From NCBI RefSeq assembly GCF_900089075.1, contig NZ_LT593747.1, positions 124,001 to 188,000 of the forward strand: 64,000 nt of DNA. Direction: 5' to 3'. The DNA comes from Vaginella massiliensis. Lineage in GTDB: Bacteria > Bacteroidota > Bacteroidia > Flavobacteriales > Weeksellaceae. The notes beneath the pieces are model-generated. The model searched no databases, was not told the origin of the DNA, and saw only the letters and a list, made by a program, of their open reading frames with translations. Position 1 is the first letter of the stretch; the number at the start of each line of letters is the position of its first letter. Both the position numbers and the translations under genes were made by a program. Shown piece after piece: positions 1 through 64,000 of this stretch.

Positions 1-1
1 T

Positions 2-2260
2 GCAGAAGGAAATTTGAAAGACGGTGGTTACAAATTATTCCAAGTTTATAGAGGATTACCAAAATACAAACCTTTGATCAAATTCTTGTCACAAGAAGGG
101 GTAAGAGCACAATTACAAAAGACAGAAGGGCATTTCATTGCCGATAATAATCGCGAAATGCACAAAGTAGATAAGCATCTGTATTTTGCAATTGATGAAA
201 AAAATAATCAGTCTGACCTGACAGATAAAGGAATTGAATACCTATCTAAAGGAATGGAGGACGATCAATTCTTCATCTTGCCAGATGTTTCGACCGAGTT
301 GGCAAAAATCGAAAATTCTGGTTTGTCGAAAGAAGAAATCGTATTGAAAAAAGAGGAATTCTTCCGAAATTATTCAATCAAATCAGAACGCATTCATTCA
401 TTAAACCAATTATTAAAAGCCTATACCTTATTCGAAAAAGACATCGAATATGTGGTCATGGACGGTGAGGTGAAGATCGTTGACGAACAAACTGGGCGCA
501 TCATGGACGGTCGCCGTTATTCAGACGGATTACACCAAGCATTAGAAGCCAAGGAGAATGTGAAAATCGAAGCTGCAACCCAAACTTTTGCAACCATTAC
601 CTTGCAAAACTATTTCCGTATGTACAACAAACTGGCTGGGATGACAGGTACTGCCGAGACAGAAGCGGGAGAGTTTTGGGAAATTTATAAATTGGATGTT
701 GTGTCGATTCCGACCAATCGCCCAATTGCTCGTCAAGACAAAAACGATTTGGTTTTCAAAACCAATCGAGAAAAATATAAAGCAGTTATCGAAGAAATAG
801 AGCGATTAGCAAAAGTAGATAATCGGCCTGTATTGGTTGGTACTACCAATGTAGAGGTGTCCGAATTGCTTTCTAAAGCCTTAAAATTAAGAGGAATTCC
901 TCACAATGTATTGAATGCTAAATTGCACAAAAAAGAAGCCGATATCGTGTCAGAAGCTGGTCGCCCAGGAACTGTAACCATTGCCACAAATATGGCGGGA
1001 CGTGGTACCGACATCAAACTCACCGATGAAGTGAAAAACCATGGCGGTTTGGCAATCATTGGTACAGAGCGTCACGACTCTCGACGTGTAGACCGTCAGT
1101 TACGAGGGCGGGCAGGGCGTCAAGGCGATCCAGGTTCATCGCAATTCTTCGTATCTTTAGAAGATCCATTGATGCGATTGTTCGGGTCTGAAAGAATTGC
1201 CAAATTGATGGACCGTATGGGGCATAAAGAAGGCGAAGTCATCGAGCATTCGATGATTACAAAATCTATCGAGCGTGCCCAGAAAAAAGTAGAAGAAAAC
1301 AACTTTGGTATCCGTAAACGCTTATTAGAGTACGACGATGTCATGAACAAACAGCGAGAAGTGATTTATAAACGTCGTAAAAATGCCTTATTTGGCGAAC
1401 GATTAGGTGTCGACATTGCCAATATGATTTACGATGTTGCAGCAGCTGTTGTGCGCGAAAACAAAGACATGGAGAGCTATGCCGATTTCGAGTTGGATTT
1501 GATTAAATACTTCACCATGGGAAGTCCGGTGACTGAGGATGAATTCAAATCGATGAACGTTCGCAACCTGACAGACAAAGTTTACGAAGCAGCATTATTA
1601 GACTACAAAAATCGTAAAGACTACTTAATGGATACTGCTTATCCTGTGATTGCAAATGTGTACGAAAATCAAGGGAATATTTTCTCTAGAATTCAGGTGC
1701 CGTTTACCGATGGTCTTCGCACGATTACGATTTTGACAGACCTCAAAGAATCTTATGAGTCTCATTGCAAATCATTGATTCGTGATTTTGAGAAAAATAT
1801 AGTTTTGAGCCTGATCGATGAAAATTGGAAAGAGCACTTGCGCGATGTGGATGATCTGAGAAGAACATCACAAAATGCAACCTACGAGCAAAAAGACCCG
1901 TTGGTAGTTTACAAACAAGAATCGTTCTATATCTTCCAAAGAATGTTGGATACGCTGAACAAAGAAGTGGTTTCGTTCTTGTTCAAAGGCGAGTTGCCAC
2001 AGTCACAAAACAATAACGAAGAAGATATAAAACAAGCAAAAGAACAACAACCAGAGCAGGTGCAAACCTCTAGAGGTGAAGAAGTTGTAGAAGACGAAGA
2101 TGCAACACAAGAAAAACAATCCCCTATGCAAGTAGACAAAGTTGGGCGAAATGAAAAAGTTAATATCCGACATCGCTCGACTGGAGAAATTAGAGAAGTG
2201 AAATTCAAACAAGCCGATTCTTATATCCAAACAGGCGAGTGGGAATTGACCGAGAAATAA
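2..2260 (+). CDS. secA: Preprotein translocase ATPase SecA, C-terminal part (5' end outside window)
   Basis: SecA is the motor that drives unfolded preproteins through SecYEG at the inner membrane. The frame is open from base 2, so the start lies to the left; about 752 residues are present, and the Walker A/B part of the first nucleotide-binding domain is missing. Visible family motifs are [43 protein letters not shown] and the arginine-finger region [15 protein letters not shown], followed by the helical scaffold. The acidic Q/E-rich linker near residue 690 leads to a short tail ending GEWELTEK; the CxC...CH zinc tail of enterobacterial SecA is absent, which is usual for flavobacteria. A strong terminator follows. 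Confidence 0.97.
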
Positions 2261-2282
2261 TGTATTCTTTATGAATAGGATG

Positions 2283-2316
2283 AACCATTGCAGCGTTTCT
2301 GCAATGGTTTTTTTAT
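2283..2316 (+). terminator. Intrinsic terminator of secA
   Basis: An 11-bp perfect stem (AACCATTGCAG / CTGCAATGGTT) with a five-base loop runs into seven T. It sits 20 bases after the secA stop codon and just before the next start codon. Confidence 0.88.
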
Positions 2317-2325
2317 TTTGAAAAC

Positions 2326-2841
2326 ATGAACAAAAAACCAAATTTATTATACCTACACGGTTATCAAGGATATGTCACAGAGGAGAAAAAGGCATTTCTA
2401 AAGCAGATTTCCAATGCTTTTTATCCGCAAATCGATTACGATTTAGAAGCGAATACCTTATTCGATAAATTGTTGAATTTGGTAGAAGAGCACGATATCC
2501 AACTGATTTCTGGTACGAGTTTGGGTGCTGTGATAAGCTATTTGATCGGGATGCAGAAGAGTTTGCCTATGTTGTTGTTCAATCCGGCGGTAAGTGCAAT
2601 CGAACAATTGTCAACTTTTATCCCTTTTGAATATGATAATTTGCAAATAGTAAAGCCTGCCATGGTCGTTGTTGGCGAACAAGACGAAATCATTCCTGCC
2701 TCAACTCAAGTTAGTTTTTTCGAGTCTATGGAGCATGTTTCTTTATACCAATGGTCAGAGATGACACATTTTGTAACGCTTTCGCAGTTTGAGAAAGCAT
2801 TCAGGCTCTTTTATGAAATGTTAGAAAATCAACCTATCTAA
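2326..2841 (+). CDS. YqiA/YcfP-like alpha/beta-hydrolase
   Basis: This 171-residue protein resembles the small YqiA-type esterases. It opens with the oxyanion strand LLYLHGYQG, has a nucleophile elbow GTSLG near residue 66, an acid residue in VVGEQDEIIP and a catalytic histidine in the C-terminal MTHFV. The order and spacing fit a complete Ser-Asp-His triad. The natural substrate of this family is not well established; short acyl esters are hydrolysed by E. coli YqiA. It stands alone between the secA terminator and a convergent gene cluster, with only 10 bases between the terminator and its start, so it probably has a weak own promoter or is read by leak-through. Confidence 0.75.
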   Translation: MNKKPNLLYLHGYQGYVTEEKKAFLKQISNAFYPQIDYDLEANTLFDKLLNLVEEHDIQLISGTSLGAVISYLIGMQKSLPMLLFNPAVSAIEQLSTFIPFEYDNLQIVKPAMVVVGEQDEIIPASTQVSFFESMEHVSLYQWSEMTHFVTLSQFEKAFRLFYEMLENQPI

Positions 2842-3175
2842 AAAGGCGATCTTGTATAAAATTTTGAAGTTTCGAAGTGATGATCGGAACGGCAATAATG
2901 ACCAAACCAGAAAGAATAACTTTTGATAAACCGCCCAAAGGATATCGCGTCGAAATCTTATCAGAAAGAAAATTCAACGAGCGTTCTATACCGTTAGAAG
3001 CGTACGTGTCATCGGTTGTGACATTTTCTATGAATCCCATTGTTTTACCTAGGAGCGAATTGTCATGCGCAGTTTCTCTTCTTTTCATTTCGCGTTGCAA
3101 ATGGCGTTTGGCAGCGCGTAATTCGTCGAGGTTCCTAATCGGTTGACCTGGCGTGTAATTAATCTTCTTCTTCAT
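2834..3175 (-). CDS. Small basic protein with one C-terminal membrane segment
   Basis: A protein of 113 residues when started at the ATG at 3175, preferred because it removes a Thr/Lys-rich extension that would overlap the upstream gene further. The first half is charged and helical (about residues 15-45, many Lys/Arg); one hydrophobic segment lies near residues 84-102 (VILSGLVIIAVPIITS). It overlaps the upstream holin-like gene by 17 bases and its 3' end overlaps the convergent hydrolase gene by 8. No family is recognised with confidence. The setting with YtxH-like and holin-like genes is common in flavobacteria and suggests an envelope or stress role, which is inference. Confidence 0.7.
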   Translation of the reverse strand: MKKKINYTPGQPIRNLDELRAAKRHLQREMKRRETAHDNSLLGKTMGFIENVTTDDTYASNGIERSLNFLSDKISTRYPLGGLSKVILSGLVIIAVPIITSKLQNFIQDRLFR

Positions 3176-3509
3176 CTTCGTCGTCGTCTTGGTTAGTAAT
3201 GGCATTCATCGAATTCGCAATCACAATATTGGTAAGCAACAATTTGATTTTTTTACGAAATAAAATACAAAGTATCAAAAACAGCAGATAAAGACCAGTA
3301 ACCACAAGGAAACCAATGCCATTATCATCGAACAATTGACCTAAAACAAATCCTACAGCAATGCTGCCCAACAAAATTAAAAACAAAGAAAAAACTGCAA
3401 TGATCAAACCGTAAACTCCACCAGCAATCATATGGCTTACAGAGTCTACCACTTCATATTTGGTAAGGGTAATACGATTGTTGATATAGGATTTTAGATC
3501 TTTGAACAT
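3159..3509 (-). CDS. Phage holin superfamily III-like membrane protein
   Basis: A 116-residue protein with an amphipathic N-terminus, two hydrophobic stretches (about residues 28-56 and 68-88) and a very acidic tail (DDDEDEEED). This layout matches the Holin-X/YqjE-like family that accompanies YtxH and DUF883-type proteins in bacterial chromosomes; despite the name these are housekeeping membrane proteins of unclear function, not lysis genes. It is followed by an overlapping gene for a basic protein, so the two are probably translated together. No prophage genes are nearby. Confidence 0.75.
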   Translation of the reverse strand: MFKDLKSYINNRITLTKYEVVDSVSHMIAGGVYGLIIAVFSLFLILLGSIAVGFVLGQLFDDNGIGFLVVTGLYLLFLILCILFRKKIKLLLTNIVIANSMNAITNQDDDEDEEED

Positions 3510-3518
3510 GTAAAAAGT

Positions 3519-3557
3519 ATAAGTTATAAATTATAAGCTATAAACTATTAGTTATAG
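3519..3557. repeat. Degenerate heptamer tandem repeat upstream of the holin-like gene
   Basis: Five consecutive 7-base units can be laid out: ATAAGTT, ATAAATT, ATAAGCT, ATAAACT, ATTAGTT, then ATAG. They lie in the spacer between the YtxH-like and holin-like genes. Two other runs of related 7-base units are at 47798-47832 and 48186-48210. Confidence 0.6.
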
Positions 3558-3602
3558 AAACAAATATAATGATATTGTATTATGATTGAAAAAAATGTAG
3601 GA

Positions 3603-3953
3603 TTAAACTCCTACATTTTTTTGAAACTCGTCTTGTGCCTCGTGTAACTTATCTTTAGCATCGTCTTTTGCTTTTGTAGCCTTAGCTAAAAGATCGTCTT
3701 TTTGGTCTGCTAATTTATTTTTGATTTCCTCCAATTTGCACTCCAAATCTTTTTTAGTTTGCTTTGCTTTATCAGAAAAATCGTTTGCATATTTATCCAA
3801 TTCTTTGCGTAACTTATCTGCTTCTTTACGAAGTTTTTTACGTGATTCTTCACCAGACTCTGGCGCATATAATAATCCTACCACTGCTCCGATTGCGGTA
3901 CCGATAGCTAATCCTGCTAAAAGTTTTGTTGCGTTGTTCATTTTATTACTCAT
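3603..3953 (-). CDS. YtxH domain-containing protein
   Basis: A 116-residue protein with a single glycine-rich membrane helix at residues 9-29 ending in LLYAPESGEESR, the signature of YtxH/GsiB-like proteins, followed by about 80 residues of Lys/Asp/Glu-rich sequence that should form a long coiled coil. YtxH proteins are general-stress associated in Firmicutes; in Bacteroidota the function is unknown. It leads the group of three small membrane-protein genes read leftward, separated from the next by a 90-base spacer holding heptamer repeats. Confidence 0.85.
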   Translation of the reverse strand: MSNKMNNATKLLAGLAIGTAIGAVVGLLYAPESGEESRKKLRKEADKLRKELDKYANDFSDKAKQTKKDLECKLEEIKNKLADQKDDLLAKATKAKDDAKDKLHEAQDEFQKNVGV

Positions 3954-4059
3954 AATAATTTTTTTTAATGTTATTAAACGTTTGTAATTTTACAAATGTT
4001 TAGACAAAAACGATGCCATTGTAGGTATTGAAAGTTAAAAATATATTAAAATCAGTTAA

Positions 4060-5259
4060 ATGAGAATCATTTCAAACAAAGCATTGAATATGCCTGCCTC
4101 GCCAATCAGAAAATTGGTACCTTATGCAGACAAAGCGAAACAAAAAGGTCGAAAAGTTTATCATCTCAATATTGGGCAACCCGACATCGATTCGCCGCAA
4201 TCGGCTTTAGACGCCCTGAAAAATTTCAACGAAACCATCGTTTCTTATACGCATTCAGAAGGAACTTTAGCTTATAGAGATGCATTGGCAAAATATTTCA
4301 AAAATCGAGGAATAGATTTACAACCGCAAAACTTTATCGCAACATTGGGAGGGTCTGAGGCATTGTTGATGCTGTTTGCCATCATTGCCAATCCAGGAGA
4401 AGAAATCATCATACCAGAACCGTTTTATGCCAATTACAACGGATTTACGTGCGACAACGAAGTGAATATAGTGCCAGTTGTGTCGACGATAGAATCTGGA
4501 TTTGCATTGCCACCAATCGAAGAGTTCGCCAAAAAAATCACCGATAAAACTCGCGCTATTCTGATTTGTAATCCAGGAAATCCGACTGGTTATGCCTACA
4601 GCAAAGAGGAATTGAAGCAGCTAAAAGATTTGGTCATCGAGCACGATTTGTACCTGATCGCAGACGAGGTCTATGCCGAATATTTGTACAGCGACGAAGC
4701 CTTTACTTCCATTTTATCATTTCCAGAACTTAAAGATTATGCTATTGTAATCGACTCTGAATCAAAGCGTTTTAGTTTGTGTGGAGCGCGAAGCGGTGCT
4801 TTGATTTCTAGAAATGAAGAATTCTTGAACGCGGCGATGAAGTTTGCTCAAGCCCGACTTAGTCCGTGTGAAATTTCACAATTTATAGCAACAAAAGCAC
4901 ACGAAAATCCAGGGGATTATTTCGAAGAATGCCGTGCCGAATATGTAAAACGTAGAGATGTTTTGGTCGAAGGACTCAATCAAATTCCTGGCGTAACTTG
5001 TCCGAATCCTAAAGGCGCATTCTATTGCATGATTCAATTGCCGGTCGATAATGCCGAGAAATTTGCCATCTGGTTGTTAGAAGAATTTTCAGACCAAAAC
5101 CAAACCGTTATGATTGCTCCCGGAGCAGGGTTTTATAGCACGCCAGGTTCGGGGCTACAAGAAGCGCGCATCGCTTATGTTTTGAATGTTGAAGATTTAA
5201 AACGTTCGGTAGAATTGTTGAAATTAGCCTTGGCACAATATCCTGGAACGATACAGTAA
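4060..5259 (+). CDS. Pyridoxal-phosphate-dependent aminotransferase (class I/II)
   Basis: A 399-residue fold-type I aminotransferase. Seen are the N-terminal LNIGQPDIDSP, the substrate-side NPGNPTGYAYS, ADEVYAEYLY with the PLP-binding Asp/Tyr, and the Schiff-base lysine in DSESKRFSLCGARSG, which takes the place of the more usual SLSK motif. The enzyme is probably an aspartate or aromatic aminotransferase; sequence alone does not settle the substrate. Its TAA stop overlaps the ATG of murB (TAATG), so the two are probably co-translated. Confidence 0.88.
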   Translation: MRIISNKALNMPASPIRKLVPYADKAKQKGRKVYHLNIGQPDIDSPQSALDALKNFNETIVSYTHSEGTLAYRDALAKYFKNRGIDLQPQNFIATLGGSEALLMLFAIIANPGEEIIIPEPFYANYNGFTCDNEVNIVPVVSTIESGFALPPIEEFAKKITDKTRAILICNPGNPTGYAYSKEELKQLKDLVIEHDLYLIADEVYAEYLYSDEAFTSILSFPELKDYAIVIDSESKRFSLCGARSGALISRNEEFLNAAMKFAQARLSPCEISQFIATKAHENPGDYFEECRAEYVKRRDVLVEGLNQIPGVTCPNPKGAFYCMIQLPVDNAEKFAIWLLEEFSDQNQTVMIAPGAGFYSTPGSGLQEARIAYVLNVEDLKRSVELLKLALAQYPGTIQ

Positions 5260-6281
5260 TGGAAATTTTAGAACATTATTCGCTGAAGTCTTATAATACC
5301 TTCGGAGTAGAATCGAACGCACGATATTTTACTGAGGTTTCTAACTTTCACGAGCTGAAGAAAGCCTTGCTGTTTCGTCGTCAACACGATCTGAAAATGT
5401 TGTTTATCGGTGGCGGAAGCAATATGTTGTTTGTGGATGATTTTGATGGAATCGTTATCAAACTGAATCTGAAAGGAATTGAAATTCTAAAAGAAACCGA
5501 AGATCATGTTTGGGTAAAAGCCATGGCGAGCGAAAATTGGCACGAGTTTGTCCTTTATACCTTATCGCAAGATTTCGGAGGATTGGAAAACTTGTCGCTC
5601 ATCCCTGGCAATGTAGGCACGGCACCCATACAAAACATTGGAGCATATGGGGTTGAGGTAAAAGAGGTGATAGACGAAGTTGAAACTTTGGAAATCGAAA
5701 CAGGAAATGAGCGATATTTCACGAACGAAGAGTGCCGTTTCGCCTACCGAGATTCTATTTTCAAAAATGAAGCAAAAGGGAAATATGCTTTGGTGAGCGT
5801 TACATTCAAACTGACCAAACATCACCACAATTTGCAAACAAGCTATGGAGCAATCCAATCCGAGCTAGAGGCGAGAGGCATCACCACTCCAACCATACGA
5901 GACATCAGCGATGTCGTGATTGCAATTCGCCAAAGCAAATTACCAGACCCAAAAGATATCGGAAATTCGGGGAGCTTTTTCAAGAATCCTTATGTGACGA
6001 ATGCGGTTTATGAAACCCTAAAATCGAACTATCCAGACGTGGTGGCTTATCCGAACGCAGACGGAACCGTGAAACTTGCTGCAGCTTGGTTGATCGAAAA
6101 AGCAGGCTGGAAAGGGAAGCGTTTTGGGGATGCTGGCATACACGAAAAACAAGCCTTGGTATTGGTCAATTATGGCAATGCAACTGGGCGTGAAATCTAC
6201 GATTTATCAGAAGCAATAATGCAAGATGTCGAAGATAAATTTGGGGTGAAGATCAAGCGAGAAGTCAACATCATACACTAG
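5259..6281 (+). CDS. murB: UDP-N-acetylmuramate dehydrogenase MurB
   Basis: MurB reduces UDP-GlcNAc-enolpyruvate to UDP-MurNAc with NADPH and FAD, in the cytoplasmic part of peptidoglycan synthesis. The 340-residue protein begins with SLKSYNTFGVE, has the FAD-binding IGGGSNMLF and SLIPGNVGTAPIQNIGAYG, and the catalytic serine region NSGSFFKNP. The C-terminal LVLVNYGNATGREI is typical of type I MurB. It is coupled to the aminotransferase upstream and overlaps the convergent BtuF-like gene by 11 bases at the 3' end. Its product is also the compound that the AmgK-MurU route at 57 kb would feed. Confidence 0.97.
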   Translation: MEILEHYSLKSYNTFGVESNARYFTEVSNFHELKKALLFRRQHDLKMLFIGGGSNMLFVDDFDGIVIKLNLKGIEILKETEDHVWVKAMASENWHEFVLYTLSQDFGGLENLSLIPGNVGTAPIQNIGAYGVEVKEVIDEVETLEIETGNERYFTNEECRFAYRDSIFKNEAKGKYALVSVTFKLTKHHHNLQTSYGAIQSELEARGITTPTIRDISDVVIAIRQSKLPDPKDIGNSGSFFKNPYVTNAVYETLKSNYPDVVAYPNADGTVKLAAAWLIEKAGWKGKRFGDAGIHEKQALVLVNYGNATGREIYDLSEAIMQDVEDKFGVKIKREVNIIH

Positions 6282-7071
6282 CTTGATAAGCTGCTATGAT
6301 CGAAAATAAAGCATTTGCACCATCGGTGAGTGCTGCAGGTCCGGGCTGAAGAATCAGCTCGGATTTTATTTCGTATAAATAGTTGTTTCGCACAGCTTTT
6401 ATTGCCTCGAAACCTGGTCGAGCTTTTACATGTTCGGGTTTAAACATTTTTCCGCACCAAGAACCGATGATGATATCTGGATTAGCCTCGATGATTTGTT
6501 GAGCTTGGAGAATTCTATTTTTGGCGAGTTTTTCGTTTTTGATGGAAGAGAACGGAATTTTTCCGCCACATAATTCAATCAACTCTTGTACCCAACAACT
6601 TCCAGCAATGATAGGGTCGTACCATTCTTCGAAAAATACGCTAGGTTGTGTCTCGAATTTGGTCGCGCTTTGATGCAGTTCGTCTAGTTGTAATGCATAC
6701 GAATCGATGAGTTTTTTTCCTTTTTCCGTCTCGCCAATCAATCCGAAAAACTGTTGCATAAAATCAAAAATTCCTTGCAAACTGTGATGATTGAAGATGT
6801 GCACGTCAAAACCTTTCGCAATTAATTCTTGCGCTATATTGGCTTGCAAATCAGAATAACCGATAATCAAATCGGGTTTCAATTGTTCTATTTGTGCTGT
6901 TTTGACTTCTAAAAATGTGCAGACTTTAGGTTTTTCTTTTCGAGCAATGGCGGGGCGATAGGTAAAACCACTGATGCCAACCAATCGATCTTGTTCGCCA
7001 ATGGCATACAAAAGTTCGGTTCCCTCTTCGGTAAGGCAGATGATGCGCTGTGGTTTTCGAGCGAGATACAT
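6271..7071 (-). CDS. BtuF/TroA-like periplasmic-binding-fold protein without signal peptide
   Basis: A 266-residue protein of the cobalamin/iron-siderophore-binding (TroA-like) fold: PQRIICLTEEGTELLYAIG at the N-terminus, DLIIGYSD, FFEEWYDPIIAGSCWVQEL in the middle and PDIIIGSWCG. It looks like the BtuF group, but there is no signal peptide or lipobox, as in many Bacteroidota homologues annotated as cobalamin-binding proteins. No permease or ATPase gene is adjacent, so transport by itself cannot be claimed. Convergent with murB and divergent from lpxK. Confidence 0.75.
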   Translation of the reverse strand: MYLARKPQRIICLTEEGTELLYAIGEQDRLVGISGFTYRPAIARKEKPKVCTFLEVKTAQIEQLKPDLIIGYSDLQANIAQELIAKGFDVHIFNHHSLQGIFDFMQQFFGLIGETEKGKKLIDSYALQLDELHQSATKFETQPSVFFEEWYDPIIAGSCWVQELIELCGGKIPFSSIKNEKLAKNRILQAQQIIEANPDIIIGSWCGKMFKPEHVKARPGFEAIKAVRNNYLYEIKSELILQPGPAALTDGANALFSIIAAYQASV

Positions 7072-7172
7072 TTCTAGTATTTGTTTTTACGAAGATACAA
7101 AAGCAAAACTTTATGAAACTCCATAGGAAGAAAAAATATTTTTTGGTATTTTCGCAGAGATATTATAAATGT

Positions 7173-8213
7173 ATGAATTGGCGTAAATTTTTACTCCCTC
7201 TTTCTGGGCTTTATTGGATTGGAACCAGTTTCAGAAATATGCTGTTCAATGCCGGAATTCTCAAAGAAACTTCGTTCGATATTCCGATCATCAATGTTGG
7301 AAATTTGAGTGTAGGAGGAACAGGAAAATCGCCTCATGTCATGTATTTGATCGAATTGTTGAAGAACAAATACAAAATTGCAACACTCAGCCGTGGATAC
7401 GGTAGAAAAACGAAAGGGTTTGTTTTTGCCAATTATCAGACCAAAGTCTATGACATTGGCGACGAACCAATGCAGTTTTTCAGACGATTCAAAAACAAAA
7501 TCATTGTCACAGTTTGTGAAGATCGAGTTACTGGCGCTAATAAATTGATTCGTGATTTTTACCCCGATGCAATAGTCTTAGATGACGCTTTTCAGCATCG
7601 CAATATAAAACCTGGTTTGAATATTCTTCTCACCGAGTATCATCAGCCTTATTCGCAAGACTATGTGTTGCCTGCGGGTAATCTACGAGAGGGAAGTGCG
7701 GGAGCGAAAAGAGCAGATGTTGTGATCGTTACAAAATGTCCAGAAAATCTGAACGAAAAAGAGGTGAGAGCATTACAACACGACTTGAAATTAAAACCGA
7801 ATCAGGAATTATTCTTTTCGAAAATTGTTTACGATCATCGCATTTATGGCTTACATGGCGAAATCCCGATGAGTGAATGGATGAATTACAACGTGGTGCT
7901 CATTACCGGGATAGCAAAAGCCGATGATTTTGTAGCGTTTTGCAAAACCAATTTTCGAGCAGTATTGCATTTAGAATATCCCGATCATCACAACTTTAGC
8001 GATTCTGAAATCGATTATATACGAAAACGTTACCGAGATACAGAAGGTGATAAATTGCTCTTGACGACCGAGAAAGATTATGTGCGGTTGTTGGAAGAAG
8101 AATCGTTGAAAAACGAATTGTATTATCTGCCTATTGGTATAGAACTCAACGATCCAGAGAAGTTCAATCGATTGGTTTTGAATTATGTATCCAATAATCT
8201 TAAAGTGAAATAA
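7173..8213 (+). CDS. lpxK: Tetraacyldisaccharide 4'-kinase LpxK
   Basis: LpxK phosphorylates the 4' position of the lipid A disaccharide at the inner membrane. The ATG at 7173 gives 346 residues beginning MNWRKFLLPLSGLYW, which matches the family start; an upstream in-frame start at 7050 would run into the divergent gene and adds unconserved sequence. The first 35 residues form the membrane-associating helix, and the P-loop follows in NVGNLSVGGTGKSP. Further motifs are ATLSRGYGR, VLDDAFQHR (with catalytic Asp/His) and the C-terminal YPDHHNFS. A two-way terminator follows. Confidence 0.95.
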   Translation: MNWRKFLLPLSGLYWIGTSFRNMLFNAGILKETSFDIPIINVGNLSVGGTGKSPHVMYLIELLKNKYKIATLSRGYGRKTKGFVFANYQTKVYDIGDEPMQFFRRFKNKIIVTVCEDRVTGANKLIRDFYPDAIVLDDAFQHRNIKPGLNILLTEYHQPYSQDYVLPAGNLREGSAGAKRADVVIVTKCPENLNEKEVRALQHDLKLKPNQELFFSKIVYDHRIYGLHGEIPMSEWMNYNVVLITGIAKADDFVAFCKTNFRAVLHLEYPDHHNFSDSEIDYIRKRYRDTEGDKLLLTTEKDYVRLLEEESLKNELYYLPIGIELNDPEKFNRLVLNYVSNNLKVK

Positions 8214-8241
8214 TCAAGGGCCAAAATATTTTAGATATAAA

Positions 8242-8267
8242 AAAATCCACTCTCGCGAGTGGATTTT
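8242..8267. terminator. Two-way terminator between lpxK and the GltB-like gene
   Basis: A perfect palindrome, AAAATCCACTC / GAGTGGATTTT with a short centre, between convergent genes. A/T runs on both sides let it serve either strand. Confidence 0.85.
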
Positions 8268-8287
8268 ATATTTCGATAGGATGAAAA

Positions 8288-9865
8288 TTAACCTCCGATG
8301 TTCGAGTTGCGAACCATGGTAAGAATATCATCCATAGATTTTCCAAGGTAAGCTCCTTCTTCTACAATCGGATACAATTGATCGTAGGTGCGAACTCGTG
8401 TTTTATCTATTCGAAGATTTACAAAGGTACGGTCAAAATCACGGTGTGATTTTACACCTGTTGCCGAAATCAACTCAGATAAATTATGCATGGTTTTCTT
8501 ATGGAAGTTGTACATACGCGTCGCTTTATCTTCTACATCCAAACCTTTCATTAACTCGCGATCTTGTGTGGCAACCCCTACAGGGCAAGTGTTGGTGTTA
8601 CATTGTAAAGCTTGGATACAACCTACGGCCATCATCATCGCACGAGCAGAATAGCACAAATCTGCACCAATTGCCATTACGCGAGCCATATGAAAAGATG
8701 AGATGATTTTTCCTGCAGCAATTACTTTGATGTCTTTTTTCAGGTCATATCCTCTCAGAACGTCAACTGCAAAAGCTAAACCGTCTAATAAAGGTGTCCC
8801 GATTGAGTTAGAAAATTCAATTGGCGCAGCTCCTGTTCCACCTTCACCACCGTCGATTACAATAAAATCGGGTTTAATTCCAGTTTTAATTATCGCTTCA
8901 CAGATTTCTAAAAATTCACGTTTTACACCGATACACAATTTGAATCCGACTGGTTTCCCACCCGATAAGTCACGCAATTTTTTAATAAAATGCATCATTT
9001 CCTCTGCATCACCAAAAGCAGAGTGAGATGGAGGTGAGTCTACCTTTGTATAAGGCTCTACAGCACGAATTGCTGCAATTTCGGGCGTGTTTTTTTCTGC
9101 TGGTAGAATACCACCATGACCAGGTTTTGCACCTTGCGAGAGCTTCAATTCGATCATTTTTACGTTCGGCAGTGTTGCTCTTTCGATGTATTTCTGCTCA
9201 TCAAAACCACCATCAGCAGCACGGCATCCGAAATATCCTGTTCCTATCTGCCAAATCAGGTCACCACCTGGTTTCAAGTGATAAGGCGAGATCCCACCTT
9301 CACCTGTGTTATGAGCAAAATTCCCAAGTTTTGCACCTTTGTTCATCGCCAAAACAGCATTCTCACTCAACGACCCGAAACTCATCGCCGAAATGTTGAG
9401 CAAAGAAGATAAATAAGGTTGGGTACATTCTGGCCCACCGATTTTAACACGAGGATCATCGGCATGTTTTATTTTTCCTGCGTACATCGAATGATTCAAC
9501 CATTCGTATCCTGGCGAATACACATCGTCTTGTGTACCAAATGGCACGGTGTCGATTACGTTTTTGGCACGACGGTAAACCATCGAACGCATCAACCTGT
9601 TGATTGGTTTTCCCTCGGTATCGGTCTCGACAAAATACTGCATGATTTCGGGACGAATACTTTCTAATAAATATCGCCCATGTCCTACGATAGGGAAATT
9701 TCGTCTAATCGCATGTTTCTTTTGAGTAATGTCGATAACGCCCAAAAAGATCAGCGGTAAGAAAAAGATTAATAGCCAAAGCACACCTTTCCAGAAGAAA
9801 GAAATTACACCAATGGCAACTAAGATTGCAATGGAAGCTATAATGAATAGCTGTCTAACTTTCAT
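8288..9865 (-). CDS. Membrane-anchored FMN-binding glutamate-synthase-domain protein
   Basis: The 525-residue protein carries one or two N-terminal membrane helices (about residues 5-45) followed by the GltB central/FMN domain. Visible are MSFGSLSENAVLAMNKGA, GEGGISPYHL, the FMN-site loops GQ/GAKPGHGG and DGGEGGTGAAP, and a [3Fe-4S] cysteine pattern C-x5-C-x4-C in GCIQALQCNTNTCPVG. The glutaminase domain of true GOGAT is absent and no gltD is adjacent. Relatives are annotated as FMN-binding glutamate synthase family proteins; the electron donor and real substrate are not known. The membrane anchor suggests that it takes electrons from the respiratory chain or a membrane partner, which is inference. 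Confidence 0.85.
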   Translation of the reverse strand: MKVRQLFIIASIAILVAIGVISFFWKGVLWLLIFFLPLIFLGVIDITQKKHAIRRNFPIVGHGRYLLESIRPEIMQYFVETDTEGKPINRLMRSMVYRRAKNVIDTVPFGTQDDVYSPGYEWLNHSMYAGKIKHADDPRVKIGGPECTQPYLSSLLNISAMSFGSLSENAVLAMNKGAKLGNFAHNTGEGGISPYHLKPGGDLIWQIGTGYFGCRAADGGFDEQKYIERATLPNVKMIELKLSQGAKPGHGGILPAEKNTPEIAAIRAVEPYTKVDSPPSHSAFGDAEEMMHFIKKLRDLSGGKPVGFKLCIGVKREFLEICEAIIKTGIKPDFIVIDGGEGGTGAAPIEFSNSIGTPLLDGLAFAVDVLRGYDLKKDIKVIAAGKIISSFHMARVMAIGADLCYSARAMMMAVGCIQALQCNTNTCPVGVATQDRELMKGLDVEDKATRMYNFHKKTMHNLSELISATGVKSHRDFDRTFVNLRIDKTRVRTYDQLYPIVEEGAYLGKSMDDILTMVRNSNIGG

Positions 9866-10104
9866 AAATATCTAATTTATCTTTAGTACAAAATTCGCGA
9901 TTCAAATATATTTAAAAAATACACAGTAAAATTATTTATCTACAAATTTTATTCGATAAATTTTATCTTTTGGCAGGTAGAAAACCTTTTCTCTTTGTAA
10001 GTTCCTTGCTTTGTATTCGATTTAGATGAAAGATTCATAGCAATAGGATAATCTTATTGAAAAATTTCTTCTCAAAATTTAAGATTAATGATAAAGTATG
10101 AATT

Positions 10105-11691
10105 CTATTTTTCTTTGTAAACACGAGTCAAATCGAGCATTTTGATCGGACTCATCCTGAGATTTTTCACTTTTTGATTAATGAATAAGGAAGTCTGATC
10201 GTACATGATGGGTAGGATAGGCGCTTCTTCCATCATCAACTTGTCGAGTTGCGCATAGATTTCTGCTCGTTTTTCTGCATCGTTTTCGTTAAAGGTCTTT
10301 AGGTATAGGGCATCGAATTGGGAATTGTTGTAATGCGAATAGTTCGGCCCTTCTGGCGCAAAATTTTTACTATAATATAAGGATAGGAAATTTTCGGCGT
10401 CTGGATAATCTGCTCCCCAATTGGCTCTGAAAAAACTGAATTTCCCTGTTGCTTTTCCTTCTCGCAGGGTTGGTCCCGGCACGACGTCAACTTTTATTTT
10501 AAGTCCGAGTTTCCCCATTTCGGCAGCAAAATATTCGCAGATGTCGATGTATTCTTGCACGGTGGTCAAGGTGATGGGTTTGGCGTTGGGGAATTCTTTT
10601 TTATATGCCAGAATCAATTCTTTCGCACGCTCCAAATCATATCGGTATCCGCTGGTGTTGCTATGACCTGGTAAACCCTTGGGAATGAAGCCGCCATCTG
10701 CAGCAAATCCTTGTCCTTTCATCAGGTATTTGATGATTTTGTTTTTGTCGATGCCGTAATTCATGGCTTGTCGCAATCTGTGGTCAATCGCATCTTTATC
10801 ATCTAAAAAGAAACAAAAATATACGGTAGAGAGATAGGGCTCTTTGCGCAAATACAATTGGTCGCGATATTTCGGATTCAGGTTTCCATCTGCACTTAGA
10901 ATTTCGTCTTTGTACGACGGATCCAAATCGGCCATCATATCGACATTGCCTTTGATCAACTCTAAAAACTCTGAATTTTTTTCGGGTAAAAAACTGATGT
11001 TTACGGCTTCTAAATACGGTAATGCTCGCCCTTGCTCATCTTTTTCGAAATACAAAGGGTTTCGGCGCAGCACCATTTTCACGTTGTCTTCCCATATTTT
11101 GAACTGGAATGGTCCTGTACCAATCGGATGTTGATTGAAATTTTCATTTCCATCTGCGAACAATTCTTTCGGCACAACCGAAGCATATTTCATGCTGATG
11201 AGACCCAGAAATGGCGGAAAAGCATCGGTCAGTTTTATTTCGAAAACACTATCGTTGATTGCTTTATAAGATTCGATATTGTTCATAATCCAACCGCCTG
11301 CACCATTGTTTTTGGGGTCTTTCAAACGGTCGAAACTGAAGGTGAAATCATCTGCTTTTACCGTTCTGGTCGAATCGTTTCCAAAGGCAGCGTGCTTGTG
11401 AAAATAGACATCTTGTCGCAGGTAAAAGGTGTAGATTTTTCCATCATCAGAAACGTTCCAACGTTCGGCAATATCGGGCTGAATAGTCAAATCGTAATCA
11501 ATCTTTACCAAGCTGTTGTACATGAGGTTACAAGCCCAATTGTTGGCTTGTGTTCGAGCTTGAATCGGGTCTAGCGATGAGATGTTATCGTATCGGTTGA
11601 GCCTGAAAATTTTAGAATCATCAACACTTGTCTCTTGATAACAAGAGCAGTAGAGGAGTAATAAAATGATTCCCAATAGATATTTCCACAT
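10105..11691 (-). CDS. Oligopeptide-type ABC transporter substrate-binding lipoprotein (family 5)
   Basis: The ATG at 11691 is chosen because it opens directly into a lipoprotein signal (MWKYLLGIILLLLYCSC), giving 528 residues; upstream starts would overlap the promoter of mtaB. The mature part matches DppA/OppA-type proteins: SSLDPIQARTQANN, WNVSDDGKIYTFYLRQDVYFH, HPIGTGPFQF and the Trp/Asp-rich NWGADYPDAENFLS near the C-terminus. It should bind peptides or related solutes at the outer face of the inner membrane. No permease or ATPase genes lie beside it, so the transport partners are elsewhere, or the protein acts alone. Confidence 0.88.
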   Translation of the reverse strand: MWKYLLGIILLLLYCSCYQETSVDDSKIFRLNRYDNISSLDPIQARTQANNWACNLMYNSLVKIDYDLTIQPDIAERWNVSDDGKIYTFYLRQDVYFHKHAAFGNDSTRTVKADDFTFSFDRLKDPKNNGAGGWIMNNIESYKAINDSVFEIKLTDAFPPFLGLISMKYASVVPKELFADGNENFNQHPIGTGPFQFKIWEDNVKMVLRRNPLYFEKDEQGRALPYLEAVNISFLPEKNSEFLELIKGNVDMMADLDPSYKDEILSADGNLNPKYRDQLYLRKEPYLSTVYFCFFLDDKDAIDHRLRQAMNYGIDKNKIIKYLMKGQGFAADGGFIPKGLPGHSNTSGYRYDLERAKELILAYKKEFPNAKPITLTTVQEYIDICEYFAAEMGKLGLKIKVDVVPGPTLREGKATGKFSFFRANWGADYPDAENFLSLYYSKNFAPEGPNYSHYNNSQFDALYLKTFNENDAEKRAEIYAQLDKLMMEEAPILPIMYDQTSLFINQKVKNLRMSPIKMLDLTRVYKEK

Positions 11692-11712
11692 GTCGGATGG
11701 TGATTTTGCAGC

Positions 11713-11720
11713 CAAACTTA
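11713..11720 (-). promoter_or_regulatory. Candidate -7 box for the oligopeptide-binding lipoprotein gene
   Basis: Read on the minus strand this is TAAGTTTG, a match to the Bacteroidota TAnnTTTG -7 element, 21 bases before the chosen start at 11691. No good -33 TTG is seen. Confidence 0.4.
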
Positions 11721-11749
11721 TTGATTTTTGGGCTAATTTACTAAATTTG
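11721..11749 (+). promoter_or_regulatory. Candidate promoter of mtaB, probably giving a leaderless transcript
   Basis: TTG at 11721 and TAAATTTG at 11742-11749 are 18 bases apart. The -7 box ends only four bases before the mtaB ATG, so transcription would begin at or next to the start codon. Confidence 0.5.
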
Positions 11750-11753
11750 CAGC

Positions 11754-13088
11754 ATGAATCTAGAAAGCAAAACAGTCGCATTTCATACTTTGGGTTGCAA
11801 ATTGAATTTTTCCGAAACCTCTACCATTGCTCGTAGCTTGCAAGAACATGGTTATCTTCGGGTAGAATTTCATCAACCAGCAGATGTGTATGTCATCAAC
11901 ACCTGTTCTGTTACTGCAAATGCCGATAAAGAATGTCGAACGATTGTGAAAAATGCCCTGAAAGCAAATCCAGATGGATTTGTGATTGTGGTAGGATGCT
12001 ATGCTCAATTGAAACCTGAAGAAATTGCACAAATGGAAGGGGTTGATTTGGTTTTGGGCGCCACAGAGAAATTCAATATCATCCAATATTTAGATGATTT
12101 GGATAAGCAGTCGGAAACCATCATTCATTCTTGCGAAATCGACGAGGCTGATTTTTATGTCGGTTCTTATTCGATTGGCGATCGTACTCGCGCTTTTTTG
12201 AAGGTGCAAGACGGTTGCGATTATAAATGTACCTATTGCACCATACCCTTGGCAAGAGGTGTTTCTAGATCAGACAAGATGGCTAATGTAGTAAAAAATG
12301 CTTATGAAATAGCAGAGCAAGGCATCAAAGAGATTGTACTCACTGGGGTAAATATTGGCGATTATGGCAAAGGTGAATTCGGAAATAAAAAACACGAACA
12401 TACTTTTCTCGAATTGGTACAAGCCTTGGATGAGGTAGAGAATATAGAACGCATTCGCATCTCATCGATCGAACCCAATTTGTTGAGAAACGAAATCATA
12501 GAATTTGTAGCACAGAGCAAACGATTTGTACCTCATTTTCATATCCCATTGCAATCGGGGTCCGATGAATTGTTGAAAAAAATGAAACGTCGTTACCTTA
12601 CTGCATTGTACCAAGATCGTGTACAAACCATCAGACAAATCATGCCCAATGCTTGTATTGGTGTAGATGTAATCGTTGGATTTCCGGGGGAGACCGATGA
12701 ATTATTTTTAGAAACCTACAATTTCTTGAACGATTTGCCGATTTCTTATTTACATGTTTTCACCTATTCTGAGCGAGACAATACAGAAGCAATTGCATTT
12801 GAAGGAGCAGTTGACCAGCATACCAGAAAAGAGCGTAACAAAATGCTGCGCATCTTATCAGAGAAAAAACGATTGGCATTTTATCAATCACAATTGGGGA
12901 GCACCCAAAAAGTCTTGTGGGAACACGAGTCCAAAAATGATAAAATGTATGGATTTACCGAAAACTATGTAAAAGTAGAAATGCCCTACGATGAGCAATT
13001 GGTAAACCAAATACAACATGTAGATTTGGTCATGCTCAATGCGCTGGGAATAGTAGAAGCGCAAGCTGCACAAGCTGTCTTGATTTAA
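11754..13088 (+). CDS. mtaB: tRNA t6A37 methylthiotransferase MtaB
   Basis: MtaB is a radical-SAM enzyme that adds a methylthio group to t6A at position 37 of ANN-decoding tRNAs. The 444-residue protein has the N-terminal UPF0004 domain with cluster cysteines in HTLGCKLN, INTCSVT and VVGCYAQ, the radical-SAM triad in DGCDYKCTYC (CxxxCxxC), and a C-terminal TRAM-like part. The sequence HTLGCKLNFSE and LTGVNIGDYG point to MtaB rather than MiaB or RimO. The gene stands alone, divergent from the peptide-binding protein. Confidence 0.95.
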   Translation: MNLESKTVAFHTLGCKLNFSETSTIARSLQEHGYLRVEFHQPADVYVINTCSVTANADKECRTIVKNALKANPDGFVIVVGCYAQLKPEEIAQMEGVDLVLGATEKFNIIQYLDDLDKQSETIIHSCEIDEADFYVGSYSIGDRTRAFLKVQDGCDYKCTYCTIPLARGVSRSDKMANVVKNAYEIAEQGIKEIVLTGVNIGDYGKGEFGNKKHEHTFLELVQALDEVENIERIRISSIEPNLLRNEIIEFVAQSKRFVPHFHIPLQSGSDELLKKMKRRYLTALYQDRVQTIRQIMPNACIGVDVIVGFPGETDELFLETYNFLNDLPISYLHVFTYSERDNTEAIAFEGAVDQHTRKERNKMLRILSEKKRLAFYQSQLGSTQKVLWEHESKNDKMYGFTENYVKVEMPYDEQLVNQIQHVDLVMLNALGIVEAQAAQAVLI

Positions 13089-13119
13089 TCAACTAAATAA
13101 CATCAACAACTATAAGAAT

Positions 13120-13734
13120 ATGAAACAAATTATGAAGAAAATCAGCTTGCTGTTGGTAATAGTTTTAGCAATGAATACAACAGAAGCGCAAACCGTTTTT
13201 GGAGTAAAAGGAGGTGCAGGCGTGTCGAATACAACCAAGATTCATGGTGTATCAGAATCTCGAGTAGGTTTTTTGGCTGGTGGATTTGTAGAATTTCCAT
13301 TAACGTACAAAAACAATTTTCACTATTTGCAGATCGAGGCACTCTACACCAGCCAAGGAGAATTTTCAAAATTTAGAGAAAGTAGCGACGAGAAGTATAA
13401 AGCATTTCTGAATTATATCAGCATCCCAATCATGTACAAATATTATTTGGATGATTCGAATACAGATTTCTTCTTAGAAGCTGGTCCACAGTTAGGCTTC
13501 CTTGTATCGAAAAATTTCGAAACCAATGGTCCTGAGATTGTAGAAGACACAGAAAAATCTTTTGATTTGGCAATAAACCTCGGTTTGGGATTCTCTTATC
13601 AAAGAAAATATGAAGCGAATCTGCGTTACGGCTACGGATTACTAGATTCTTATGAAACGTTCAACAATGGAGCAAGCGGAACTGGCATCAATCGCTCATC
13701 CTTACTATCGCTTCAACTGGCTTATAAATTCTAA
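13120..13734 (+). CDS. Outer-membrane beta-barrel (porin-family) protein
   Basis: A 204-residue protein with a signal peptide (ISLLLVIVLAMNTTEAQ, cleavage after about residue 24) and then alternating beta strands starting FGVKGGAGVS and ending in SLQLAYKF, with a C-terminal aromatic residue as expected for Bam-inserted barrels. It resembles the PorT-like outer membrane beta-barrel domain found widely in Bacteroidota; the function of individual members is unknown. A second ATG at 13132 is an equally possible start. A UUCG-loop terminator follows. Confidence 0.8.
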   Translation: MKQIMKKISLLLVIVLAMNTTEAQTVFGVKGGAGVSNTTKIHGVSESRVGFLAGGFVEFPLTYKNNFHYLQIEALYTSQGEFSKFRESSDEKYKAFLNYISIPIMYKYYLDDSNTDFFLEAGPQLGFLVSKNFETNGPEIVEDTEKSFDLAINLGLGFSYQRKYEANLRYGYGLLDSYETFNNGASGTGINRSSLLSLQLAYKF

Positions 13735-13750
13735 AGAAATACAAAAATTG

Positions 13751-13778
13751 AAAATCTGGCTTCGGTCAGATTTTTTTT
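13751..13778 (+). terminator. Terminator with a UUCG tetraloop
   Basis: AAAATCTGGC / GTCAGATTTT closes a C(TTCG)G tetraloop with one G-T wobble and runs into eight T. It lies 16 bases after the barrel gene. Confidence 0.85.
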
Positions 13779-13833
13779 ATTTTAAAAATAATGAAAAAAA
13801 AGATGTAAATTAGCAAGTATAAATTCTAAAAAG

Positions 13834-14364
13834 ATGAAAGAAATAAAATACATTCTAGCAATCGCGCTCATCTTTACATTGGTGAGTTGTGGCGTTGTGC
13901 AAGTTCGTTCGGATTACGATAAGACAGCAAATTTTACAGCCTATAAGACCTATGCCTTTCATGAAAAAGGTTTCGAAAAATTACCTTTGAATGATTTGGA
14001 TAAGAGAAGAATCATCAATGCTTTGGATCAAGATTTAGCGTCAAAAGGCTTTCAGAAAGTCAACAGCAATCCAGATCTGATTATCAATGTCTTGGCAAGT
14101 TCTAAAGAGCAAATCAACATCGATCACGATTATTACGGCGGATGGTATGGTTGGGGACCATATTGGGGTGGACCTGCCTCACGCGTTTCGCAATACACTT
14201 CTGGAACTATAATCGTAGATGTGATCGATTTCAACAAAAATATTTTAGTCTTTCAAAGTGTTGGTTCTGGGTTGAATGTTTCGGATATTTCTTCAAAATC
14301 TGAACGCATACCGCAAGCGATTCAAGAAATTATGAAAAATTTTCCGCCAGGTCAAAAAAAATAA
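13834..14364 (+). CDS. DUF4136 lipoprotein
   Basis: A 176-residue lipoprotein: signal sequence KYILAIALIFTLVSCG with the lipobox cysteine at residue 19. The mature part follows the DUF4136 pattern, with VRSDYDKTANFTAYKTYAF early, a middle glycine/tryptophan-rich stretch (YYGGWYGWGPYWGG) and GTIIVDVIDFNKNILVFQSVGSG. The family is thought to sit at the outer membrane; the function is unknown. The next gene starts six bases downstream, so both probably share a transcript. Confidence 0.85.
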   Translation: MKEIKYILAIALIFTLVSCGVVQVRSDYDKTANFTAYKTYAFHEKGFEKLPLNDLDKRRIINALDQDLASKGFQKVNSNPDLIINVLASSKEQINIDHDYYGGWYGWGPYWGGPASRVSQYTSGTIIVDVIDFNKNILVFQSVGSGLNVSDISSKSERIPQAIQEIMKNFPPGQKK

Positions 14365-14369
14365 CTTAG

Positions 14370-15503
14370 ATGAAAATTTTTCAACGTCTGATAGTGTGCT
14401 TCGGCATGCTATTTTTTTATCCTATAATGGCGCAATCCATCTTGAAGGGTAAAGTTGTAGACCAATACGCACAAGTTGTAGAAGGAGTCACGGTCATGGT
14501 CGATGGATCGAGTTTGAGTACCACAACAGACCAACAGGGTAATTTCCAAATTCAATTTCCCAATGGGCAGCATGCGTTGGTGTTCCGCCATGAGGGATTC
14601 GAACTGAAGAGAATTACCGTAAATGCTCAATACCTCACTCCGATCGTGGTAACTATGGTCGAAAAAATAATCGAGCTCGAGCAAGCCAACATTCGTGCGA
14701 TGAGTCGAGAAGATTGGGAATATTATTATCAAATTTTCAAATCGAATTTTCTTGGGATCGATCAGCCTGCTAAGCAATGTAAAATACTGAATCCTAATAT
14801 TTTGAGGTTTAATTATGAGCCCGAAAATCGGGTGCTGACTGCCAGCGCTCGCGAACCGCTTATCGTAGAAAATCTGTATTTAGGTTATAGAATAGAATAT
14901 GATTTGTCCGAATTTATGATGGATTACAAATCGCAGTATTTATTGGTAATCGGCTCAAGTTATTTTCAAGAATTAAAAGCTTCTAAGTCCAAACAAAACA
15001 AATGGCAAAAAAATAGAAAAAAAGCCTATTTGGGGAGTTTTACCCATTTTCTAAAATCGGTCTACGACGATAAAATTAACGAAAATGGCTTCGATGTGAA
15101 ACGCCTTATTCGCGAAGAAAATCCAGCCTATACCGAAGCTGTAGAACGTATTAAAAAAGGCGAATCGAATATCATTGTACCTCGTTCTAAAACAATTGCT
15201 TATCTGGTGAATCAGCCTGTGCCCATCGATTCTCTGGTGCAGCGAAAAGCTAATCAGGTGATGATGAATTTCGAAGGTTTGTATTCGGTCGAATATACAT
15301 TAGAAAAAGAAGATATCGATTATGTGAAAAATATCAAGCATCAAAATTTATTTGGAAATCAAGTATCGCTTTTCAGCCTGAAATCACCAATCGAGCTTAC
15401 GCCAGAAGGCTATTATGTAAACCCAGGCGATGTAATTTTGGAAGAATATTGGACCTGGGAAAAGTTTGCTCATCTCTTGCCTATCGATTACGTACTGAAT
15501 TAA
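14370..15503 (+). CDS. Secreted protein with carboxypeptidase-like regulatory domain
   Basis: A 377-residue protein with a signal peptide (MLFFYPIMAQS) followed at residues 25-95 by a CarboxypepD_reg-like domain: SILKGKVVDQYAQVVEGVTV, then GSSLSTTTDQQGNFQIQFPNG. This fold is common at the start of TonB receptors and other envelope proteins of Bacteroidota. The remaining 280 residues are not recognised; they contain a basic patch (KSKQNKWQKNRKKAYLG) and no barrel plug. It is coupled to the DUF4136 lipoprotein gene, which suggests a joint envelope role. A two-way terminator separates it from terC. Confidence 0.75.
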   Translation: MKIFQRLIVCFGMLFFYPIMAQSILKGKVVDQYAQVVEGVTVMVDGSSLSTTTDQQGNFQIQFPNGQHALVFRHEGFELKRITVNAQYLTPIVVTMVEKIIELEQANIRAMSREDWEYYYQIFKSNFLGIDQPAKQCKILNPNILRFNYEPENRVLTASAREPLIVENLYLGYRIEYDLSEFMMDYKSQYLLVIGSSYFQELKASKSKQNKWQKNRKKAYLGSFTHFLKSVYDDKINENGFDVKRLIREENPAYTEAVERIKKGESNIIVPRSKTIAYLVNQPVPIDSLVQRKANQVMMNFEGLYSVEYTLEKEDIDYVKNIKHQNLFGNQVSLFSLKSPIELTPEGYYVNPGDVILEEYWTWEKFAHLLPIDYVLN

Positions 15504-15506
15504 AAA

Positions 15507-15531
15507 AAGTCAACCCGATAGAGGTTGACTT
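15507..15531. terminator. Two-way terminator
   Basis: Nine-base perfect stem AAGTCAACC / GGTTGACTT with a seven-base loop, A-rich on the left and T-rich on the right, between two convergent genes. Confidence 0.85.
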
Positions 15532-15537
15532 CAATTT

Positions 15538-16560
15538 TTATAATTTTTCTTTTTTATTGCTGAGCAACGAAAGTATGATGGAGGTAATGAGCACCACTGC
15601 AATCACGCCCAACGAGATGATAGAATCGAAATGATAAAAAGGCATTATCAACATTTTGGTACCAATAAAGGCTAAAATAATCGCCAAACCATAATGCAAC
15701 TTGTTGAATTTGTCCATTGAATTCGCTAAAAGAAAATACATCGAACGCAAACCTAAAATTGCAAAAATATTCGAGGTGTATAGGATAAACGGATCGTTTG
15801 GAGCGATTGCAAAAATAGCCGGAATACTGTCTACAGCAAAAACCAAATCGGTAATCTCTATCACAACCAAAGCTACAAATAATGGCGTCGCCATTCTGAT
15901 ACCGTTCTTCACGGTGAAGAATTTTCCGCCCGCAAAATCATTGGTAACTTTAAAGAATTTATGAACCAATCGTACCCCCAGATTTTTGTTCAAATCTTCG
16001 CTTTCGTCATCTTGATGCGAGTTCCAAGATTTGATTCCAGCACCGATTAAAAATAGTCCAAAAATTGTCAAAATGATATTCACTTCTCGATCTTGTCTAA
16101 ACAAAGGCAATGTGATATAGGTATGTTTGATGATTTCTACGCCTGCAAAAATGAAAATCGCACGGAAAACTAAGGCACCCAAAATTCCCCAAAACAACAC
16201 TCTGTGCTGAAATTCTTTAGGAATTTTGAAAAATGTAAAAACCAACACAAAGACAAAAAGATTGTCTACCGAAAGGGCTTTCTCTATCCAATAAGCCGCC
16301 TGATATTGGGAGAATTTTTCGAGCGCAAAGACGTGCCCATCATCTGCCTTGAACACAAAATAAATAATTACACTGAAAATCATTGAAAGCCCAATCCATA
16401 AAATCGTCCAGTTGAGGGCTTCTTTATTCGAAATTTCGTGAGAATTTTTATTGAACACGCCCAAATCCAATAAAAGCATAATGAGAACCGCAATGGCAAA
16501 GCCACCAATAAGCCAAGGATGATTGAACATATTGTCTTGTACTACAGTGAGAAAATTCAT
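15538..16560 (-). CDS. TerC/Alx-family integral membrane protein
   Basis: A 340-residue membrane protein with about nine hydrophobic helices. The family motifs YWIEKALSVDNLFVFVLVF and the acidic intramembrane helix VVIEITDLVFAVDSIPAIF are clear, together with the FTSNIFAILGLRSMYF-type loop (here YTSNIFAILGLRSMYF). TerC/Alx proteins take part in Mn(II) export and metal loading of exported proteins in other bacteria; Alx is pH-induced in E. coli. No tellurite-resistance gene cluster is present, so a metal-homeostasis role is more likely than resistance. Confidence 0.92.
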   Translation of the reverse strand: MNFLTVVQDNMFNHPWLIGGFAIAVLIMLLLDLGVFNKNSHEISNKEALNWTILWIGLSMIFSVIIYFVFKADDGHVFALEKFSQYQAAYWIEKALSVDNLFVFVLVFTFFKIPKEFQHRVLFWGILGALVFRAIFIFAGVEIIKHTYITLPLFRQDREVNIILTIFGLFLIGAGIKSWNSHQDDESEDLNKNLGVRLVHKFFKVTNDFAGGKFFTVKNGIRMATPLFVALVVIEITDLVFAVDSIPAIFAIAPNDPFILYTSNIFAILGLRSMYFLLANSMDKFNKLHYGLAIILAFIGTKMLIMPFYHFDSIISLGVIAVVLITSIILSLLSNKKEKL

Positions 16561-16670
16561 AAAGCAATAAAGATTTTATTTGAATACAATTTTAAACTAA
16601 TTTTAGCACAATAAACTTTTTAAAACAATAAATTTTAATTTTTTTTACAATTCTTAATTCAAAATAATAA

Positions 16671-19552
16671 ATGAAAAGGTTTTTGATCGCCATTTTTAGT
16701 AGTGTACTTTTGCAGACATCCTTAGAGGCTCAACAGGATTCACCTTTGTACCTCGATAGTCTTCAGCTCCAATGGGTCGATGCACAATACAATGCGATGA
16801 CATTAGACGAGAAAGTTGGGCAACTCTTTATGGTGTCGGCCTATTCTAATCGCGATGCTGCACACGAATCCGAAATAGAAAAGTTGATTACCGAGGAACA
16901 TATTGGTGGATTGATTTTTATGCAAGACCAAGCAGAGCATCAGCTACAATTGACCAATCGTTTTCAAAAAGCATCTAAAATTCCATTATTGATTGGGATG
17001 GATGCAGAATGGGGTTTGGCCATGCGGTTGAAGGGTGTCGAACGTTTTCCTTGGAATATGACGCTCGGAGCTTTGCGAGATACCCAATATATTTTTCAAG
17101 TAGGGCAGAGCATTGCTTTTCAGGCACAGCGTATGGGAGTTCATTTCAATTTTGCCCCATCGGTCGACGTGAATGTCAATCCGAATAATCCTATCATTGG
17201 TAATCGTTCGTTTGGTTCAGATCCTCTTCGCGTTGCGCAAAACGGAGTAGCGTATATGAAAGGTTTGCAAACTCAGCGCGTCATCTCCTCTGCCAAGCAT
17301 TTTCCGGGGCATGGCGATACCGACCAAGACTCTCACAAAACTTTGCCTACCATATCGGCAAATCTTCAAGATTTAGAAAAATATCATATTGCACCTTTCA
17401 AAAAATTGATAGACGAAGGCGTTTATAGTGTGATGGTTGCCCATCTCAACGTTCCAGCATTGGATAATTCGAGTGTGCCTTCTACTTTATCTTCCAAAAT
17501 CGTGACCGATTATCTGAAAGGAAAATTGGGCTTCAAAGGGATTGTGATTACCGATGCTCTCAATATGGATGGCGTTGCAAAAGGTCGTGAAGCGGGCGAA
17601 ATTGATTATCTGGCTTTCAAAGCAGGGAATGATATTTTGTTGTTTTCGCAACAGGTAAAATCGGGTAAGGCCAAAATAATCAAGGCGATAGAGTCGGGCG
17701 ATATCCCAGAAGCTCGGCTAGAAGAGAGTGTAAAGAAAATCTTAATGGCTAAGTATTTGGTTGGACTTCATGAACCGAAAACGCTTTCGGCAGAGCAAGT
17801 GTTACAAGATCTGAATTCGAATATGTACAAAGCCCTGAGCAATAAAATCTACGAGAAGGCAACAACCTTGGTGAAAAATAAGCAAAACATTGTTCCGATC
17901 AAAACATTAGAACAACAGAAAATTGCATTTGTGCCTTTGGAAGAAGACAATTATCAAACTTTTCACGATGCGCTCAATCGCTATACCAAAGTAGATTTGA
18001 TAAAAATTTCTAATGCTTCACAACTCAATCGTTTAAATAATTATGATTATGTGATTGTGGGCGCTTTTCTGTCGAACGAAACGGTTTATAAATCGTACAA
18101 ATTATCTAATCAATCGAAAATGATTCTAGAAAATATGCCAGCCAACAGCAAGGTGATTTTTTCTTTGTTTACCAGTCCGTACGGTTTAAAAGATCTCAAC
18201 TTGAAGAATATTGACGCAGTTTTGGTTCAATATCAAAATACCAACGATGCACAATCGGCTTCTGCACAGGCTATTTTCGGAGCGATTGATGTAGACGGAA
18301 TTTTACCAGTCGAGGTGAATCAGAAATGGAAAGCAGGGCAGTCGATTACCACTCAAAAAATCAACAGACTTGGTGAAGCCTTACCAGAGGTTGTTGGGGT
18401 AAATTCTATCGTTTTGTCTAAAATAGACATGATTGCCGAAGATGCGATTGCAAAGGGTTACACGCCCGGAATGCAAATTTTGGTTGCTAAAGACAACAAA
18501 ATTATCTACGATAAAGCTTTTGGAAATCATACCAAAAGCGAAAAAAAAAAGTAAACACAACAGATTTGTATGACGTAGCCTCGGTAACAAAGGTCACAGC
18601 CACTTTGCCTTTGATGATGAAAGAGGTAAGTGAAGGGAAAATGAGTTTGTCGCAACGCCTCGAAGAAATCGATGCCGACGCTCGAAACACGAACAAAGCG
18701 CGTTTGAGTTTGAAAGAGGTGTTGGCGCATCAAGCTGGATTAGCTCCTTGGATTGGCTTTTACAAAGAAACCGTAAATGTGCAAAACGCTCGTTTGTACC
18801 TCGATTTTTATTCGCGTAAGCAAGACGAAGAACATCAAATCAAGGTTACCGATAATATTTACATCATCAATACGATAAAAGATTCGATTTTCGATGATAT
18901 CTACAACTCTAAATTAGGACCAAAGAAATATGAATATTCAGATTTGGGCTATTATATCTTTCAAAAATATTTCGAAAAGAAATATCAGCAACCTTTAGAT
19001 GAATTGGTAGATGAAGCGTTTTACAAAAAAATGGGCATGTACCGCACAACTTACAACCCCAAAAATCATTTTTCGTTAGACGAGATTGTCCCGACAGCGT
19101 GGGATAAAACCTACCGCAATCAGTTGGTTCATGGTTATGTGCACGATCAAGGCGCGGCGATGATGGGCGGTGTTGCTGGGCATGCAGGTTTGTTTTCTAC
19201 GGCAAATGACATGGCAAAAATTGGGCAACTTTTCCTCAACAAAGGGCAGTATGGTGGGCATCAATTGATACGTCCAGAAGTTGTTGATGAATTCACCAAA
19301 CAGCAATTCTCTGGCAATCGCAGAGCTGCAGGTTTCGATCGTCCAGAGCGCACAGCCAAAAAAGGGCCTTCTGATGAGAGTTACGGACACAAAGGCTTTA
19401 CAGGAACCATGATTTGGGTAGACCCGAAATATAATGTGGTCTACGTTTTCTTATCGAATAGAGTAAACATTAGCGTCGAAAACAATTTGTTGTCGAGCAA
19501 AAAAGTGCGAGAAAATATCCTCGATATAATTTATGAAGCAATAATCCCTTAA
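16671..19552 (+). pseudogene. NagZ-type GH3 glucosaminidase fused to a class-C beta-lactamase-like domain, frameshifted at an A10 tract
   Basis: Two consecutive frames together give the well-known Bacteroidota fusion of about 960 residues. The first (16671-18554, 627 residues) has a signal peptide, the GH3 catalytic domain with KHFPGHGDTDQDSH (general acid/base loop) and the nucleophile in VITDALNMDGV, then a GH3 C-terminal-like domain. The second (open upstream to 18551, ending 19552) begins VNTTDLYDVASVTKVTATLP, where SVTK is the SxxK active-site motif of serine hydrolases, and later carries YSDLGYYIFQKY and GHKGFTGTMIW. The break is in a run of ten A at 18541-18550: one more A, or two fewer, would restore a single frame. 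The gene may be broken, phase-variable, rescued by slippage, or a sequencing artefact. No independent start supports the second half as its own gene. Confidence 0.85.
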
Positions 19553-19557
19553 ATTTG
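19550..19557 (+). promoter_or_regulatory. Candidate -7 box directly before bshA
   Basis: TAAATTTG ends four bases before the bshA ATG at 19562, at the same distance as seen at mtaB. No clear -33 element is visible; it also overlaps the 3' end of the previous gene. Confidence 0.35.
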
Positions 19558-19561
19558 ACGT

Positions 19562-20713
19562 ATGAAAAAAAGGATGAAAATTGGCATTGTTTGCTATCCT
19601 ACCTATGGCGGTAGTGGCATTGTCGCAACAGAATTGGGAATGGATTTGGCAGAAAAAGGTCACGAAGTTCATTTCTTCAGCTCCAATATGCCGGCTCGAC
19701 TCAACATCAAATTACCGAATATTTTTTTTCATCGTATTCATGTCGAGACTTATCCTTTGTTCCAATATCAACCTTACGATCTGGCATTGAGTACAATTTT
19801 ATACGAAAAAACTCTCCAATATCAGTTAGATTTGGTGCATGTACATTATGCAATTCCGCATGCTTATGCTGCATATTTTGCCAAACAAATGTTGAACAGA
19901 AAAGGTTACAATTTACCTGTTGTCACCACCTTGCACGGCACCGATATTACCCTGGTTGGGAAACATCCGGTTTACAAAACTGCGGTCGAATTCTCGATCA
20001 ACGAGTCTGATATTGTAACCGCTGTTTCGGATAGTCTAAAACAAGATACACTCCATGCTTTCGACATCAACAACGATATTCAAGTGGTGCCAAACTTCAT
20101 CGACAACGAGCAATATATACCAGAAAAATTTGGTTGCTGTCGTAGTCATTTTGCTTTGCCAAGCGAAAAAGTGATTTTGCATGTTTCTAATCTGAGGCGA
20201 GTAAAACGTATACAAGATGTGATTTCTACATTTAATCTTATCCAAAAATCAATTCCTTCGAAACTCATCATTGCGGGCGAAGGACCAGAATGGGAGATGG
20301 CCGATAATCTGATTCAAGAATATGGAATTGAAGATAAAGTAAAAAGTTTGGGTATGGTAAGCGATCTGAATGATGTTTTGAAGGCAGCCGATTTGTTTTT
20401 ATTGCCTTCCGAACAAGAGAGTTTCGGGTTGGCTGCTTTAGAAGCAATGGCTGCGAGCGTTCCGGTGATTTCGTCGAATGCAGGTGGCATACCTGAAGTG
20501 AATTTGGATGGAATTACTGGGTTCGTTTGTCCGGTTGGTGATGTAGCGATGATGGCAGAAAAAGCCATTTATATCTTAGAAGATCAGCAAAGGTTGGCGC
20601 GTTTCAGTAACGAAGCCAAAGAACAAGCCTTGCGTTTCGATAAGAAAATAATTTTGCCTATGTACGAAGATTTGTACCGCAAAGCTTTGATAAACAAAAC
20701 AGTCGAATTATAA
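19562..20713 (+). CDS. bshA: N-acetyl-alpha-D-glucosaminyl L-malate synthase BshA
   Basis: BshA makes GlcNAc-malate from UDP-GlcNAc and L-malate, the first step of bacillithiol synthesis. The 383-residue GT4 glycosyltransferase starts with KIGIVCYPTYGGSGIVATELG, has VVTTLHGTDITLVG, and the donor-binding EQESFGLAALEAMAASVPVI (E-x7-E motif). Typical BshA starts at the methionine at 19574 (MKIG), so four extra residues precede it here. The presence of bshA implies that bacillithiol is the low-molecular-weight thiol of this organism; bshB and bshC are not in the window. Confidence 0.95.
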   Translation: MKKRMKIGIVCYPTYGGSGIVATELGMDLAEKGHEVHFFSSNMPARLNIKLPNIFFHRIHVETYPLFQYQPYDLALSTILYEKTLQYQLDLVHVHYAIPHAYAAYFAKQMLNRKGYNLPVVTTLHGTDITLVGKHPVYKTAVEFSINESDIVTAVSDSLKQDTLHAFDINNDIQVVPNFIDNEQYIPEKFGCCRSHFALPSEKVILHVSNLRRVKRIQDVISTFNLIQKSIPSKLIIAGEGPEWEMADNLIQEYGIEDKVKSLGMVSDLNDVLKAADLFLLPSEQESFGLAALEAMAASVPVISSNAGGIPEVNLDGITGFVCPVGDVAMMAEKAIYILEDQQRLARFSNEAKEQALRFDKKIILPMYEDLYRKALINKTVEL

Positions 20714-20944
20714 TCCGACTGTTTTGTGATATTCCTCCTCAAAAATTTTCAATAGCTTGTTCATGTCGTGACGCCAAAAGAATTGTTCTTTCAGGTCGTC
20801 GTGGTCTTTTTCATGGTAAAAAACTCTAAACGCCGACATGTTGCCATTTCCTATTTTTTCTATTTTGGTAATAACTTTTCCAAATTTCTTAGCTTGCGAT
20901 TTGAATTCGTTCAATTCATCGTTTATCGATATGCTGTTCATCAT
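20708..20944 (-). CDS. Small charged protein coupled to the aromatic amino acid hydroxylase gene
   Basis: A 78-residue protein, rich in Lys/Glu/Asp and aromatic residues, with no signal peptide or membrane segment. Its ATG overlaps the TGA stop of the hydroxylase gene (ATGA), which indicates translational coupling. It overlaps the convergent bshA end by six bases. I do not recognise the family. The tight coupling makes a role linked to the hydroxylase, for example binding or regulation, a reasonable guess, but no sequence motif proves it. Confidence 0.65.
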   Translation of the reverse strand: MMNSISINDELNEFKSQAKKFGKVITKIEKIGNGNMSAFRVFYHEKDHDDLKEQFFWRHDMNKLLKIFEEEYHKTVGL

Positions 20945-22698
20945 ACAGTTTCTTTTTCGAAAATTAAATCCAATCCATTATCAATCAGATGCGCAAGTCC
21001 AGGATTATTTTGTTTGTAATGCTCCAAATATTGCAAAGCTCTGGTCTGCAAATCGCTGTCGTTTTCTCGATGTGCCAATTCGGTGATTTCTAAGGTCAAC
21101 AACCAATCTTTTGGATGATTTGTTTTGACCTCTTCGAAAACGCTGTGCAACGCCACCGACTGCTTGTCGCTGTTTCGATAATCTCTTACTTGTTGATAGA
21201 GTTGCTCGAGTGCTAATTTTTCTGGCGATTTTTTAGGTTTAATGGTGGTCGAACTCGGCACATGCGAAATCATATCAAAACTATTGTAATCTGCTGGTCC
21301 AGAGAAAGCCGAAATTACTTTTTTACCAATTGCCATATCGTAAACGCCCCATTCTGGTCTGAATAAGATTTCTTCGCCATATTTAACCGTACAATTCTTG
21401 AAAGAAATCAAAACAATTTTTCCTTTCAAATCTCGTCTTCCGGTGATGATTTCTCCTTCTACCGTGATGTCGCCCTCAAATTCCAAATGGGTTACCTTGC
21501 CTTCGTAGATGTTGTATGCGCTTAAATCTTTCGGACTCATGTCTTCAATAGCCAAGTTGATTCCTTTCAGTTTGCCGAGTGGCGAGCCAAAACCGTCTTG
21601 ATGATAATCGGTTCCGTGATTGATGAGTTCTCGCTCGTGGTAAGCCAAAGCGGTAGGTCCTGTGGTTTGGTAATAAACTGGTTTTCCGTTATGTTCGATA
21701 ACTCGAGTGAAAACGCCAGAAACTTGTATCCCCGTCGAAAGTTCGATGGTTCCTAAGGCTTTAGAGTCGATGAGTTTTTGCAATCCGCTCAAACCGCCAT
21801 TTCGCACAGCCATCGTATTGGCAAATTCTTCAAGAATCAGGCTGAGATGAGCAAAATCTGGTGTTACATAAAGTTGCGGTTGAGGTTTGGTAATGTCGAA
21901 ACCTTGGTAAGCCGCTTTGATGTCGTATGGAATCTTTTTTACTTCATCTCTCATACACCAAGTAGATTCGCCGATAGACGACAACAAACCTGCACCGTAG
22001 ATTTTGGGCTGTTCCAAACTTCCAATCAAACCATATTCCACCGTCCACCAATGCAAGTTTCTAATGAGTGCCATTTCAGAGGGTTCAACTACTTTTGCTT
22101 GCAAATCATCCACTCTTTTACGCGCTTTTACCAAGACGTCTTCTGGTGTTCCTTCGGCTTCTTCGAAAATCGAAAGTTCGCGAATCGCTTCATAGATTTC
22201 GTAATCATGTGCAGACGAAATGGCCTTACAACCAATTTCACCAAATCTTCGTAAATATTCTGCATATTCTGGATTGGCGATGATTGGGGCGTGCCCAGCA
22301 CCTTCGTGAATGATGTCGGGAGCAGGGGTATATTCAATATTTTCTAATTGTCTGATGTCTGATGCAATCACCAAAACATGGTAGGCTTGGAATTCCATAA
22401 AAGCATTGGGCGGTATAAAACCGTCTACCGCAACCGCAGCCCAACCAATTTCTCTCAAAATTCGGTTCATCCCATACATATTCGGAATGCTGTCGATTTC
22501 GAGCCCCGTTTTTTTCAGTCCTTCGACATAAGAGTCGTGAGCGACTTTCGAGAGATAGTCTACATTTTTACGCATTACATATCGCCAAACCGCTTGATTT
22601 ATAGGAGTGTAATCCTCGTAATTTTGAGGTTTGATGAATTGTTTCAAATGTGGCGGTAACCGATCTATCAGTGGGTTTGATTCATATTGTGTGTCCAT
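20941..22698 (-). CDS. Biopterin-dependent aromatic amino acid hydroxylase (phenylalanine 4-monooxygenase type), long form
   Basis: The first 330 residues match the aromatic amino acid hydroxylase catalytic domain: iron ligands H131 and H136 in DIIHEGAGHAP and E221 in LHWWTVEYGLIG, plus GYQGFDITKPQPQLYVTPDF-like sequence in the C-terminal part of the domain. The enzyme should convert Phe to Tyr with tetrahydropterin and O2. At 585 residues it is almost twice as long as the classical bacterial enzyme; residues about 330-585 contain beta-rich sequence (GEIITGRRDLKGKIVLISFKNC) and a helical tail of unknown function. Long forms of this kind are known in Bacteroidota. A small gene is coupled downstream. 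Confidence 0.92.
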   Translation of the reverse strand: MDTQYESNPLIDRLPPHLKQFIKPQNYEDYTPINQAVWRYVMRKNVDYLSKVAHDSYVEGLKKTGLEIDSIPNMYGMNRILREIGWAAVAVDGFIPPNAFMEFQAYHVLVIASDIRQLENIEYTPAPDIIHEGAGHAPIIANPEYAEYLRRFGEIGCKAISSAHDYEIYEAIRELSIFEEAEGTPEDVLVKARKRVDDLQAKVVEPSEMALIRNLHWWTVEYGLIGSLEQPKIYGAGLLSSIGESTWCMRDEVKKIPYDIKAAYQGFDITKPQPQLYVTPDFAHLSLILEEFANTMAVRNGGLSGLQKLIDSKALGTIELSTGIQVSGVFTRVIEHNGKPVYYQTTGPTALAYHERELINHGTDYHQDGFGSPLGKLKGINLAIEDMSPKDLSAYNIYEGKVTHLEFEGDITVEGEIITGRRDLKGKIVLISFKNCTVKYGEEILFRPEWGVYDMAIGKKVISAFSGPADYNSFDMISHVPSSTTIKPKKSPEKLALEQLYQQVRDYRNSDKQSVALHSVFEEVKTNHPKDWLLTLEITELAHRENDSDLQTRALQYLEHYKQNNPGLAHLIDNGLDLIFEKETV

Positions 22699-22947
22699 TT
22701 CAGAGGATTTTATTTACGTTCCTAAAATACTAATAATTCTTCAAATATGCCAATCTTTCAGCGTAGTTTCCTTTGGCATTTGGTTTGACTAGAATAGTTG
22801 GTTACAATGAATGCGTTTGTAATGGTATAAATTAACAAATTGACTATGAATACGTTAAGTTCGCTTTTGTTTTGATTTATAGCATTATAATCGAGGTATA
22901 AATGTCGTCTTACAGAAATAGTAGACAAATTGTCATAAACTTAAAAA

Positions 22948-25368
22948 ATGGGAGAAGAAATCGAATTAATCCCGCTCATGAGCAGGGACGAAGAAAATAA
23001 ATTACAAAAACAAAACTTGCCAGAGGTTTTACCGATATTATCGCTGCGCAATACCGTGTTGTTTCCAGGAGTGGTGACGCCCATTACAGCAGGTCGAGAC
23101 AAATCGATAAGATTGCTTACCGAAGCTCACAAAAACAATGGTTTGGTAGGCGTGGTAGCGCAGAAAGACATCAGCATCGAAGATCCGAACACCGACGAGG
23201 TTTTCACTATTGGTACCATGGCAAAGATTCTGAGAATGATCAAATTACCAGATGGTAATATTACGGTGATTCTTCAGGGGATAAAGCGTTTCAATATTGT
23301 GAATTTCGTAGAAGAACTTCCTTATTTCAAGGCAGAAATAGAGGTGCTGAAAGAGAAAAATCCTTCTTCAAGAAACAAAGAATTTCCGATCATCATCGAA
23401 TCGATGAAAGAATTTTCGTATCAGATTATCGAAAAAAATCCGATGATCCCAACCGAAGCAGCAGAAGCCCTGAAAAATATTGAAAGCGATCGATTCTTGA
23501 TCAATTTTATCGCAACCAATCTTACTTTATCCATTTCAGAAAAGCAAGATCTTCTCGAAATTTCTGACATCAAACATCGAGCAATGGAGGTGTTGCGCTA
23601 TATGAATTTGGAATTGCAAAAATTGGAACTGAAATCAAATATTCACAACAAAGTGCATCGCGTACTCGATCAACAGCAAAAAGAATATTTTCTGAATCAG
23701 CAGTTGCGCACCATACAAGAAGAATTGGGCGGCAATACAGCCGAGTCGGAGATGGAAGAAATGCGCGAAAAGGCGAAGAGCAAAAAATGGTCGGAAGAGG
23801 TGGCGTTGCATTTCGAAAAAGAAATCAATCGTTTGGCTCGATTGAGTCCGCAAATGCCAGAGCACAACATCCAACGCAATTATTTAGAATTTTTGCTCGA
23901 GTTGCCTTGGAACGAATACACGCAAAATCAGTTCGATTTGAAGAATGCACAACGCATTTTGGATCGTGACCATTACGGATTAGAAGATGTGAAAAATCGC
24001 ATCATCGAACATTTAGCCGTCTTGAAATTGAAGGGCGATATGCGTTCGCCAATCTTGTGTTTGTACGGACCTCCCGGGGTGGGAAAAACTTCACTCGGGA
24101 AGTCGGTTGCAGAAGCCATTGGGCGCAAATACATTCGAATGTCTTTAGGAGGATTGCACGATGAATCGGAGATTAGAGGACATCGAAAAACCTATATCGG
24201 CGCCATGCCAGGTCGAATCATCCAGTCGATCAAAAAAGCAGAATCGTCGAACCCTGTTTTTGTGTTGGACGAAATCGATAAAATGTCGTCGAGTGCACAC
24301 GGCGATCCATCTTCTGCCATGTTAGAAGTGTTAGATCCTGAGCAAAATACCAGTTTCTATGATAATTTTTTAGAACTTGGTTACGACCTTTCTCGCGTGT
24401 TTTTCATCGCAACAGCGAACAACATCAGTAATATTCCTTCGCCTTTGAGAGATCGAATGGAAATGATCAATATTTCGGGCTATACCATCGAAGAGAAAAT
24501 AGAAATTACTCGTCGTCATTTGTTGTCGAAACAATTACGAGAACATGGAATGAAAGATGGAGATATTATTTTGTCTGTTGAGATGATAGAGTACATCATT
24601 ACTGGATATACCCGAGAAAGTGGAGTTCGAAAACTCAACCAACTCATTGCTAAAATTGTGCGTTATGGTGCGAAAAATTTAGCAATGGAAATCGAATACG
24701 ATCCTCATTTATCAGAAAAAATAATTCAGCAAATCTTAGGTCCATCAATCACAGCAGATCGATACGAGAACAACGAAACGCCTGGCGTGGTGGTTGGTCT
24801 GGCTTGGACTAGCGTTGGAGGCGATATTTTGTTTATCGAATCGATTTTGTCTAAAGGTAAAGGCGGATTATCCATTACTGGAAATTTGGGAAATGTGATG
24901 AAAGAGTCGGCAACAATTGCGTTGGAATATATACGCGCAAATGCCGAGGAGTGGAATATAGACCCAAATGTTTTCGAAAATTACAAAGTTCACATTCACG
25001 TTCCTGAAGGTGCAACCCCGAAAGACGGACCATCTGCCGGAATTACCATGCTCACTTCTTTGGTTTCTTCGTTCACTCAACGCAAAGTAAAAGCCAATTT
25101 AGCAATGACAGGTGAGATTACTTTACGTGGGAAAGTGTTGCCAGTGGGCGGAATCAAAGAGAAAATTTTGGCAGCTAAGCGTGCTGGAATTAAAGAAATT
25201 ATTCTTTGTGAGGATAATAGAAAAGACGTAGAAGACATCAAGAAAAGTTATCTGAAAGGGTTGAAATTCCATTACGTTACCGAAATGAAAGAAGTCATCA
25301 ATTTGGCGTTGACCAAGCAAAAGGTAAAAAATGCCAAAAAGTTTGAGATAATAGAAAAAATAGATTAA
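22948..25368 (+). CDS. lon: ATP-dependent protease Lon
   Basis: Lon is a cytoplasmic AAA+ serine protease that removes damaged and regulatory proteins. The 806-residue protein shows the N-terminal LON domain ([20 protein letters not shown]), a helical linker, Walker [10 protein letters not shown] near residue 373, Walker [10 protein letters not shown], and the protease domain with catalytic Ser696 in DGPSAGITM and Lys739 in [14 protein letters not shown]. The 250-base spacer to the divergent hydroxylase gene must hold its promoter; a 7-bp inverted repeat (ATGCCAA / TTGGCAT at 22747-22779) is the only structure noted there, and no CIRCE-like element was seen. Confidence 0.97.
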
Positions 25369-25376
25369 TAAAAATT

Positions 25377-25491
25377 GAGGAGGCTGTATCAAAAGTCCAA
25401 TTATTGTCAGGCTCAAATCGTCTGAAGCATTATGCAAATTCTTCACCAACGAGCTTGGCGTGGCAGTTGAACAAATTGTTACAGCCTCAAC
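25377..25491. mobile_element. MITE-like element or insertion-sequence remnant with imperfect terminal inverted repeats
   Basis: The left end reads GAGGCTGTATCAAAAGTCCAA and the right end, reversed, reads GAGGCTGTAACAATTTGTTCAA; nine bases are identical at the tips and the match continues with one gap. The 115-base interval fills the whole space between the convergent lon and pncB genes and has no coding capacity on its own. Ends beginning GAGGCTGT-CAAAAGT resemble those of IS1182-type elements. It may also work as a terminator, since the arms can pair. Confidence 0.4.
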
Positions 25492-25504
25492 TATTTAGCT
25501 TTTC

Positions 25505-26707
25505 TTATTGCAACACTTCGTCGTGTTTTTCGATATCGCCCAATTGTAAAATTTCTTTTGCCAATTCGATATCACGCGGTTTGCCCGTGTGTTTGTTTCC
25601 TTCGTCAGACAGTTTTACCACACCAGTCCAAGGCAAATCGTAAGAAGAAATTTCGGTCAGTTTCATCACGATGTTCATCGCTCTCAATCCGACATCGTTG
25701 GTGAGGTTTGTTCCAATTCCGAAAGAAATTCCAATTTTACCTTTACAGAAATTACTGATGGTTTCGACCTTCTCAGAATTTAGACCATCAGAAAATATGA
25801 TGGTTTTGTGCAACGGGTTGATTCCCATTTTTTCGTAATGGGCGATAGTCATTTTTGCAAATTCGATTGGGTCGCCGCTGTCGTGTCGAACGCCATCGAA
25901 CAATTTCGAATGTTTTTTGTCGAATTGCCTGAAGAAAATTTCGCTGGTATACGTATCAGAAAGCGCAATACCCAAATCGCCATAGAAAACTTTCACCCAA
26001 CGATCTAGGCTTATGGCGTTGGCAATTTTGTACCCAAATCTTGCGCCGTGAAACATGAACCATTCATGGGCGTGCGTTCCAATTGGTTTCACATTGTATT
26101 TATGAGCAAAATGCACATTCGATGTTCCTACAAAACTTTTACCCGTGTGGGTGGTCAATTCTTGCATTACCAAATCGTGCACCTCGTACGAGTGTCTTCT
26201 GCGCGTTCCGAAATCGGCAACGTTGGCATCTAAGCGATTGTACAAATCGATTTTGTCGCTTGTTCTTTGTTTTACCTCTTCATCAGATATGCGTTCGGCT
26301 TTGGTCATTTTGTAATACAATTCGCAGATGAGCGCCAGCAGTGGCACTTCCCAAAGTATTGTTCGATACCAATTGCCTTCGACATGAACTTGCAAATCTG
26401 TTCCGTCTTGGGTAATTTTCACCTCGTCTGGGTCGAATCGGTAACCTTGTAGAAAGTCTAAATAAGACGGACTGATATACGGACAATTGTCTTGCAAATA
26501 TTTTTTTTCTTCTTTTGTAAGAGCGAGCTCGGCCATTGCTCGAACTTGTTTTTTTAGTTCTTCGCCAAAACCTTCGGGAAATTCGTGTTTTCCACGGTTG
26601 ATGAAGGCGTATTTGGCTTGTACGTCTGGATACAATTTTGTCACGGCAAATTGCATGGTGATTTTATAAAAATCGTTATCCAGTATAGAATGATATATTG
26701 GCTCCAT
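25505..26707 (-). CDS. pncB: Nicotinate phosphoribosyltransferase PncB
   Basis: PncB joins nicotinate to PRPP to give nicotinate mononucleotide in the Preiss-Handler NAD salvage path. The 400-residue protein starts YHSILDNDFYKITMQFAV, a family hallmark, and contains FGTRRRHSYEVHDLV, GTSNVHFAHKY, HEWFMFHGARFGY and FDGVRHDSGDPIEFA, which covers the phosphohistidine and PRPP site region. The length is that of the bacterial PncB group. A terminator for the upstream lipoprotein gene sits just before it, so it has its own promoter in a short spacer. Confidence 0.96.
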   Translation of the reverse strand: MEPIYHSILDNDFYKITMQFAVTKLYPDVQAKYAFINRGKHEFPEGFGEELKKQVRAMAELALTKEEKKYLQDNCPYISPSYLDFLQGYRFDPDEVKITQDGTDLQVHVEGNWYRTILWEVPLLALICELYYKMTKAERISDEEVKQRTSDKIDLYNRLDANVADFGTRRRHSYEVHDLVMQELTTHTGKSFVGTSNVHFAHKYNVKPIGTHAHEWFMFHGARFGYKIANAISLDRWVKVFYGDLGIALSDTYTSEIFFRQFDKKHSKLFDGVRHDSGDPIEFAKMTIAHYEKMGINPLHKTIIFSDGLNSEKVETISNFCKGKIGISFGIGTNLTNDVGLRAMNIVMKLTEISSYDLPWTGVVKLSDEGNKHTGKPRDIELAKEILQLGDIEKHDEVLQ

Positions 26708-26733
26708 AATTATGTATTGTGAATACGAAAATA

Positions 26734-26762
26734 AAAAAAGCCAACGATAATGTTGGCCTTTC
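26734..26762 (-). terminator. Terminator of the FKBP-like lipoprotein gene
   Basis: Stem GCCAAC / GTTGGC with a six-base loop; on the minus strand it is followed by a run of seven T. Confidence 0.8.
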
Positions 26763-26777
26763 TGTGGATTTTTATTT

Positions 26778-27557
26778 CTATTTTTTACGATCGGTAACTT
26801 TCAGTAATTCGAACGAGAAGATAAAACTTCTATCTCGATATCCTATATCACCACTATCGGTAATTCCGCTTCCTACAAAGGCTTTGCGACGAGCAAATGC
26901 CAAACGAGAAGGTAAAATAATTACGCCTTGCATATGGTACAAATCGTTCGGGTCTCGCTCGGTAGATTTGAATTGTTTAAGCCCTTCTACAAAATTCGGC
27001 AATTCGAAGTATTCTTTTTTGTAACCCAAATCAATAAGCGATTGCGTCAATGGATAGTAATAAAAAGATGGATCTTTCAACGGAATATTCGTTTCTACCG
27101 TAGTCGAATATGGCAACATACTGTTGAAGTAATAACGCTTGGTAGACAATTGTGTTGGTCTGAAGTGACGAGCTTCTACATGCAATAGAATAGAGTCGTT
27201 TTCATTATTGATCACAGAACGCCCTTCGGCAGTCGCATTTGGATTCAACACATAGATAACACCTTTGGCATCTTTTTGTGCAAATTCATCCAAAGTTTTG
27301 TAATCATCATCGTTGATACCTGTTGTTGGATTGGTTCCTACAATGGTATCTTTCGTGGTGATTTTTCCGTTTATCGGATGAAAATAATGGTTCGATAAGA
27401 ATTTTTGTATGGCATCATCATCCAAGGCATCGCGTTCAGCTTGAGATACTTCTACATACGATTCTACTTCATTTTTATCATCATCATCGTTTTTACAAGC
27501 GGTAAATCCGATCAAAAGCGAAGAAGCCATCAAGGCAACGGTATATTTTTTAATCAT
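26778..27557 (-). CDS. FKBP-like peptidyl-prolyl isomerase lipoprotein
   Basis: A 259-residue lipoprotein with signal sequence ending in LLIGFTACKNDDDD; the Asp-rich stretch after the lipid cysteine is typical of Bacteroidota lipoproteins. The C-terminal half has the FKBP outline: FVEGLKQFKS, GVIILPSRLAFARRKAFVG (equivalent to the IPxxLAYG loop) and a final FSFELLKV strand. Several active-site aromatic residues of FKBP12 are not obvious, so isomerase activity is uncertain. It resembles Gld-type and other periplasmic FKBP-like lipoproteins of flavobacteria. It is divergent from the S4-domain gene. Confidence 0.7.
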   Translation of the reverse strand: MIKKYTVALMASSLLIGFTACKNDDDDKNEVESYVEVSQAERDALDDDAIQKFLSNHYFHPINGKITTKDTIVGTNPTTGINDDDYKTLDEFAQKDAKGVIYVLNPNATAEGRSVINNENDSILLHVEARHFRPTQLSTKRYYFNSMLPYSTTVETNIPLKDPSFYYYPLTQSLIDLGYKKEYFELPNFVEGLKQFKSTERDPNDLYHMQGVIILPSRLAFARRKAFVGSGITDSGDIGYRDRSFIFSFELLKVTDRKK

Positions 27558-27632
27558 TATAATTGAATTTCTTTCTAATTTGCGAATTTAAACAAAATTA
27601 AGAAATTATAAGCTTAAAAATACGAAGAGACT

Positions 27633-28037
27633 ATGCGATTGGATAAATTTTTGTGGAGTGTACGCTATTATAAAACCAGAAGTTTGGCAGCAGACGCCTG
27701 TAAGAAAAACAGAATAAAAGTAAACGGAGACGTGGCAAAAGCCTCTAGAGAATTGATAGAAGGCGATGAATTGCAAATAAAAAAAGATCAGATCAACCTC
27801 TCGTGTAAAATTTTGCAAATTCCTAAAAGTAGGATAGGAGCCAAGTTGCTGAGTTTACACATCCTCGATACCACCCCGGAAGAGGAGTACGAATTGCTCG
27901 AGCTCAGACGAATGTCGCAAGATTATTACCGAGAAAGAGGCGAAGGCAGACCGACGAAGAAAGACCGACGAGATCTTGACGAATTCATTGCTGGAGAATT
28001 TTTTGATGACGAAGATGATCGAGCAACAGATTCGTAA
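27633..28037 (+). CDS. S4-domain RNA-binding protein (Hsp15-like)
   Basis: A 134-residue protein whose first 60 residues form an S4 domain: MRLDKFLWSVRYYKTRSLA, then ACKKNRIKVNGDVAKASREL. The tail is basic and then acidic (GRPTKKDRRDLDEF...DDEDD). It matches HslR/Hsp15-type proteins, which bind stalled 50S subunits carrying nascent chains after heat shock in E. coli. Its last 53 bases overlap the convergent aroK gene. Confidence 0.88.
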   Translation: MRLDKFLWSVRYYKTRSLAADACKKNRIKVNGDVAKASRELIEGDELQIKKDQINLSCKILQIPKSRIGAKLLSLHILDTTPEEEYELLELRRMSQDYYRERGEGRPTKKDRRDLDEFIAGEFFDDEDDRATDS

Positions 28038-28515
28038 TTGTTTTTTCGTCCCGATCTTTCGTGTTCAAAATAAAATTGGCTTGCTCGTAAAACGTTCGAC
28101 GCTCGAACAGGTGTTTTGCGATGAATTCTGCTAAATTTTCGTCGGTCAAATGTTGTAACATCGGACGTTGCGATTTCTCTTTTACAAGCCGTTGAGTAAG
28201 CGTAGGGATAGTGGTTTGCAAATAGACCGAATACGATGAATTGTTGATCAATTCCATATTGTTGTAATAGACAGGAGTGCCACCACCAAGAGACAATACA
28301 GTGTTGGGGAGCGTTAAGGCGTGTTGCAACAGCTCGTGTTCTAATTTACGGAAAGCGATTTCGCCTTTATCTCGAAAGTAATCAGCAATAGAACTGTTGA
28401 TTTCTTTTTCGATAAGTGCATCCAAATCATAAAACGAATAGTGAATTGCGCTTGCCAACAATTTCCCTACCGTAGATTTTCCGCTTCCCATATACCCAAT
28501 AAGTGAAATATTCAT
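27985..28515 (-). CDS. aroK: Shikimate kinase AroK
   Basis: Shikimate kinase phosphorylates the 3-hydroxyl of shikimate in the chorismate pathway. The ATG at 28515 gives 176 residues beginning MNISLIGYMGSGKSTVGKLL with the P-loop at residues 7-14; an upstream in-frame ATG adds ten unconserved residues. The shikimate-binding DLDALIEKE, FRKLEHELL and LSLGGGTPVYYNN motifs and the lid region RPML are all present. The 3' end lies inside the end of the convergent S4-domain gene. Confidence 0.95.
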   Translation of the reverse strand: MNISLIGYMGSGKSTVGKLLASAIHYSFYDLDALIEKEINSSIADYFRDKGEIAFRKLEHELLQHALTLPNTVLSLGGGTPVYYNNMELINNSSYSVYLQTTIPTLTQRLVKEKSQRPMLQHLTDENLAEFIAKHLFERRTFYEQANFILNTKDRDEKTITNLLLDHLRHQKILQQ

Positions 28516-28595
28516 GAGGAGATCATTTTTGCAAAGTTGCATCATTTTTTAAATCAAACAATTAAAAAAAATATTAAAAAAAAGTTTTCGAAACG

Positions 28596-28628
28596 TTTGT
28601 TTAATATCGAAAGATAACTCTATATTTG
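28596..28628 (+). promoter_or_regulatory. Promoter of the tRNA cluster
   Basis: TTTG at 28596-28599 and TATATTTG at 28621-28628 are 21 bases apart, a full match to the Bacteroidota -33/-7 consensus, and the -7 box ends 16 bases before the first tRNA. Confidence 0.7.
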
Positions 28629-28644
28629 CACTCGCAATTTGTAA

Positions 28645-28717
28645 GACCTGGTAGCTCAGTTGGTAGAGCACAACACTTTTAATGTTGGGGTCCTGGGTTC
28701 GAGCCCCAGCCAGGTCA
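28645..28717 (+). tRNA. tRNA-Lys (TTT), copy 1
   Basis: A complete cloverleaf of 73 bases: acceptor GACCTGG / CCAGGTC, D-arm GCTCAGTTGGTAGAGC, anticodon arm CAACA-CTTTTAA-TGTTG with anticodon TTT, T-arm CTGGGTTCGAGCCCCAG and discriminator A. CCA is not encoded. It is identical to two further copies downstream. Confidence 0.97.
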
Positions 28718-28724
28718 CAAGATT

Positions 28725-28808
28725 GCCCACGTGGTGGAATTGGTAGACACGCCATCTTGAGGGGGTGGTGTCCCTTTGGATGTGCTGGTTCGAATCCAGT
28801 CGTGGGCA
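28725..28808 (+). tRNA. tRNA-Leu (GAG)
   Basis: A class II tRNA of 84 bases: acceptor GCCCACG / CGTGGGC, D-arm with GGTGGAATTGGTAGACAC, anticodon arm CCATC-TTGAGGG-GGTGG with anticodon GAG, a long variable arm and T-arm CTGGTTCGAATCCAG. CCA is not encoded. It lies seven bases after the first tRNA-Lys, so they must be processed from one transcript. Confidence 0.95.
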
Positions 28809-28851
28809 CAGAAGTTGCATCAAAAATTACAAGAAGCTATAGACTATTGTA

Positions 28852-28924
28852 GACCTGGTAGCTCAGTTGGTAGAGCACAACACTTTTAATGTTGGGGTCC
28901 TGGGTTCGAGCCCCAGCCAGGTCA
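28852..28924 (+). tRNA. tRNA-Lys (TTT), copy 2
   Basis: Identical over all 73 bases to the copy at 28645, separated from tRNA-Leu by a 43-base spacer without features. Confidence 0.97.
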
Positions 28925-28987
28925 CAAGTTTCTGTTTTTTTTGAGTATCTTTTTGATGAACAATTTCTTTGTTTTAATACAAAACTA

Positions 28988-29060
28988 GACCTGGTAGCTC
29001 AGTTGGTAGAGCACAACACTTTTAATGTTGGGGTCCTGGGTTCGAGCCCCAGCCAGGTCA
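28988..29060 (+). tRNA. tRNA-Lys (TTT), copy 3
   Basis: Identical to the two preceding copies. The spacer from copy 2 is 63 bases; a terminator begins five bases after its end and closes the cluster. Confidence 0.97.
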
Positions 29061-29064
29061 CGCA

Positions 29065-29091
29065 AAGTCTTATTTCGGTAAGGCTTTTTTT
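29065..29091 (+). terminator. Terminator of the tRNA cluster
   Basis: Stem AAGTCTTA / TAAGGCTT (one T-G wobble) around TTTCGG, followed by five further T. Confidence 0.8.
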
Positions 29092-29319
29092 GTTGTCTTC
29101 ACTTTTCTATAGAGATTTCGGTCTTTTTTTATTAATCATCGAAACTATTTTTTTAATAACTGAATAATCACGCATTAATCTTTCCCATCAAGAACCTTGC
29201 GCCAACACATCATCAAAGGTGATAAAATTATAGAACAACAGAATTTAAATTTTTTAATTCGGAGAGAGTTTTTTGCTTAAATAAAACAGAAAATATGGTG
29301 ATAAACGATTAGTTTATCG

Positions 29320-29327
29320 TAAATTTG
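29320..29327 (+). promoter_or_regulatory. Candidate -7 box of typA
   Basis: TAAATTTG lies 18 bases before the typA start. The upstream -33 region is weak. Confidence 0.4.
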
Positions 29328-29345
29328 CACCCATAATATTTTAGA

Positions 29346-31154
29346 ATGCAAAACATTAGAAATATAGCGATTATCGCACACGTAGACCACGGTAAAACAA
29401 CCTTGGTAGACAAAATTCTGCACAGCACCATCAACATTCGCGAAAGCCAAGAAAACGGTAATCTCATTATGGATAACAACGATATCGAACGCGAACGAGG
29501 AATTACTATTTTTTCTAAAAACGCCGCAGTAGAGTACAAAGGCGTAAAAATAAATGTGATCGATACGCCGGGCCACGCCGATTTTGGAGGTGAAGTAGAA
29601 CGCGTGTTGAAGATGGCAGACGGTGTTATCTTGCTGGTAGACGCCTTCGAAGGACCAATGCCACAAACGCGTTTTGTGCTGAAAAAAGCTTTAGATTTAG
29701 GGCTGAAACCTCTTGTGGTCATCAACAAAGTTGACAAAGAAAACTGTAGACCAGACGAGGTACACGATAAGGTTTTCGAATTGTTTTTCAATTTAGATGC
29801 TACCGAAGAGCAACTCGATTTCCCAGCTTTCTACGGCTCTTCAAAACAAGGATGGTTCAATACAGAGAACGTTCCAAGCCAGGATATTACACCACTTTTA
29901 GACGGAATTTTAGAACACGTCCCAGCGCCTTTAGCTCAGGAGGGACCATTGCAAATGCAAATAACTTCACTGGATTATTCAAAATTTTTAGGAAGAATTG
30001 CCGTCGGAAAAGTAACGCGCGGAACCATAAAAGAGGGCGATTGGATTGCATTGGCAAAGCCAGACGGAACTTTCAAAAAACACAAAGTAAAAGAATTATA
30101 CACTTTCAAAGGATTGGGCAAAGAACGCGCTACAGAAGTTGCAGCAGGCGATATTTGTGCCGTAGTAGGAATCGATGGTTTTCAGATTGGCGATACAATT
30201 GCCGATGCAGAGCATCCTGAAGCTTTGCCTGTGATGCACATAGACGAACCTACGATGAACATGTCTTTCGGAATCAATAATTCACCGTTTTTTGGCAAAG
30301 ACGGAAAATATGTGACCTCTAGGCATTTGGTAGAACGATTGGAAGACGAACTCGAACGCAATTTGGCTTTGCGCGTAGAACCTACCGAAGATTCGAATAC
30401 GCTGTTGGTTTACGGACGCGGAATCATGCATTTATCGGTGTTGATAGAAACCATGCGTCGCGAAGGCTATGAATTGACCGTTGGGCAACCTCAAGTAATT
30501 TTCAAAGAGATAGACGGGGTAAAATGTGAACCATACGAAACTTTGGTTATCGATGTACCAGACCATTATGCCTCAAAAGCAATTGATTTGGTGACCCAAC
30601 GCAAAGGTGATTTGCTGGTAATGGAAGCCAAAGAAGGGGTGCAACATTTAGAATTCGAAATTCCATCGCGTGGATTAATTGGTTTACGTTCGATGATTCT
30701 TACATCTACAGCAGGCGAAGCAGTAATGGCGCACACCTTCAACGAATACAAACCTTTCAAAGGAAGTATTGCAGGGCGTTCTGCAGGAGTCATCATTTCG
30801 AAAGATCAAGGGACGTCTACACCATATTCTATAGACAAATTACAAGATCGTGGTAAATTTTTTATCGAACCTGGTGAAGAGGTCTACGAAGGAATGATTG
30901 TTGGCGAACATGCCAGAAACAACGATTTGGTGGTGAATGTGATCGAAGCCAAAAAACTAAACAATATGCGGGCAGCTGGTAAAGACGACTCCACTTCTAT
31001 TGCACCGAAAATAGAAATGTCTTTGGAAGAATGTATGGAATATATCCAAGCAGATGAATGCATAGAAGTAACGCCAAACCATATCCGATTACGAAAAATT
31101 CACCTGAAAGAGGTAGACCGTAAACGATACGAAAAATCTATGGAGGGTGCTTAA
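29346..31154 (+). CDS. typA: Ribosome-associated GTPase TypA/BipA
   Basis: TypA/BipA is a translational GTPase that helps 50S assembly and is needed in cold or stress. The 602-residue protein has G1 AHVDHGKTTL, G2 ERERGITI, G3 DTPGHADFGGEVERVL and G4 NKVDKENCRP, then domain II, an EF-G-like domain III/V (GRGIMHLSVLIETMRREGYE) and the TypA-specific C-terminal domain ending in IHLKEVDRKRYEKS. Length and order are those of the full family. A strong terminator follows; nothing is coupled to it. Confidence 0.97.
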   Translation: MQNIRNIAIIAHVDHGKTTLVDKILHSTINIRESQENGNLIMDNNDIERERGITIFSKNAAVEYKGVKINVIDTPGHADFGGEVERVLKMADGVILLVDAFEGPMPQTRFVLKKALDLGLKPLVVINKVDKENCRPDEVHDKVFELFFNLDATEEQLDFPAFYGSSKQGWFNTENVPSQDITPLLDGILEHVPAPLAQEGPLQMQITSLDYSKFLGRIAVGKVTRGTIKEGDWIALAKPDGTFKKHKVKELYTFKGLGKERATEVAAGDICAVVGIDGFQIGDTIADAEHPEALPVMHIDEPTMNMSFGINNSPFFGKDGKYVTSRHLVERLEDELERNLALRVEPTEDSNTLLVYGRGIMHLSVLIETMRREGYELTVGQPQVIFKEIDGVKCEPYETLVIDVPDHYASKAIDLVTQRKGDLLVMEAKEGVQHLEFEIPSRGLIGLRSMILTSTAGEAVMAHTFNEYKPFKGSIAGRSAGVIISKDQGTSTPYSIDKLQDRGKFFIEPGEEVYEGMIVGEHARNNDLVVNVIEAKKLNNMRAAGKDDSTSIAPKIEMSLEECMEYIQADECIEVTPNHIRLRKIHLKEVDRKRYEKSMEGA

Positions 31155-31178
31155 TAAGAAATCATTCTAAATCAATAT

Positions 31179-31208
31179 AAAAAGGGGAATCGCAAGATTC
31201 CCCTTTTT
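31179..31208 (+). terminator. Terminator of typA
   Basis: GGGGAATC / GATTCCCC around a GCAA tetraloop with A5 before and T5 after. Confidence 0.9.
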
Positions 31209-31326
31209 ATATTTAGAATTAATTAATTTTTTTTATGTTTTTATAATTATTAAATGTTTAATAATATCTTTAGAAAAATAAGCTTACTTAAATATTTAAT
31301 TTTTAAACATTTTAAAAATCAAGATT

Positions 31327-31917
31327 ATGAAAAATATTTTTGTATTAACATTTTTCTTCTTGTGTTTTTTCTCAAAAAATCGCTATGCTCAGAATAAATT
31401 ATAAGCATTAAAAATCGAAAATTATGATTCACTTCTTTATAAAGTGAATAATCAGATTAGAAATGATATATATTCTTTAAATGAAGATGAATTGAAAAAA
31501 ATTATACAACAGTCAAAGAAACCTAAGACTTTGATATACACATTTGGTTGGTGGTGTGGAGCATATGTTAAGAAGTTACCCGAAATATTAAAAATAAAAA
31601 AACAATATGATGAATCTGTAGAGTTTATCCTATTAATTGCGGAAAAAGATGACGGAAAATACCTTTTTTTGACTAATTATTATTTAGAAAACGATTTTAA
31701 TATTAACTTCTCTACATTTAATATCTCTAGTGAATTTACAGGTGGAAGAAACAAAAGATAAGTTAATTTTCTAGAAAAAATAATTCCGAAAAGAGAATTA
31801 TACGAATATTCGTTGTCAATTATGATTGATAATGAATCAAATTTCATCTTATATGTATCAACTTATATAGATAATGATGAAATTATCTTTAGTAAAATAA
31901 GGGATATTTTAGAATAA
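31327..31917 (+). pseudogene. Decayed secreted thioredoxin-like protein, two in-frame stop codons
   Basis: Reading one frame from the ATG at 31327 to the TAA at 31915 gives 196 codons interrupted by TAA at 31402 and 31759. The first 22 codons form a signal peptide (FVLTFFFLCFFSKNRYAQ). The middle has the pattern LIYTFGWWCGAYVKKLPEIL, which matches the thioredoxin active-site strand and helix with the second cysteine lost (WCGAY in place of WCxxC). The stretch is clearly more A/T-rich than its neighbours, suggesting transfer. The downstream 100 bases to 32018 contain nothing recognised. The exact family is not identified. Confidence 0.6.
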
Positions 31918-32018
31918 AAACTGTAACCAACACCGCCTTGTCAAGCAACGGGCTAAAAGCATGCATGAAATTGTTGCAGTTTTCCCTACGCAAAAATCAT
32001 TTATTTGTACAATTTTTA

Positions 32019-34328
32019 TTATTTATTTTTTAGCAAAATCGAACCGCTTACTTTTTGATGCTGATTGGATGTAGGCTCTGTCCATTCAACCACATACCAA
32101 TAACTTCCTGTCTCCAATGGAATACCATTTAATTTAGCATCCCAAATGAATTGATTTTGTTGGTTACCTTCAAAAATTACCATTCCATAACGGTCGTAAA
32201 TCGTCAATTTCGGATTCGTTTTTTGTAACAATTGCGCATAATCCAAAACATCATTCAAACCATCACCATTTGGTGTAATCGCATTGCTAAGTTGAATCAC
32301 CGAAAAAGCTCGCTCAACAGCATTACAATCATCAGTAGATGACTTTACGTAAACGGTATGCATACCTAAAGAAACATTCGTAAACACATTAGAAGACTGA
32401 AAAGAACCACCGTCCAGCGCATAGCGATATGGTATATTACCACCAGAAGCTATTACAGTAACTGTAGATCCTTGAATATCAACAAGATCAATGCTGATTT
32501 CTTCGATTTCTTTCACCTCTACCGTTTGGGTATAAAAACAGCCGTTCCATTCCAATCGCACTTGGTAACTTCCAGCTGCTACATTTTCTATAGACGATGT
32601 CGTAGCACCATTGTGCAGCCAAAGGTAGGAGTCAAAATCTTCTCCAGCATCTAAGGTGGTAGTTGTACCATTGCAAATCATTTGATCGGACAATAGTTCT
32701 GTTTTTTTTCCTTGTTTGAAAAGGAATTCGACTTTCATGATATTTTCACAGCGATTAGGCTGTTTGTAACGTACATAAATGTCTGTATCCGAAGAGATGA
32801 TGATCGTATTGATAGAATTTATACCATTCTTGGCATCAGATTCCGATAAATAATAGGTTGGACTGTACTCCAAATCTGTAAAGAAATCGGTTAGAGATTC
32901 ATCTATATCAAGCTCAATTTTTCCATCCAAATCCTCATCGCAAAGCTCAGTTGGCGGTATGGGTTCTACTTCACTTAGAAATCCAACCTCCAGTGTAATA
33001 GGAACGATTTTTACTGGGCAACGCCCCGATTGTATTCTTGCAAAAATAGTCTGTGAAACCGAATCGAATAAGTATTCATTTTGGTCTAAATCATTCTCAT
33101 CATCATTCTCAGCGTCCTCACGTTTTTCATAAAACTTTATATACATCCCATAGGTATAATTGCTTATGATTTCGTGCAGGTAATCGCGCAAAGAAATCGC
33201 ATAGTTGCCGTCAAAATCATCATCACAAATCGAGAAAGTTGTGGTTTTTATTTCTGGGACTGGCTGTACTTCTACCGTTTTATTTCCCTTCAAAATACAA
33301 CCGTCTAAGAGGATCTCTACTTCGTAATAGCCCGTTTCAAAAACTTCAAGCTGTGGATTGTTTGCGCCTTTCAAGAGTTCTCCGTCTTTGTACCATTGAT
33401 ATGCTGTTGCACCGTCTATGCTAGCGTCTATGGTATGCGTTTCGTCAGGGCAAAGTCCGTCCTCATTTTCAGAAAACAAATCTGGTCCCAAATCGACATG
33501 CCCAGTAAAACTACCCGAGCGCAAGAATACGCCAGAATCATAATATCCGTTATTATGGTCAGCGATTACAATTTTCAGGTGATATTTGGTGTCTGGTTCT
33601 ATTTCGGTAGTTGCCGTAAGCATTTTGGTTTGCCCGTTGAAGTTGGTGGGCGATTCAAAAGGATTGAACCGATCGAAAAATTGAGGATTCACTGGGGCAC
33701 ATCGTCCTCCAGGCCCATTTACGGTATTTACCGAAACCGGAATAGTGGTATTGGGTAAGACTGCCAAATTTTTATAGGGTTCGTCGGTATCTGCCTTTTT
33801 TATTAAGAAAACAAATCCATCGCTATAGCTACAATTTCCTGTGCTTCCCGGTCCTAAATATTCTTCTGAGGCAAAGAGATAATCGAAACTAATACGCGTG
33901 CCTTTCGACATGGTAAATTCGAATTCTAATATAGTGGCGTTGGTAGAATTGCTGATGTTCAATGCGCGTTCTAAATCTTCATCACCTTTCCAATCTCTGG
34001 ATGTACTGCTAATAATTTTATTGTTGGGTCCGACCGCTTCTTTTAGACGACCAGTGGTCAATAGAATTCCCTTTTCTATCGGGAAATCCAAACTGCCTTT
34101 TTCGAAGTAACCATAACTTTTGTCATTCTCCCCAAAATCCCAACCTGTAATTTTGATATTTTCTACCGTAATACAATTCCTATTTTCATTACCGATAAAG
34201 ATATCTTTTATCAATTTCTCATCGGTGTATTCCCCAGAGACATTAAGGTATTGCGCCTTAGAGATCGAGAGCGATAGTGTAAAAAAACTTAATAATAAGA
34301 TGGGTTTTATAAAATTCATTCTGCTCAT
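32019..34328 (-). CDS. Type IX-secreted protein with choice-of-anchor L domain and type B sorting domain
   Basis: A 769-residue secreted protein. After a signal peptide (ILLLSFFTLSLSISKAQ) comes a choice-of-anchor L domain at about residues 50-280 (EKGILLTTGRLKEAVGPNN, FDYLFASEEYLGPGSTGNCS). PKD/Ig-like and SprB-type repeats follow (AYQWYKDGELLKGANNPQLE, SYLWLHNGATTSSIENVAAG). The C-terminus has the gliding-motility-associated CHU_C / T9SS type B sorting signal: NAITPNGDGLNDVL, LTIYDRYGMVIFEG and GSYWYVVEW. It should be exported across the outer membrane by the type IX system and kept at the surface. Substrate or adhesive role is unknown. Two start codons (34328 and 34319) are possible. Confidence 0.9.
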   Translation of the reverse strand: MSRMNFIKPILLLSFFTLSLSISKAQYLNVSGEYTDEKLIKDIFIGNENRNCITVENIKITGWDFGENDKSYGYFEKGSLDFPIEKGILLTTGRLKEAVGPNNKIISSTSRDWKGDEDLERALNISNSTNATILEFEFTMSKGTRISFDYLFASEEYLGPGSTGNCSYSDGFVFLIKKADTDEPYKNLAVLPNTTIPVSVNTVNGPGGRCAPVNPQFFDRFNPFESPTNFNGQTKMLTATTEIEPDTKYHLKIVIADHNNGYYDSGVFLRSGSFTGHVDLGPDLFSENEDGLCPDETHTIDASIDGATAYQWYKDGELLKGANNPQLEVFETGYYEVEILLDGCILKGNKTVEVQPVPEIKTTTFSICDDDFDGNYAISLRDYLHEIISNYTYGMYIKFYEKREDAENDDENDLDQNEYLFDSVSQTIFARIQSGRCPVKIVPITLEVGFLSEVEPIPPTELCDEDLDGKIELDIDESLTDFFTDLEYSPTYYLSESDAKNGINSINTIIISSDTDIYVRYKQPNRCENIMKVEFLFKQGKKTELLSDQMICNGTTTTLDAGEDFDSYLWLHNGATTSSIENVAAGSYQVRLEWNGCFYTQTVEVKEIEEISIDLVDIQGSTVTVIASGGNIPYRYALDGGSFQSSNVFTNVSLGMHTVYVKSSTDDCNAVERAFSVIQLSNAITPNGDGLNDVLDYAQLLQKTNPKLTIYDRYGMVIFEGNQQNQFIWDAKLNGIPLETGSYWYVVEWTEPTSNQHQKVSGSILLKNK

Positions 34329-34379
34329 GTTGTCATCTGTTCGGCTGCATTTTATCGGGCTTTGGTGGTGAGAAAAAAT

Positions 34380-34412
34380 AAACTGCTAAATTAGTCCATA
34401 ATTTAGCAGTTT
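34380..34412 (-). terminator. Terminator of the SRPBCC gene
   Basis: A 13-bp perfect stem (AAACTGCTAAATT / AATTTAGCAGTTT) with a seven-base loop; on the minus strand it runs into TTTATTTTTT. Confidence 0.85.
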
Positions 34413-34436
34413 CGAATTGAATTGTAATCAATTCGG

Positions 34437-34832
34437 TTAGATTTTTTTCAAATTTTCTGAAATGGTTTCTATAAACGATGTCAATGGTTTTTTAGCCATC
34501 ATTTCGATCATCATGTTGAATTTTCCGTCAAAATCCAAAGATACCTCCGATGAATTTTCGTCCACAGCGTCTATATTGACCGTGAGGTAATACTCGAAAT
34601 TTGGCGTTGGTGATTCGAAAACAATTTTAGAAGGTGCTTCGGTTTCTTTCAATCGCATACCTACTTTTGGCAGCGAGCCTACACCAACTGTAAAACCTTT
34701 ACCAGAATCGTGCACTTCGAAAAAATTGGTGTCCTCTGGCATCAATTGTTTATAATTTTCCATATTCAACAAAAATTCATAGGTTTCTTGTTGATTTTTA
34801 TTAAATTTTACTTTCTCGGTATTTACCTTCAT
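34437..34832 (-). CDS. SRPBCC/polyketide-cyclase-fold protein
   Basis: A 131-residue protein that fits the START-like SRPBCC fold: an opening strand (VNTEKVKFNKNQQETYEFL), a helix, several beta strands (GFTVGVGSLPKVGMRLKE, YYLTVNIDAVDENSSEVSLDFDG) and a long C-terminal helix (MAKKPLTSFIETISENLKKI). Such proteins bind hydrophobic ligands; in Bacteroidota this orthologue is common but uncharacterised. It is divergent from the NUDIX gene with a 41-base spacer. Confidence 0.75.
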   Translation of the reverse strand: MKVNTEKVKFNKNQQETYEFLLNMENYKQLMPEDTNFFEVHDSGKGFTVGVGSLPKVGMRLKETEAPSKIVFESPTPNFEYYLTVNIDAVDENSSEVSLDFDGKFNMMIEMMAKKPLTSFIETISENLKKI

Positions 34833-34850
34833 ACTTTAACTTGTTTTTAA

Positions 34851-34858
34851 TAAATTTG
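34851..34858 (+). promoter_or_regulatory. Candidate -7 box of the NUDIX gene
   Basis: TAAATTTG, 15 bases before the start at 34874, in the divergent spacer. An ATG at 34867 is out of frame and stops after eight codons. Confidence 0.4.
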
Positions 34859-34873
34859 TAGCAAACATGCCAA

Positions 34874-35485
34874 ATGTACAAAGTTTTTTTTAATGACAGT
34901 TGTCTATTATTATCAGATCGTGCAGTAGAAGGAATGAAGAATATTCCGTACCACTTCACTTCTCAAATTGACGAAGCCATGCATCTGATGGCAAACTCGA
35001 ATCAATCGGTCATCAATCTATATAGTGACGACCTAGAAGAATTGTGGTTCGATTTTCAGAATCACTTCAAAATTGTTGAAGCGGCGGGCGGAATTGTGAA
35101 GAATAATCAAGATGAAATACTGTTAATATACCGACTTGGGAAGTGGGATTTGCCAAAAGGTAAAATGGAAGAAGGCGAAAGCAAAGAAGCCACAGCCATC
35201 AGAGAAATAGAAGAGGAATGCAAAATAGATAAGTTGAGCTTAGACGAATTTATTACCACGACGTATCATATTTATTTTCAGAAAGAATACATCCTCAAAA
35301 AAACACATTGGTTTCATGTAACGCACGATGGGAATGACGTGCCGCAACCGCAAACCGAAGAAGGCATCGAAAAAGTAGAATGGGTTAAAGCTTATGAAGT
35401 GAAAGAATTGCTGAAAAATTCTTATTCAAACATCAAAATGTTATTCGAAATATACCACAATTCAAAATCCAATTATAATGAATAA
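34874..35485 (+). CDS. NUDIX hydrolase with N-terminal extension
   Basis: A 203-residue protein with a NUDIX domain from about residue 70. The Nudix box reads GKMEEGESKEATAIREIEEE, keeping the catalytic REIEEE core, while the glycine that normally follows is replaced (ECKI). Aromatic and basic residues around LIYRLGKWDLPKGKME are typical. The first 65 residues are a separate small alpha/beta region not recognised. The substrate is unknown; NUDIX enzymes cleave nucleoside diphosphates linked to another group. The stop overlaps the DUF4920 gene by eight bases. Confidence 0.85.
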   Translation: MYKVFFNDSCLLLSDRAVEGMKNIPYHFTSQIDEAMHLMANSNQSVINLYSDDLEELWFDFQNHFKIVEAAGGIVKNNQDEILLIYRLGKWDLPKGKMEEGESKEATAIREIEEECKIDKLSLDEFITTTYHIYFQKEYILKKTHWFHVTHDGNDVPQPQTEEGIEKVEWVKAYEVKELLKNSYSNIKMLFEIYHNSKSNYNE

Positions 35486-35999
35486 AATAATCTTGAGTCT
35501 ATTGACAATCGGAAGTTTAGCTTCTTGTACCTCACAAAAATCCGCTACAGCCAAAGACACAGTGGTGTACGTGAATGCAAAACCAGTGGAGCATTACGAT
35601 GTGTTTGGAGAAGCTTTTGTCCCAAAAAACGTCTTGAGCAAAGAAGCCATGATGACAAAATATTCCAATCTGAAAGAGGGTGACACCATACAAAATGTAC
35701 AATTTGCGACCACCATCAATTCGGTTTGTAAGAAAAAAGGATGTTGGATGAATTTGGCTTTGTCTGATGCCAATAAAGAGGCGAATGTTCGTTTTAAAGA
35801 TTATGGATTTTTTGTCCCGTTGGATGCTGATGGAAGAGAAGCGATCGTGCATGGAAAGGCATATTTAGAAAAAGTTTCGGTAGAGAAACTACGTCATTAT
35901 GCAGAAGATGCAGGCAAATCGAAAGAAGAAATTGCAAAAATAAAGCAACCAGAAATCAAATTTCAATTTATGGCAGACGGTGTTTTGATCGAAAAATAA
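35478..35999 (+). CDS. DUF4920 lipoprotein
   Basis: A 173-residue lipoprotein with signal sequence IILSLLTIGSLASC (lipid cysteine at residue 17). The mature part follows DUF4920: HYDVFGEAFVPKNVLS, then TTINSVCKKKGCWMNLALSD with two cysteines in CKKKGCW, and YGFFVPLDADGREAIVHGKA. The cysteine pair and the OB-like beta pattern hint at metal or thiol chemistry, but no function is known. Translation is probably coupled to the NUDIX gene by an 8-base overlap. A very strong terminator follows. Confidence 0.85.
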   Translation: MNKIILSLLTIGSLASCTSQKSATAKDTVVYVNAKPVEHYDVFGEAFVPKNVLSKEAMMTKYSNLKEGDTIQNVQFATTINSVCKKKGCWMNLALSDANKEANVRFKDYGFFVPLDADGREAIVHGKAYLEKVSVEKLRHYAEDAGKSKEEIAKIKQPEIKFQFMADGVLIEK

Positions 36000-36040
36000 A
36001 ATCGAATTTCAACTCGCTCCTATTCAGCCAATAAAAAAAA

Positions 36041-36073
36041 CAAAAAGCTCGATTCGCAGAATCGAGCTTTTTG
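36041..36073. terminator. Two-way terminator
   Basis: A 15-bp perfect stem CAAAAAGCTCGATTC / GAATCGAGCTTTTTG with loop GCA, between the DUF4920 gene and the convergent gapdh. Confidence 0.92.
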
Positions 36074-36090
36074 TGTATAACGTTTATCTA

Positions 36091-37530
36091 TTAATAATAG
36101 GTGTATCTTCTTACTTTAGCTACATATTTGGCCAAACGAATCACCTGATGGCTGTAACCGTATTCGTTATCATACCAGACGTAGAGAACACCATTTTTTC
36201 CGTCAGAAGAAACCAAAGTCGCATTGCTGTCGAAAATTGCAGGAGCAGAAGTCCCGATGATATCAGACGATACCAATTCGTTGTTCATCGAATATTTAAT
36301 CTGTTCTACCAAATCACCTTCGAGTGCAGCGTTTTGAATAATCTGATTGATTTCTTCTACGCTTGTATTTTTATTAAATTCAAGATTCAAAACAACAAGT
36401 GAACCATTCGGAACGGGAACACGAATCGCGTTGGAAGTCAATTTTCCAGCCAAGCTTGGCAAAGCTTTAGCCACAGCGCTACCAGCTCCAGTCTCGGTGA
36501 TGACCATGTTCAATGCAGCGGCACGACCTCGTCTATATTTTTTGTGCATATTATCGACCAAGTTCTGATCGTTGGTATAAGCATGTATCGTCTCCAAATG
36601 TCCTTTTACAACACCCAAAGAGTTTTCGATAACAGCTAAGATTGGCGTAATAGCATTGGTTGTACAAGAAGCCGCAGAGAAAAATTTTACTTCGTCTGGC
36701 GAATATTCTTCGTGATTTACCCCATACACAATGTTCGGAACTCCTTTACCTGGAGCTGTAAGAATCACTTGTGATGCTCCTTTAGAAGCTAAATGTCGGC
36801 TAAGTGCTGCATCGTCTTTGAAAGCGCCAGTGTTGTCGATTACCAACACATTATTCAAACCGTAAGCCGTATAGTCTACATCTTCTGGCTGTGCAGCAGA
36901 GATCAAATGGACGGTTGTCCCGTTGATGATTAGTGCATTATTTTCTGGATCTGCAATTACAGAACCGTCGAAATCTCCATGAATAGAATCGTAACGCAAT
37001 AGAGAAGCGCGTTTTTCGATCAACGTCGCGTCATTTTTGTCACGAGTTACAATCGCTCTTAGGCGTAATTGTTGTCCTTTGCCCACTTTAGACATCAATT
37101 CGCGAGCCAACAAGCGACCAATTCGTCCGAAACCATATAAAACAACATCTTTGGGCTCGATTTCTTCTTGGTTAGAAGCTTCGCTCAATTTCTTGTTGAT
37201 GAATTCGTTTTCGTCTGTTGCTCCCTCTTTTGTATATTCGTAAGAAAGCTTACCAAGATCGATTCTCGATGGTGGTAAGTCTTTGTTATTTATTGCTTTA
37301 GCTATTTTTAGAGTTGTTGCTATATCTAGCGGTTTGTTTACGAATTGGGTTGCGTAATCGTGCAAGTTCAAAATTTCGCTTACATTTTTGTCGATCAATT
37401 GATTACGGAAAATCAACAATTCTATTGATTTGTCGTACCATAAATCGCTTACAATTTTTATTAATTCAACCGTGTTTTTCCTTACATCAGCCTGATTTGC
37501 CAATTGTTGGTCGTAAGAAACTTGTGTCAT
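36091..37530 (-). CDS. Glyceraldehyde-3-phosphate dehydrogenase, long form with N-terminal extension
   Basis: The ATG at 37530 gives 479 residues (another at 37560 would add ten). Residues about 130-479 are a full GAPDH: VLYGFGRIGRLLAREL, catalytic cysteine in FFSAASCTTNAITPI, and WYDNEYGYSHQVIRLA. Before it lies an extension of about 125 residues, largely helical, not present in classical GAPDH of about 335 residues. Related long forms occur in Bacteroidota and some Gammaproteobacteria, sometimes called type III or EpdB-like. The enzyme interconverts glyceraldehyde-3-phosphate and 1,3-bisphosphoglycerate, probably in the gluconeogenic direction in this group, which is inference. Confidence 0.92.
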   Translation of the reverse strand: MTQVSYDQQLANQADVRKNTVELIKIVSDLWYDKSIELLIFRNQLIDKNVSEILNLHDYATQFVNKPLDIATTLKIAKAINNKDLPPSRIDLGKLSYEYTKEGATDENEFINKKLSEASNQEEIEPKDVVLYGFGRIGRLLARELMSKVGKGQQLRLRAIVTRDKNDATLIEKRASLLRYDSIHGDFDGSVIADPENNALIINGTTVHLISAAQPEDVDYTAYGLNNVLVIDNTGAFKDDAALSRHLASKGASQVILTAPGKGVPNIVYGVNHEEYSPDEVKFFSAASCTTNAITPILAVIENSLGVVKGHLETIHAYTNDQNLVDNMHKKYRRGRAAALNMVITETGAGSAVAKALPSLAGKLTSNAIRVPVPNGSLVVLNLEFNKNTSVEEINQIIQNAALEGDLVEQIKYSMNNELVSSDIIGTSAPAIFDSNATLVSSDGKNGVLYVWYDNEYGYSHQVIRLAKYVAKVRRYTYY

Positions 37531-37557
37531 GTTTGTTAGATTTGTTTTTTTGCTTTG

Positions 37558-37565
37558 CAAATGTA
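37558..37565 (-). promoter_or_regulatory. Candidate -7 box of gapdh
   Basis: Read on the minus strand: TACATTTG, 27 bases before the chosen start codon. Confidence 0.4.
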
Positions 37566-37765
37566 ATGAATAATAACGGTTTCATAGAACTGTTTTCTAA
37601 ATATTTACTAACTTTCTTAACAATTATATGTTGTAGATGATTTTCAATCCAAAGAAAATTTTCTTATCTTTAGGCTGTAAGTTTTTGATGGACTGATATA
37701 GATATTATCTATTCTCAAATATGGATTTGATATTGGAAATATTAGGATAACGGTCGTTCTGCGCT

Positions 37766-37773
37766 TAACTTTG
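37766..37773 (+). promoter_or_regulatory. Candidate -7 box of ahpC
   Basis: TAACTTTG, 48 bases before the ahpC start. The -33 region lacks a clear TTG at the right distance, as may be expected for an activator-dependent promoter. Confidence 0.35.
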
Positions 37774-37821
37774 TAGTAGAAAAGTTTAGAAAAATAATTT
37801 AATAAATAAATACTTAGAATT

Positions 37822-38448
37822 ATGTCATTAGTAGGAAAAAAAGCACCAAATTTTGTTGCTCCAGCAGTAATCAACGGAGATGAAATTGTAGAAGACTTCA
37901 AATTACCAATCGGGGAGAAAAACATTGTATTCTTCTTTTATCCAAAAGATTTTACATTCGTTTGTCCGACAGAATTGCATGCTTTCCAAGCTAAACTTGC
38001 TGAATTCGAAAAAAGAGACGCCGTAGTGATTGCTGCTTCTGTAGACTCAGAAGAAACGCATCTTGCATGGTTGAACACCGCTAAAGACAATGGAGGAATC
38101 GAAGGTGTAACTTACCCAATTGTTGCAGATTTGGCAAAAACTATCGCAATGGACTACGGAGTATTGGCTGGTGATTACGTTTACAATGAAGAAAACGATT
38201 CTTTGAAATTCGAAGGAGCTCCAGTGGCTTACCGCGGAACTTTTATCATCGACAAAAATGGAGTAGTTCGTCACGAAACAATCAACGATTTACCTTTAGG
38301 ACGTAACATCGACGAGTATGTACGTTTGTTAGATGCGATTCTACACGTAGAAAAATACGGTGAAGTTTGTCCAGCAAACTGGGAAGAAGGTAAAGAAGCG
38401 ATGAACGCGACCAAAGAAGGTGTTGCATCTTATTTAGCTAAAAACTAA
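37822..38448 (+). CDS. 2-Cys peroxiredoxin (AhpC/Prx1 type)
   Basis: A 208-residue peroxiredoxin that reduces H2O2 and organic peroxides. The peroxidatic Cys48 is in DFTFVCPTE, the resolving cysteine in YGEVCPANWEEG close to the C-terminus, and YRGTFIIDKNGVVRHE is present. It looks like the typical 2-Cys group. No ahpF follows; instead a thioredoxin-like gene and a DUF6952 gene lie downstream, which is a repeated arrangement in flavobacteria and may supply the reductant. The gene is abundant in such genomes and its codons here look like those of a highly expressed gene. Confidence 0.93.
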   Translation: MSLVGKKAPNFVAPAVINGDEIVEDFKLPIGEKNIVFFFYPKDFTFVCPTELHAFQAKLAEFEKRDAVVIAASVDSEETHLAWLNTAKDNGGIEGVTYPIVADLAKTIAMDYGVLAGDYVYNEENDSLKFEGAPVAYRGTFIIDKNGVVRHETINDLPLGRNIDEYVRLLDAILHVEKYGEVCPANWEEGKEAMNATKEGVASYLAKN

Positions 38449-38472
38449 TTAGCTCGTTTGAGCAAAAAAATA

Positions 38473-38527
38473 AAGGCTGTTTGGGTGGTGTAGGTTTTAC
38501 CTAAATGTACTTTGGACAGCCTTTTTT
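38473..38527 (+). terminator. Terminator after the peroxiredoxin gene
   Basis: Stem AAGGCTGT / ACAGCCTT with a long 35-base loop and six T. It may only partly stop transcription, allowing the downstream thioredoxin gene to be read. Confidence 0.7.
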
Positions 38528-38555
38528 GTGAAATATTATAAAACAAAACTTAATC

Positions 38556-38873
38556 ATGGAATTAATTGAATTACAAGAAGATAACTTAGCTCAAATCGTA
38601 GCAGACAACGATTTGGTCGTGGTACAATATGGTGCCGGATGGTGTGGAAATTGCCGTTTGGTGAAACCAAAATTCAAAAGAATGGCAAGCGAAACAGACA
38701 ATGCACAATTTGTGTATGTGGATGCCGAAAAATTTGTGGAATCTAGAAAATTGGCAGATGTTCCAAATTTACCAACCTTTGCTATTTTCAAAAATGGAGA
38801 AAAAGTAGGTCAAGTAACCGCGTCTAAAATAGAAGCTGTAAAAGAATTATACAATGAAGTTACCCGTATTTAA
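38556..38873 (+). CDS. Thioredoxin-family protein (active site WCGNC)
   Basis: A 105-residue single-domain thioredoxin without signal peptide. The active site is GAGWCGNCRLVKP, with Asn-Cys in place of the classical Gly-Pro-Cys, which should raise the redox potential or alter the partner. The cis-proline loop NLPTFAIFKNG is present. The gene is 100 bases after the peroxiredoxin gene and overlaps the DUF6952 gene by 20 bases. It is probably a dedicated reductant for the peroxiredoxin, by context only. Confidence 0.88.
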   Translation: MELIELQEDNLAQIVADNDLVVVQYGAGWCGNCRLVKPKFKRMASETDNAQFVYVDAEKFVESRKLADVPNLPTFAIFKNGEKVGQVTASKIEAVKELYNEVTRI

Positions 38874-39102
38874 AAATTTAGCCAAAACTGTTTCAACAGA
38901 ACAAATGGAAGCTGCGTTGGAGGTTTTAGAAGCTTACGCAGATTGCCGTGCAGTAAAAGAAGATGAGCAAGAAGCAATAGGTGAAATCATCTCCAATATT
39001 TGTGGAGCGATGGAAATGCAACAAATGCTTGCAGATGGAATGGACGAGCGCGAGGCAGCCAATACTTTTATGCAACGTGTGATGGGAAGTATAGATAAAT
39101 AA
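38854..39102 (+). CDS. DUF6952-family small protein
   Basis: An 82-residue all-helical acidic protein with cysteines in EAYADCRAVKED and ISNICGAMEM and no signal or membrane segment. It matches the small family that follows the AhpC-thioredoxin pair in flavobacteria (DUF6952 by recollection). The 20-base overlap with the thioredoxin gene indicates translational coupling. Function unknown; a role in peroxide defence is inferred from context. Confidence 0.75.
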   Translation: MKLPVFKNLAKTVSTEQMEAALEVLEAYADCRAVKEDEQEAIGEIISNICGAMEMQQMLADGMDEREAANTFMQRVMGSIDK

Positions 39103-39121
39103 ATCATCATACCAAAACAGT

Positions 39122-39150
39122 AACCAAGCAACATTGGCTTGGTTTTTTTA
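39122..39150 (+). terminator. Terminator of the peroxiredoxin-thioredoxin unit
   Basis: AACCAAGC / GCTTGGTT with a seven-base loop and five further T. Confidence 0.85.
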
Positions 39151-39159
39151 TACCACAAA

Positions 39160-39193
39160 AAAGCTGTCTCGCTGAAGTAAACGAAACAGCTTT
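39160..39193 (-). terminator. Terminator of the DUF4241 gene
   Basis: AAAGCTGT / ACAGCTTT, extended by CG pairs past one mismatch; on the minus strand it ends in TTTTTTG. Confidence 0.7.
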
Positions 39194-39214
39194 ATTATTT
39201 TTTGCTGAAATTTT

Positions 39215-39979
39215 TTAATCTAAAAACTCTTCATCTTCATCAATTTCCATTTCGGCATCGATGAAATGGACGTATAATGCAACAATCTCGTTCTTGTCGT
39301 TGTATCCAAAATACACCGGATAAACGCCTTCGCCAAAACCAGCCTGGAAAATAGGGAAGTGGTAGTTCGATTCTGGCACGCTCCAGTTGATCCAATCGCC
39401 CTCTTCTGATTGCATTTCTGGATTCGCTTTCAAGTTCTCTTTGAACAAGGCTTCAAAATAATCGTCGTATAGATTAGCCTCTTCCGATTTGTTTTCGATT
39501 TTATCGATCTGCGCTGTTATTTGAGGAAAAGCATCTTGATCGAAAATAGCCGCTAAACCACTATCGGTATTGAAACCAAAATATTCGTCTTCTTGTAAGC
39601 TCGCCAAATCTTCGTTTCCTCTCAAAGCTTCACGGTAATGCGTTGGTTTCTCGTCAGAAAATTGGATTTTGTACGAAGCGATTAAATGTGCCTTTTCCTC
39701 TTCTTCTGGATGATCCAAGGTGATGAAAGAAGCATAGGTTTTGAAAATTCCCACTGGTGCATTTTCGAAAAATGCTTCGCTTTCTTCTGTGATGACAAAT
39801 CCCAACGGATCTACAGCGACCAATTTACCAGAGGTAGAGGTAAATTCGCCCATTTCTACCACATTTAGCGCATAGCCTGCGATTTCATCTTGCGAGAAAT
39901 ATTTGTCCAAATCGATTGGAGCTTGTAAAAAATCTTTTTTCTGATTCAAAAGATTCAACCATTCTTTGTTCGGTTCCAT
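39215..39979 (-). CDS. DUF4241 domain protein
   Basis: A 254-residue soluble acidic protein. The C-terminal part FQAGFGEGVYPVYFGYNDKN followed by EIVALYVHFIDAEME fits the DUF4241 signature (G-x-G-x-YPVYWG-like), and the N-terminal part has VDPLGFVITEESEAF. DUF4241 proteins are sometimes found as immunity-like or toxin-associated domains, but there is no toxin gene here. No function can be given. Confidence 0.7.
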   Translation of the reverse strand: MEPNKEWLNLLNQKKDFLQAPIDLDKYFSQDEIAGYALNVVEMGEFTSTSGKLVAVDPLGFVITEESEAFFENAPVGIFKTYASFITLDHPEEEEKAHLIASYKIQFSDEKPTHYREALRGNEDLASLQEDEYFGFNTDSGLAAIFDQDAFPQITAQIDKIENKSEEANLYDDYFEALFKENLKANPEMQSEEGDWINWSVPESNYHFPIFQAGFGEGVYPVYFGYNDKNEIVALYVHFIDAEMEIDEDEEFLD

Positions 39980-40012
39980 AATATAAAAATTTTATTGTTT
40001 ATCGACGGGCAA

Positions 40013-40618
40013 TCAATCGTTGCGCATCTGTTGTTTCAATTCGTTTTTGTCGATGTCGTATTCAATTTTCAGCAGATACACCAAATCTTCATAGTCTAAT
40101 ATCCCTTTTTTGGCATATTCGAGCAGAATAGGACGCATTTTATCAAACTCTTTGCGCGATTCTTGTTTGAATCGGGTTTCGAAGAATTTTTGTTGTCGAT
40201 CTTGTATCGTAATGCTATTGTTCACCCCAAATGAGCCTTCCTCACGTTTGAATTCGCCAAACTCTCTCACTTCTTTGCCTACATAATCATCATTTTTGAT
40301 GTTCAAAAGGCGTATTTGGTCGATGAGAATAATGTTTTCGCCAATCATTATTTTGTCTCGATAAAAAGACAATTCGCCGTTCAGGCTACCTTCCGGAGAG
40401 TATTTTTCTCTCACAAATAATTTGTTGAGATAGGCGACAAAGGTTGCCATCACCAGTACATAAACAATCCATACCAAGCTGTTTTCTAGCCAATCATTGA
40501 TGACCAAGAGGTAAGAAATGGCCGAAATAAAAGCCAAGATGCCTAAATTGAGGAGAATCGTGAGGTGTTTGAACCGTTTTTTCTCTTTTACAAAAATCGG
40601 GAAGCTGTATTTAACCAT
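40013..40618 (-). CDS. Membrane protein with two N-terminal helices, coupled to the Crp/Fnr gene
   Basis: A 201-residue protein (start at 40618; another ATG at 40627 is possible). Two membrane helices at about residues 21-40 and 48-66 are followed by a 130-residue cytoplasmic part with beta strands (GELSFYRDKIMIGENIILID) and a helical charged tail. The layout recalls YcxB/PH-like proteins, without a firm match. It overlaps the upstream regulator gene by eight bases, so the pair is co-expressed. Confidence 0.7.
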   Translation of the reverse strand: MVKYSFPIFVKEKKRFKHLTILLNLGILAFISAISYLLVINDWLENSLVWIVYVLVMATFVAYLNKLFVREKYSPEGSLNGELSFYRDKIMIGENIILIDQIRLLNIKNDDYVGKEVREFGEFKREEGSFGVNNSITIQDRQQKFFETRFKQESRKEFDKMRPILLEYAKKGILDYEDLVYLLKIEYDIDKNELKQQMRND

Positions 40619-41189
40619 TGTTTGCAATATCTTTTCTTACTCGACTCAAACTCTCTGGCGTAATCCCCAAATAAGACGCAATCATCCATTGCGGCACTCT
40701 TTGCAAGAGGTTCGGGTACAATTTTATAAATTCTTGATAGCGAGTTTTGGCCGATGCACTTAATAATAAATTGATTCGGTCTTGTAAATGTCTCACATGA
40801 TTGTGCAACAGAATATTCATGCCTTTCATGTATTCGGGATTGATTTCGTGAATCTTCGATTGGATTTTCAGACTTATGGGGATAATTTTACTCTCTTCTA
40901 TTGTTTCGATCGTAAATTTTGCTGGCTGATGACATAGCGTAGAATAGCGGTCGCTGACTATCCAGTTTTCTGGCCCAAACTGGATGACGTGTTCTTTGCC
41001 CATCTCGTCAACTGTATAGGACCGCACAAGACCTTTTTCTATGAAATAGAAATATTCAGAAATTTCACCTTCTCTCAGTATGGTTTCATTTTTAGCATAG
41101 TCGACCATCTTTACCAACACCAAAACTTGTTCTAACTGCTCAAGCGTAAAAGGACAAACCTGTTTCAAATGATTGATGAAATTTTCCAT
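40611..41189 (-). CDS. Crp/Fnr-family transcriptional regulator
   Basis: A 192-residue regulator: cyclic-nucleotide-binding beta barrel at about residues 25-115 (ILREGEISEYFYFIEKGLVR, YTVDEMGKEHVIQFGPENW) and a C-terminal helix-turn-helix (PQWMIASYLGITPESLSRVRKDI). The phosphate-binding Arg-Ser of CRP and the N-terminal cysteines of FNR are not present, so the effector is unknown. Such regulators are numerous in flavobacteria. It is likely to control the coupled membrane-protein gene and others. Confidence 0.9.
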   Translation of the reverse strand: MENFINHLKQVCPFTLEQLEQVLVLVKMVDYAKNETILREGEISEYFYFIEKGLVRSYTVDEMGKEHVIQFGPENWIVSDRYSTLCHQPAKFTIETIEESKIIPISLKIQSKIHEINPEYMKGMNILLHNHVRHLQDRINLLLSASAKTRYQEFIKLYPNLLQRVPQWMIASYLGITPESLSRVRKDIANNG

Positions 41190-41205
41190 AGGATAAAATC
41201 GAACT

Positions 41206-41213
41206 CAAATTTA
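41206..41213 (-). promoter_or_regulatory. Candidate -7 box of the Crp/Fnr regulator gene
   Basis: Minus-strand TAAATTTG, 16 bases before the start codon. Confidence 0.4.
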
Positions 41214-41426
41214 GTATTTATTTGTAAAAATTGAATCATTAATAAATTTATTAATCATATTTTTAAGTTGAAGGTTTCTCGCGTCGTTCTTATGAAAATC
41301 GCCTCCTTTTTTTATAAGAAGCTCGATTGATTTCGAAAAGTAACGACTGTCAGATTTACAGGTAATAATGACACCGTTTTTCTGATGGGTACGGTTATTG
41401 AATATAAAGATTTAAAACAAAAGAAT

Positions 41427-41753
41427 ATGGCAGACAATATCAATATAGATTTTCAATCTATCCCAGAAGATTTTCAGAACGAAGATGAATTTTATGCGAA
41501 ATTCAAAGAGCGGTTAGAAGATGTAGAGAATTTTCCTTCAGAATATATGTTCAAATTCATTTATCCATCGAGCGAAGAAACGATGAAGGAGGTAAAAACA
41601 ATCTTCAAAGATGTAAATCCAAGCTACGACTATAAAGCTTCTAAAAGTAGAAAATATACTTCGATTACCGTGAAATACAAGGCAATAGATGCAGACGAAG
41701 TTATTGATTTTTACAAACAAGTAGCCAAAATAAAAGATGTCATCATGTTGTAA
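41427..41753 (+). CDS. DUF493 family protein (YbeD-like)
   Basis: The ATG at 41427 gives 108 residues; an upstream GTG/ATG frame extension to 41385 is less likely because it lacks conservation signals. The fold is a small ferredoxin-like/ACT-like alpha-beta domain: FPSEYMFKFIYPSSEETMKEV, YTSITVKYKAIDADEVIDFY. DUF493/YbeD proteins are small cytosolic, possibly regulatory proteins. The gene stands alone with a clear terminator. Confidence 0.8.
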   Translation: MADNINIDFQSIPEDFQNEDEFYAKFKERLEDVENFPSEYMFKFIYPSSEETMKEVKTIFKDVNPSYDYKASKSRKYTSITVKYKAIDADEVIDFYKQVAKIKDVIML

Positions 41754-41756
41754 ATT

Positions 41757-41791
41757 AAAAACATCCGTTTCAACCGAAGCGGATGTTTTTT
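41757..41791. terminator. Terminator of the DUF493 gene
   Basis: AACATCCGTTTC / GAAGCGGATGTT (one T-G pair) with loop AACC and six T; the A-run on the left lets it serve the minus strand too. Confidence 0.85.
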
Positions 41792-41825
41792 CTGATAAAA
41801 CAAAAAGAATACGAGTGTTTTTTAA

Positions 41826-41939
41826 TTAATTGAATGGAGCGGTTTCTGTACTTTCTGCCATGGCTGTTGTCGATGAGTTGTCTTTTTGTACAGAATCGCT
41901 TCCTCCTGCTGTTCTAATTTTGGAAGATTGAAATAAGGC
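41826..41939 (-). pseudogene. Orphan 3' end of a minus-strand gene
   Basis: A minus-strand frame of 37 codons ends at the TAA at 41828-41826, has no start codon at its head and begins exactly at the left end of the inverted-repeat element at 41936. Its sequence (ALFQSSKIRTAGGSDSVQKD, then a Ser/Thr/Ala-rich tail) looks like the low-complexity C-terminus of a real protein, and a terminator lies just beyond. The parent gene cannot be named. Confidence 0.3.
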
Positions 41940-42007
41940 TCACTTTGATTGGAAAGTAACGTGTGTGCATTATGGAAAAATATAAACCAAGGTCAAATAG
42001 TGAGCCT
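41936..42007. mobile_element. 72-base inverted-repeat element (MITE-like or IS remnant)
   Basis: The ends AGGCTCACT and AGTGAGCCT are perfect nine-base inverted repeats, and the match continues inward with TTTGA / TCAAA after a small gap. The inside is A/T-rich without coding capacity. No clear target duplication is seen. The stretch 41795-42107 otherwise holds only the orphan gene end and A/T-rich sequence. Confidence 0.35.
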
Positions 42008-42107
42008 GATATTTCTTCATTGTTTATGATGATATGTTTTTCGTTTTTAACCCCTACGAATTCTAGTTTTTATATGGTTGTTGTTTCATGTTTTGCTTAT
42101 TTTTGAT

Positions 42108-42159
42108 AAACGAAAAATAGTTTACCAGCGAACGTTCGCTAAATTAGTAATTTTCGTTT
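42108..42159. promoter_or_regulatory. 52-base compound palindrome, probable operator of the RamB/ScfR-like gene
   Basis: The centre is a perfect 14-base palindrome AGCGAACGTTCGCT (42127-42140). On the same axis, outer arms AAACGAAAA (42108-42116) and TTTTCGTTT (42151-42159) pair perfectly; 19 of 26 positions are symmetrical overall. It ends 28 bases before the start of the regulator gene, the usual place for an autoregulatory site. Confidence 0.6.
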
Positions 42160-42187
42160 TATTTTACCAAATGTTTAGACAGAAAAA

Positions 42188-43672
42188 ATGCGAGAAGATT
42201 ATATTAAATTAATTTTTGGATTGAAAATCAAGCAGTTACGAACCGATAAAGATTTGTCGCTATTCAAATTATCGAAGATTACTGGGCTGTCGAAATCCTA
42301 TTTGAATGAAATAGAAAAAGGGAAAAAGTATCCGAAAACAGATAAAATAATCTTGCTCGCCGAAGCTTTGGAGGTAGATTATGATGAGTTGGTTTCGCTG
42401 CGATTAGACAAAAATTTGGCGCCGATTGGAGAAATTTTGCAAAGCAACCTTCTGAAAGAAATTCCGCTGGAATTGTTTGGAATTGAAGAGCGAAATTTGA
42501 TCGAAATCATTTCCAATGCGCCTGCAAAGGTGAACGCTTTTATTTCGACCGTCATCGAAATTGCAAATAATTACAACCTCACGCGCGAAAGTTTTTTCTT
42601 GGCTGCTCTGCGATCGTATCAAGAGGCAAATGATAATTATTTTCCAGAAATAGAACAAAAAGCCAAGAAATTCTTGAAAGAATATGCCGATCGACCTTCT
42701 GTAGAAATTACCGATGATTGGATGGAAGAGGTTTTGCGAGAAGAGTTTGGTTACGAGATTATTTTGGAAGACTTCGCCACAATAATGCCTCAGGATTTGG
42801 CAAAATTGAGGTCGATTTTTATCGAAACAAAAAAGAAGTTGTTCATCAATTCGCAGACCGATCGAGATCAAAAACGATTCATTTTGGCTAAAGAAATTGG
42901 CTACAACTATTTAGCATTGAAAGAGCGATTATATACTTTTTCTTGGGCGAGTTTCGAATCGTTTGATCAATTGTTGAATAATTTTTATGCCTCTTATTTT
43001 GCGGGAGCGATTTTGTTGCCCGAAGAGCAATTGGTCGATGATCTGAAAACTGTTTTTTCGTTGGAAAAACATGATTTGAATCGAATGTTGAATGAGCTGA
43101 TGCGCTATACAGAATCTCCAGAGACAATTTATCAACGGTTGACCAATTTGCTTCCGCGGCACTTCAATATTCGCGATTTGTTTTTTCTACGAATTTCTAA
43201 TCGTCGAGGAACAGACAGTTTTAGGTTGACTAAAGAATTGCACCTGAATCAACAACATTCGCCACAAGCCAACGAGACCGATGAGCATTATTGCAGGCGT
43301 TGGGTGTCGATACGAGTGGTAAAAGATTTAGAAAAATTAGAAGGTGTGAATCATGTGATTTCGGCTCAAATTTCGGTGTATCCTTATCATAACAGCAAGA
43401 AATATTATGTGATTTCGTCGGCAACTCAAGATCCATTTCATCCAGAATTTTTCAGAAGTGTTTCGATAGGCGTGTTGTACGAATCTGCAACAAAACATGT
43501 GAAGTATTTAGAAGATCCTTCTATTGTAGAGCAAGAAGTTGCGGTGACTTGTGAGAATTGCGGAATGAAAGATTGCCTCGAAAGAGCTGCGCCACCAAAA
43601 CGATTCGAAAGAAATGTAAAATCAAAAAAACTGAATTTCTTGATCAATGATTTTATCAAAAAACAAAGTTGA
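42188..43672 (+). CDS. XRE-type regulator of the RamB/ScfR family (short-chain acyl-CoA regulator-like)
   Basis: A 494-residue protein. Residues 8-65 are an XRE helix-turn-helix (IKQLRTDKDLSLFKLSKITG, LSKSYLNEIEKGKKYPKTDK). The middle corresponds to an IrrE/ImmA-like domain, but the metal-binding HExxH is replaced by AKEIGYNYL, so no protease activity is expected. The C-terminal third matches the short-chain fatty acyl-CoA regulator domain, with a cysteine cluster in VTCENCGMKDCLERAAPP that could hold zinc. Relatives such as RamB control acetate/propionate metabolism in actinobacteria. Here no glyoxylate or methylcitrate genes are adjacent, so targets lie elsewhere. The palindrome upstream suggests autoregulation. 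Confidence 0.85.
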   Translation: MREDYIKLIFGLKIKQLRTDKDLSLFKLSKITGLSKSYLNEIEKGKKYPKTDKIILLAEALEVDYDELVSLRLDKNLAPIGEILQSNLLKEIPLELFGIEERNLIEIISNAPAKVNAFISTVIEIANNYNLTRESFFLAALRSYQEANDNYFPEIEQKAKKFLKEYADRPSVEITDDWMEEVLREEFGYEIILEDFATIMPQDLAKLRSIFIETKKKLFINSQTDRDQKRFILAKEIGYNYLALKERLYTFSWASFESFDQLLNNFYASYFAGAILLPEEQLVDDLKTVFSLEKHDLNRMLNELMRYTESPETIYQRLTNLLPRHFNIRDLFFLRISNRRGTDSFRLTKELHLNQQHSPQANETDEHYCRRWVSIRVVKDLEKLEGVNHVISAQISVYPYHNSKKYYVISSATQDPFHPEFFRSVSIGVLYESATKHVKYLEDPSIVEQEVAVTCENCGMKDCLERAAPPKRFERNVKSKKLNFLINDFIKKQS

Positions 43673-43775
43673 AATATGTTGATGAATGTTTTATTTTTCT
43701 AATGTTTTTTGAAATCTTTATCCATTCTACGATTGAATTAGTCGCTATTTTATTTTAGATATTTTAGTATTCAAG

Positions 43776-43783
43776 TACCTTTG
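43776..43783 (+). promoter_or_regulatory. Candidate -7 box directly before the UbiA-like gene
   Basis: TACCTTTG ends five bases before the ATG at 43789, so the transcript would have almost no leader. Confidence 0.4.
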
Positions 43784-43788
43784 TAGGC

Positions 43789-44697
43789 ATGCAACAAACC
43801 TTGAAGCGATATGTAGAAAAAATATTTTTTTCCAATGTGTTTTTGGGTTTTATCGTTGTGGCATTATGCATAGACAACAATCTGGAACAGGGATTTGTAA
43901 TCAATTCGGTTTGGTTTTATGCTTTTGTTTTTTCGATTACCATTTTGTTTTATTTGCATGCTTATCGCAATTCTGACCAAAACAAATTCATCGCAAATCC
44001 TAGAATGCAATTCTATTTCGATTATCGGCAGTCAGTCGGATTGTTGTATAGATTTTTACTTTTATCCAGTATTGTATCTGGAGTTGTGTTGGCACTGAAT
44101 TCGGTAGAAAATCTTGCTCATTTACCCTTTTGGGTTTATGTGATGCTTGGTATTTCTGTGTTGTTGAGTTTTGCCTATTACGACACTCCATTGCAGTTTT
44201 CTTTTCGACGTCTGATGTGGTTCAAACCGATTTTAATAGCTTGGACTTGGACGATGGTGACCTCGATTTTACCGCTTGTTTTTCTTACTTTAGAACAAAA
44301 TCAATCGTGGAGGTTAGATGCACGATTTGTTTTTATTTCGACACAAATTTTTATGTTTTGTTTGGTCAATGCTCTTTTGTTTGATGTAAAAGATTACGAA
44401 GACGATGCCAATCATCAACTGAAAACATTTGTAGTGCAATATGGTGAAAAAATTATGGTTTATCGCGTGATAATACCGTTGTTGTTCTTGGGTGCAATGA
44501 GTTTAATTGTTTTTGGTGTTTGGTACGATTTGCCATTGCATCGAGTGATTTTCATGCTGATGCCGATTGTAATTTTTGCCCTTCTTAGCCTACGGTTGAA
44601 TGCCAATAAATCGATTCTCTATTTCTTGGTTGTCATCGATGGAATGTTGTTGCTAAAAGCACTTTTAGGAATTTTCTGCGTATTTTGGTTTGAATAA
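43789..44697 (+). CDS. UbiA-like integral membrane protein
   Basis: A 302-residue membrane protein with eight to nine hydrophobic helices. The second aspartate-rich motif of UbiA prenyltransferases is visible (LLFDVKDYEDDANHQLKTFV), but the first (NDxxDxxxD) has no obvious counterpart; the equivalent loop reads YLHAYRNSDQNKFIANPR. It is therefore either a divergent prenyltransferase or an inactive relative. No quinone or carotenoid genes are nearby. Confidence 0.6.
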   Translation: MQQTLKRYVEKIFFSNVFLGFIVVALCIDNNLEQGFVINSVWFYAFVFSITILFYLHAYRNSDQNKFIANPRMQFYFDYRQSVGLLYRFLLLSSIVSGVVLALNSVENLAHLPFWVYVMLGISVLLSFAYYDTPLQFSFRRLMWFKPILIAWTWTMVTSILPLVFLTLEQNQSWRLDARFVFISTQIFMFCLVNALLFDVKDYEDDANHQLKTFVVQYGEKIMVYRVIIPLLFLGAMSLIVFGVWYDLPLHRVIFMLMPIVIFALLSLRLNANKSILYFLVVIDGMLLLKALLGIFCVFWFE

Positions 44698-44725
44698 AAA
44701 AAGGATTGAACATGCAATCCTTTTT
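44697..44725. terminator. Two-way terminator
   Basis: AAAAGGATTG / CAATCCTTTT with a six-base loop AACATG between convergent genes. Confidence 0.85.
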
Positions 44726-44729
44726 CTCA

Positions 44730-45362
44730 TTATTTTATTTCGGTAAGAAAGTTTTCTTTCGGTTGTCGTACTTTTTTCAGTGGATAAAGCCAGTCATTTT
44801 CTGTATCTCGATAGCCTAAAACAAGAATTGTTTGCGATTTCAAGCCCTTAGCTTTCAAACCTAAAAGTTCGTCTAAGTCTTGATTTACAAAGCCTTCCAT
44901 TGGTGTAGCGTCTACTCGTAGTTCTGCTGCTGCTGCAATGGCAACACCGAATGATAGATAGGCTTGTTTTGCTGTATGAGCGGCTTGTTCGGCTTCTGGT
45001 AAATTGAGTAATTGTGCTTTCAGTCCGGCTTTGTATTGGTCGGTTGTGTTGAGTGGTAAACCGCGTTCGGTATTCATGTGATCGAAAATTTTATCGATGC
45101 GTTCATCGGTATACCGATCCCAAGAGGCAAATACCAAAACATGCGATCCGTCTACGATTTGCGATTGCCCAAAAGCAACTGTTTGAATTTTTTGTTTCAA
45201 TTCGTCATTCGATATCGAAATAATTTCGAACGGTTGCAACCCAGATGAAGATGGAGCAAGATGAGCAGCTTCTAAAATTTGGTCTACCATTGCTTGATCC
45301 ACTTTTTTACCATTCATTTTTTTGGTAGCGTATCGCCATTTAAGACTATTTAATAATTCCAT
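44730..45362 (-). CDS. NAD(P)H-dependent nitroreductase-family oxidoreductase
   Basis: A 210-residue flavoprotein of the NfsB type: SLKWRYATKKMNGKK near the start with the FMN phosphate-binding Arg, LAPSSSGLQPFEIISI, and a C-terminal TILVLGYRDTENDWLYPLKKVR with basic FMN-contacting residues. Such enzymes reduce nitro-compounds or quinones with NAD(P)H as dimers; the physiological substrate is unknown. It lies 68 bases from mgsA in the same direction, so the two may be co-transcribed. Confidence 0.88.
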   Translation of the reverse strand: MELLNSLKWRYATKKMNGKKVDQAMVDQILEAAHLAPSSSGLQPFEIISISNDELKQKIQTVAFGQSQIVDGSHVLVFASWDRYTDERIDKIFDHMNTERGLPLNTTDQYKAGLKAQLLNLPEAEQAAHTAKQAYLSFGVAIAAAAELRVDATPMEGFVNQDLDELLGLKAKGLKSQTILVLGYRDTENDWLYPLKKVRQPKENFLTEIK

Positions 45363-45430
45363 GATTCATTTTTTATAATTGTCAAATGTAGACATCATCA
45401 GCAAAAAAACTATTGATGTACGTCAATAAA

Positions 45431-45799
45431 TCATTTGCTCAAATGATCCAATAACATTTCGGCAGTTGCCGGATTTGTTGCCAACGGAACATTGTGCACG
45501 TCACACAATCTCAACAGCATATTCACATCTGGCTCGTGTGGGTGTTTCCCCATCGGGTCGCGAAAGAAGAAAACCATTTGTGTGAGTCCGTCTACTACGC
45601 GTGCTGCAATTTGTGCATCGCCACCAAGAGGTCCAGAAAACATTTTATTCACGTTGAGTCCGATTTCCTCTATATATCGACCAGTAGTTCCTGTTGCGAT
45701 GAGTTGGATGTTGTTGGCAGCTAGTGTTTCGCGATGTTTCATGATGAAATTGACCATTTCGGCTTTTTTACCGTCATGAGCAATAAGTGCTATTTCCAT
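45431..45799 (-). CDS. mgsA: Methylglyoxal synthase
   Basis: MgsA turns dihydroxyacetone phosphate into methylglyoxal and phosphate, a bypass when sugar phosphates build up. The 122-residue protein has IALIAHDGKKAEMVNF, the phosphate loop ATGTTGRYIEE, SGPLGGDAQIAARV with the catalytic Asp, and FFFRDPMGKHPHEPDV with the conserved His. It is a little shorter at both ends than E. coli MgsA (152), as usual in Bacteroidota. Methylglyoxal detoxification in this organism can use bacillithiol, for which bshA is in the window. Confidence 0.95.
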   Translation of the reverse strand: MEIALIAHDGKKAEMVNFIMKHRETLAANNIQLIATGTTGRYIEEIGLNVNKMFSGPLGGDAQIAARVVDGLTQMVFFFRDPMGKHPHEPDVNMLLRLCDVHNVPLATNPATAEMLLDHLSK

Positions 45800-45828
45800 A
45801 TTGGTTCTATTTTTTGTTGATAAAGTAG

Positions 45829-45836
45829 TACCTTTG
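45829..45836 (+). promoter_or_regulatory. Candidate -7 box of the PaaE-like gene
   Basis: TACCTTTG, 49 bases before the start. The leader contains a small hairpin AATTCC / GGAATT at 45846-45861. Confidence 0.4.
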
Positions 45837-45885
45837 CAAAGGTAATTCCAATAAAGGAATTGGCGATAAAAAGCATCGATATTTT

Positions 45886-46935
45886 ATGAAATTTCATACC
45901 TTAAAGATTAAAAATAAAAATCAACTCACTACCGATTCTGTTGAGCTTATCTTCGATATTCCCGAAGTTTTGCATACCGATTTTGATTACAAGCCAGGGC
46001 AATATGTAACCCTGGATTTCGATGGAGTAAGACGCGATTATTCGTTGTGCAATTCGCCATTGAATAAAGAATGGTCGGTTGCAGTGAAGACAACCCCCAA
46101 TGGTAAAATTTCTAATTATATAGTTCATGAGCTGCAGGCTGGTGATGAGGTTTTGGTTTCTACGCCTCATGGTCGATTTGGGATTCCTTCTAGGCCCAAC
46201 GAAAAACGCACCCTGTTAGCTTTTGCGGCAGGTAGCGGAATTACACCAATCATGAGTATGCTCGAATATACGTTGCAGACCGAAGTTTGGGTTAATTTTT
46301 ACCTTTTTTATGGCAACAAATCGGCTAGCAATACGATGTTTCGTGAAAAATTAAATCATTTGAAATTGAACTATCCAAATAATCTTCATGTGTTCAATTT
46401 TTATACAAACGATCCTCAGGAAGATTGGATTTTCAACGGTCGAATCGATAAAGCAAAATTCGATCTGATTTTGAATCAGTTGGTTGATATCAACGAAGTT
46501 GACGAAGCCATGATTTGTGGACCAGAAGAAATGATTTTCGAACTGGCGGCGGCAATCAATGAGGCTGGAATCATTCAGAAACATATTCATTTCGAATTGT
46601 TTAATCCAAAAATCGATCCGACTAAAGTTTTTCCGAAAGACGAAGGCGGAATCGATGAGGTCGAGGTGACAGTGGTCTTGGATGGCGAAACCAATACCGT
46701 TACTTGGAATAGAGAGAAAAACCTAATCGATACTTTGTTGGATGCTGATATTGATGCGCCATATTCTTGTAAAGGCGGTATTTGTAGCAGTTGCCTGTGT
46801 AAAATTGAAGAAGGCGAAGTTGAAATCGGGGAAAACTTTATCCTTACCGATGCAGATTACGCAGCAGGGTTGACATTGGCTTGTATTTCGCGACCAAAAA
46901 CTCCAACCTTGTCCATCAATTTCGATGCAGTCTAA
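45886..46935 (+). CDS. PaaE-like NAD(P)H ferredoxin reductase with C-terminal 2Fe-2S domain
   Basis: A 349-residue electron-transfer protein. Residues 1-105 form the FAD-binding barrel with RDYSLCNSP (RxYS); 110-230 form the NAD(P) domain with LLAFAAGSGITPIMSM and MICGPEEM; residues 265-349 are a plant-type ferredoxin with CKGGICSSCLCKIEEGEVE and the fourth cysteine in LACISRP. The build is that of PaaE, but no paaABC oxygenase genes are present, so it serves another oxygenase or desaturase. Relatives are common in flavobacteria. Confidence 0.9.
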   Translation: MKFHTLKIKNKNQLTTDSVELIFDIPEVLHTDFDYKPGQYVTLDFDGVRRDYSLCNSPLNKEWSVAVKTTPNGKISNYIVHELQAGDEVLVSTPHGRFGIPSRPNEKRTLLAFAAGSGITPIMSMLEYTLQTEVWVNFYLFYGNKSASNTMFREKLNHLKLNYPNNLHVFNFYTNDPQEDWIFNGRIDKAKFDLILNQLVDINEVDEAMICGPEEMIFELAAAINEAGIIQKHIHFELFNPKIDPTKVFPKDEGGIDEVEVTVVLDGETNTVTWNREKNLIDTLLDADIDAPYSCKGGICSSCLCKIEEGEVEIGENFILTDADYAAGLTLACISRPKTPTLSINFDAV

Positions 46936-47015
46936 AAATAATAATATCGAAAATAAAAGCTCGATTAAGCCAAAAAAAGACACAGAAAGCTCTAATTCTT
47001 CAACAATTTAGAATC

Positions 47016-47051
47016 AAAACAGCGGTAATCATCAGTTTACTGCTGTTTTTT
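47016..47051 (+). terminator. Terminator after the PaaE-like gene
   Basis: AAAACAGCGGTAA / TTACTGCTGTTTT (one G-T pair) with a loop of eight bases and seven T. The 80 bases between gene and hairpin hold nothing recognised. Confidence 0.8.
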
Positions 47052-47125
47052 TATGAGGTATAAATTTAGAATCTCACGCCCAACATCCTGAAGAGTAAAG
47101 AGATTAAAATTGTAACCTTACCAAG

Positions 47126-47795
47126 ATGGAAATTTTACGCATAGAAGACGACCAAAGGGTTGCTGAGCTCATACAGAGAGGTTTGGAAAAGCAAGGCTTT
47201 GCCATCACGCAAGCGTACGACGGGCTTTCGGGTATGAAATTGGCGCTGCAAAATCATTACGATCTGATCATTACGGATATTATTTTACCAAAAATAGACG
47301 GATTGGATTTGTGCATACACATCAGAAAGTACAAGCCAGAATCGCCGATTATCATGCTCACGGCGCTTGGCACTACAGATGATAAAGTAGAAGGTTTTGA
47401 GGCCGGAGCAGAGGATTATTTGGTGAAACCTTTCGAAATGCGCGAGCTTTTGGCACGTAATTGTGTTTTGCTCAAACGTAATAATCGGGCAGCGAACAAC
47501 GCCAGTTTTATCTTGCGATTTACCGATCTTGAAATGAATTTGAACACCACAATTGTAAAGCGCAACGGAATAGAAATAAAGCTTACGCCAAAAGAATTTA
47601 ATCTGTTGGAACACATGATGCAAATCCCCGAAAGGGTCTTGTCGAGAGCAGAAATCGCCGAAGAGGTTTGGGACACACGTTTTGATACCAGTACCAATTT
47701 TATTGACGTTTATCTCAATTATTTACGCAAAAAAAATCGATAAGAATTTCGATAAAAAACTTATTCATACCAAATCGGGAATGGGGTTTATTTTG
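47126..47795 (+). pseudogene. OmpR-type response regulator, 3' end frameshifted
   Basis: The intact frame gives 205 residues: receiver domain with acidic pocket EDD, phospho-acceptor Asp in DLIITDIILPKIDG, the Thr of TALG and Lys in LVKPFE; then a winged-helix output domain with LTPKEFNLLEHMM and FIDVYLNYLRKKNR, where it stops at 47743. One A fewer in the A8 tract at 47729-47736 would continue with the normal family ending IDKNFDKKLIHTKSGMGFIL, the recognition wing. The product therefore probably lacks the last beta-hairpin and binds DNA poorly or not at all. Its partner kinase gene downstream is heavily decayed. Family likeness is to CusR/RprY-type regulators. Confidence 0.8.
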
Positions 47796-47797
47796 AT

Positions 47798-47832
47798 GAG
47801 TTATGAGTTAGAAGTTTTACGTTATGAGTGAA
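47798..47832. repeat. Degenerate heptamer repeats left of the four-helix-bundle cassette
   Basis: Seven-base units GAGTTAT, GAGTTAG, AAGTTTT, ACGTTAT, GAGTGAA follow each other without gaps directly after the response regulator reading frame. Confidence 0.5.
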
Positions 47833-47841
47833 AGGTAATCA

Positions 47842-48163
47842 ATATTAAAGGAAAAATCATTTTTGTTTGCTTTGCGAGCGATTGATTTATACAAATACTT
47901 ATGCGATGAGAAAAAAGAGTTTGTATTAAGTAAACAATTTTTTTCGAAGTAGCACTTCGGTTGGTGCTAATATTCGTGAGGCTCAAAATGCAGAGAGTAA
48001 TATGGACTTTATTCATAAGCTTGCTATCGCTCAGAAAGAATGTGATGAAACCTTGTATGGGGTAGAGCTTCTTTATAAAGCGAATTATATTGCTGAAGCT
48101 GATTTTAGTACAGTTTATTCGATGCAAACGAAATATTTAAAATGCTTCGAAGCGCCATTATAA
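47842..48163 (+). pseudogene. Four-helix-bundle (S23/IVS-type) protein gene, frameshifted and without start codon
   Basis: Two frames joined at a T7 tract (47938-47944) give the known four-helix-bundle family: KEKSFLFALRAIDLYKYLCD, KKEFVLSKQFF, then after the shift RSSTSVGANIREAQNAESNM and DFIHKLAIAQKECDETLYG. With six T the frame would be continuous (QFFRSSTSVGAN). No ATG is found at the head of the frame; a TAA precedes it at 47836. The family is known from intervening sequences in 23S rRNA and as free genes flanked by short repeats. It sits exactly between the response regulator and kinase genes. Confidence 0.75.
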
Positions 48164-48185
48164 CCTCAAAAAACAAACTCAAATA

Positions 48186-48210
48186 ACTTATCACTTATCA
48201 TTTATCATTC
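48186..48210. repeat. Heptamer repeats right of the four-helix-bundle cassette
   Basis: Units ACTTATC, ACTTATC, ATTTATC, ATTC lie 22 bases after the cassette gene and 13 before the kinase start. Reversed they read GATAAGT / GATAAAT, close to the units at 3519-3557. Confidence 0.55.
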
Positions 48211-48222
48211 AAAACTAACAAA

Positions 48223-49642
48223 GTGAAAACAAGAACTCGCCTTACGATATTATTCACACTGATTACCGCAACTATTTTATTGGTGTTTGCAGCGGTGATC
48301 TATTATACCGCAAAAGAAAATCGAGAAAAAGAATTTTATACCCTTCTGAAAAAAGTAGCAATCACAAAAATCAACTTATATTTGAATGCAAGTGTGGATA
48401 AGTAAATTTTGCAGGACATTTACCTAAATAACCGAAAAATTTTAAATGAAGTTGAGGTCGCGATTTATGACACTGCATTTAATCTGTTGTATCATGATGC
48501 CGTGGAGATTGATTTTGTAAAGGAAACCAAGCAAATCACAGACGACACCAACAAAAAGGGTGAAATTAATTTTTATCAGGAAGATTGGCAGGTTATCGGC
48601 TTGCGTGACGAATTTCAAGACAAAAATTACATCGTTACCGCCACAGCCAAAGACTAGTATGCTTGAGGTAAATTGGATATCTTGTTCAAAACCATTGTAG
48701 TAATTTTCGTTATCTTTATTTTGGTTATTTATGTTGCAGGTCGTTTCTTTTTTAGAAAAGCATTCGAATCTGTGAAAGAGATGACCGAAAAAGCGAGGAT
48801 AATTTCGGCTACAAATCTAGATTTGCGATTGCCGAGCAATGGCAACAAAGACGAGCTCTCGCAGTTGGTCAATACATTCAACGAAAAAGCTAAACCGATT
48901 AGATAATTCTTTTGAGGATAGAAAAATTTTGTTTCTAACATATCATACGAATTGTGCACGCCGCTTGCCGCCATTATTACCGAGTTAGAACTTTCGGCAG
49001 ACAAAGAAAAAAGCAGAAGAATATAAATCTGCCATCCAATACGCACTGAACGATGCCCGAAAATTAGTCTGCCTTTCGAATAGTTTGTTGGATTTGGTTA
49101 AAGCGAGTTACGACCCTACCGAAATTGCTTTTAAACCAACCCGAATAGACGAAGTATTGTTGGATGCACGATTGCTGGTACAAAAGGCAAATCCGGATTA
49201 TAAAGTAGATATACACTTCGAAAATGATTTTGAAGACGACAATCAAATCTCGGTAAACGGCAATGAATACCTCTTGAAAGTAGCGTTTACCAAGCTGTTC
49301 GAAAACGGTTGCAAGTTTTCTGAGGATAATAGTTATAAGGTTTCCATTGCATTCAACTCAGCCGAAATTATCCAATCAGATGCCAAAATCGTTAAATCGC
49401 CATCGTTCATTATGCTCCGTTTTCAAGACAAGGGAACAGGGATTTCGCCAGAAGATCAACAAAATATTTTTACGCCTTTTTATCGGGGCGAGAACAAAGC
49501 ATTTGCAGAGGGCAACGGCATTGGACTTTCTCTTACCCAAAAAATTATCAGGCTACACCAAGGCGAAATCTCGGTACAATCCGAACCAAATAAAGGCACA
49601 ACGTTCAGTGTTGAGCTGCCTTCGATCACAGAAAACGATTGA
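48223..49642 (+). pseudogene. Sensor histidine kinase, heavily decayed
   Basis: The parts line up as one kinase of about 470 codons: N-terminal membrane helix (LTILFTLITATILLVFAAVIY), periplasmic domain, second helix (IVVIFVIFILVIYVAGRFFF), HAMP, dimerisation/H-box, and a CA domain with LFENGCKFSED (N box), RFQDKGTGISPEDQQNIF (G1/F) and GNGIGLSLTQKIIRLH (G2). In-frame stops are TAA at 48403, TAG at 48655 and TGA at 48664; frameshifts lie in A-tracts near 48883, 48922 and 49007. The H-box reads SYELCTPL, so the phospho-accepting His is Tyr. Autophosphorylation is lost. The last intact piece (49085-49642) encodes an ATPase domain alone and is not a separate gene. Confidence 0.85.
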
Positions 49643-49753
49643 TGAAGTGTAATCATCGGGAAAACTTTTAACGCTGTGATTTTCCAATTCAGAACCTCAT
49701 TATAATAAACTTGGATAATAGTTTTTTTGATGCGATAAGGGGAGTGTAGGCAT

Positions 49754-49787
49754 TAAAAAAAAAGCCGCCTCAGTTTTGAGACAGCTT
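49754..49787 (-). terminator. Terminator of the S46 peptidase gene
   Basis: On the minus strand AAGCTGTCTCA / TGAGGCGGCTT pairs with two G-T wobbles around AAAC and is followed by nine T. Confidence 0.8.
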
Positions 49788-49819
49788 ATTGTGTTGGGTT
49801 GTGATTTGAAAATATAGTT

Positions 49820-51985
49820 TTATTCAACTATGGTCAACTCGTCGATGATATTGGTTGCTCCAGCAAATTTATCAACCACCCACAATACATAACGGATATC
49901 TACCGCAATGGTACGTTGTAATTTAGGGTCAAAGATTACATCACCAGCCATTGCTTCGATATTTCCATCGAATGCAATTCCGATCAATTCACCTTTACCG
50001 TTGATCACAGGCGAACCCGAGTTACCACCTGTAATATCATTATTCGTTAAGAAGTTGATTGGCATAAAACCAGCTTTGTCTGCATAACGTCCATAGTCTT
50101 TTTTCGCTGCCAAATCCAACAAGTGTTGTGGGTTTTCGAACTCTTCATCACCTGCTTTATGTTTAGCTACCAAACCATCCATAGTGGTGTAGAAGTTAGA
50201 AGCAGCATCTGGTTGACGGTTTGGGTTTGTACTTTTCGGTAACGATTGAATGGTACCGTAAGTCAAACGCAAGGTGCTGTTTGCATCTGGGTATCGAATG
50301 GCTGCAATGCCAGATTCGCGTAAACCTTGCACCAACAGACGGAAGTTTTTATTGTATTGATCTTGTAATTTTTTAGCTTCGTCCGAATTGTTGTTGTAAC
50401 GATCGACCAAAGAAGACGATAACTGATACAACGGATCATTTTTCAATAAATCAATATCTGGGCTATTCAAGAAGTTCTCTACTTGTTTTTTATCTGCAAA
50501 GAAACTTCTACTGAAAGCATCTTTTACCCAAGCGGTGAAATCGTTATTATTCTGGCTAGCAAGCTTTGCTACATAAGGTGCCAGCCCAGCATCTTTCGCT
50601 TTGGCGCTATACAAATTAAGCTGAGCAATCAGAACATCTTGTTCCAAAGGCATATAGGCTTTGTCGTAAACGGCATTCAACAATTGTTGAATTTGAGGTC
50701 GTAATTCACTGCGTTTTGCCTCATTAGCGTTTGCATAGTTTTCCAACGCACTCCCGATTCGGTAGGGTGCCATGGCAAAAGCACTAGAGCGCATCATACC
50801 CGTGAGATAGTTATCGTGGCGAGCTGTGAGATTTGTTTTTTTATAATAATCATTCAACAAGGTGATAACGTTACCATAGGTTGCTTTGTTTGCTTTTTTA
50901 TTAGCCCATTTATCAAATTTTCGTTCTGTTTTAGATTTTGCGGCTACTGTACCGTGCAACTTCAACGCATCAATCATTCCTTGACGATTTTTCCAATAAT
51001 TGGCTACACCAGCGTATTTAGAAGCATAATTGATTTTTACTTCTTGTTTTTGGTCCATGTATTTTTTCATCTGATCCATGCCCACCTTAGACGCTTCTAC
51101 CCATGCTGGGTATGCATAATCTACGTTTTGTGCAACGCCTTGTGCAGGCATCCAGCGGTTGGTTCGCCCTGGATATCCCAATATCATAGCAAAATCTCCT
51201 TTGTCGAAACCATTCAAAGAAATGGGTAAATAGTATTTTGGTTTCATTGGGATGTTGTCTTTAGAATACGGCGCAGGATTTCCGTCTTTATCGGTATAAA
51301 CACGGAAGATTGAAAAATCTCCTGTATGACGCGGCCACTCCCAGTTGTCGGTGTCACCACCATATTTACCTATGGCATTTGGTGGCGTACCTACCAAACG
51401 CACGTCTTCGTAATCTTGGTAAACAAAATAATAATATTCGTTTCCTTGGAAGAAAGATCTCACCGAAACGATGTATTTGCCACCTTCGCTATTTTCTTGT
51501 TCGATTTTGGCAATTTCTTGGTTGATCACTTTTTCGCGATCGGCTTCAGACATCGATGCGTTTACTTTGCTCAGAATTCGATTGGTTACGTCATCCATAC
51601 GAACAAAGAAGCGCACTTTTAGATTGTCTGGTTTCAACTCTTCGCTTTTGTTTTTAGCCCAAAAACCATTGGTTAGATAGTCGTGTTCTGGGGACGATAA
51701 TTGTGCAATATTTCCATATCCACAGTGATGATTGGTCAAGACTAAACCTTGATCCGAGATGATCTCTGCGGTACAACCGCCTCCAAATTGCACGATTGCA
51801 TCTTTCAAGCTGTTGTTGTTGATGCTGTAAATTTCTTCGGGAGTCAATTGCAATCCCAGTTTTTGCATATCGCGACCGTTGAGTCTTTCGATGTGCATCA
51901 AAAACCACATTCCTTCATCTGCTTTTACCTTAGCAAAGGGTACAACCAACATCATGAGGAATGTCGTAATTAAGAATTTTCTCAT
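49820..51985 (-). CDS. S46-family dipeptidyl-peptidase, DPP7-like
   Basis: A 721-residue periplasmic exopeptidase with a signal peptide (FLITTFLMMLVVPFAKVKA). The triad is visible: His in GLVLTNHHCGYG (residue 86/87), Asp in WEWPRHTGDFSIFRVY, and Ser in ITGGNSGSPVINGKGE. Eighteen residues after this Ser the S1-pocket position is Gly (IAFDGN), as in DPP7, whereas DPP11 has Arg; so it should release dipeptides with hydrophobic P1 residues rather than Asp/Glu. The family is restricted mainly to Bacteroidota and feeds amino-acid growth. The gene is monocistronic with its own terminator. Confidence 0.95.
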   Translation of the reverse strand: MRKFLITTFLMMLVVPFAKVKADEGMWFLMHIERLNGRDMQKLGLQLTPEEIYSINNNSLKDAIVQFGGGCTAEIISDQGLVLTNHHCGYGNIAQLSSPEHDYLTNGFWAKNKSEELKPDNLKVRFFVRMDDVTNRILSKVNASMSEADREKVINQEIAKIEQENSEGGKYIVSVRSFFQGNEYYYFVYQDYEDVRLVGTPPNAIGKYGGDTDNWEWPRHTGDFSIFRVYTDKDGNPAPYSKDNIPMKPKYYLPISLNGFDKGDFAMILGYPGRTNRWMPAQGVAQNVDYAYPAWVEASKVGMDQMKKYMDQKQEVKINYASKYAGVANYWKNRQGMIDALKLHGTVAAKSKTERKFDKWANKKANKATYGNVITLLNDYYKKTNLTARHDNYLTGMMRSSAFAMAPYRIGSALENYANANEAKRSELRPQIQQLLNAVYDKAYMPLEQDVLIAQLNLYSAKAKDAGLAPYVAKLASQNNNDFTAWVKDAFSRSFFADKKQVENFLNSPDIDLLKNDPLYQLSSSLVDRYNNNSDEAKKLQDQYNKNFRLLVQGLRESGIAAIRYPDANSTLRLTYGTIQSLPKSTNPNRQPDAASNFYTTMDGLVAKHKAGDEEFENPQHLLDLAAKKDYGRYADKAGFMPINFLTNNDITGGNSGSPVINGKGELIGIAFDGNIEAMAGDVIFDPKLQRTIAVDIRYVLWVVDKFAGATNIIDELTIVE

Positions 51986-52087
51986 TTTTAAACAATTTTT
52001 ACTATAATATTGCGAATTTAAGATTTTCTAAAGAGAACAGCTAAGAAAGTGACGTTTTTGATGAATTTTGTAGTGTTGTTTTTTTTT

Positions 52088-53320
52088 CTAATCCCGATAA
52101 ATCAAATATTTGGCTCGAATGGTTTTGAATTTTTCTAAATCTTTTTGCCAAGTCGCCTTTATCTGCTCGGCAGTCCAACCTTCTTCGATTTGTTTACGCA
52201 ATTCGTCTGTACCAGCGAGTTGATCGATCCAAAAGTGTTTGCCATTCTTGGTCCAAAAAGGTTGTTTGGTATTGTTCTGATAGGCTTTGATCAGCCAATC
52301 TAGGTTGATATAATCCAAATCGGGTGTATCTCGTAAATCTTCTCCATAACAGCGTTGATTTTTGAATTTTGGTTCAGAAGCGCCAGGTTTTGAAACGGGC
52401 GTATACTGAAACGGCATGTTTTTCAGGTGGGGAGACCCATAAACCTGAAACTGCATATCGGTTCCGCGTCCTTCGTTTACTAGAGTTCCTTCGAACAGGC
52501 AAACCGACGGATAAAGGTTGATGGATTTATCGTTCGGTAAGTTGGGAGAAGGTTTTACGGGCAAACTGTATTTTGACCGATGGGTATAATGGGCAATCGG
52601 AATGACCTCGAGGTCGAGTTTGTTTTTTACATCTAACCAGCCCTCGCCATCGATCATTTGCGCATATTCACCTATCGTCATGCCATAGACAATTGGCACC
52701 GGATGCATTCCTACAAAAGAGGTAAATTCAGGCTTCATCACCGGACCATCTACGTAGTGACCATTCGGATTCGGACGATCCAAAACGATGACTTTTTTAT
52801 TCGATTCGGCTGCCGCTTGCATTACATAATGCAACGTAGAAATATAGGTGTAAAATCTAACGCCAACATCTTGCATATCAAATAATAAAATGTCGATATC
52901 TGTTAGCTGACTTGAAGTTGGTTTTCTGTTGTTGCCGTAGAGCGAAACAATAGGCAAGCCAGTTTTGGCATCTTTAGACGAGTTGACTTTTACCCCGGCG
53001 TCTGCATCTCCCCGAAAGCCATGTTCGGGTGAGAATATTTTGATGACGTTTACCTCATTTTTCAATAAAAAATCGACCAAATGGATGGTTTCATTATTCA
53101 GTCGCAAAATACCTGTTTGGTTGGTCACCACGCCAATTTTTTTACCGATGAGTTTTGGCAAATACAAATCAAAATTTTCTGCAGCTGGTAAGATACGTTC
53201 TTTTATCGTTTGTTTTTCGACCGTAGATTTCGGTTTTCTTGTTGTTTCTTGTGCATTAATCGATGCACAACTTCCAATTAATAGTGCAATTGATGTATAT
53301 TTGACAAAAATTTTGAGCAT
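52088..53320 (-). CDS. DUF1343 / NamZ-type exo-beta-N-acetylmuramidase
   Basis: The ATG at 53320 opens into a signal peptide (MLKIFVKYTSIALLIGSC) and gives 410 residues; upstream in-frame starts would overlap the divergent gene. The DUF1343 pattern is complete: GKKIGVVTNQTG, VIKIFSPEHGFRGDADAG, LLFDMQDVGVRFYTYISTL, VLDRPNPNG and LFEGTLVNEGRGTDMQFQVYG. Characterised members (NamZ, GH171) cut terminal MurNAc from wall fragments. The signal peptide places it in the periplasm. With the NagZ fusion at 16.7 kb and AmgK-MurU at 57 kb it completes a possible MurNAc salvage route. Confidence 0.9.
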   Translation of the reverse strand: MLKIFVKYTSIALLIGSCASINAQETTRKPKSTVEKQTIKERILPAAENFDLYLPKLIGKKIGVVTNQTGILRLNNETIHLVDFLLKNEVNVIKIFSPEHGFRGDADAGVKVNSSKDAKTGLPIVSLYGNNRKPTSSQLTDIDILLFDMQDVGVRFYTYISTLHYVMQAAAESNKKVIVLDRPNPNGHYVDGPVMKPEFTSFVGMHPVPIVYGMTIGEYAQMIDGEGWLDVKNKLDLEVIPIAHYTHRSKYSLPVKPSPNLPNDKSINLYPSVCLFEGTLVNEGRGTDMQFQVYGSPHLKNMPFQYTPVSKPGASEPKFKNQRCYGEDLRDTPDLDYINLDWLIKAYQNNTKQPFWTKNGKHFWIDQLAGTDELRKQIEEGWTAEQIKATWQKDLEKFKTIRAKYLIYRD

Positions 53321-53398
53321 GTTGTTATTTTCTTTTAGAATAGCATAAGCTGATTTGGTCATCTCGTTCATAGTTTCATTGTAAAAATAGAAAACAAA

Positions 53399-54628
53399 TT
53401 GAATTTTACTTGGTGGTTTGCACAAAAAATAGCAAAAGATCGCAATAATAAGAATAATCTGGCGAAGACGATCATCACGGTAGGTCGGGTGGCAGTAGCT
53501 TTGGGCATCATCGTTTCAATGATTTCTATCTCTACTGGTGTTGGAGCTCGCAAAGCGATTAAAAGCAAACTGGCCGATTTCAACGGACATGTGACCATCA
53601 AAAATTACAACAGCAACATTTCGCTCAATTCAGATTCTCTATCCATAAAACAGGCTTTTTACCCAAACTTTACCACTGTTCCAGAGGTTGAGCACATACA
53701 AGCTGTTGCCATGCGTAGTGGCGTGATAAGAACTGCAGAAACTTTTAGTGGCGTGGTTTATAAAGGAGTTGGAACTGATTTTGATGCAAATCGATTCGAA
53801 GATTTTTTGATAAAAGGAAGGATTCCGGCTTTGAAATCGAACGAATTTTCGAATGAGGTTGTGATCTCAGAAAAAATTGCCAACGAACTCAAATTGGATG
53901 TCGACAGCTCTTTTGTGATGTATTTTGTAAAAGATGAATCCAAACCAATTTACCGCAGATTTGATGTTGTGGGATTGTATAGAACCGACATCAAAAATTT
54001 TGATGATGTTTATTTAATCGGCGACATCAAGCACGTGCAACGACTCAATGAATGGGATATTCTCACAGTAGGATCGTTTGAAGTTTTTGTAAAGGATATC
54101 GAAAAAATAGACGCCGTAGCCGATAAAATAAATGATGAAATCGGCTATAATCTCTATGCAGAGTCGGCTTCGCAATCTTTTGCACAAATCAATGATTGGA
54201 TCAATATCTTCGATAAAAATATTGTGGTCATTGTGATCATCATGTTGTTCGTGGTGGTCATCAATATGATCATGGTGCTGTTGATTTTGATTTTAGACCG
54301 TACTCCTTCGATCGGATTGTTGAAGGCTTTCGGCGCAACAAACTGGCGAATTCGTAAGTTGTTTGTAAATTATGCAATTTTGATAATGATTCCGGGGCTT
54401 ATCGCCGGGAATTTCATCAGTTTAGGATTTCTTCTTATTCAGAAATATTTCAAACTCATCAAACTTCCATCAGAAAATTATTATTTATCCTATGCACCTG
54501 TCTACTTAGATGTTAAATATATCATATTGTTAAATTTAGGAGCGATTATAATTTGTGCAATTGTGTTACTTTTGCCAACATATCTCATTGCCAAGATTTC
54601 GCCATCAAAAGCAATAAATTTTAAATAG
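53399..54628 (+). CDS. FtsX-like ABC transporter permease (LolC/E type)
   Basis: A 409-residue protein with the MacB/LolE layout: an N-terminal helix (residues 22-48, TIITVGRVAVALGIIVSMIS), a 200-residue periplasmic domain, and three C-terminal helices (ILIIFLFVVVINMIMVLLIL-like, LIMIPGLIAGNFISLGFLL, LGAIIICAIVLLLPTYL). LDRTPSIGLLKAFGATNWRI before the third helix is the FtsX core coupling motif. No ATPase gene is adjacent. It should extract or move lipoproteins or lipids at the inner membrane. The stop (TAG) is followed directly by the next ATG. Confidence 0.88.
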   Translation: MNFTWWFAQKIAKDRNNKNNLAKTIITVGRVAVALGIIVSMISISTGVGARKAIKSKLADFNGHVTIKNYNSNISLNSDSLSIKQAFYPNFTTVPEVEHIQAVAMRSGVIRTAETFSGVVYKGVGTDFDANRFEDFLIKGRIPALKSNEFSNEVVISEKIANELKLDVDSSFVMYFVKDESKPIYRRFDVVGLYRTDIKNFDDVYLIGDIKHVQRLNEWDILTVGSFEVFVKDIEKIDAVADKINDEIGYNLYAESASQSFAQINDWINIFDKNIVVIVIIMLFVVVINMIMVLLILILDRTPSIGLLKAFGATNWRIRKLFVNYAILIMIPGLIAGNFISLGFLLIQKYFKLIKLPSENYYLSYAPVYLDVKYIILLNLGAIIICAIVLLLPTYLIAKISPSKAINFK

Positions 54629-55990
54629 ATGAAATACGCAAACAACATATTAGAAACCATTGGGAATACCCCACTGGTGAAAATCAATCACCTGACCAAA
54701 GACTTACCTTGTACCGTCTTGGCAAAAGTAGAATATTTCAATCCAGGACACTCTTGTAAAGACAGAATGGCTTTGAAAATGGTTGAAGACGCCGAGCGAG
54801 ATGGACGATTGCAACCCGGCGGCACCATCATCGAAGGAACGTCGGGCAATACTGGTATGGGACTCGCCTTGGCTGCAATTGTAAAAGGTTATAAACTCAT
54901 CTGTGTCATCACTGATAAACAATCGAAAGAAAAAATGGATATCTTACGGGCAGTGGGAGCAGAAGTCATTGTTTGCCCTACAGATGTAGAGCCAGACGAT
55001 CCGCGTTCTTACTATTCGGTTTCGAAAAGATTGGCCGAAGAAACGCCTGGAGGTTGGTATGTCAATCAGTACGATAATCCTTCGAATACACAAGCAAATT
55101 ACGAACAAACCGGGCCAGAAATTTGGCAACAAACCGAAGGGAAAGTAACGCATTTTGTAGTAGGAGTAGGAACGGGCGGAACCATTTCTGGTGTGGCTAA
55201 ATATTTGAAAGAACAAAACCCGAAGGTTAAAATTTGGGGTGTCGACACCTACGGTTCTGTTTTCAAGAAATACAAAGAAACTGGGATTTTCGACGAAAAC
55301 GAAGTTTATTCTTACGTTACCGAAGGCATTGGGGAAGATATTTTACCTCAAAATGTTGACTTCGATTTGATCGATGGATTTACCAAAGTTACCGACAAAG
55401 ATGCCGCAATCTACACTAGAAGATTGGCTTTGGAAGAAGGAATTTTTGTAGGAATGTCTTCAGGTGCTGCCATTAAGGGATTGTTGCAATTGAAAGACCA
55501 ATTTGGTCCAGACGACGTGGTGGTGGTCTTGTTCCACGACTCGGGTTCACGGTATGTGGGCAAAATTTTCAACGACGATTGGATGCGAGATCGAGGATAT
55601 TTAGACCAAACCTTTTCACAAGCGATCAATCTTATTCAAAATCATGTCGATACGCCTTTGGTTGTTGCACGCACAGAAGAGTTGGTTGCCCATGCTTTGG
55701 ATCGAATGCGACAATACAAAATTTCTCAAATTCCGGTAAGAGATGCCGAAGGATTTGTAGGCAGTTTAGACGAGTCGGCACTATTTCAAGCCTATTTATC
55801 TGATCGTAACATAGCCGAAAAACCGATAAAAGATTTGATGGGTAAACCTTATCCAATTGTACAAGAAAATACATCGATAGAGGAGGTTTCGAAATTAATA
55901 ACCAATGATAATCAGGCGGTTTTGGTGGAGTTGGCAAACGGAAAATTTCACATCATTACCAAGCACGATATCATCAATTCTATTCAATAA
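54629..55990 (+). CDS. Cystathionine beta-synthase-type PLP enzyme with CBS pair
   Basis: A 453-residue protein. Residues 1-320 are a fold-type II PLP enzyme: ETIGNTPLVKINHL, the Schiff-base Lys in NPGHSCKDRMALKM, GTSGNTGMGLALAA and GVGTGGTISGVAKYLKE. Residues about 335-453 are two CBS modules (ALDRMRQYKISQIPVRDAEG, then PIVQENTSIEEVSKLITNDN), which normally sense adenosyl ligands. The enzyme should condense serine or O-acetylserine with homocysteine or sulfide. The heme-binding N-terminal part of the human enzyme is absent. The gene is directly coupled to the permease gene upstream. Confidence 0.92.
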   Translation: MKYANNILETIGNTPLVKINHLTKDLPCTVLAKVEYFNPGHSCKDRMALKMVEDAERDGRLQPGGTIIEGTSGNTGMGLALAAIVKGYKLICVITDKQSKEKMDILRAVGAEVIVCPTDVEPDDPRSYYSVSKRLAEETPGGWYVNQYDNPSNTQANYEQTGPEIWQQTEGKVTHFVVGVGTGGTISGVAKYLKEQNPKVKIWGVDTYGSVFKKYKETGIFDENEVYSYVTEGIGEDILPQNVDFDLIDGFTKVTDKDAAIYTRRLALEEGIFVGMSSGAAIKGLLQLKDQFGPDDVVVVLFHDSGSRYVGKIFNDDWMRDRGYLDQTFSQAINLIQNHVDTPLVVARTEELVAHALDRMRQYKISQIPVRDAEGFVGSLDESALFQAYLSDRNIAEKPIKDLMGKPYPIVQENTSIEEVSKLITNDNQAVLVELANGKFHIITKHDIINSIQ

Positions 55991-56005
55991 AAACAACCCA
56001 AGGGC

Positions 56006-56734
56006 ATGATATTAAAAGGACAAAATCTTGTCAAAGATTACGGTAAAAAACATGTGGTAAAAAACGTTTCGTTCCAAGTAGAACAAGGAGGAATCATTGG
56101 TTTACTCGGCCCAAATGGAGCAGGGAAGACGACCTCGTTTTATATGATTGTGGGTTTGGTAAAAGCAACGGCAGGAAAAGTTTTTTTGGACAAGCATGAT
56201 ATTACCGAAGATCCCATGTACAAACGTGCCCAAAAAGGAATTGGATATTTGGCGCAAGAAGCATCAGTTTTTCGAAAACTCTCGGTAGAAGACAACATCA
56301 AGTCGGTGTTGCAGTTTACCAAATATTCTAAAAAGGAACAGCAAATGCGCACCGACGCTTTGATCGAGGAATTTAGTTTGGAACACGTTCGTACCAATCG
56401 AGGCGATTTGTTGTCTGGAGGTGAACGCCGAAGAACAGAAATTGCTCGTTGTTTGGCGACCGAGCCCAAATTTATCTTGTTAGACGAGCCTTTTGCTGGT
56501 GTGGATCCGATTGCGGTAGAAGACATTCAGAAAATCGTTCGCTCGCTGAAAGATAAAAATATTGGAATCTTGATCACCGACCACAATGTTTCGCAGACCT
56601 TAGCCATTACCGATAAAACCTACATCATGTTCGAAGGTAAAATCTTGAAAGAAGGTTCGCCAGAAGATTTAGCGAACGACCCAGATGTTCGTCGTGTTTA
56701 TTTAGGTGAAAACTTCCATTTTCAACAGATATAA
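56006..56734 (+). CDS. lptB: LPS export ABC transporter ATPase LptB
   Basis: LptB powers lipopolysaccharide extraction with LptFG. The 242-residue ATPase shows Walker [18 protein letters not shown]-loop [18 protein letters not shown], signature [15 protein letters not shown], Walker [14 protein letters not shown] and the His switch [11 protein letters not shown]. The typical GERRR (instead of GQRQR) and the C-terminal [10 protein letters not shown] are LptB marks. It follows the cystathionine synthase gene by 15 bases, so it is probably in the same transcript. A terminator follows. Confidence 0.95.
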
Positions 56735-56740
56735 AAAAAC

Positions 56741-56770
56741 AAATCCTCTAAGTTTTCTCAGAGGATTTTT
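56741..56770. terminator. Two-way terminator between lptB and murU
   Basis: AAATCCTCT / AGAGGATTT extended with one mismatch toward loop TTTT; A- and T-runs flank it on both sides. Confidence 0.85.
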
Positions 56771-56772
56771 TT

Positions 56773-57480
56773 TTACTTAAAATATTTTTCGGCCTCCAAG
56801 ACACTTTCGGGTCGGCCGACATCTATCAGCTGATAGTCACTATGGTTGTAACCCAAAATTTGCTCGTTTTTCATCAGCTGCATATAAACTTGCATGATCG
56901 AGAATTTCCCTTCTTTTTCCATCAAATCAAAAAGTTTTGGATTGATGACGTGAATGCCACTAAAAGCGTATTCATACAAGCGGAGTTCAGTATTTGCGAT
57001 GATTTCTTCTTCCGTTTTCAGATTACGCCAACCTTGTAAACGCATGTCGTTGGTAAACAACAATTTTCTCGATGATTGTCGTTCGCTTACTGCCAAACTT
57101 ACCAATGGATGATGAGTTTGATGAAAGGCAATGAGTTTGCTCAACGGAAAATCGGTGAGGATATCGACATTCATGACCAAAAAATCGTCATCGAAATATT
57201 GTCTTACATTCAGCAATCCTCCGCCAGTTTCCAAAACTTCGGGTTCATATACAAGTTGAATGTTGATACCGAAATTTTTATTTTTATCTAAAAAATCTTC
57301 AATCTGATCGGCAAAATGATGGGTATTGATGATAATTTCGGTAACACCAGCGTTTTTCAAATATTCAATATTGCGTTGCAACAATGTTTTCTGGTTTACC
57401 AAAGCCAATGCTTTGGGATGTTTCAAGGTAAAGGGCTGCAAACGAGTGCCTAGACCAGCAGCAAATAACATAGCTTTCAT
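56773..57480 (-). CDS. murU: N-acetylmuramate-1-phosphate uridylyltransferase-like protein (MurU type)
   Basis: A 235-residue sugar-nucleotidyltransferase: MKAMLFAAGLGTRLQPFTLK (NTP-binding loop), HPKALALVNQKTLLQ, VLETGGGLLNVRQYF and VMNVDILTDFP with the metal-binding Asp. Length and pattern agree with MurU of the Pseudomonas putida salvage route, which makes UDP-MurNAc from MurNAc-1-phosphate. The symbol rests on the neighbouring AmgK-like kinase gene; RmlA- or GlmU-like specificity cannot be excluded. It is the last gene of a three-gene operon. Confidence 0.85.
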   Translation of the reverse strand: MKAMLFAAGLGTRLQPFTLKHPKALALVNQKTLLQRNIEYLKNAGVTEIIINTHHFADQIEDFLDKNKNFGINIQLVYEPEVLETGGGLLNVRQYFDDDFLVMNVDILTDFPLSKLIAFHQTHHPLVSLAVSERQSSRKLLFTNDMRLQGWRNLKTEEEIIANTELRLYEYAFSGIHVINPKLFDLMEKEGKFSIMQVYMQLMKNEQILGYNHSDYQLIDVGRPESVLEAEKYFK

Positions 57481-57495
57481 GGCGCAAAATTGTAT

Positions 57496-57921
57496 TTAAT
57501 AGGGTTGATTGATCCAGTTTTTGGCTTCCTGAACCACATGTTCTACGGTAATATTCGCTTCAGGGAATTTTGTTGCAATGTGTTTTGCAGTGGCATCAGC
57601 AGCGTAAACCGATCGGTGTTGCCCGCCTGTACAACCAAAATTGATCTCTAAATTTTCGAAATCTCGAATCAAATAATCTTCAATCGAAATATCGATGACT
57701 TGAAAAACTCCTTCCAAAAAGGTCAACATTTTAGTTTCGGTTTCTAGATAATTGATAACGTCTACATCTCGACCAGTTTGCGTCTTGTATTCGGCAATTC
57801 TACCCGGATTCAAAATGCCGCGACAGTCGAATACAAAGCCTCCGCCATTGCCAGAATGATCGGTCGGGATACCTCCCTTTTTGTATGAAAAACTTCGCAC
57901 GTTTATGTTCAGTTTAGCCAT
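57496..57921 (-). CDS. Stand-alone RapZ C-terminal domain protein
   Basis: A 141-residue protein equal to the C-terminal domain of RapZ/YvcJ: GGFVFDCRGILNPGR near residue 30, GFxxxxD region FLEGVFQVIDISIED, and INFGCTGGQHRSVYAADATA, the signature loop near residue 95. The N-terminal P-loop domain is missing altogether. In E. coli the C-terminal domain of RapZ binds GlcN6P and glmZ sRNA. Here it lies between an amino-sugar kinase gene and a nucleotidyltransferase gene (8-base overlap with the former, 15 bases to the latter). A role in sensing or handling amino-sugar phosphates is inferred. Confidence 0.88.
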   Translation of the reverse strand: MAKLNINVRSFSYKKGGIPTDHSGNGGGFVFDCRGILNPGRIAEYKTQTGRDVDVINYLETETKMLTFLEGVFQVIDISIEDYLIRDFENLEINFGCTGGQHRSVYAADATAKHIATKFPEANITVEHVVQEAKNWINQPY

Positions 57922-58930
57922 TGATTTTATGATTTATATGTTCTAATGTCCTTGGGGCAATCAACAGATTGATAATGTGTTTCAATTCGTTGTAATCATC
58001 TAAAATCGAATAGGAAGTTATGGATTTTAGATTTTCTAATCCATACGCAATACTCTCTACAAAATGTGGTTTTCGTTCGATCAAACCTCGCAAACCGTAG
58101 GCTCCCAAAACCTGTAACAATCGAGCAACAACGCAATATTGATAAGAGCGTTCAGCATCTTCGGCTTTTACGGTGGTATCGCATTTCATCACCTGATCCA
58201 AGTAATAATGGTATAATTCTTCTTTGAAATTTTGATCCAAATTTGCTTTTGCTTGCCAAATCAGCGAAACCAAATCATAGAAAATTGGACCGAATAATCC
58301 TCCTTGATAATCGATAAAATAAGGCTTTTGATCCTTAATCATGATATTTCGCGACTGAAAATCTCGAAAAACAAATCCGCTTGGCGAAAGCTGATCGAAT
58401 TGGACAGCAAACGAATCAAAATCGGCAATCATTTTGCCTTGATTGTAATTGATTTCTAAAAGATTCAAGAAATAAAACTTGAATTGAAATAAATCTCTTA
58501 AAATCAGTGTTTTATCTAATTTTGGGTACGAAAATGTTTGATGAAAATCGATCGCAGTTCGACCTTTGAGCTGAGCTTCTGCCAGCCTCGATACAATTTC
58601 GAAATAATAGGTTTTTGCTTGATTCGAATCCCGAGATAGCACATCCATCAAGCTGGTATCGCCCAAATCTGTTTGCACATAAAGACTCTGATCTTCGTTG
58701 CAAATCAAAACTTTGGGATAATTTGTGCCAACTGTATTCAAACGCTCGGTAAAATCAATGAAAACTCGATTTTCTTCTAAATTATCACTTTCTGCCAAAA
58801 TATAGGATTGATTTGCTGACCAAAATCGGTAATATTTCCTCGCCGATCCGCCACCCGATAGCAATTGAAGGGTTTCGATTGCCGTATTGGAAAAATGTTG
58901 ATTCAGAAACTGAATGATTTTAGGATTCAT
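57914..58930 (-). CDS. amgK: Anomeric MurNAc/GlcNAc kinase-like phosphotransferase (AmgK type)
   Basis: A 338-residue kinase of the APH/choline-kinase fold: glycine-rich loop LLSGGGSARKYYRF, catalytic loop GFVFRDFQSRNIMIKD (Asp as base) and metal-binding YFIDYQGGLFGPIFYDLVSL. The order and length match AmgK, which phosphorylates the anomeric carbon of MurNAc. It opens the operon amgK - rapZ(C) - murU. The His usual before RDF is Phe (FRDFQ), as in other members of this group to my knowledge. Assignment to AmgK rests on the murU neighbour. Confidence 0.85.
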   Translation of the reverse strand: MNPKIIQFLNQHFSNTAIETLQLLSGGGSARKYYRFWSANQSYILAESDNLEENRVFIDFTERLNTVGTNYPKVLICNEDQSLYVQTDLGDTSLMDVLSRDSNQAKTYYFEIVSRLAEAQLKGRTAIDFHQTFSYPKLDKTLILRDLFQFKFYFLNLLEINYNQGKMIADFDSFAVQFDQLSPSGFVFRDFQSRNIMIKDQKPYFIDYQGGLFGPIFYDLVSLIWQAKANLDQNFKEELYHYYLDQVMKCDTTVKAEDAERSYQYCVVARLLQVLGAYGLRGLIERKPHFVESIAYGLENLKSITSYSILDDYNELKHIINLLIAPRTLEHINHKING

Positions 58931-58934
58931 ACTG

Positions 58935-58942
58935 CAAATATC
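58935..58942 (-). promoter_or_regulatory. Candidate -7 box of the amgK operon
   Basis: Minus-strand GATATTTG (one mismatch to TAnnTTTG) ends four bases before the amgK ATG, the same distance as at mtaB and bshA. The rest of the 331-base spacer to 59261 is A/T-rich and holds nothing else recognised. Confidence 0.3.
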
Positions 58943-59261
58943 TATATTTTTGAATGAAGTCTAATTCTAAAATCGATTTTGTTTGTTGCCATTCAATTAA
59001 TCTTTGTCGATTGAGCATTAGCCCAAAAAAAACTTCTGTTAGATTGAATTCCATTCGATCGGTTTTATCAATTTTACAGAATCGAAAAATGTAAGAACAG
59101 AAATTTTATACAAAAAAATAAGATGTAATATGTTGGTTAAGAGATTTTATAATTTATATCAATATAAAAAACAATCTAAATTTTGAAAAAAAACAATCAT
59201 GAGACGCAACCTTTCTGCATTTGATTCATCTTATAAGTATAAGAATTAAAATTTTAGACAC

Positions 59262-59684
59262 ATGAGAAATTTAGTTGTAGGAGGATTATTATCGTTGGGA
59301 TTATTGTTTACAAGTTGTTTGGATGACGAGTTCGAAGGGCCAAACACCACATTAGAATATTTGGCAACAGACAGCATACAAGTAGATAGCGTGTATAGTA
59401 TAAGAACCAAGATTCCGTTTAAGGTCTTTTATACCTTACCAGCTTCTAATTATAGTTTTTACAATTTTCAGGATATTCGAACAGATCGTACTCAAGACAG
59501 TGTACAAGAAGTTGCCGTAGTGGTGGCAAAGAAAGAAGGGATATCTGACAATACTGTAAAAGCAGAAAACAGAACTTTGGTGTTTTCGCCGTCGAGAACG
59601 GGTAAATATGTCTTCAAGTTTTACTCGGGAAAAACACCAGGCGGAACTCCAACTTTTGTGCGCAAAGAAATTCGAGTAGAATAA
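59262..59684 (+). CDS. Small lipoprotein of unknown function
   Basis: A 140-residue lipoprotein: signal VVGGLLSLGLLFTSC with lipid cysteine at residue 19 followed by LDDEFEGPN, an acidic start typical of surface-exposed Bacteroidota lipoproteins. The mature part is beta-rich (IPFKVFYTLPASNYSFYNF, TGKYVFKFYSGKTPGG), compatible with one Ig-like domain. It has no recognised family. It precedes the sigma factor gene by 100 bases. Confidence 0.75.
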   Translation: MRNLVVGGLLSLGLLFTSCLDDEFEGPNTTLEYLATDSIQVDSVYSIRTKIPFKVFYTLPASNYSFYNFQDIRTDRTQDSVQEVAVVVAKKEGISDNTVKAENRTLVFSPSRTGKYVFKFYSGKTPGGTPTFVRKEIRVE

Positions 59685-59784
59685 ACTGAAGTTTTGTTCT
59701 TATCAAGACGGATTGTGAATTTATCTCTTATTTTTATAGAGGCTAAGATTCACCATCATCAACACGTTAATTGTTTGACAAACT

Positions 59785-60339
59785 TTGAAGCTTTCTATCG
59801 ACCATATTATACTAAAATGTCAGCGAAATGAGGATCAAGCACAGCGAGAATTATATCAATTATATTCTCATGTGCTTTTCTCTATTTGTAAGCGTTATGC
59901 CGCGAACGATGATGATGCAAAAGATTATTTTCAAGAAGGATTCATTACCATTTTTCAGAAAATAGATCAATATAAATTTCAAGGTTCTTTTGAAGGTTGG
60001 GCAAAACGCATCATGGTCAATACTTGCCTCGAAAAGTTGAGAAAAACCGAAGCCATACACGATGAATTGAATGATAATACCATTGCTGGAGAAGAATGGA
60101 TTGATGAAGAAGCCTACACGATTTCTTACCAAGAATTGCTCGATATCGTAAGACAACTTCCACCCCAATACCGCAAAGTTTTTAACCTGTATGTTTTCGA
60201 AGAACTGAAGCATCAAGAAATTGCGCAAATGCTTGGAATTTCGGTCAATACATCGAAATCAAATTTGGCACGAGCACGGCAAATTTTAGTACAAAAAGTA
60301 GAAGATTTTAATAAAAAGAAGAATGAAGAAAATAGATGA
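59785..60339 (+). CDS. ECF-type RNA polymerase sigma factor
   Basis: A 184-residue sigma-70-family factor. Region 2 is at residues 15-85 (ELYQLYSHVLFSICKRYAAN, AKDYFQEGFITIFQKIDQYK, FEGWAKRIMVNTCLEKLRK) and region 4 at 115-170 (LPPQYRKVFNLYVFEELKHQ, EIAQMLGISVNTSKSNLARA). A TTG at 59785 is the likely start; there is no ATG before region 2. Its end overlaps the next gene by 17 bases, and that gene has an anti-sigma-like start, so the pair forms a regulatory unit. Confidence 0.9.
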   Translation: MKLSIDHIILKCQRNEDQAQRELYQLYSHVLFSICKRYAANDDDAKDYFQEGFITIFQKIDQYKFQGSFEGWAKRIMVNTCLEKLRKTEAIHDELNDNTIAGEEWIDEEAYTISYQELLDIVRQLPPQYRKVFNLYVFEELKHQEIAQMLGISVNTSKSNLARARQILVQKVEDFNKKKNEENR

Positions 60340-61639
60340 TTTGTTCAAACAACAACTGACGCAACCGCAAGAACCACCTGCAGATTCTTGGGCTACGATA
60401 GAAGAAGCTTTGCATCCTAAAAAGAAAAAAAACAGAGCGATTCCGCTTTGGGTTTATGGGTCGACGGCGGCGAGCCTGTTGCTGGTCGGAATCTATTTTT
60501 ATTTCGATAGGAATCCAATTCATCATACCGAAAAAGAAAAACATTATACCAACTCGAAAATCGTAAAACAATCGGGAAATACCAAGATTGAAGATAATTT
60601 AACCGAAATAGAAGCGATTGAGGCGAAAAATGAAATCAGAGAAAATTTTGAAAATTCAACTCAAAATTCGAGTAAATATTCTTTCAATCCGATCTATTTT
60701 CATGATGAATACGATCATCTGTATTCAAAAGTTGAAAATAATTATTTAACTGAAAATCAATTAACTTGCTGTACGTTTGTCTATCAAATAACACGTGAAC
60801 AAAACTTGATAGATTTACAACCAGTAGCAGAAAATGCAAAAAACGAAGATGATATTTACCAAGCTATTCAGCATCACGAAATGAATTTATCTAAAGCCAA
60901 ACCAAAATCGTCCACTGCCCAATGGAAGGTGATGGGTTATACTTTGGCCAATAAAATAGCCAATCAAAACCAATCGTTGTTGTTTGACGATGCTCGCTCG
61001 CAACAAATTCAAAATCAGTTGGTTGTGGGCTATGGTGCAAAAGTCAGTTATCAATTGAATGATAAATTGGCGCTTCGTACGGGTATTGCAAAATTAGATT
61101 TTCGACAACAAACCCAAAATATACAAATAGAAAGCGTGGGTGCTCGAAATGCGATGATAAATTCAAAATCAGAGACTTACAATTCCAACATCCGTTACAA
61201 AAACAATGTGAGGGTTTTATCTTCCAAAGGCGTGGTAGATCAGCAGTTTCAGAGTGTTTCGAATAGAACCAATTTGCAAAATCAACTGATTCAACAAATC
61301 GGTTATCTCGAACTACCAGTAGAGGTTGAGTATAAATTGCTCAATACAAAGCGCTTAGAACTTGGTTTGGTCGGAGGGACGAGTGCGATGATTTTAGCAA
61401 CGAATCAGATTTCGGCTAGAATAGCAGAGAACGAGGTTGTGGATGTTGGCGAAGCCAACAATTTGAATCCCATCAGTTTTAGTGGAAATGCAAGTATGAA
61501 ATTGGGGTATAAGGTGAATGAACGAATTTCACTCAACCTCGAACCTTCTGTGCATCATCTATTCAATGCGGTGAGTAATGTACCATCAAAAGATCAAACA
61601 ATTGTAGGAATCAATACAGGATTATCGATAAATTTTTAA
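60323..61639 (+). CDS. Anti-sigma-like membrane protein fused to an outer-membrane beta-barrel-like domain
   Basis: A 438-residue protein. The first 35 residues are cytoplasmic and charged (DLFKQQLTQPQEPPADSWAT), resembling the start of anti-sigma proteins; one membrane helix is at residues 41-59 (IPLWVYGSTAASLLLVGIYF). A 130-residue polar linker follows, and the last 230 residues are beta-rich like a porin-family barrel (GYGAKVSYQLNDKLALRTGI, ISLNLEPSVHHLFNAV, final GLSINF). A barrel behind an inner-membrane helix is unusual topologically. Coupling to the sigma gene suggests signal relay from the envelope. Confidence 0.8.
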   Translation: MKKIDDLFKQQLTQPQEPPADSWATIEEALHPKKKKNRAIPLWVYGSTAASLLLVGIYFYFDRNPIHHTEKEKHYTNSKIVKQSGNTKIEDNLTEIEAIEAKNEIRENFENSTQNSSKYSFNPIYFHDEYDHLYSKVENNYLTENQLTCCTFVYQITREQNLIDLQPVAENAKNEDDIYQAIQHHEMNLSKAKPKSSTAQWKVMGYTLANKIANQNQSLLFDDARSQQIQNQLVVGYGAKVSYQLNDKLALRTGIAKLDFRQQTQNIQIESVGARNAMINSKSETYNSNIRYKNNVRVLSSKGVVDQQFQSVSNRTNLQNQLIQQIGYLELPVEVEYKLLNTKRLELGLVGGTSAMILATNQISARIAENEVVDVGEANNLNPISFSGNASMKLGYKVNERISLNLEPSVHHLFNAVSNVPSKDQTIVGINTGLSINF

Positions 61640-61668
61640 ACTATCGAGCTTCTTTTTATTTTTGTTCG

Positions 61669-62367
61669 ATGTTAGAAATTCTATACCGAGACCAACGCCT
61701 AATTGCCATCAACAAACCAGCAGGATTATTGGTTCATCGTTCATACTATGCACGCGACGTGAAGCAATTTGCGGTGCAAGAACTGCGAAACCAAATTGGT
61801 CAACATGTTTACCCAATTCATCGATTAGACAGAAAAACTTCGGGTGTCTTATTGTTTGCACTCGATACCAAAATGTTAACCGAGATGAATACGCTATTCA
61901 ACACACGTGAGGTAGAAAAAGAGTATTTTGCCATCGTGAGAGGGTATACCATCGATCGAGAACTTATCGATTACCCTTTGACCAACGATAATGGTGTCTT
62001 GCAAGAAGCACAAACCTATTACGAAACCTTATATCGTGCCGAGATCGATTTGCCGTTTGGGCAACATCCAACCTCGCGTTATTCGCTCGTAAAAGCTTTG
62101 CCACAGACGGGTAGAATGCATCAGTTGCGCAAACATTTTCGTCATATTTATCATCCGATTATCGGCAGTAGACCACACGGATGCAACAAACAAAATAAAT
62201 TGTGGGCAGAGCAATTCGACCTGCATCAAATGATGTTGTGGGCAAGGGGTTTACGGTTCACTCATCCCGAAACAAAACAATCTGTAAGCATTAGTTCTTC
62301 TCCTTCGGATGAATTTCAGCGCGTTTGCAAAATTTTAAACATTCCATTAGCCAATTTTATTTCCTAA
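61669..62367 (+). CDS. RluA/TruC-family pseudouridine synthase
   Basis: A 232-residue RNA-modifying enzyme: ILYRDQRLIAINKPAGLLVH, catalytic Asp in YPIHRLDRKTSGVLLFALD, and KALPQTGRMHQLRKHFRHI near the C-terminus. No S4 domain is present. The length and motifs are close to TruC, which modifies position 65 of some tRNAs; an rRNA target is possible. It lies 10 bases before tilS. Confidence 0.88.
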   Translation: MLEILYRDQRLIAINKPAGLLVHRSYYARDVKQFAVQELRNQIGQHVYPIHRLDRKTSGVLLFALDTKMLTEMNTLFNTREVEKEYFAIVRGYTIDRELIDYPLTNDNGVLQEAQTYYETLYRAEIDLPFGQHPTSRYSLVKALPQTGRMHQLRKHFRHIYHPIIGSRPHGCNKQNKLWAEQFDLHQMMLWARGLRFTHPETKQSVSISSSPSDEFQRVCKILNIPLANFIS

Positions 62368-62372
62368 TTTTG
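62365..62372 (+). promoter_or_regulatory. Candidate -7 box directly before tilS
   Basis: TAATTTTG ends five bases before the tilS ATG; it overlaps the stop of the preceding gene. No clear -33 element is visible. Confidence 0.3.
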
Positions 62373-62377
62373 CTTAG

Positions 62378-63685
62378 ATGGAAAAACAGCAACTCAACAT
62401 TCATCTTCAACAACTTCTCTCCAAGCATCAGTTGCAACACAAACGGTTTTTGCTTGCCGTGAGCGGTGGCGTCGATAGCATGTTGTTGTTGGATGTATTT
62501 CTGAATCTTCGATTAGATTTTAAGGTGGCGCATGCCAATTTTCAATTACGGGGCGAAGCGTCAGACGCCGATGAAGATTTGGTGAAAAAAATCTGTAATC
62601 GAAATCATATCGAATTGTTTACCAATCGCTTCGATGTGCAAGCTTACCAACAAATCGGAAATTATTCTGTAGAAATGGCTTGTCGAAATTTGCGTTACAA
62701 TTGGTTTGAAGAATTACTGCAGCGAGAACAGCTCGAGGTTTTGGTAACGGCTCATCATCTCAACGATCAGTTGGAAACGTTTTTCATCAATCTTTCTCGT
62801 GGTTCGGGGATCAAAGGATTGGGGGTTATGCAGACTTATCAACATGCTATTTTTCGGCCTTTTCTGACTTTATCACGTGATCAAATCGAGCAGTTGGCAC
62901 AGGCATTGGACGTCGAGTGGCGCGAAGATGAAACCAATCTGACCAACGATTATTTGCGAAATTACATTCGGCACGAAATCAGTCCGAAACTAGACGAATT
63001 ACATCCGACTTTTCTATCCAACTTTCAAAAATCCGTCAGGCATCTTCAAGACGATTATCAGCTGATTTTACAACAGATAGAAAGCGTAAAAATACAATTG
63101 TTTAACACTGGAAATGATGAGGTTATAAAAATAAACATCGCCCAATTAAAGGCTTTGCAACCTCGAAAAGCCTATCTGCATTATCTTTTCAAAGAATACG
63201 ATTTCGAAGCAAAGGCAATAGAAAAATTGTTCGATGCCTCAACAGGAGCCGAGCTCAGCAACTCAAAATTTAGGCTATTAAGAGATCGAGATTTTTTGTT
63301 ATTAGCTCCAAAAAAACAAGATTTTTGGAAAGAATTAACCTTTCATGTTAGTGAAAATCCTTATTATTGTGCGAATTTTGTTTTTCAAAAATCTAAAAAT
63401 CATCCCTTATATTGGGATGAAACTTTGGATGCCGATCTCATACAATCTCCTTTGACGCTTAGAGAAATTATACCAGGAGATACTTTTTACCCGTTGGGAA
63501 TGACGAGGAAGAAAAAAATAAGTAAATTTTTGAAGGATGAAAAAGTCTCTAAATTCGATAAAGAAAAGGTAAAAATCTTGGTAGATGCAGAAGGCAAAGT
63601 ATTGTGGGTTGCGACCTATAGAATCGATAATCGTTTCAAAATAAGTGAAAACACCAACAATTTTTTAAATATCAAATTATGTTAA
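62378..63685 (+). CDS. tilS: tRNA(Ile)-lysidine synthetase TilS
   Basis: TilS adds lysine to C34 of tRNA-Ile(CAU), which is essential for AUA decoding. The 435-residue protein has the PP-loop LAVSGGVDSMLLLDVFL, VAHANFQLRGEASDADED, ACRNLRYNWFEELLQ, TAHHLNDQLETFFINL and RNYIRHEISPKL, followed by the C-terminal TilS domain (YPLGMTRKKKISKFLKDEKV). The last seven bases overlap the next gene. Confidence 0.96.
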   Translation: MEKQQLNIHLQQLLSKHQLQHKRFLLAVSGGVDSMLLLDVFLNLRLDFKVAHANFQLRGEASDADEDLVKKICNRNHIELFTNRFDVQAYQQIGNYSVEMACRNLRYNWFEELLQREQLEVLVTAHHLNDQLETFFINLSRGSGIKGLGVMQTYQHAIFRPFLTLSRDQIEQLAQALDVEWREDETNLTNDYLRNYIRHEISPKLDELHPTFLSNFQKSVRHLQDDYQLILQQIESVKIQLFNTGNDEVIKINIAQLKALQPRKAYLHYLFKEYDFEAKAIEKLFDASTGAELSNSKFRLLRDRDFLLLAPKKQDFWKELTFHVSENPYYCANFVFQKSKNHPLYWDETLDADLIQSPLTLREIIPGDTFYPLGMTRKKKISKFLKDEKVSKFDKEKVKILVDAEGKVLWVATYRIDNRFKISENTNNFLNIKLC

Positions 63686-64000
63686 AATACATCTGGCTCT
63701 TTTTATTACTACCCTTTACATTGAATGCGCAGTTCTTCACGCCTGTGAAATGGACTACTAGCGTAAAAGAGGTAAGTCCGAAAGAATTCGACATCACCGT
63801 TTCTGGTAAAATCGATAAAGGTTGGCACCTTTATTCGATGAAGCATCCCGACGGCGGAATTGGTATTCCAGCGAGTTTTACGGTAACGCCCCACAAAGGA
63901 ATCCAATTGGTTGGAAAACCAAAAGAAATAGGAAAGTTGATTGACAAATACAGTACAGTTTTTGAGCAAGATGAAAAATATTACGAAAACAACGTACAAT
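63679..64000 (+). CDS. DsbD-like thiol:disulfide interchange protein, N-terminal part (cut by window end)
   Basis: The ATG at 63679 lies inside the end of tilS (ATGTTAA overlap). The first 107 codons are open to the window edge: a signal peptide (YIWLFLLLPFTLNAQ), then TPVKWTTSVKEVSPKEFDIT and ISGKIDKGWHLYSMKHPDGG-like sequence (here VSGKIDKGWHLYS) and IPASFTVTPHKGI, which matches the N-terminal DsbD alpha-type domain of Bacteroidota. The cysteines, membrane part and thioredoxin domain would lie outside. Confidence 0.75.
   Translation, partial: MLKYIWLFLLLPFTLNAQFFTPVKWTTSVKEVSPKEFDITVSGKIDKGWHLYSMKHPDGGIGIPASFTVTPHKGIQLVGKPKEIGKLIDKYSTVFEQDEKYYENNVQ

Follow-up and report, generated by a model that had tools for sequence, protein, structure and literature searches.

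The window is a 64,000-nt stretch of the Vaginella massiliensis genome (contig NZ_LT593747.1). It carries three tightly packed genes on the minus strand, read in the first-pass annotation as an AmgK-type kinase, the C-terminal domain of RapZ alone (RapZ_C) and a MurU-type uridylyltransferase. All three open reading frames were confirmed, with the following features.

57914..58930, minus strand: AmgK-like anomeric sugar kinase of the APH fold, 338 aa, first gene of the operon
57914..57921, minus strand: 8-nt overlap of the kinase stop and the RapZ_C start, ATGGCTAA
57496..57921, minus strand: stand-alone RapZ_C, putative MurNAc-6-phosphate phosphatase, 141 aa
57838..57846, minus strand: Gly26-Gly27-Gly28 of an insertion, invariant in 104/104 domains
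57610..57633, minus strand: Cys-X5-Arg phosphate-binding loop C97-T-G-G-Q-H-R103-S104, equivalent to E. coli C247-R253
56773..57480, minus strand: MurU-like nucleotidyltransferase, 235 aa, last gene of the operon
56741..56768, minus strand: intrinsic-terminator-like hairpin directly 3' of the operon, 12 pairs and a T tail, a consensus match only

The overlap ATGGCTAA could reflect gene fission or translational coupling. A gap of 15 nt separates RapZ_C from the MurU-like gene. Terminator-like sites number 7 between 56400 and 59300, against 2.5 (sd 1.9) in shuffles. As to GlmY and GlmZ, which the first-pass annotation held to be lacking in flavobacteria, no Rfam match was found in the 14 kb of the window that were scanned.

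The kinase matches PF01636 with 43 bits and our AmgK profile A3 with 403 bits. Its best NCBIfam model is AmgK (NF045759; 83 bits, below the cut-off of 550). The third protein has MurU as its best NCBIfam model (NF045761; 146 bits, below the cut-off of 250), and its solved relatives are 4y7t and 8hhd. Both fall under the equivalog cut-offs, and on sequence we call them AmgK- and MurU-family-like, with presumed enzymatic roles in V. massiliensis to match. AmgK and MurU of Tannerella forsythia are reported to sustain MurNAc-probe labelling in E. coli (PMC13041923).

Fold and pocket of RapZ_C

RapZ_C matches Pfam PF22740 with 100.3 bits (cut-off 27; positions 2-117 of 121). Its AF2 model (pLDDT 90.8) superposes on E. 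coli RapZ (5o5s) with a Z score of 19.5 and an rmsd of 1.6 Å over 123 residues, at 30% identity. Because the model aligns to residues 159-281, the protein is the C-terminal domain of RapZ and nothing more; the N-terminal NTPase domain is absent. The window genome has one RapZ_C and no full-length RapZ. Full-length RapZ was found in none of 198 sampled Bacteroidota genomes, and none of the 24 RapZ_C matches in them is full-length, which bears out the earlier proposal that the domain is used here without its NTPase half.

In a Foldseek search with the model, RapZ alone scored below E 0.001. DUSP19 appeared in the fold search at Z 4.7, which is noise level, with RapZ and PFK ranking above it; the structure search thus provides no convincing link to the PTP fold. 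No match of RapZ_C to HAD models was found in Pfam or NCBIfam.

Conservation was counted over 104 domains from 103 distinct loci, a set that includes the best 80 of at least 585 related stretches. One of the named loci (L073) is the same record as a sampled genome (G012); it was kept among the 104 and left out of the trees. The loop cysteine is present in 104/104 domains and the arginine in 103/104, the exception having His in place of R103. The motif Cys-X5-Arg-Ser/Thr is kept in 103 of the 104. In the model of the window protein, a strand (90-97) leads into the C97-R103 loop, which is followed by a helix (103-118). Of the E. coli pocket residues H190, T248, G249, H252 and R253, the last four correspond to T98, G99, H102 and R103. 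The equivalent of H190 is G40, and this residue is Gly in all 104 domains, so the RapZ pocket is incomplete in RapZ_C. The Gly-Gly-Gly insertion is not present in seven other RapZ-type proteins compared. At the level of sequence, the insertion and the His-to-Gly change set RapZ_C apart from RapZ. Candidates for a general acid, and candidates only, are the invariant D32 and H128 and the near-invariant D21 and D52.

The loop has drawn attention in E. coli RapZ. Khan and Görke likened it to cysteine-dependent phosphatases, and the pocket has been called homologous to the PTP phosphatase loop (PMC7199280). An oxyanion is described as bound in the loop (PMC5737377). According to one report, RapZ activity is lost in the C247S variant, and a likely transformed product is seen in a RapZ crystal with GlcN6P (PMC9841335). 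The E. coli C-terminal domain is reported to bind GlcN6P with a KD of 10 nM (PMC7073468). The suggestion of the first-pass annotation that RapZ_C has an amino-sugar phosphate as ligand is supported, and such a ligand is very probably the right prediction.

Binding would also suit a non-catalytic sensor. Here RapZ_C would bind MurNAc-6P (or GlcNAc-6P or GlcN6P) and switch AmgK on or off, in parallel to RapZ, GlcN6P and RNA. We regard this main rival as possible but on balance unlikely. The E. coli KD speaks for it; the invariant cysteine (104/104) is not obviously necessary for binding, and the pocket residue H190 is replaced by Gly throughout.

Linkage of RapZ_C to AmgK

Of the 104 loci, 75 encode an AmgK-RapZ_C fusion, 25 have the two genes adjacent and 4 have them apart, and AmgK is encoded elsewhere in each of those four genomes. 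The best 80 of at least 585 related stretches, which are the closest relatives and not an even sample, contribute 56 fusions, 21 adjacent pairs and three cases with AmgK elsewhere in the genome. In the even sample of 198 genomes, AmgK is present in 24/24 genomes with RapZ_C. The locus survey rules out chance linkage, and we can practically dismiss an incidental operon neighbourhood within a lineage. The association with AmgK and MurU noticed at this locus is systematic, RapZ_C being fused to or adjoining AmgK in 100 of the 104 loci, the best 80 of at least 585 included. The stand-alone form is the exception and not the essence of the case, because most loci examined encode the domain as part of an AmgK fusion.

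In the trees, most split forms lie in one cluster, that of Chryseobacterium, Empedobacter and their relatives, which is embedded in fused forms, with further separate splits; support is mixed, and the kinase tree is midpoint-rooted. Fission of a fused form is the simplest reading of these sequences for the origin of split RapZ_C, though not a proven one. In the fusions, RapZ_C sits at the C-terminus of AmgK. Attachment at the C-terminal end of an enzyme is typical of allosteric domains, and this position favours a sensor.

The kinase itself does not require the domain. AmgK and MurU lie side by side without RapZ_C at 5/5 loci checked in one family (f16, 42 genomes) and also in the genome G009. 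These six of six RapZ_C-negative loci, together with the 43 of 67 AmgK genomes that have no RapZ_C, speak against a partner role without ligand chemistry, in which the domain would aid AmgK in assembly or stability or bind RNA. In its favor, the E. coli C-terminal domain dimer is reported to bind the sRNA GlmY alone (PMC5737377; PMC7073468). However, the invariant positions of the domain include those of the phosphate loop, and the basic tail of E. coli RapZ was not seen in the window protein when read by eye. We consider such a partner very improbable.

The neighbors of 99 RapZ_C loci were clustered. Besides MurU, no neighbor is common beyond close relatives. One of the 19 regions added to this comparison (L162) is the AnmK region.

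Distribution of RapZ_C and of kinases forming MurNAc-6-phosphate

The 198 genomes show that RapZ_C tracks the kinases that form MurNAc-6-phosphate, AnmK or a MurK-like kinase. Genomes with MurQ or RapZ_C and genomes with AnmK or a MurK-like kinase are the same 154 of 198. Where such a kinase occurs without MurQ, RapZ_C is present (14/14 genomes). All 43 AmgK genomes without RapZ_C are also without AnmK, a MurK-like kinase and MurQ. None of these phyletic patterns is corrected for relatedness, and 42 of the 43 belong to family f16, with low AmgK scores (73-149 bits). The remaining one, G009, shares its family (f15) with five RapZ_C-positive genomes. All 12 genomes with MurQ and without AnmK have a MurK-like kinase, and in this respect RapZ_C resembles MurQ. 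Among the 24 RapZ_C genomes, 14 have no MurQ and 14 have a MurK-like kinase, seven of the latter being without AnmK. The window genome has AnmK and no MurQ. Without L073, the best 80 of at least 585 leave 79 named loci, and AnmK was looked for in the genomes of 50 of these, 49 of which were covered; it is present in 48/49 further RapZ_C genomes, which adds little because every listed genome of the window's class has AnmK anyway.

The MurK-like profile (A6) was built from six of the seven genomes that it explains, and no f16 genome passes it. It took the place of PF01869, which was tried on 20 genomes and found too broad, since it also matches CoA-dehydratase activases. PF01869 gave strong matches in two of five f16 genomes scanned, and the one match examined is a CoA-dehydratase activase and not a sugar kinase. 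Seven RapZ_C genomes have a MurK-like kinase and no AnmK; this kinase adjoins an MFS permease in six of them and lies one gene away from one in the seventh. AmpG is the best model for the three permeases tested (172-185 bits, below the cut-off of 350). The nearest solved relative of the only MurK-like kinase tested (from G116) is a MurNAc/GlcNAc kinase.

The co-occurrence also suits a MurNAc-6P sensor. Yet under a sensor the eight genomes with AnmK and without MurQ are left with no known exit for MurNAc-6P. GlcN6P made by GlmS should exist in all 43 AmgK genomes that do not have RapZ_C. Sensing of GlcN6P should serve every AmgK genome, and plain GlcN6P sensing is disfavored because these 43 do without the domain.

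RapZ_C could also be a phosphatase or other enzyme for GlcNAc-6P or GlcN6P that feeds a GlcNAc activity of AmgK or trims a toxic pool. The NCBIfam AmgK models carry the name MurNAc/GlcNAc kinase, and MurK of T. forsythia is reported to accept GlcNAc as well, although as a very poor substrate in both affinity and rate (PMC10465942). The swap with MurQ indicates MurNAc-6P specifically, and we find this substrate choice improbable.

Predicted role and comparison with known systems

We estimate about an even chance that RapZ_C dephosphorylates MurNAc-6P to supply AmgK, as a counterpart of MupP in a MurNAc salvage operon. It would then be a cysteine-dependent sugar phosphatase. AnmK, encoded elsewhere in the genome, would make MurNAc-6P. 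RapZ_C would remove the 6-phosphate, AmgK would rephosphorylate MurNAc at C1, and MurU would form UDP-MurNAc. The phosphate would be held by the T98-G100 backbone and R103 while C97 attacks, and the phospho-cysteine would then be hydrolyzed. Functionally, RapZ_C would stand in for the Pseudomonas HAD phosphatase MupP, to which it is unrelated, and it would offer an alternative to the etherase MurQ. Chemistry after the kinase step and ahead of the uridylyltransferase, as first suggested, fits less well, AmgK and MurU adjoining each other without RapZ_C at 6/6 loci; a role before the kinase (MurNAc-6P to MurNAc) fits better, since among the 198 genomes RapZ_C never occurs without a kinase that forms MurNAc-6P. 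As a counterpoint, phosphorylation of MurNAc and its reversal by a MurNAc-6P phosphatase would amount to a futile cycle in the seven RapZ_C genomes without AnmK unless the substrate of the MurK-like kinase differs.

A HAD phosphatase of these genomes might serve as the MurNAc-6P phosphatase instead. With the MupP model (NF009696, cut-off 359), 0/24 RapZ_C genomes passed, the best score being 101 bits (G087) and that of the window genome 35; the model is narrow, with 0/14 controls over the cut-off, Caulobacter vibrioides included. A MupP homologue has been predicted in C. crescentus (32.6% identity). The window genome has two clear HAD_2 proteins and one partial. NF045760 was discarded as a MupP model, being YtpR.

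Removal of phosphate from MurNAc-6P is a step with no recognized enzyme in these bacteria. If the phosphatase assignment is true, a route from anhydroMurNAc to UDP-MurNAc would be defined in Bacteroidota that bypasses the fosfomycin-targeted de novo pathway, as is described for MurNAc recycling (PMC5371407). The catalytic-looking cysteine of RapZ was raised as a question in 2020 (PMC7199280) and 2022 (PMC9841335); the assignment would be relevant to it, and RapZ_C-AmgK would offer a test system apparently without RNA partners. Tentatively, cysteine-dependent dephosphorylation of amino-sugar 6-phosphates may be the basic activity of the RapZ C-terminal domain. The domain would then be the missing MurNAc-6P phosphatase of Bacteroidota, forming with AmgK a fused enzyme that takes MurNAc-6P to MurNAc-1P in two steps; in E. 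coli the same pocket would have been turned into a GlcN6P-timed RNA regulator. Public records of Parabacteroides distasonis and Bacteroides finegoldii label the 476-aa fusion 'RNase adapter RapZ', a name that masks a putative cell-wall enzyme behind the title of an RNA regulator. We found no paper naming both RapZ and AmgK in the part of the PMC literature covered.

RapZ_C has in common with the C-terminal domain of E. coli RapZ (5o5s) the fold, over 123 residues at 30% identity, and the GCTGG-x-HRS phosphate pocket. It differs in having no NTPase half and, by eye, no basic tail, in its (N/H)GGG insertion and in NPG for NPH190 (104/104 domains). It sits with AmgK and MurU, whereas E. coli RapZ acts with GlmY and GlmZ. 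With the MupP-AmgK-MurU route described for Pseudomonas (PMC5371407), the locus shares AmgK-like and MurU-like genes, in a genome with AnmK and without MurQ. In contrast to that route, no MupP-type HAD protein exceeds the cut-off, and RapZ_C, usually fused to AmgK, would replace MupP. Handling of MurNAc-6P is common to the MurK/MurQ catabolic route reported for T. forsythia (PMC10465942; PMC7670621), and MurK-like kinases occur in 14/24 RapZ_C genomes; unlike that route, the 14/24 without MurQ would return MurNAc intact. The PTP/DUSP cysteine-dependent phosphatases share the strand, the Cys-X5-Arg-Ser loop and the helix. RapZ and PFK are nearer to RapZ_C than these in the fold comparison, and its phosphatase role is a predicted one.

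The operon and its relatives

The first-pass annotation had placed an AmgK-like gene, a 141-residue RapZ C-terminal domain (RapZ_C) gene and a MurU-like gene together on the minus strand. All three are present.

Genes of the operon
57914-58930, minus: AmgK-like kinase; best NCBIfam model AmgK, below the equivalog cut-off
57496-57921, minus: RapZ_C, 141 residues; passes the Pfam RapZ_C cut-off
56773-57480, minus: MurU-like nucleotidyltransferase; best NCBIfam model MurU, below the equivalog cut-off

The kinase and RapZ_C genes share 8 nt, a gap of 15 nt separates RapZ_C from the transferase, and a terminator-like hairpin follows the last gene. The AlphaFold2 model of RapZ_C (pLDDT 90.8) superposes onto the E. 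coli RapZ C-terminal domain with a Z-score of 19.5. Compared with its Empedobacter sedimenti counterpart, RapZ_C (84% identity) is better conserved than the kinase (63%) or the transferase (64%). About 3.3 kb from the operon (52088-53425, minus) lies a NamZ-type exo-beta-N-acetylmuramidase (PF07075, 274 bits; PF20732, 121 bits). Enzymes of this family release MurNAc, and this one is a possible source of free MurNAc.

The survey of RapZ_C and full-length RapZ was based on 198 evenly sampled Bacteroidota genomes. RapZ_C was found in 24 of them and full-length RapZ in none. In 19 of the 24 it forms the C-terminal part of an AmgK fusion, in four it is a neighbour of AmgK, and in one the two lie on different contigs. 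Scanning a collection of named genomes turned up at least 585 related stretches, and the best 80 were kept for counting: RapZ_C is fused to AmgK in 56, adjacent in 21 and apart in three, with AmgK elsewhere in each of these three genomes. The link to AmgK, which the first-pass annotation had read from one operon, is thus systematic across Bacteroidota (23 of 24 sampled genomes; 77 of the best 80 of at least 585 stretches). MurU lies within the DNA surveyed around RapZ_C at 56 of these best 80 loci, counting one (L108) where the two are on opposite strands, 3.4 kb apart, and within the 1.5 kb covered on each side in 18 of the 24 sampled genomes. RapZ_C is unlinked from AmgK at loci L072, L075, L120 and L159. 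At L072 and L075 (Epilithonimonas) it adjoins MurU only; at L159 (sampled genome G180) the gene directly after it resembles neither AmgK nor MurU.

Most split forms, including that of the window, make up one cluster (Chryseobacterium, Empedobacter and allies) among the fused ones. Chryseobacterium falls within the window's family, because G012, a genome marked as same family, is the record behind locus L073. The simplest reading of this clustering is an ancestral AmgK-RapZ_C fusion that split later. The "stand-alone domain" of the first-pass annotation is therefore a separate gene in the window, but one that probably derives from a widespread fusion. The public name of the fusions in Parabacteroides distasonis (L177, 4981-6411) and Bacteroides finegoldii (L178, 3984-5414) is "RNase adapter RapZ", a misnaming that may have spread widely.

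The RapZ_C pocket

All 104 domains have Cys97, and 103 of them have Arg103. The two residues belong to a Cys-X5-Arg-Ser loop, which in the predicted model lies between a strand and a helix, and the pocket looks catalytic. In E. coli RapZ, malonate or sulfate is bound by the equivalent loop (excerpt of PMC5737377), and PMC7199280 describes the pocket there as homologous to the phosphatase loop of PTPs. Excerpts of Islam et al. 2022 (PMC9841335) describe loss of RapZ activity in both C247A and C247S, and a crystal with a likely transformed GlcN6P product. The AmgK-linked family differs from E. coli RapZ by a Gly-Gly-Gly insertion and by a glycine in place of His190, each in 104 of 104 domains; the insertion was found in none of seven other RapZ-type proteins compared. 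These two changes may enlarge the pocket so that the lactyl group of MurNAc-6P fits.

On a Streptomyces plasmid, another, separate frame (L184, 1438-1977) encodes RapZ_C alone; it keeps the Cys-X5-Arg loop and lacks the insertion. It is absent from the record's gene table, which is incomplete.

Co-occurrence with MurNAc-6P-forming kinases

The 198 genomes were searched for AmgK (E 1e-12), MurK-like kinases (profile A6, E 1e-20), AnmK and the etherase MurQ. MurQ matches of at least 250 bits were counted, one of them in two pieces (G086); the matches below this limit had E 5.5e-12 or weaker. AmgK occurs in 67 genomes, with RapZ_C in 24 of these. AnmK is present in 17 of the 24 and a MurK-like kinase in all other seven. 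No AnmK, MurK-like kinase or MurQ was found in the 43 AmgK genomes without RapZ_C, 42 of which are one family with low AmgK scores (73-149 bits). The Fisher value for co-occurrence, 1e-18, is not a real probability, because it carries no tree correction. In this family (f16), which we infer to be Chlorobiaceae-like, AmgK adjoins MurU, with no RapZ_C, at five of five loci checked. G009 (family f15) likewise keeps AmgK and MurU and has neither RapZ_C nor MurQ nor a 6-phosphate kinase.

Of the 198 genomes, the same 154 make up both the set that has AnmK or a MurK-like kinase and the set that has MurQ or RapZ_C (MurQ in 140, RapZ_C in 24, both in 10). A MurK-like kinase is present in all 12 MurQ genomes without AnmK. 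Wherever a 6-phosphate-forming kinase occurs without MurQ (14 genomes), RapZ_C is present. RapZ_C tracks MurNAc-6-phosphate. Linkage, co-occurrence and pocket together point to RapZ_C as a putative MurNAc-6P phosphatase, which would dephosphorylate MurNAc-6P to MurNAc for AmgK. The chief alternative is that RapZ_C senses MurNAc-6P and acts on AmgK. It accounts for the phyletic pattern nearly as well, but would leave MurNAc-6P with no known exit in those eight of the 14 genomes that have AnmK, the window's included. The phosphatase model is weakest for the seven AnmK-less genomes: there, the phosphatase would undo the work of the MurNAc kinase, unless that kinase acts on a different substrate.

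Profile A6 was built from six of the seven genomes whose pattern it explains. Genomes resting on A6 alone score at least 199 bits; weaker matches (76-130 bits) may in some cases be other sugar kinases. A PF01869 scan gave strong matches in two of five f16 genomes; the one looked at more closely proved to be a CoA-dehydratase activase. The neighbourhoods give separate support for the MurK-like kinases of the seven genomes. Each adjoins an MFS permease (one gene between in G156), as judged by Pfam on six and by likeness on the seventh; the AmpG model, run on three, scored 172-185 bits, below its cut-off of 350. A two-domain protein lies nearby in four genomes (G140, G116, G031 and G124), and those of the first three, which were scanned, combine GH3 with a beta-lactamase fold. 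For the one kinase tested (G116), the closest relative of solved structure is the MurNAc/GlcNAc kinase 8zo3. The kinase and the AmpG-like permease, joined at four of the seven loci (L198-L204) by the two-domain protein, make up apparent recycling operons.

Relation to known systems

The step proposed for RapZ_C is that of Pseudomonas MupP (excerpt of PMC5371407). None of the 24 RapZ_C genomes exceeds the cut-off of the MupP model (best 101 against 359 bits), a narrow model that also recovers none of 14 controls, including Caulobacter vibrioides; HAD proteins are present in the window's genome. Our literature search found no paper combining RapZ with AmgK, none combining RapZ, GlcN6P, dephosphorylation and cysteine, and only PMC7199280 for RapZ with tyrosine phosphatase and glucosamine. 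The idea of a catalytic motif in the RapZ loop is already published and does not come from the present analysis. What is added here is a RapZ_C family with no RNA role in sight, placed with the MurNAc pathway. Both the domain and this type of pathway have been described before; within the reach of these searches, it is the architecture and the role proposed for RapZ_C that are new.
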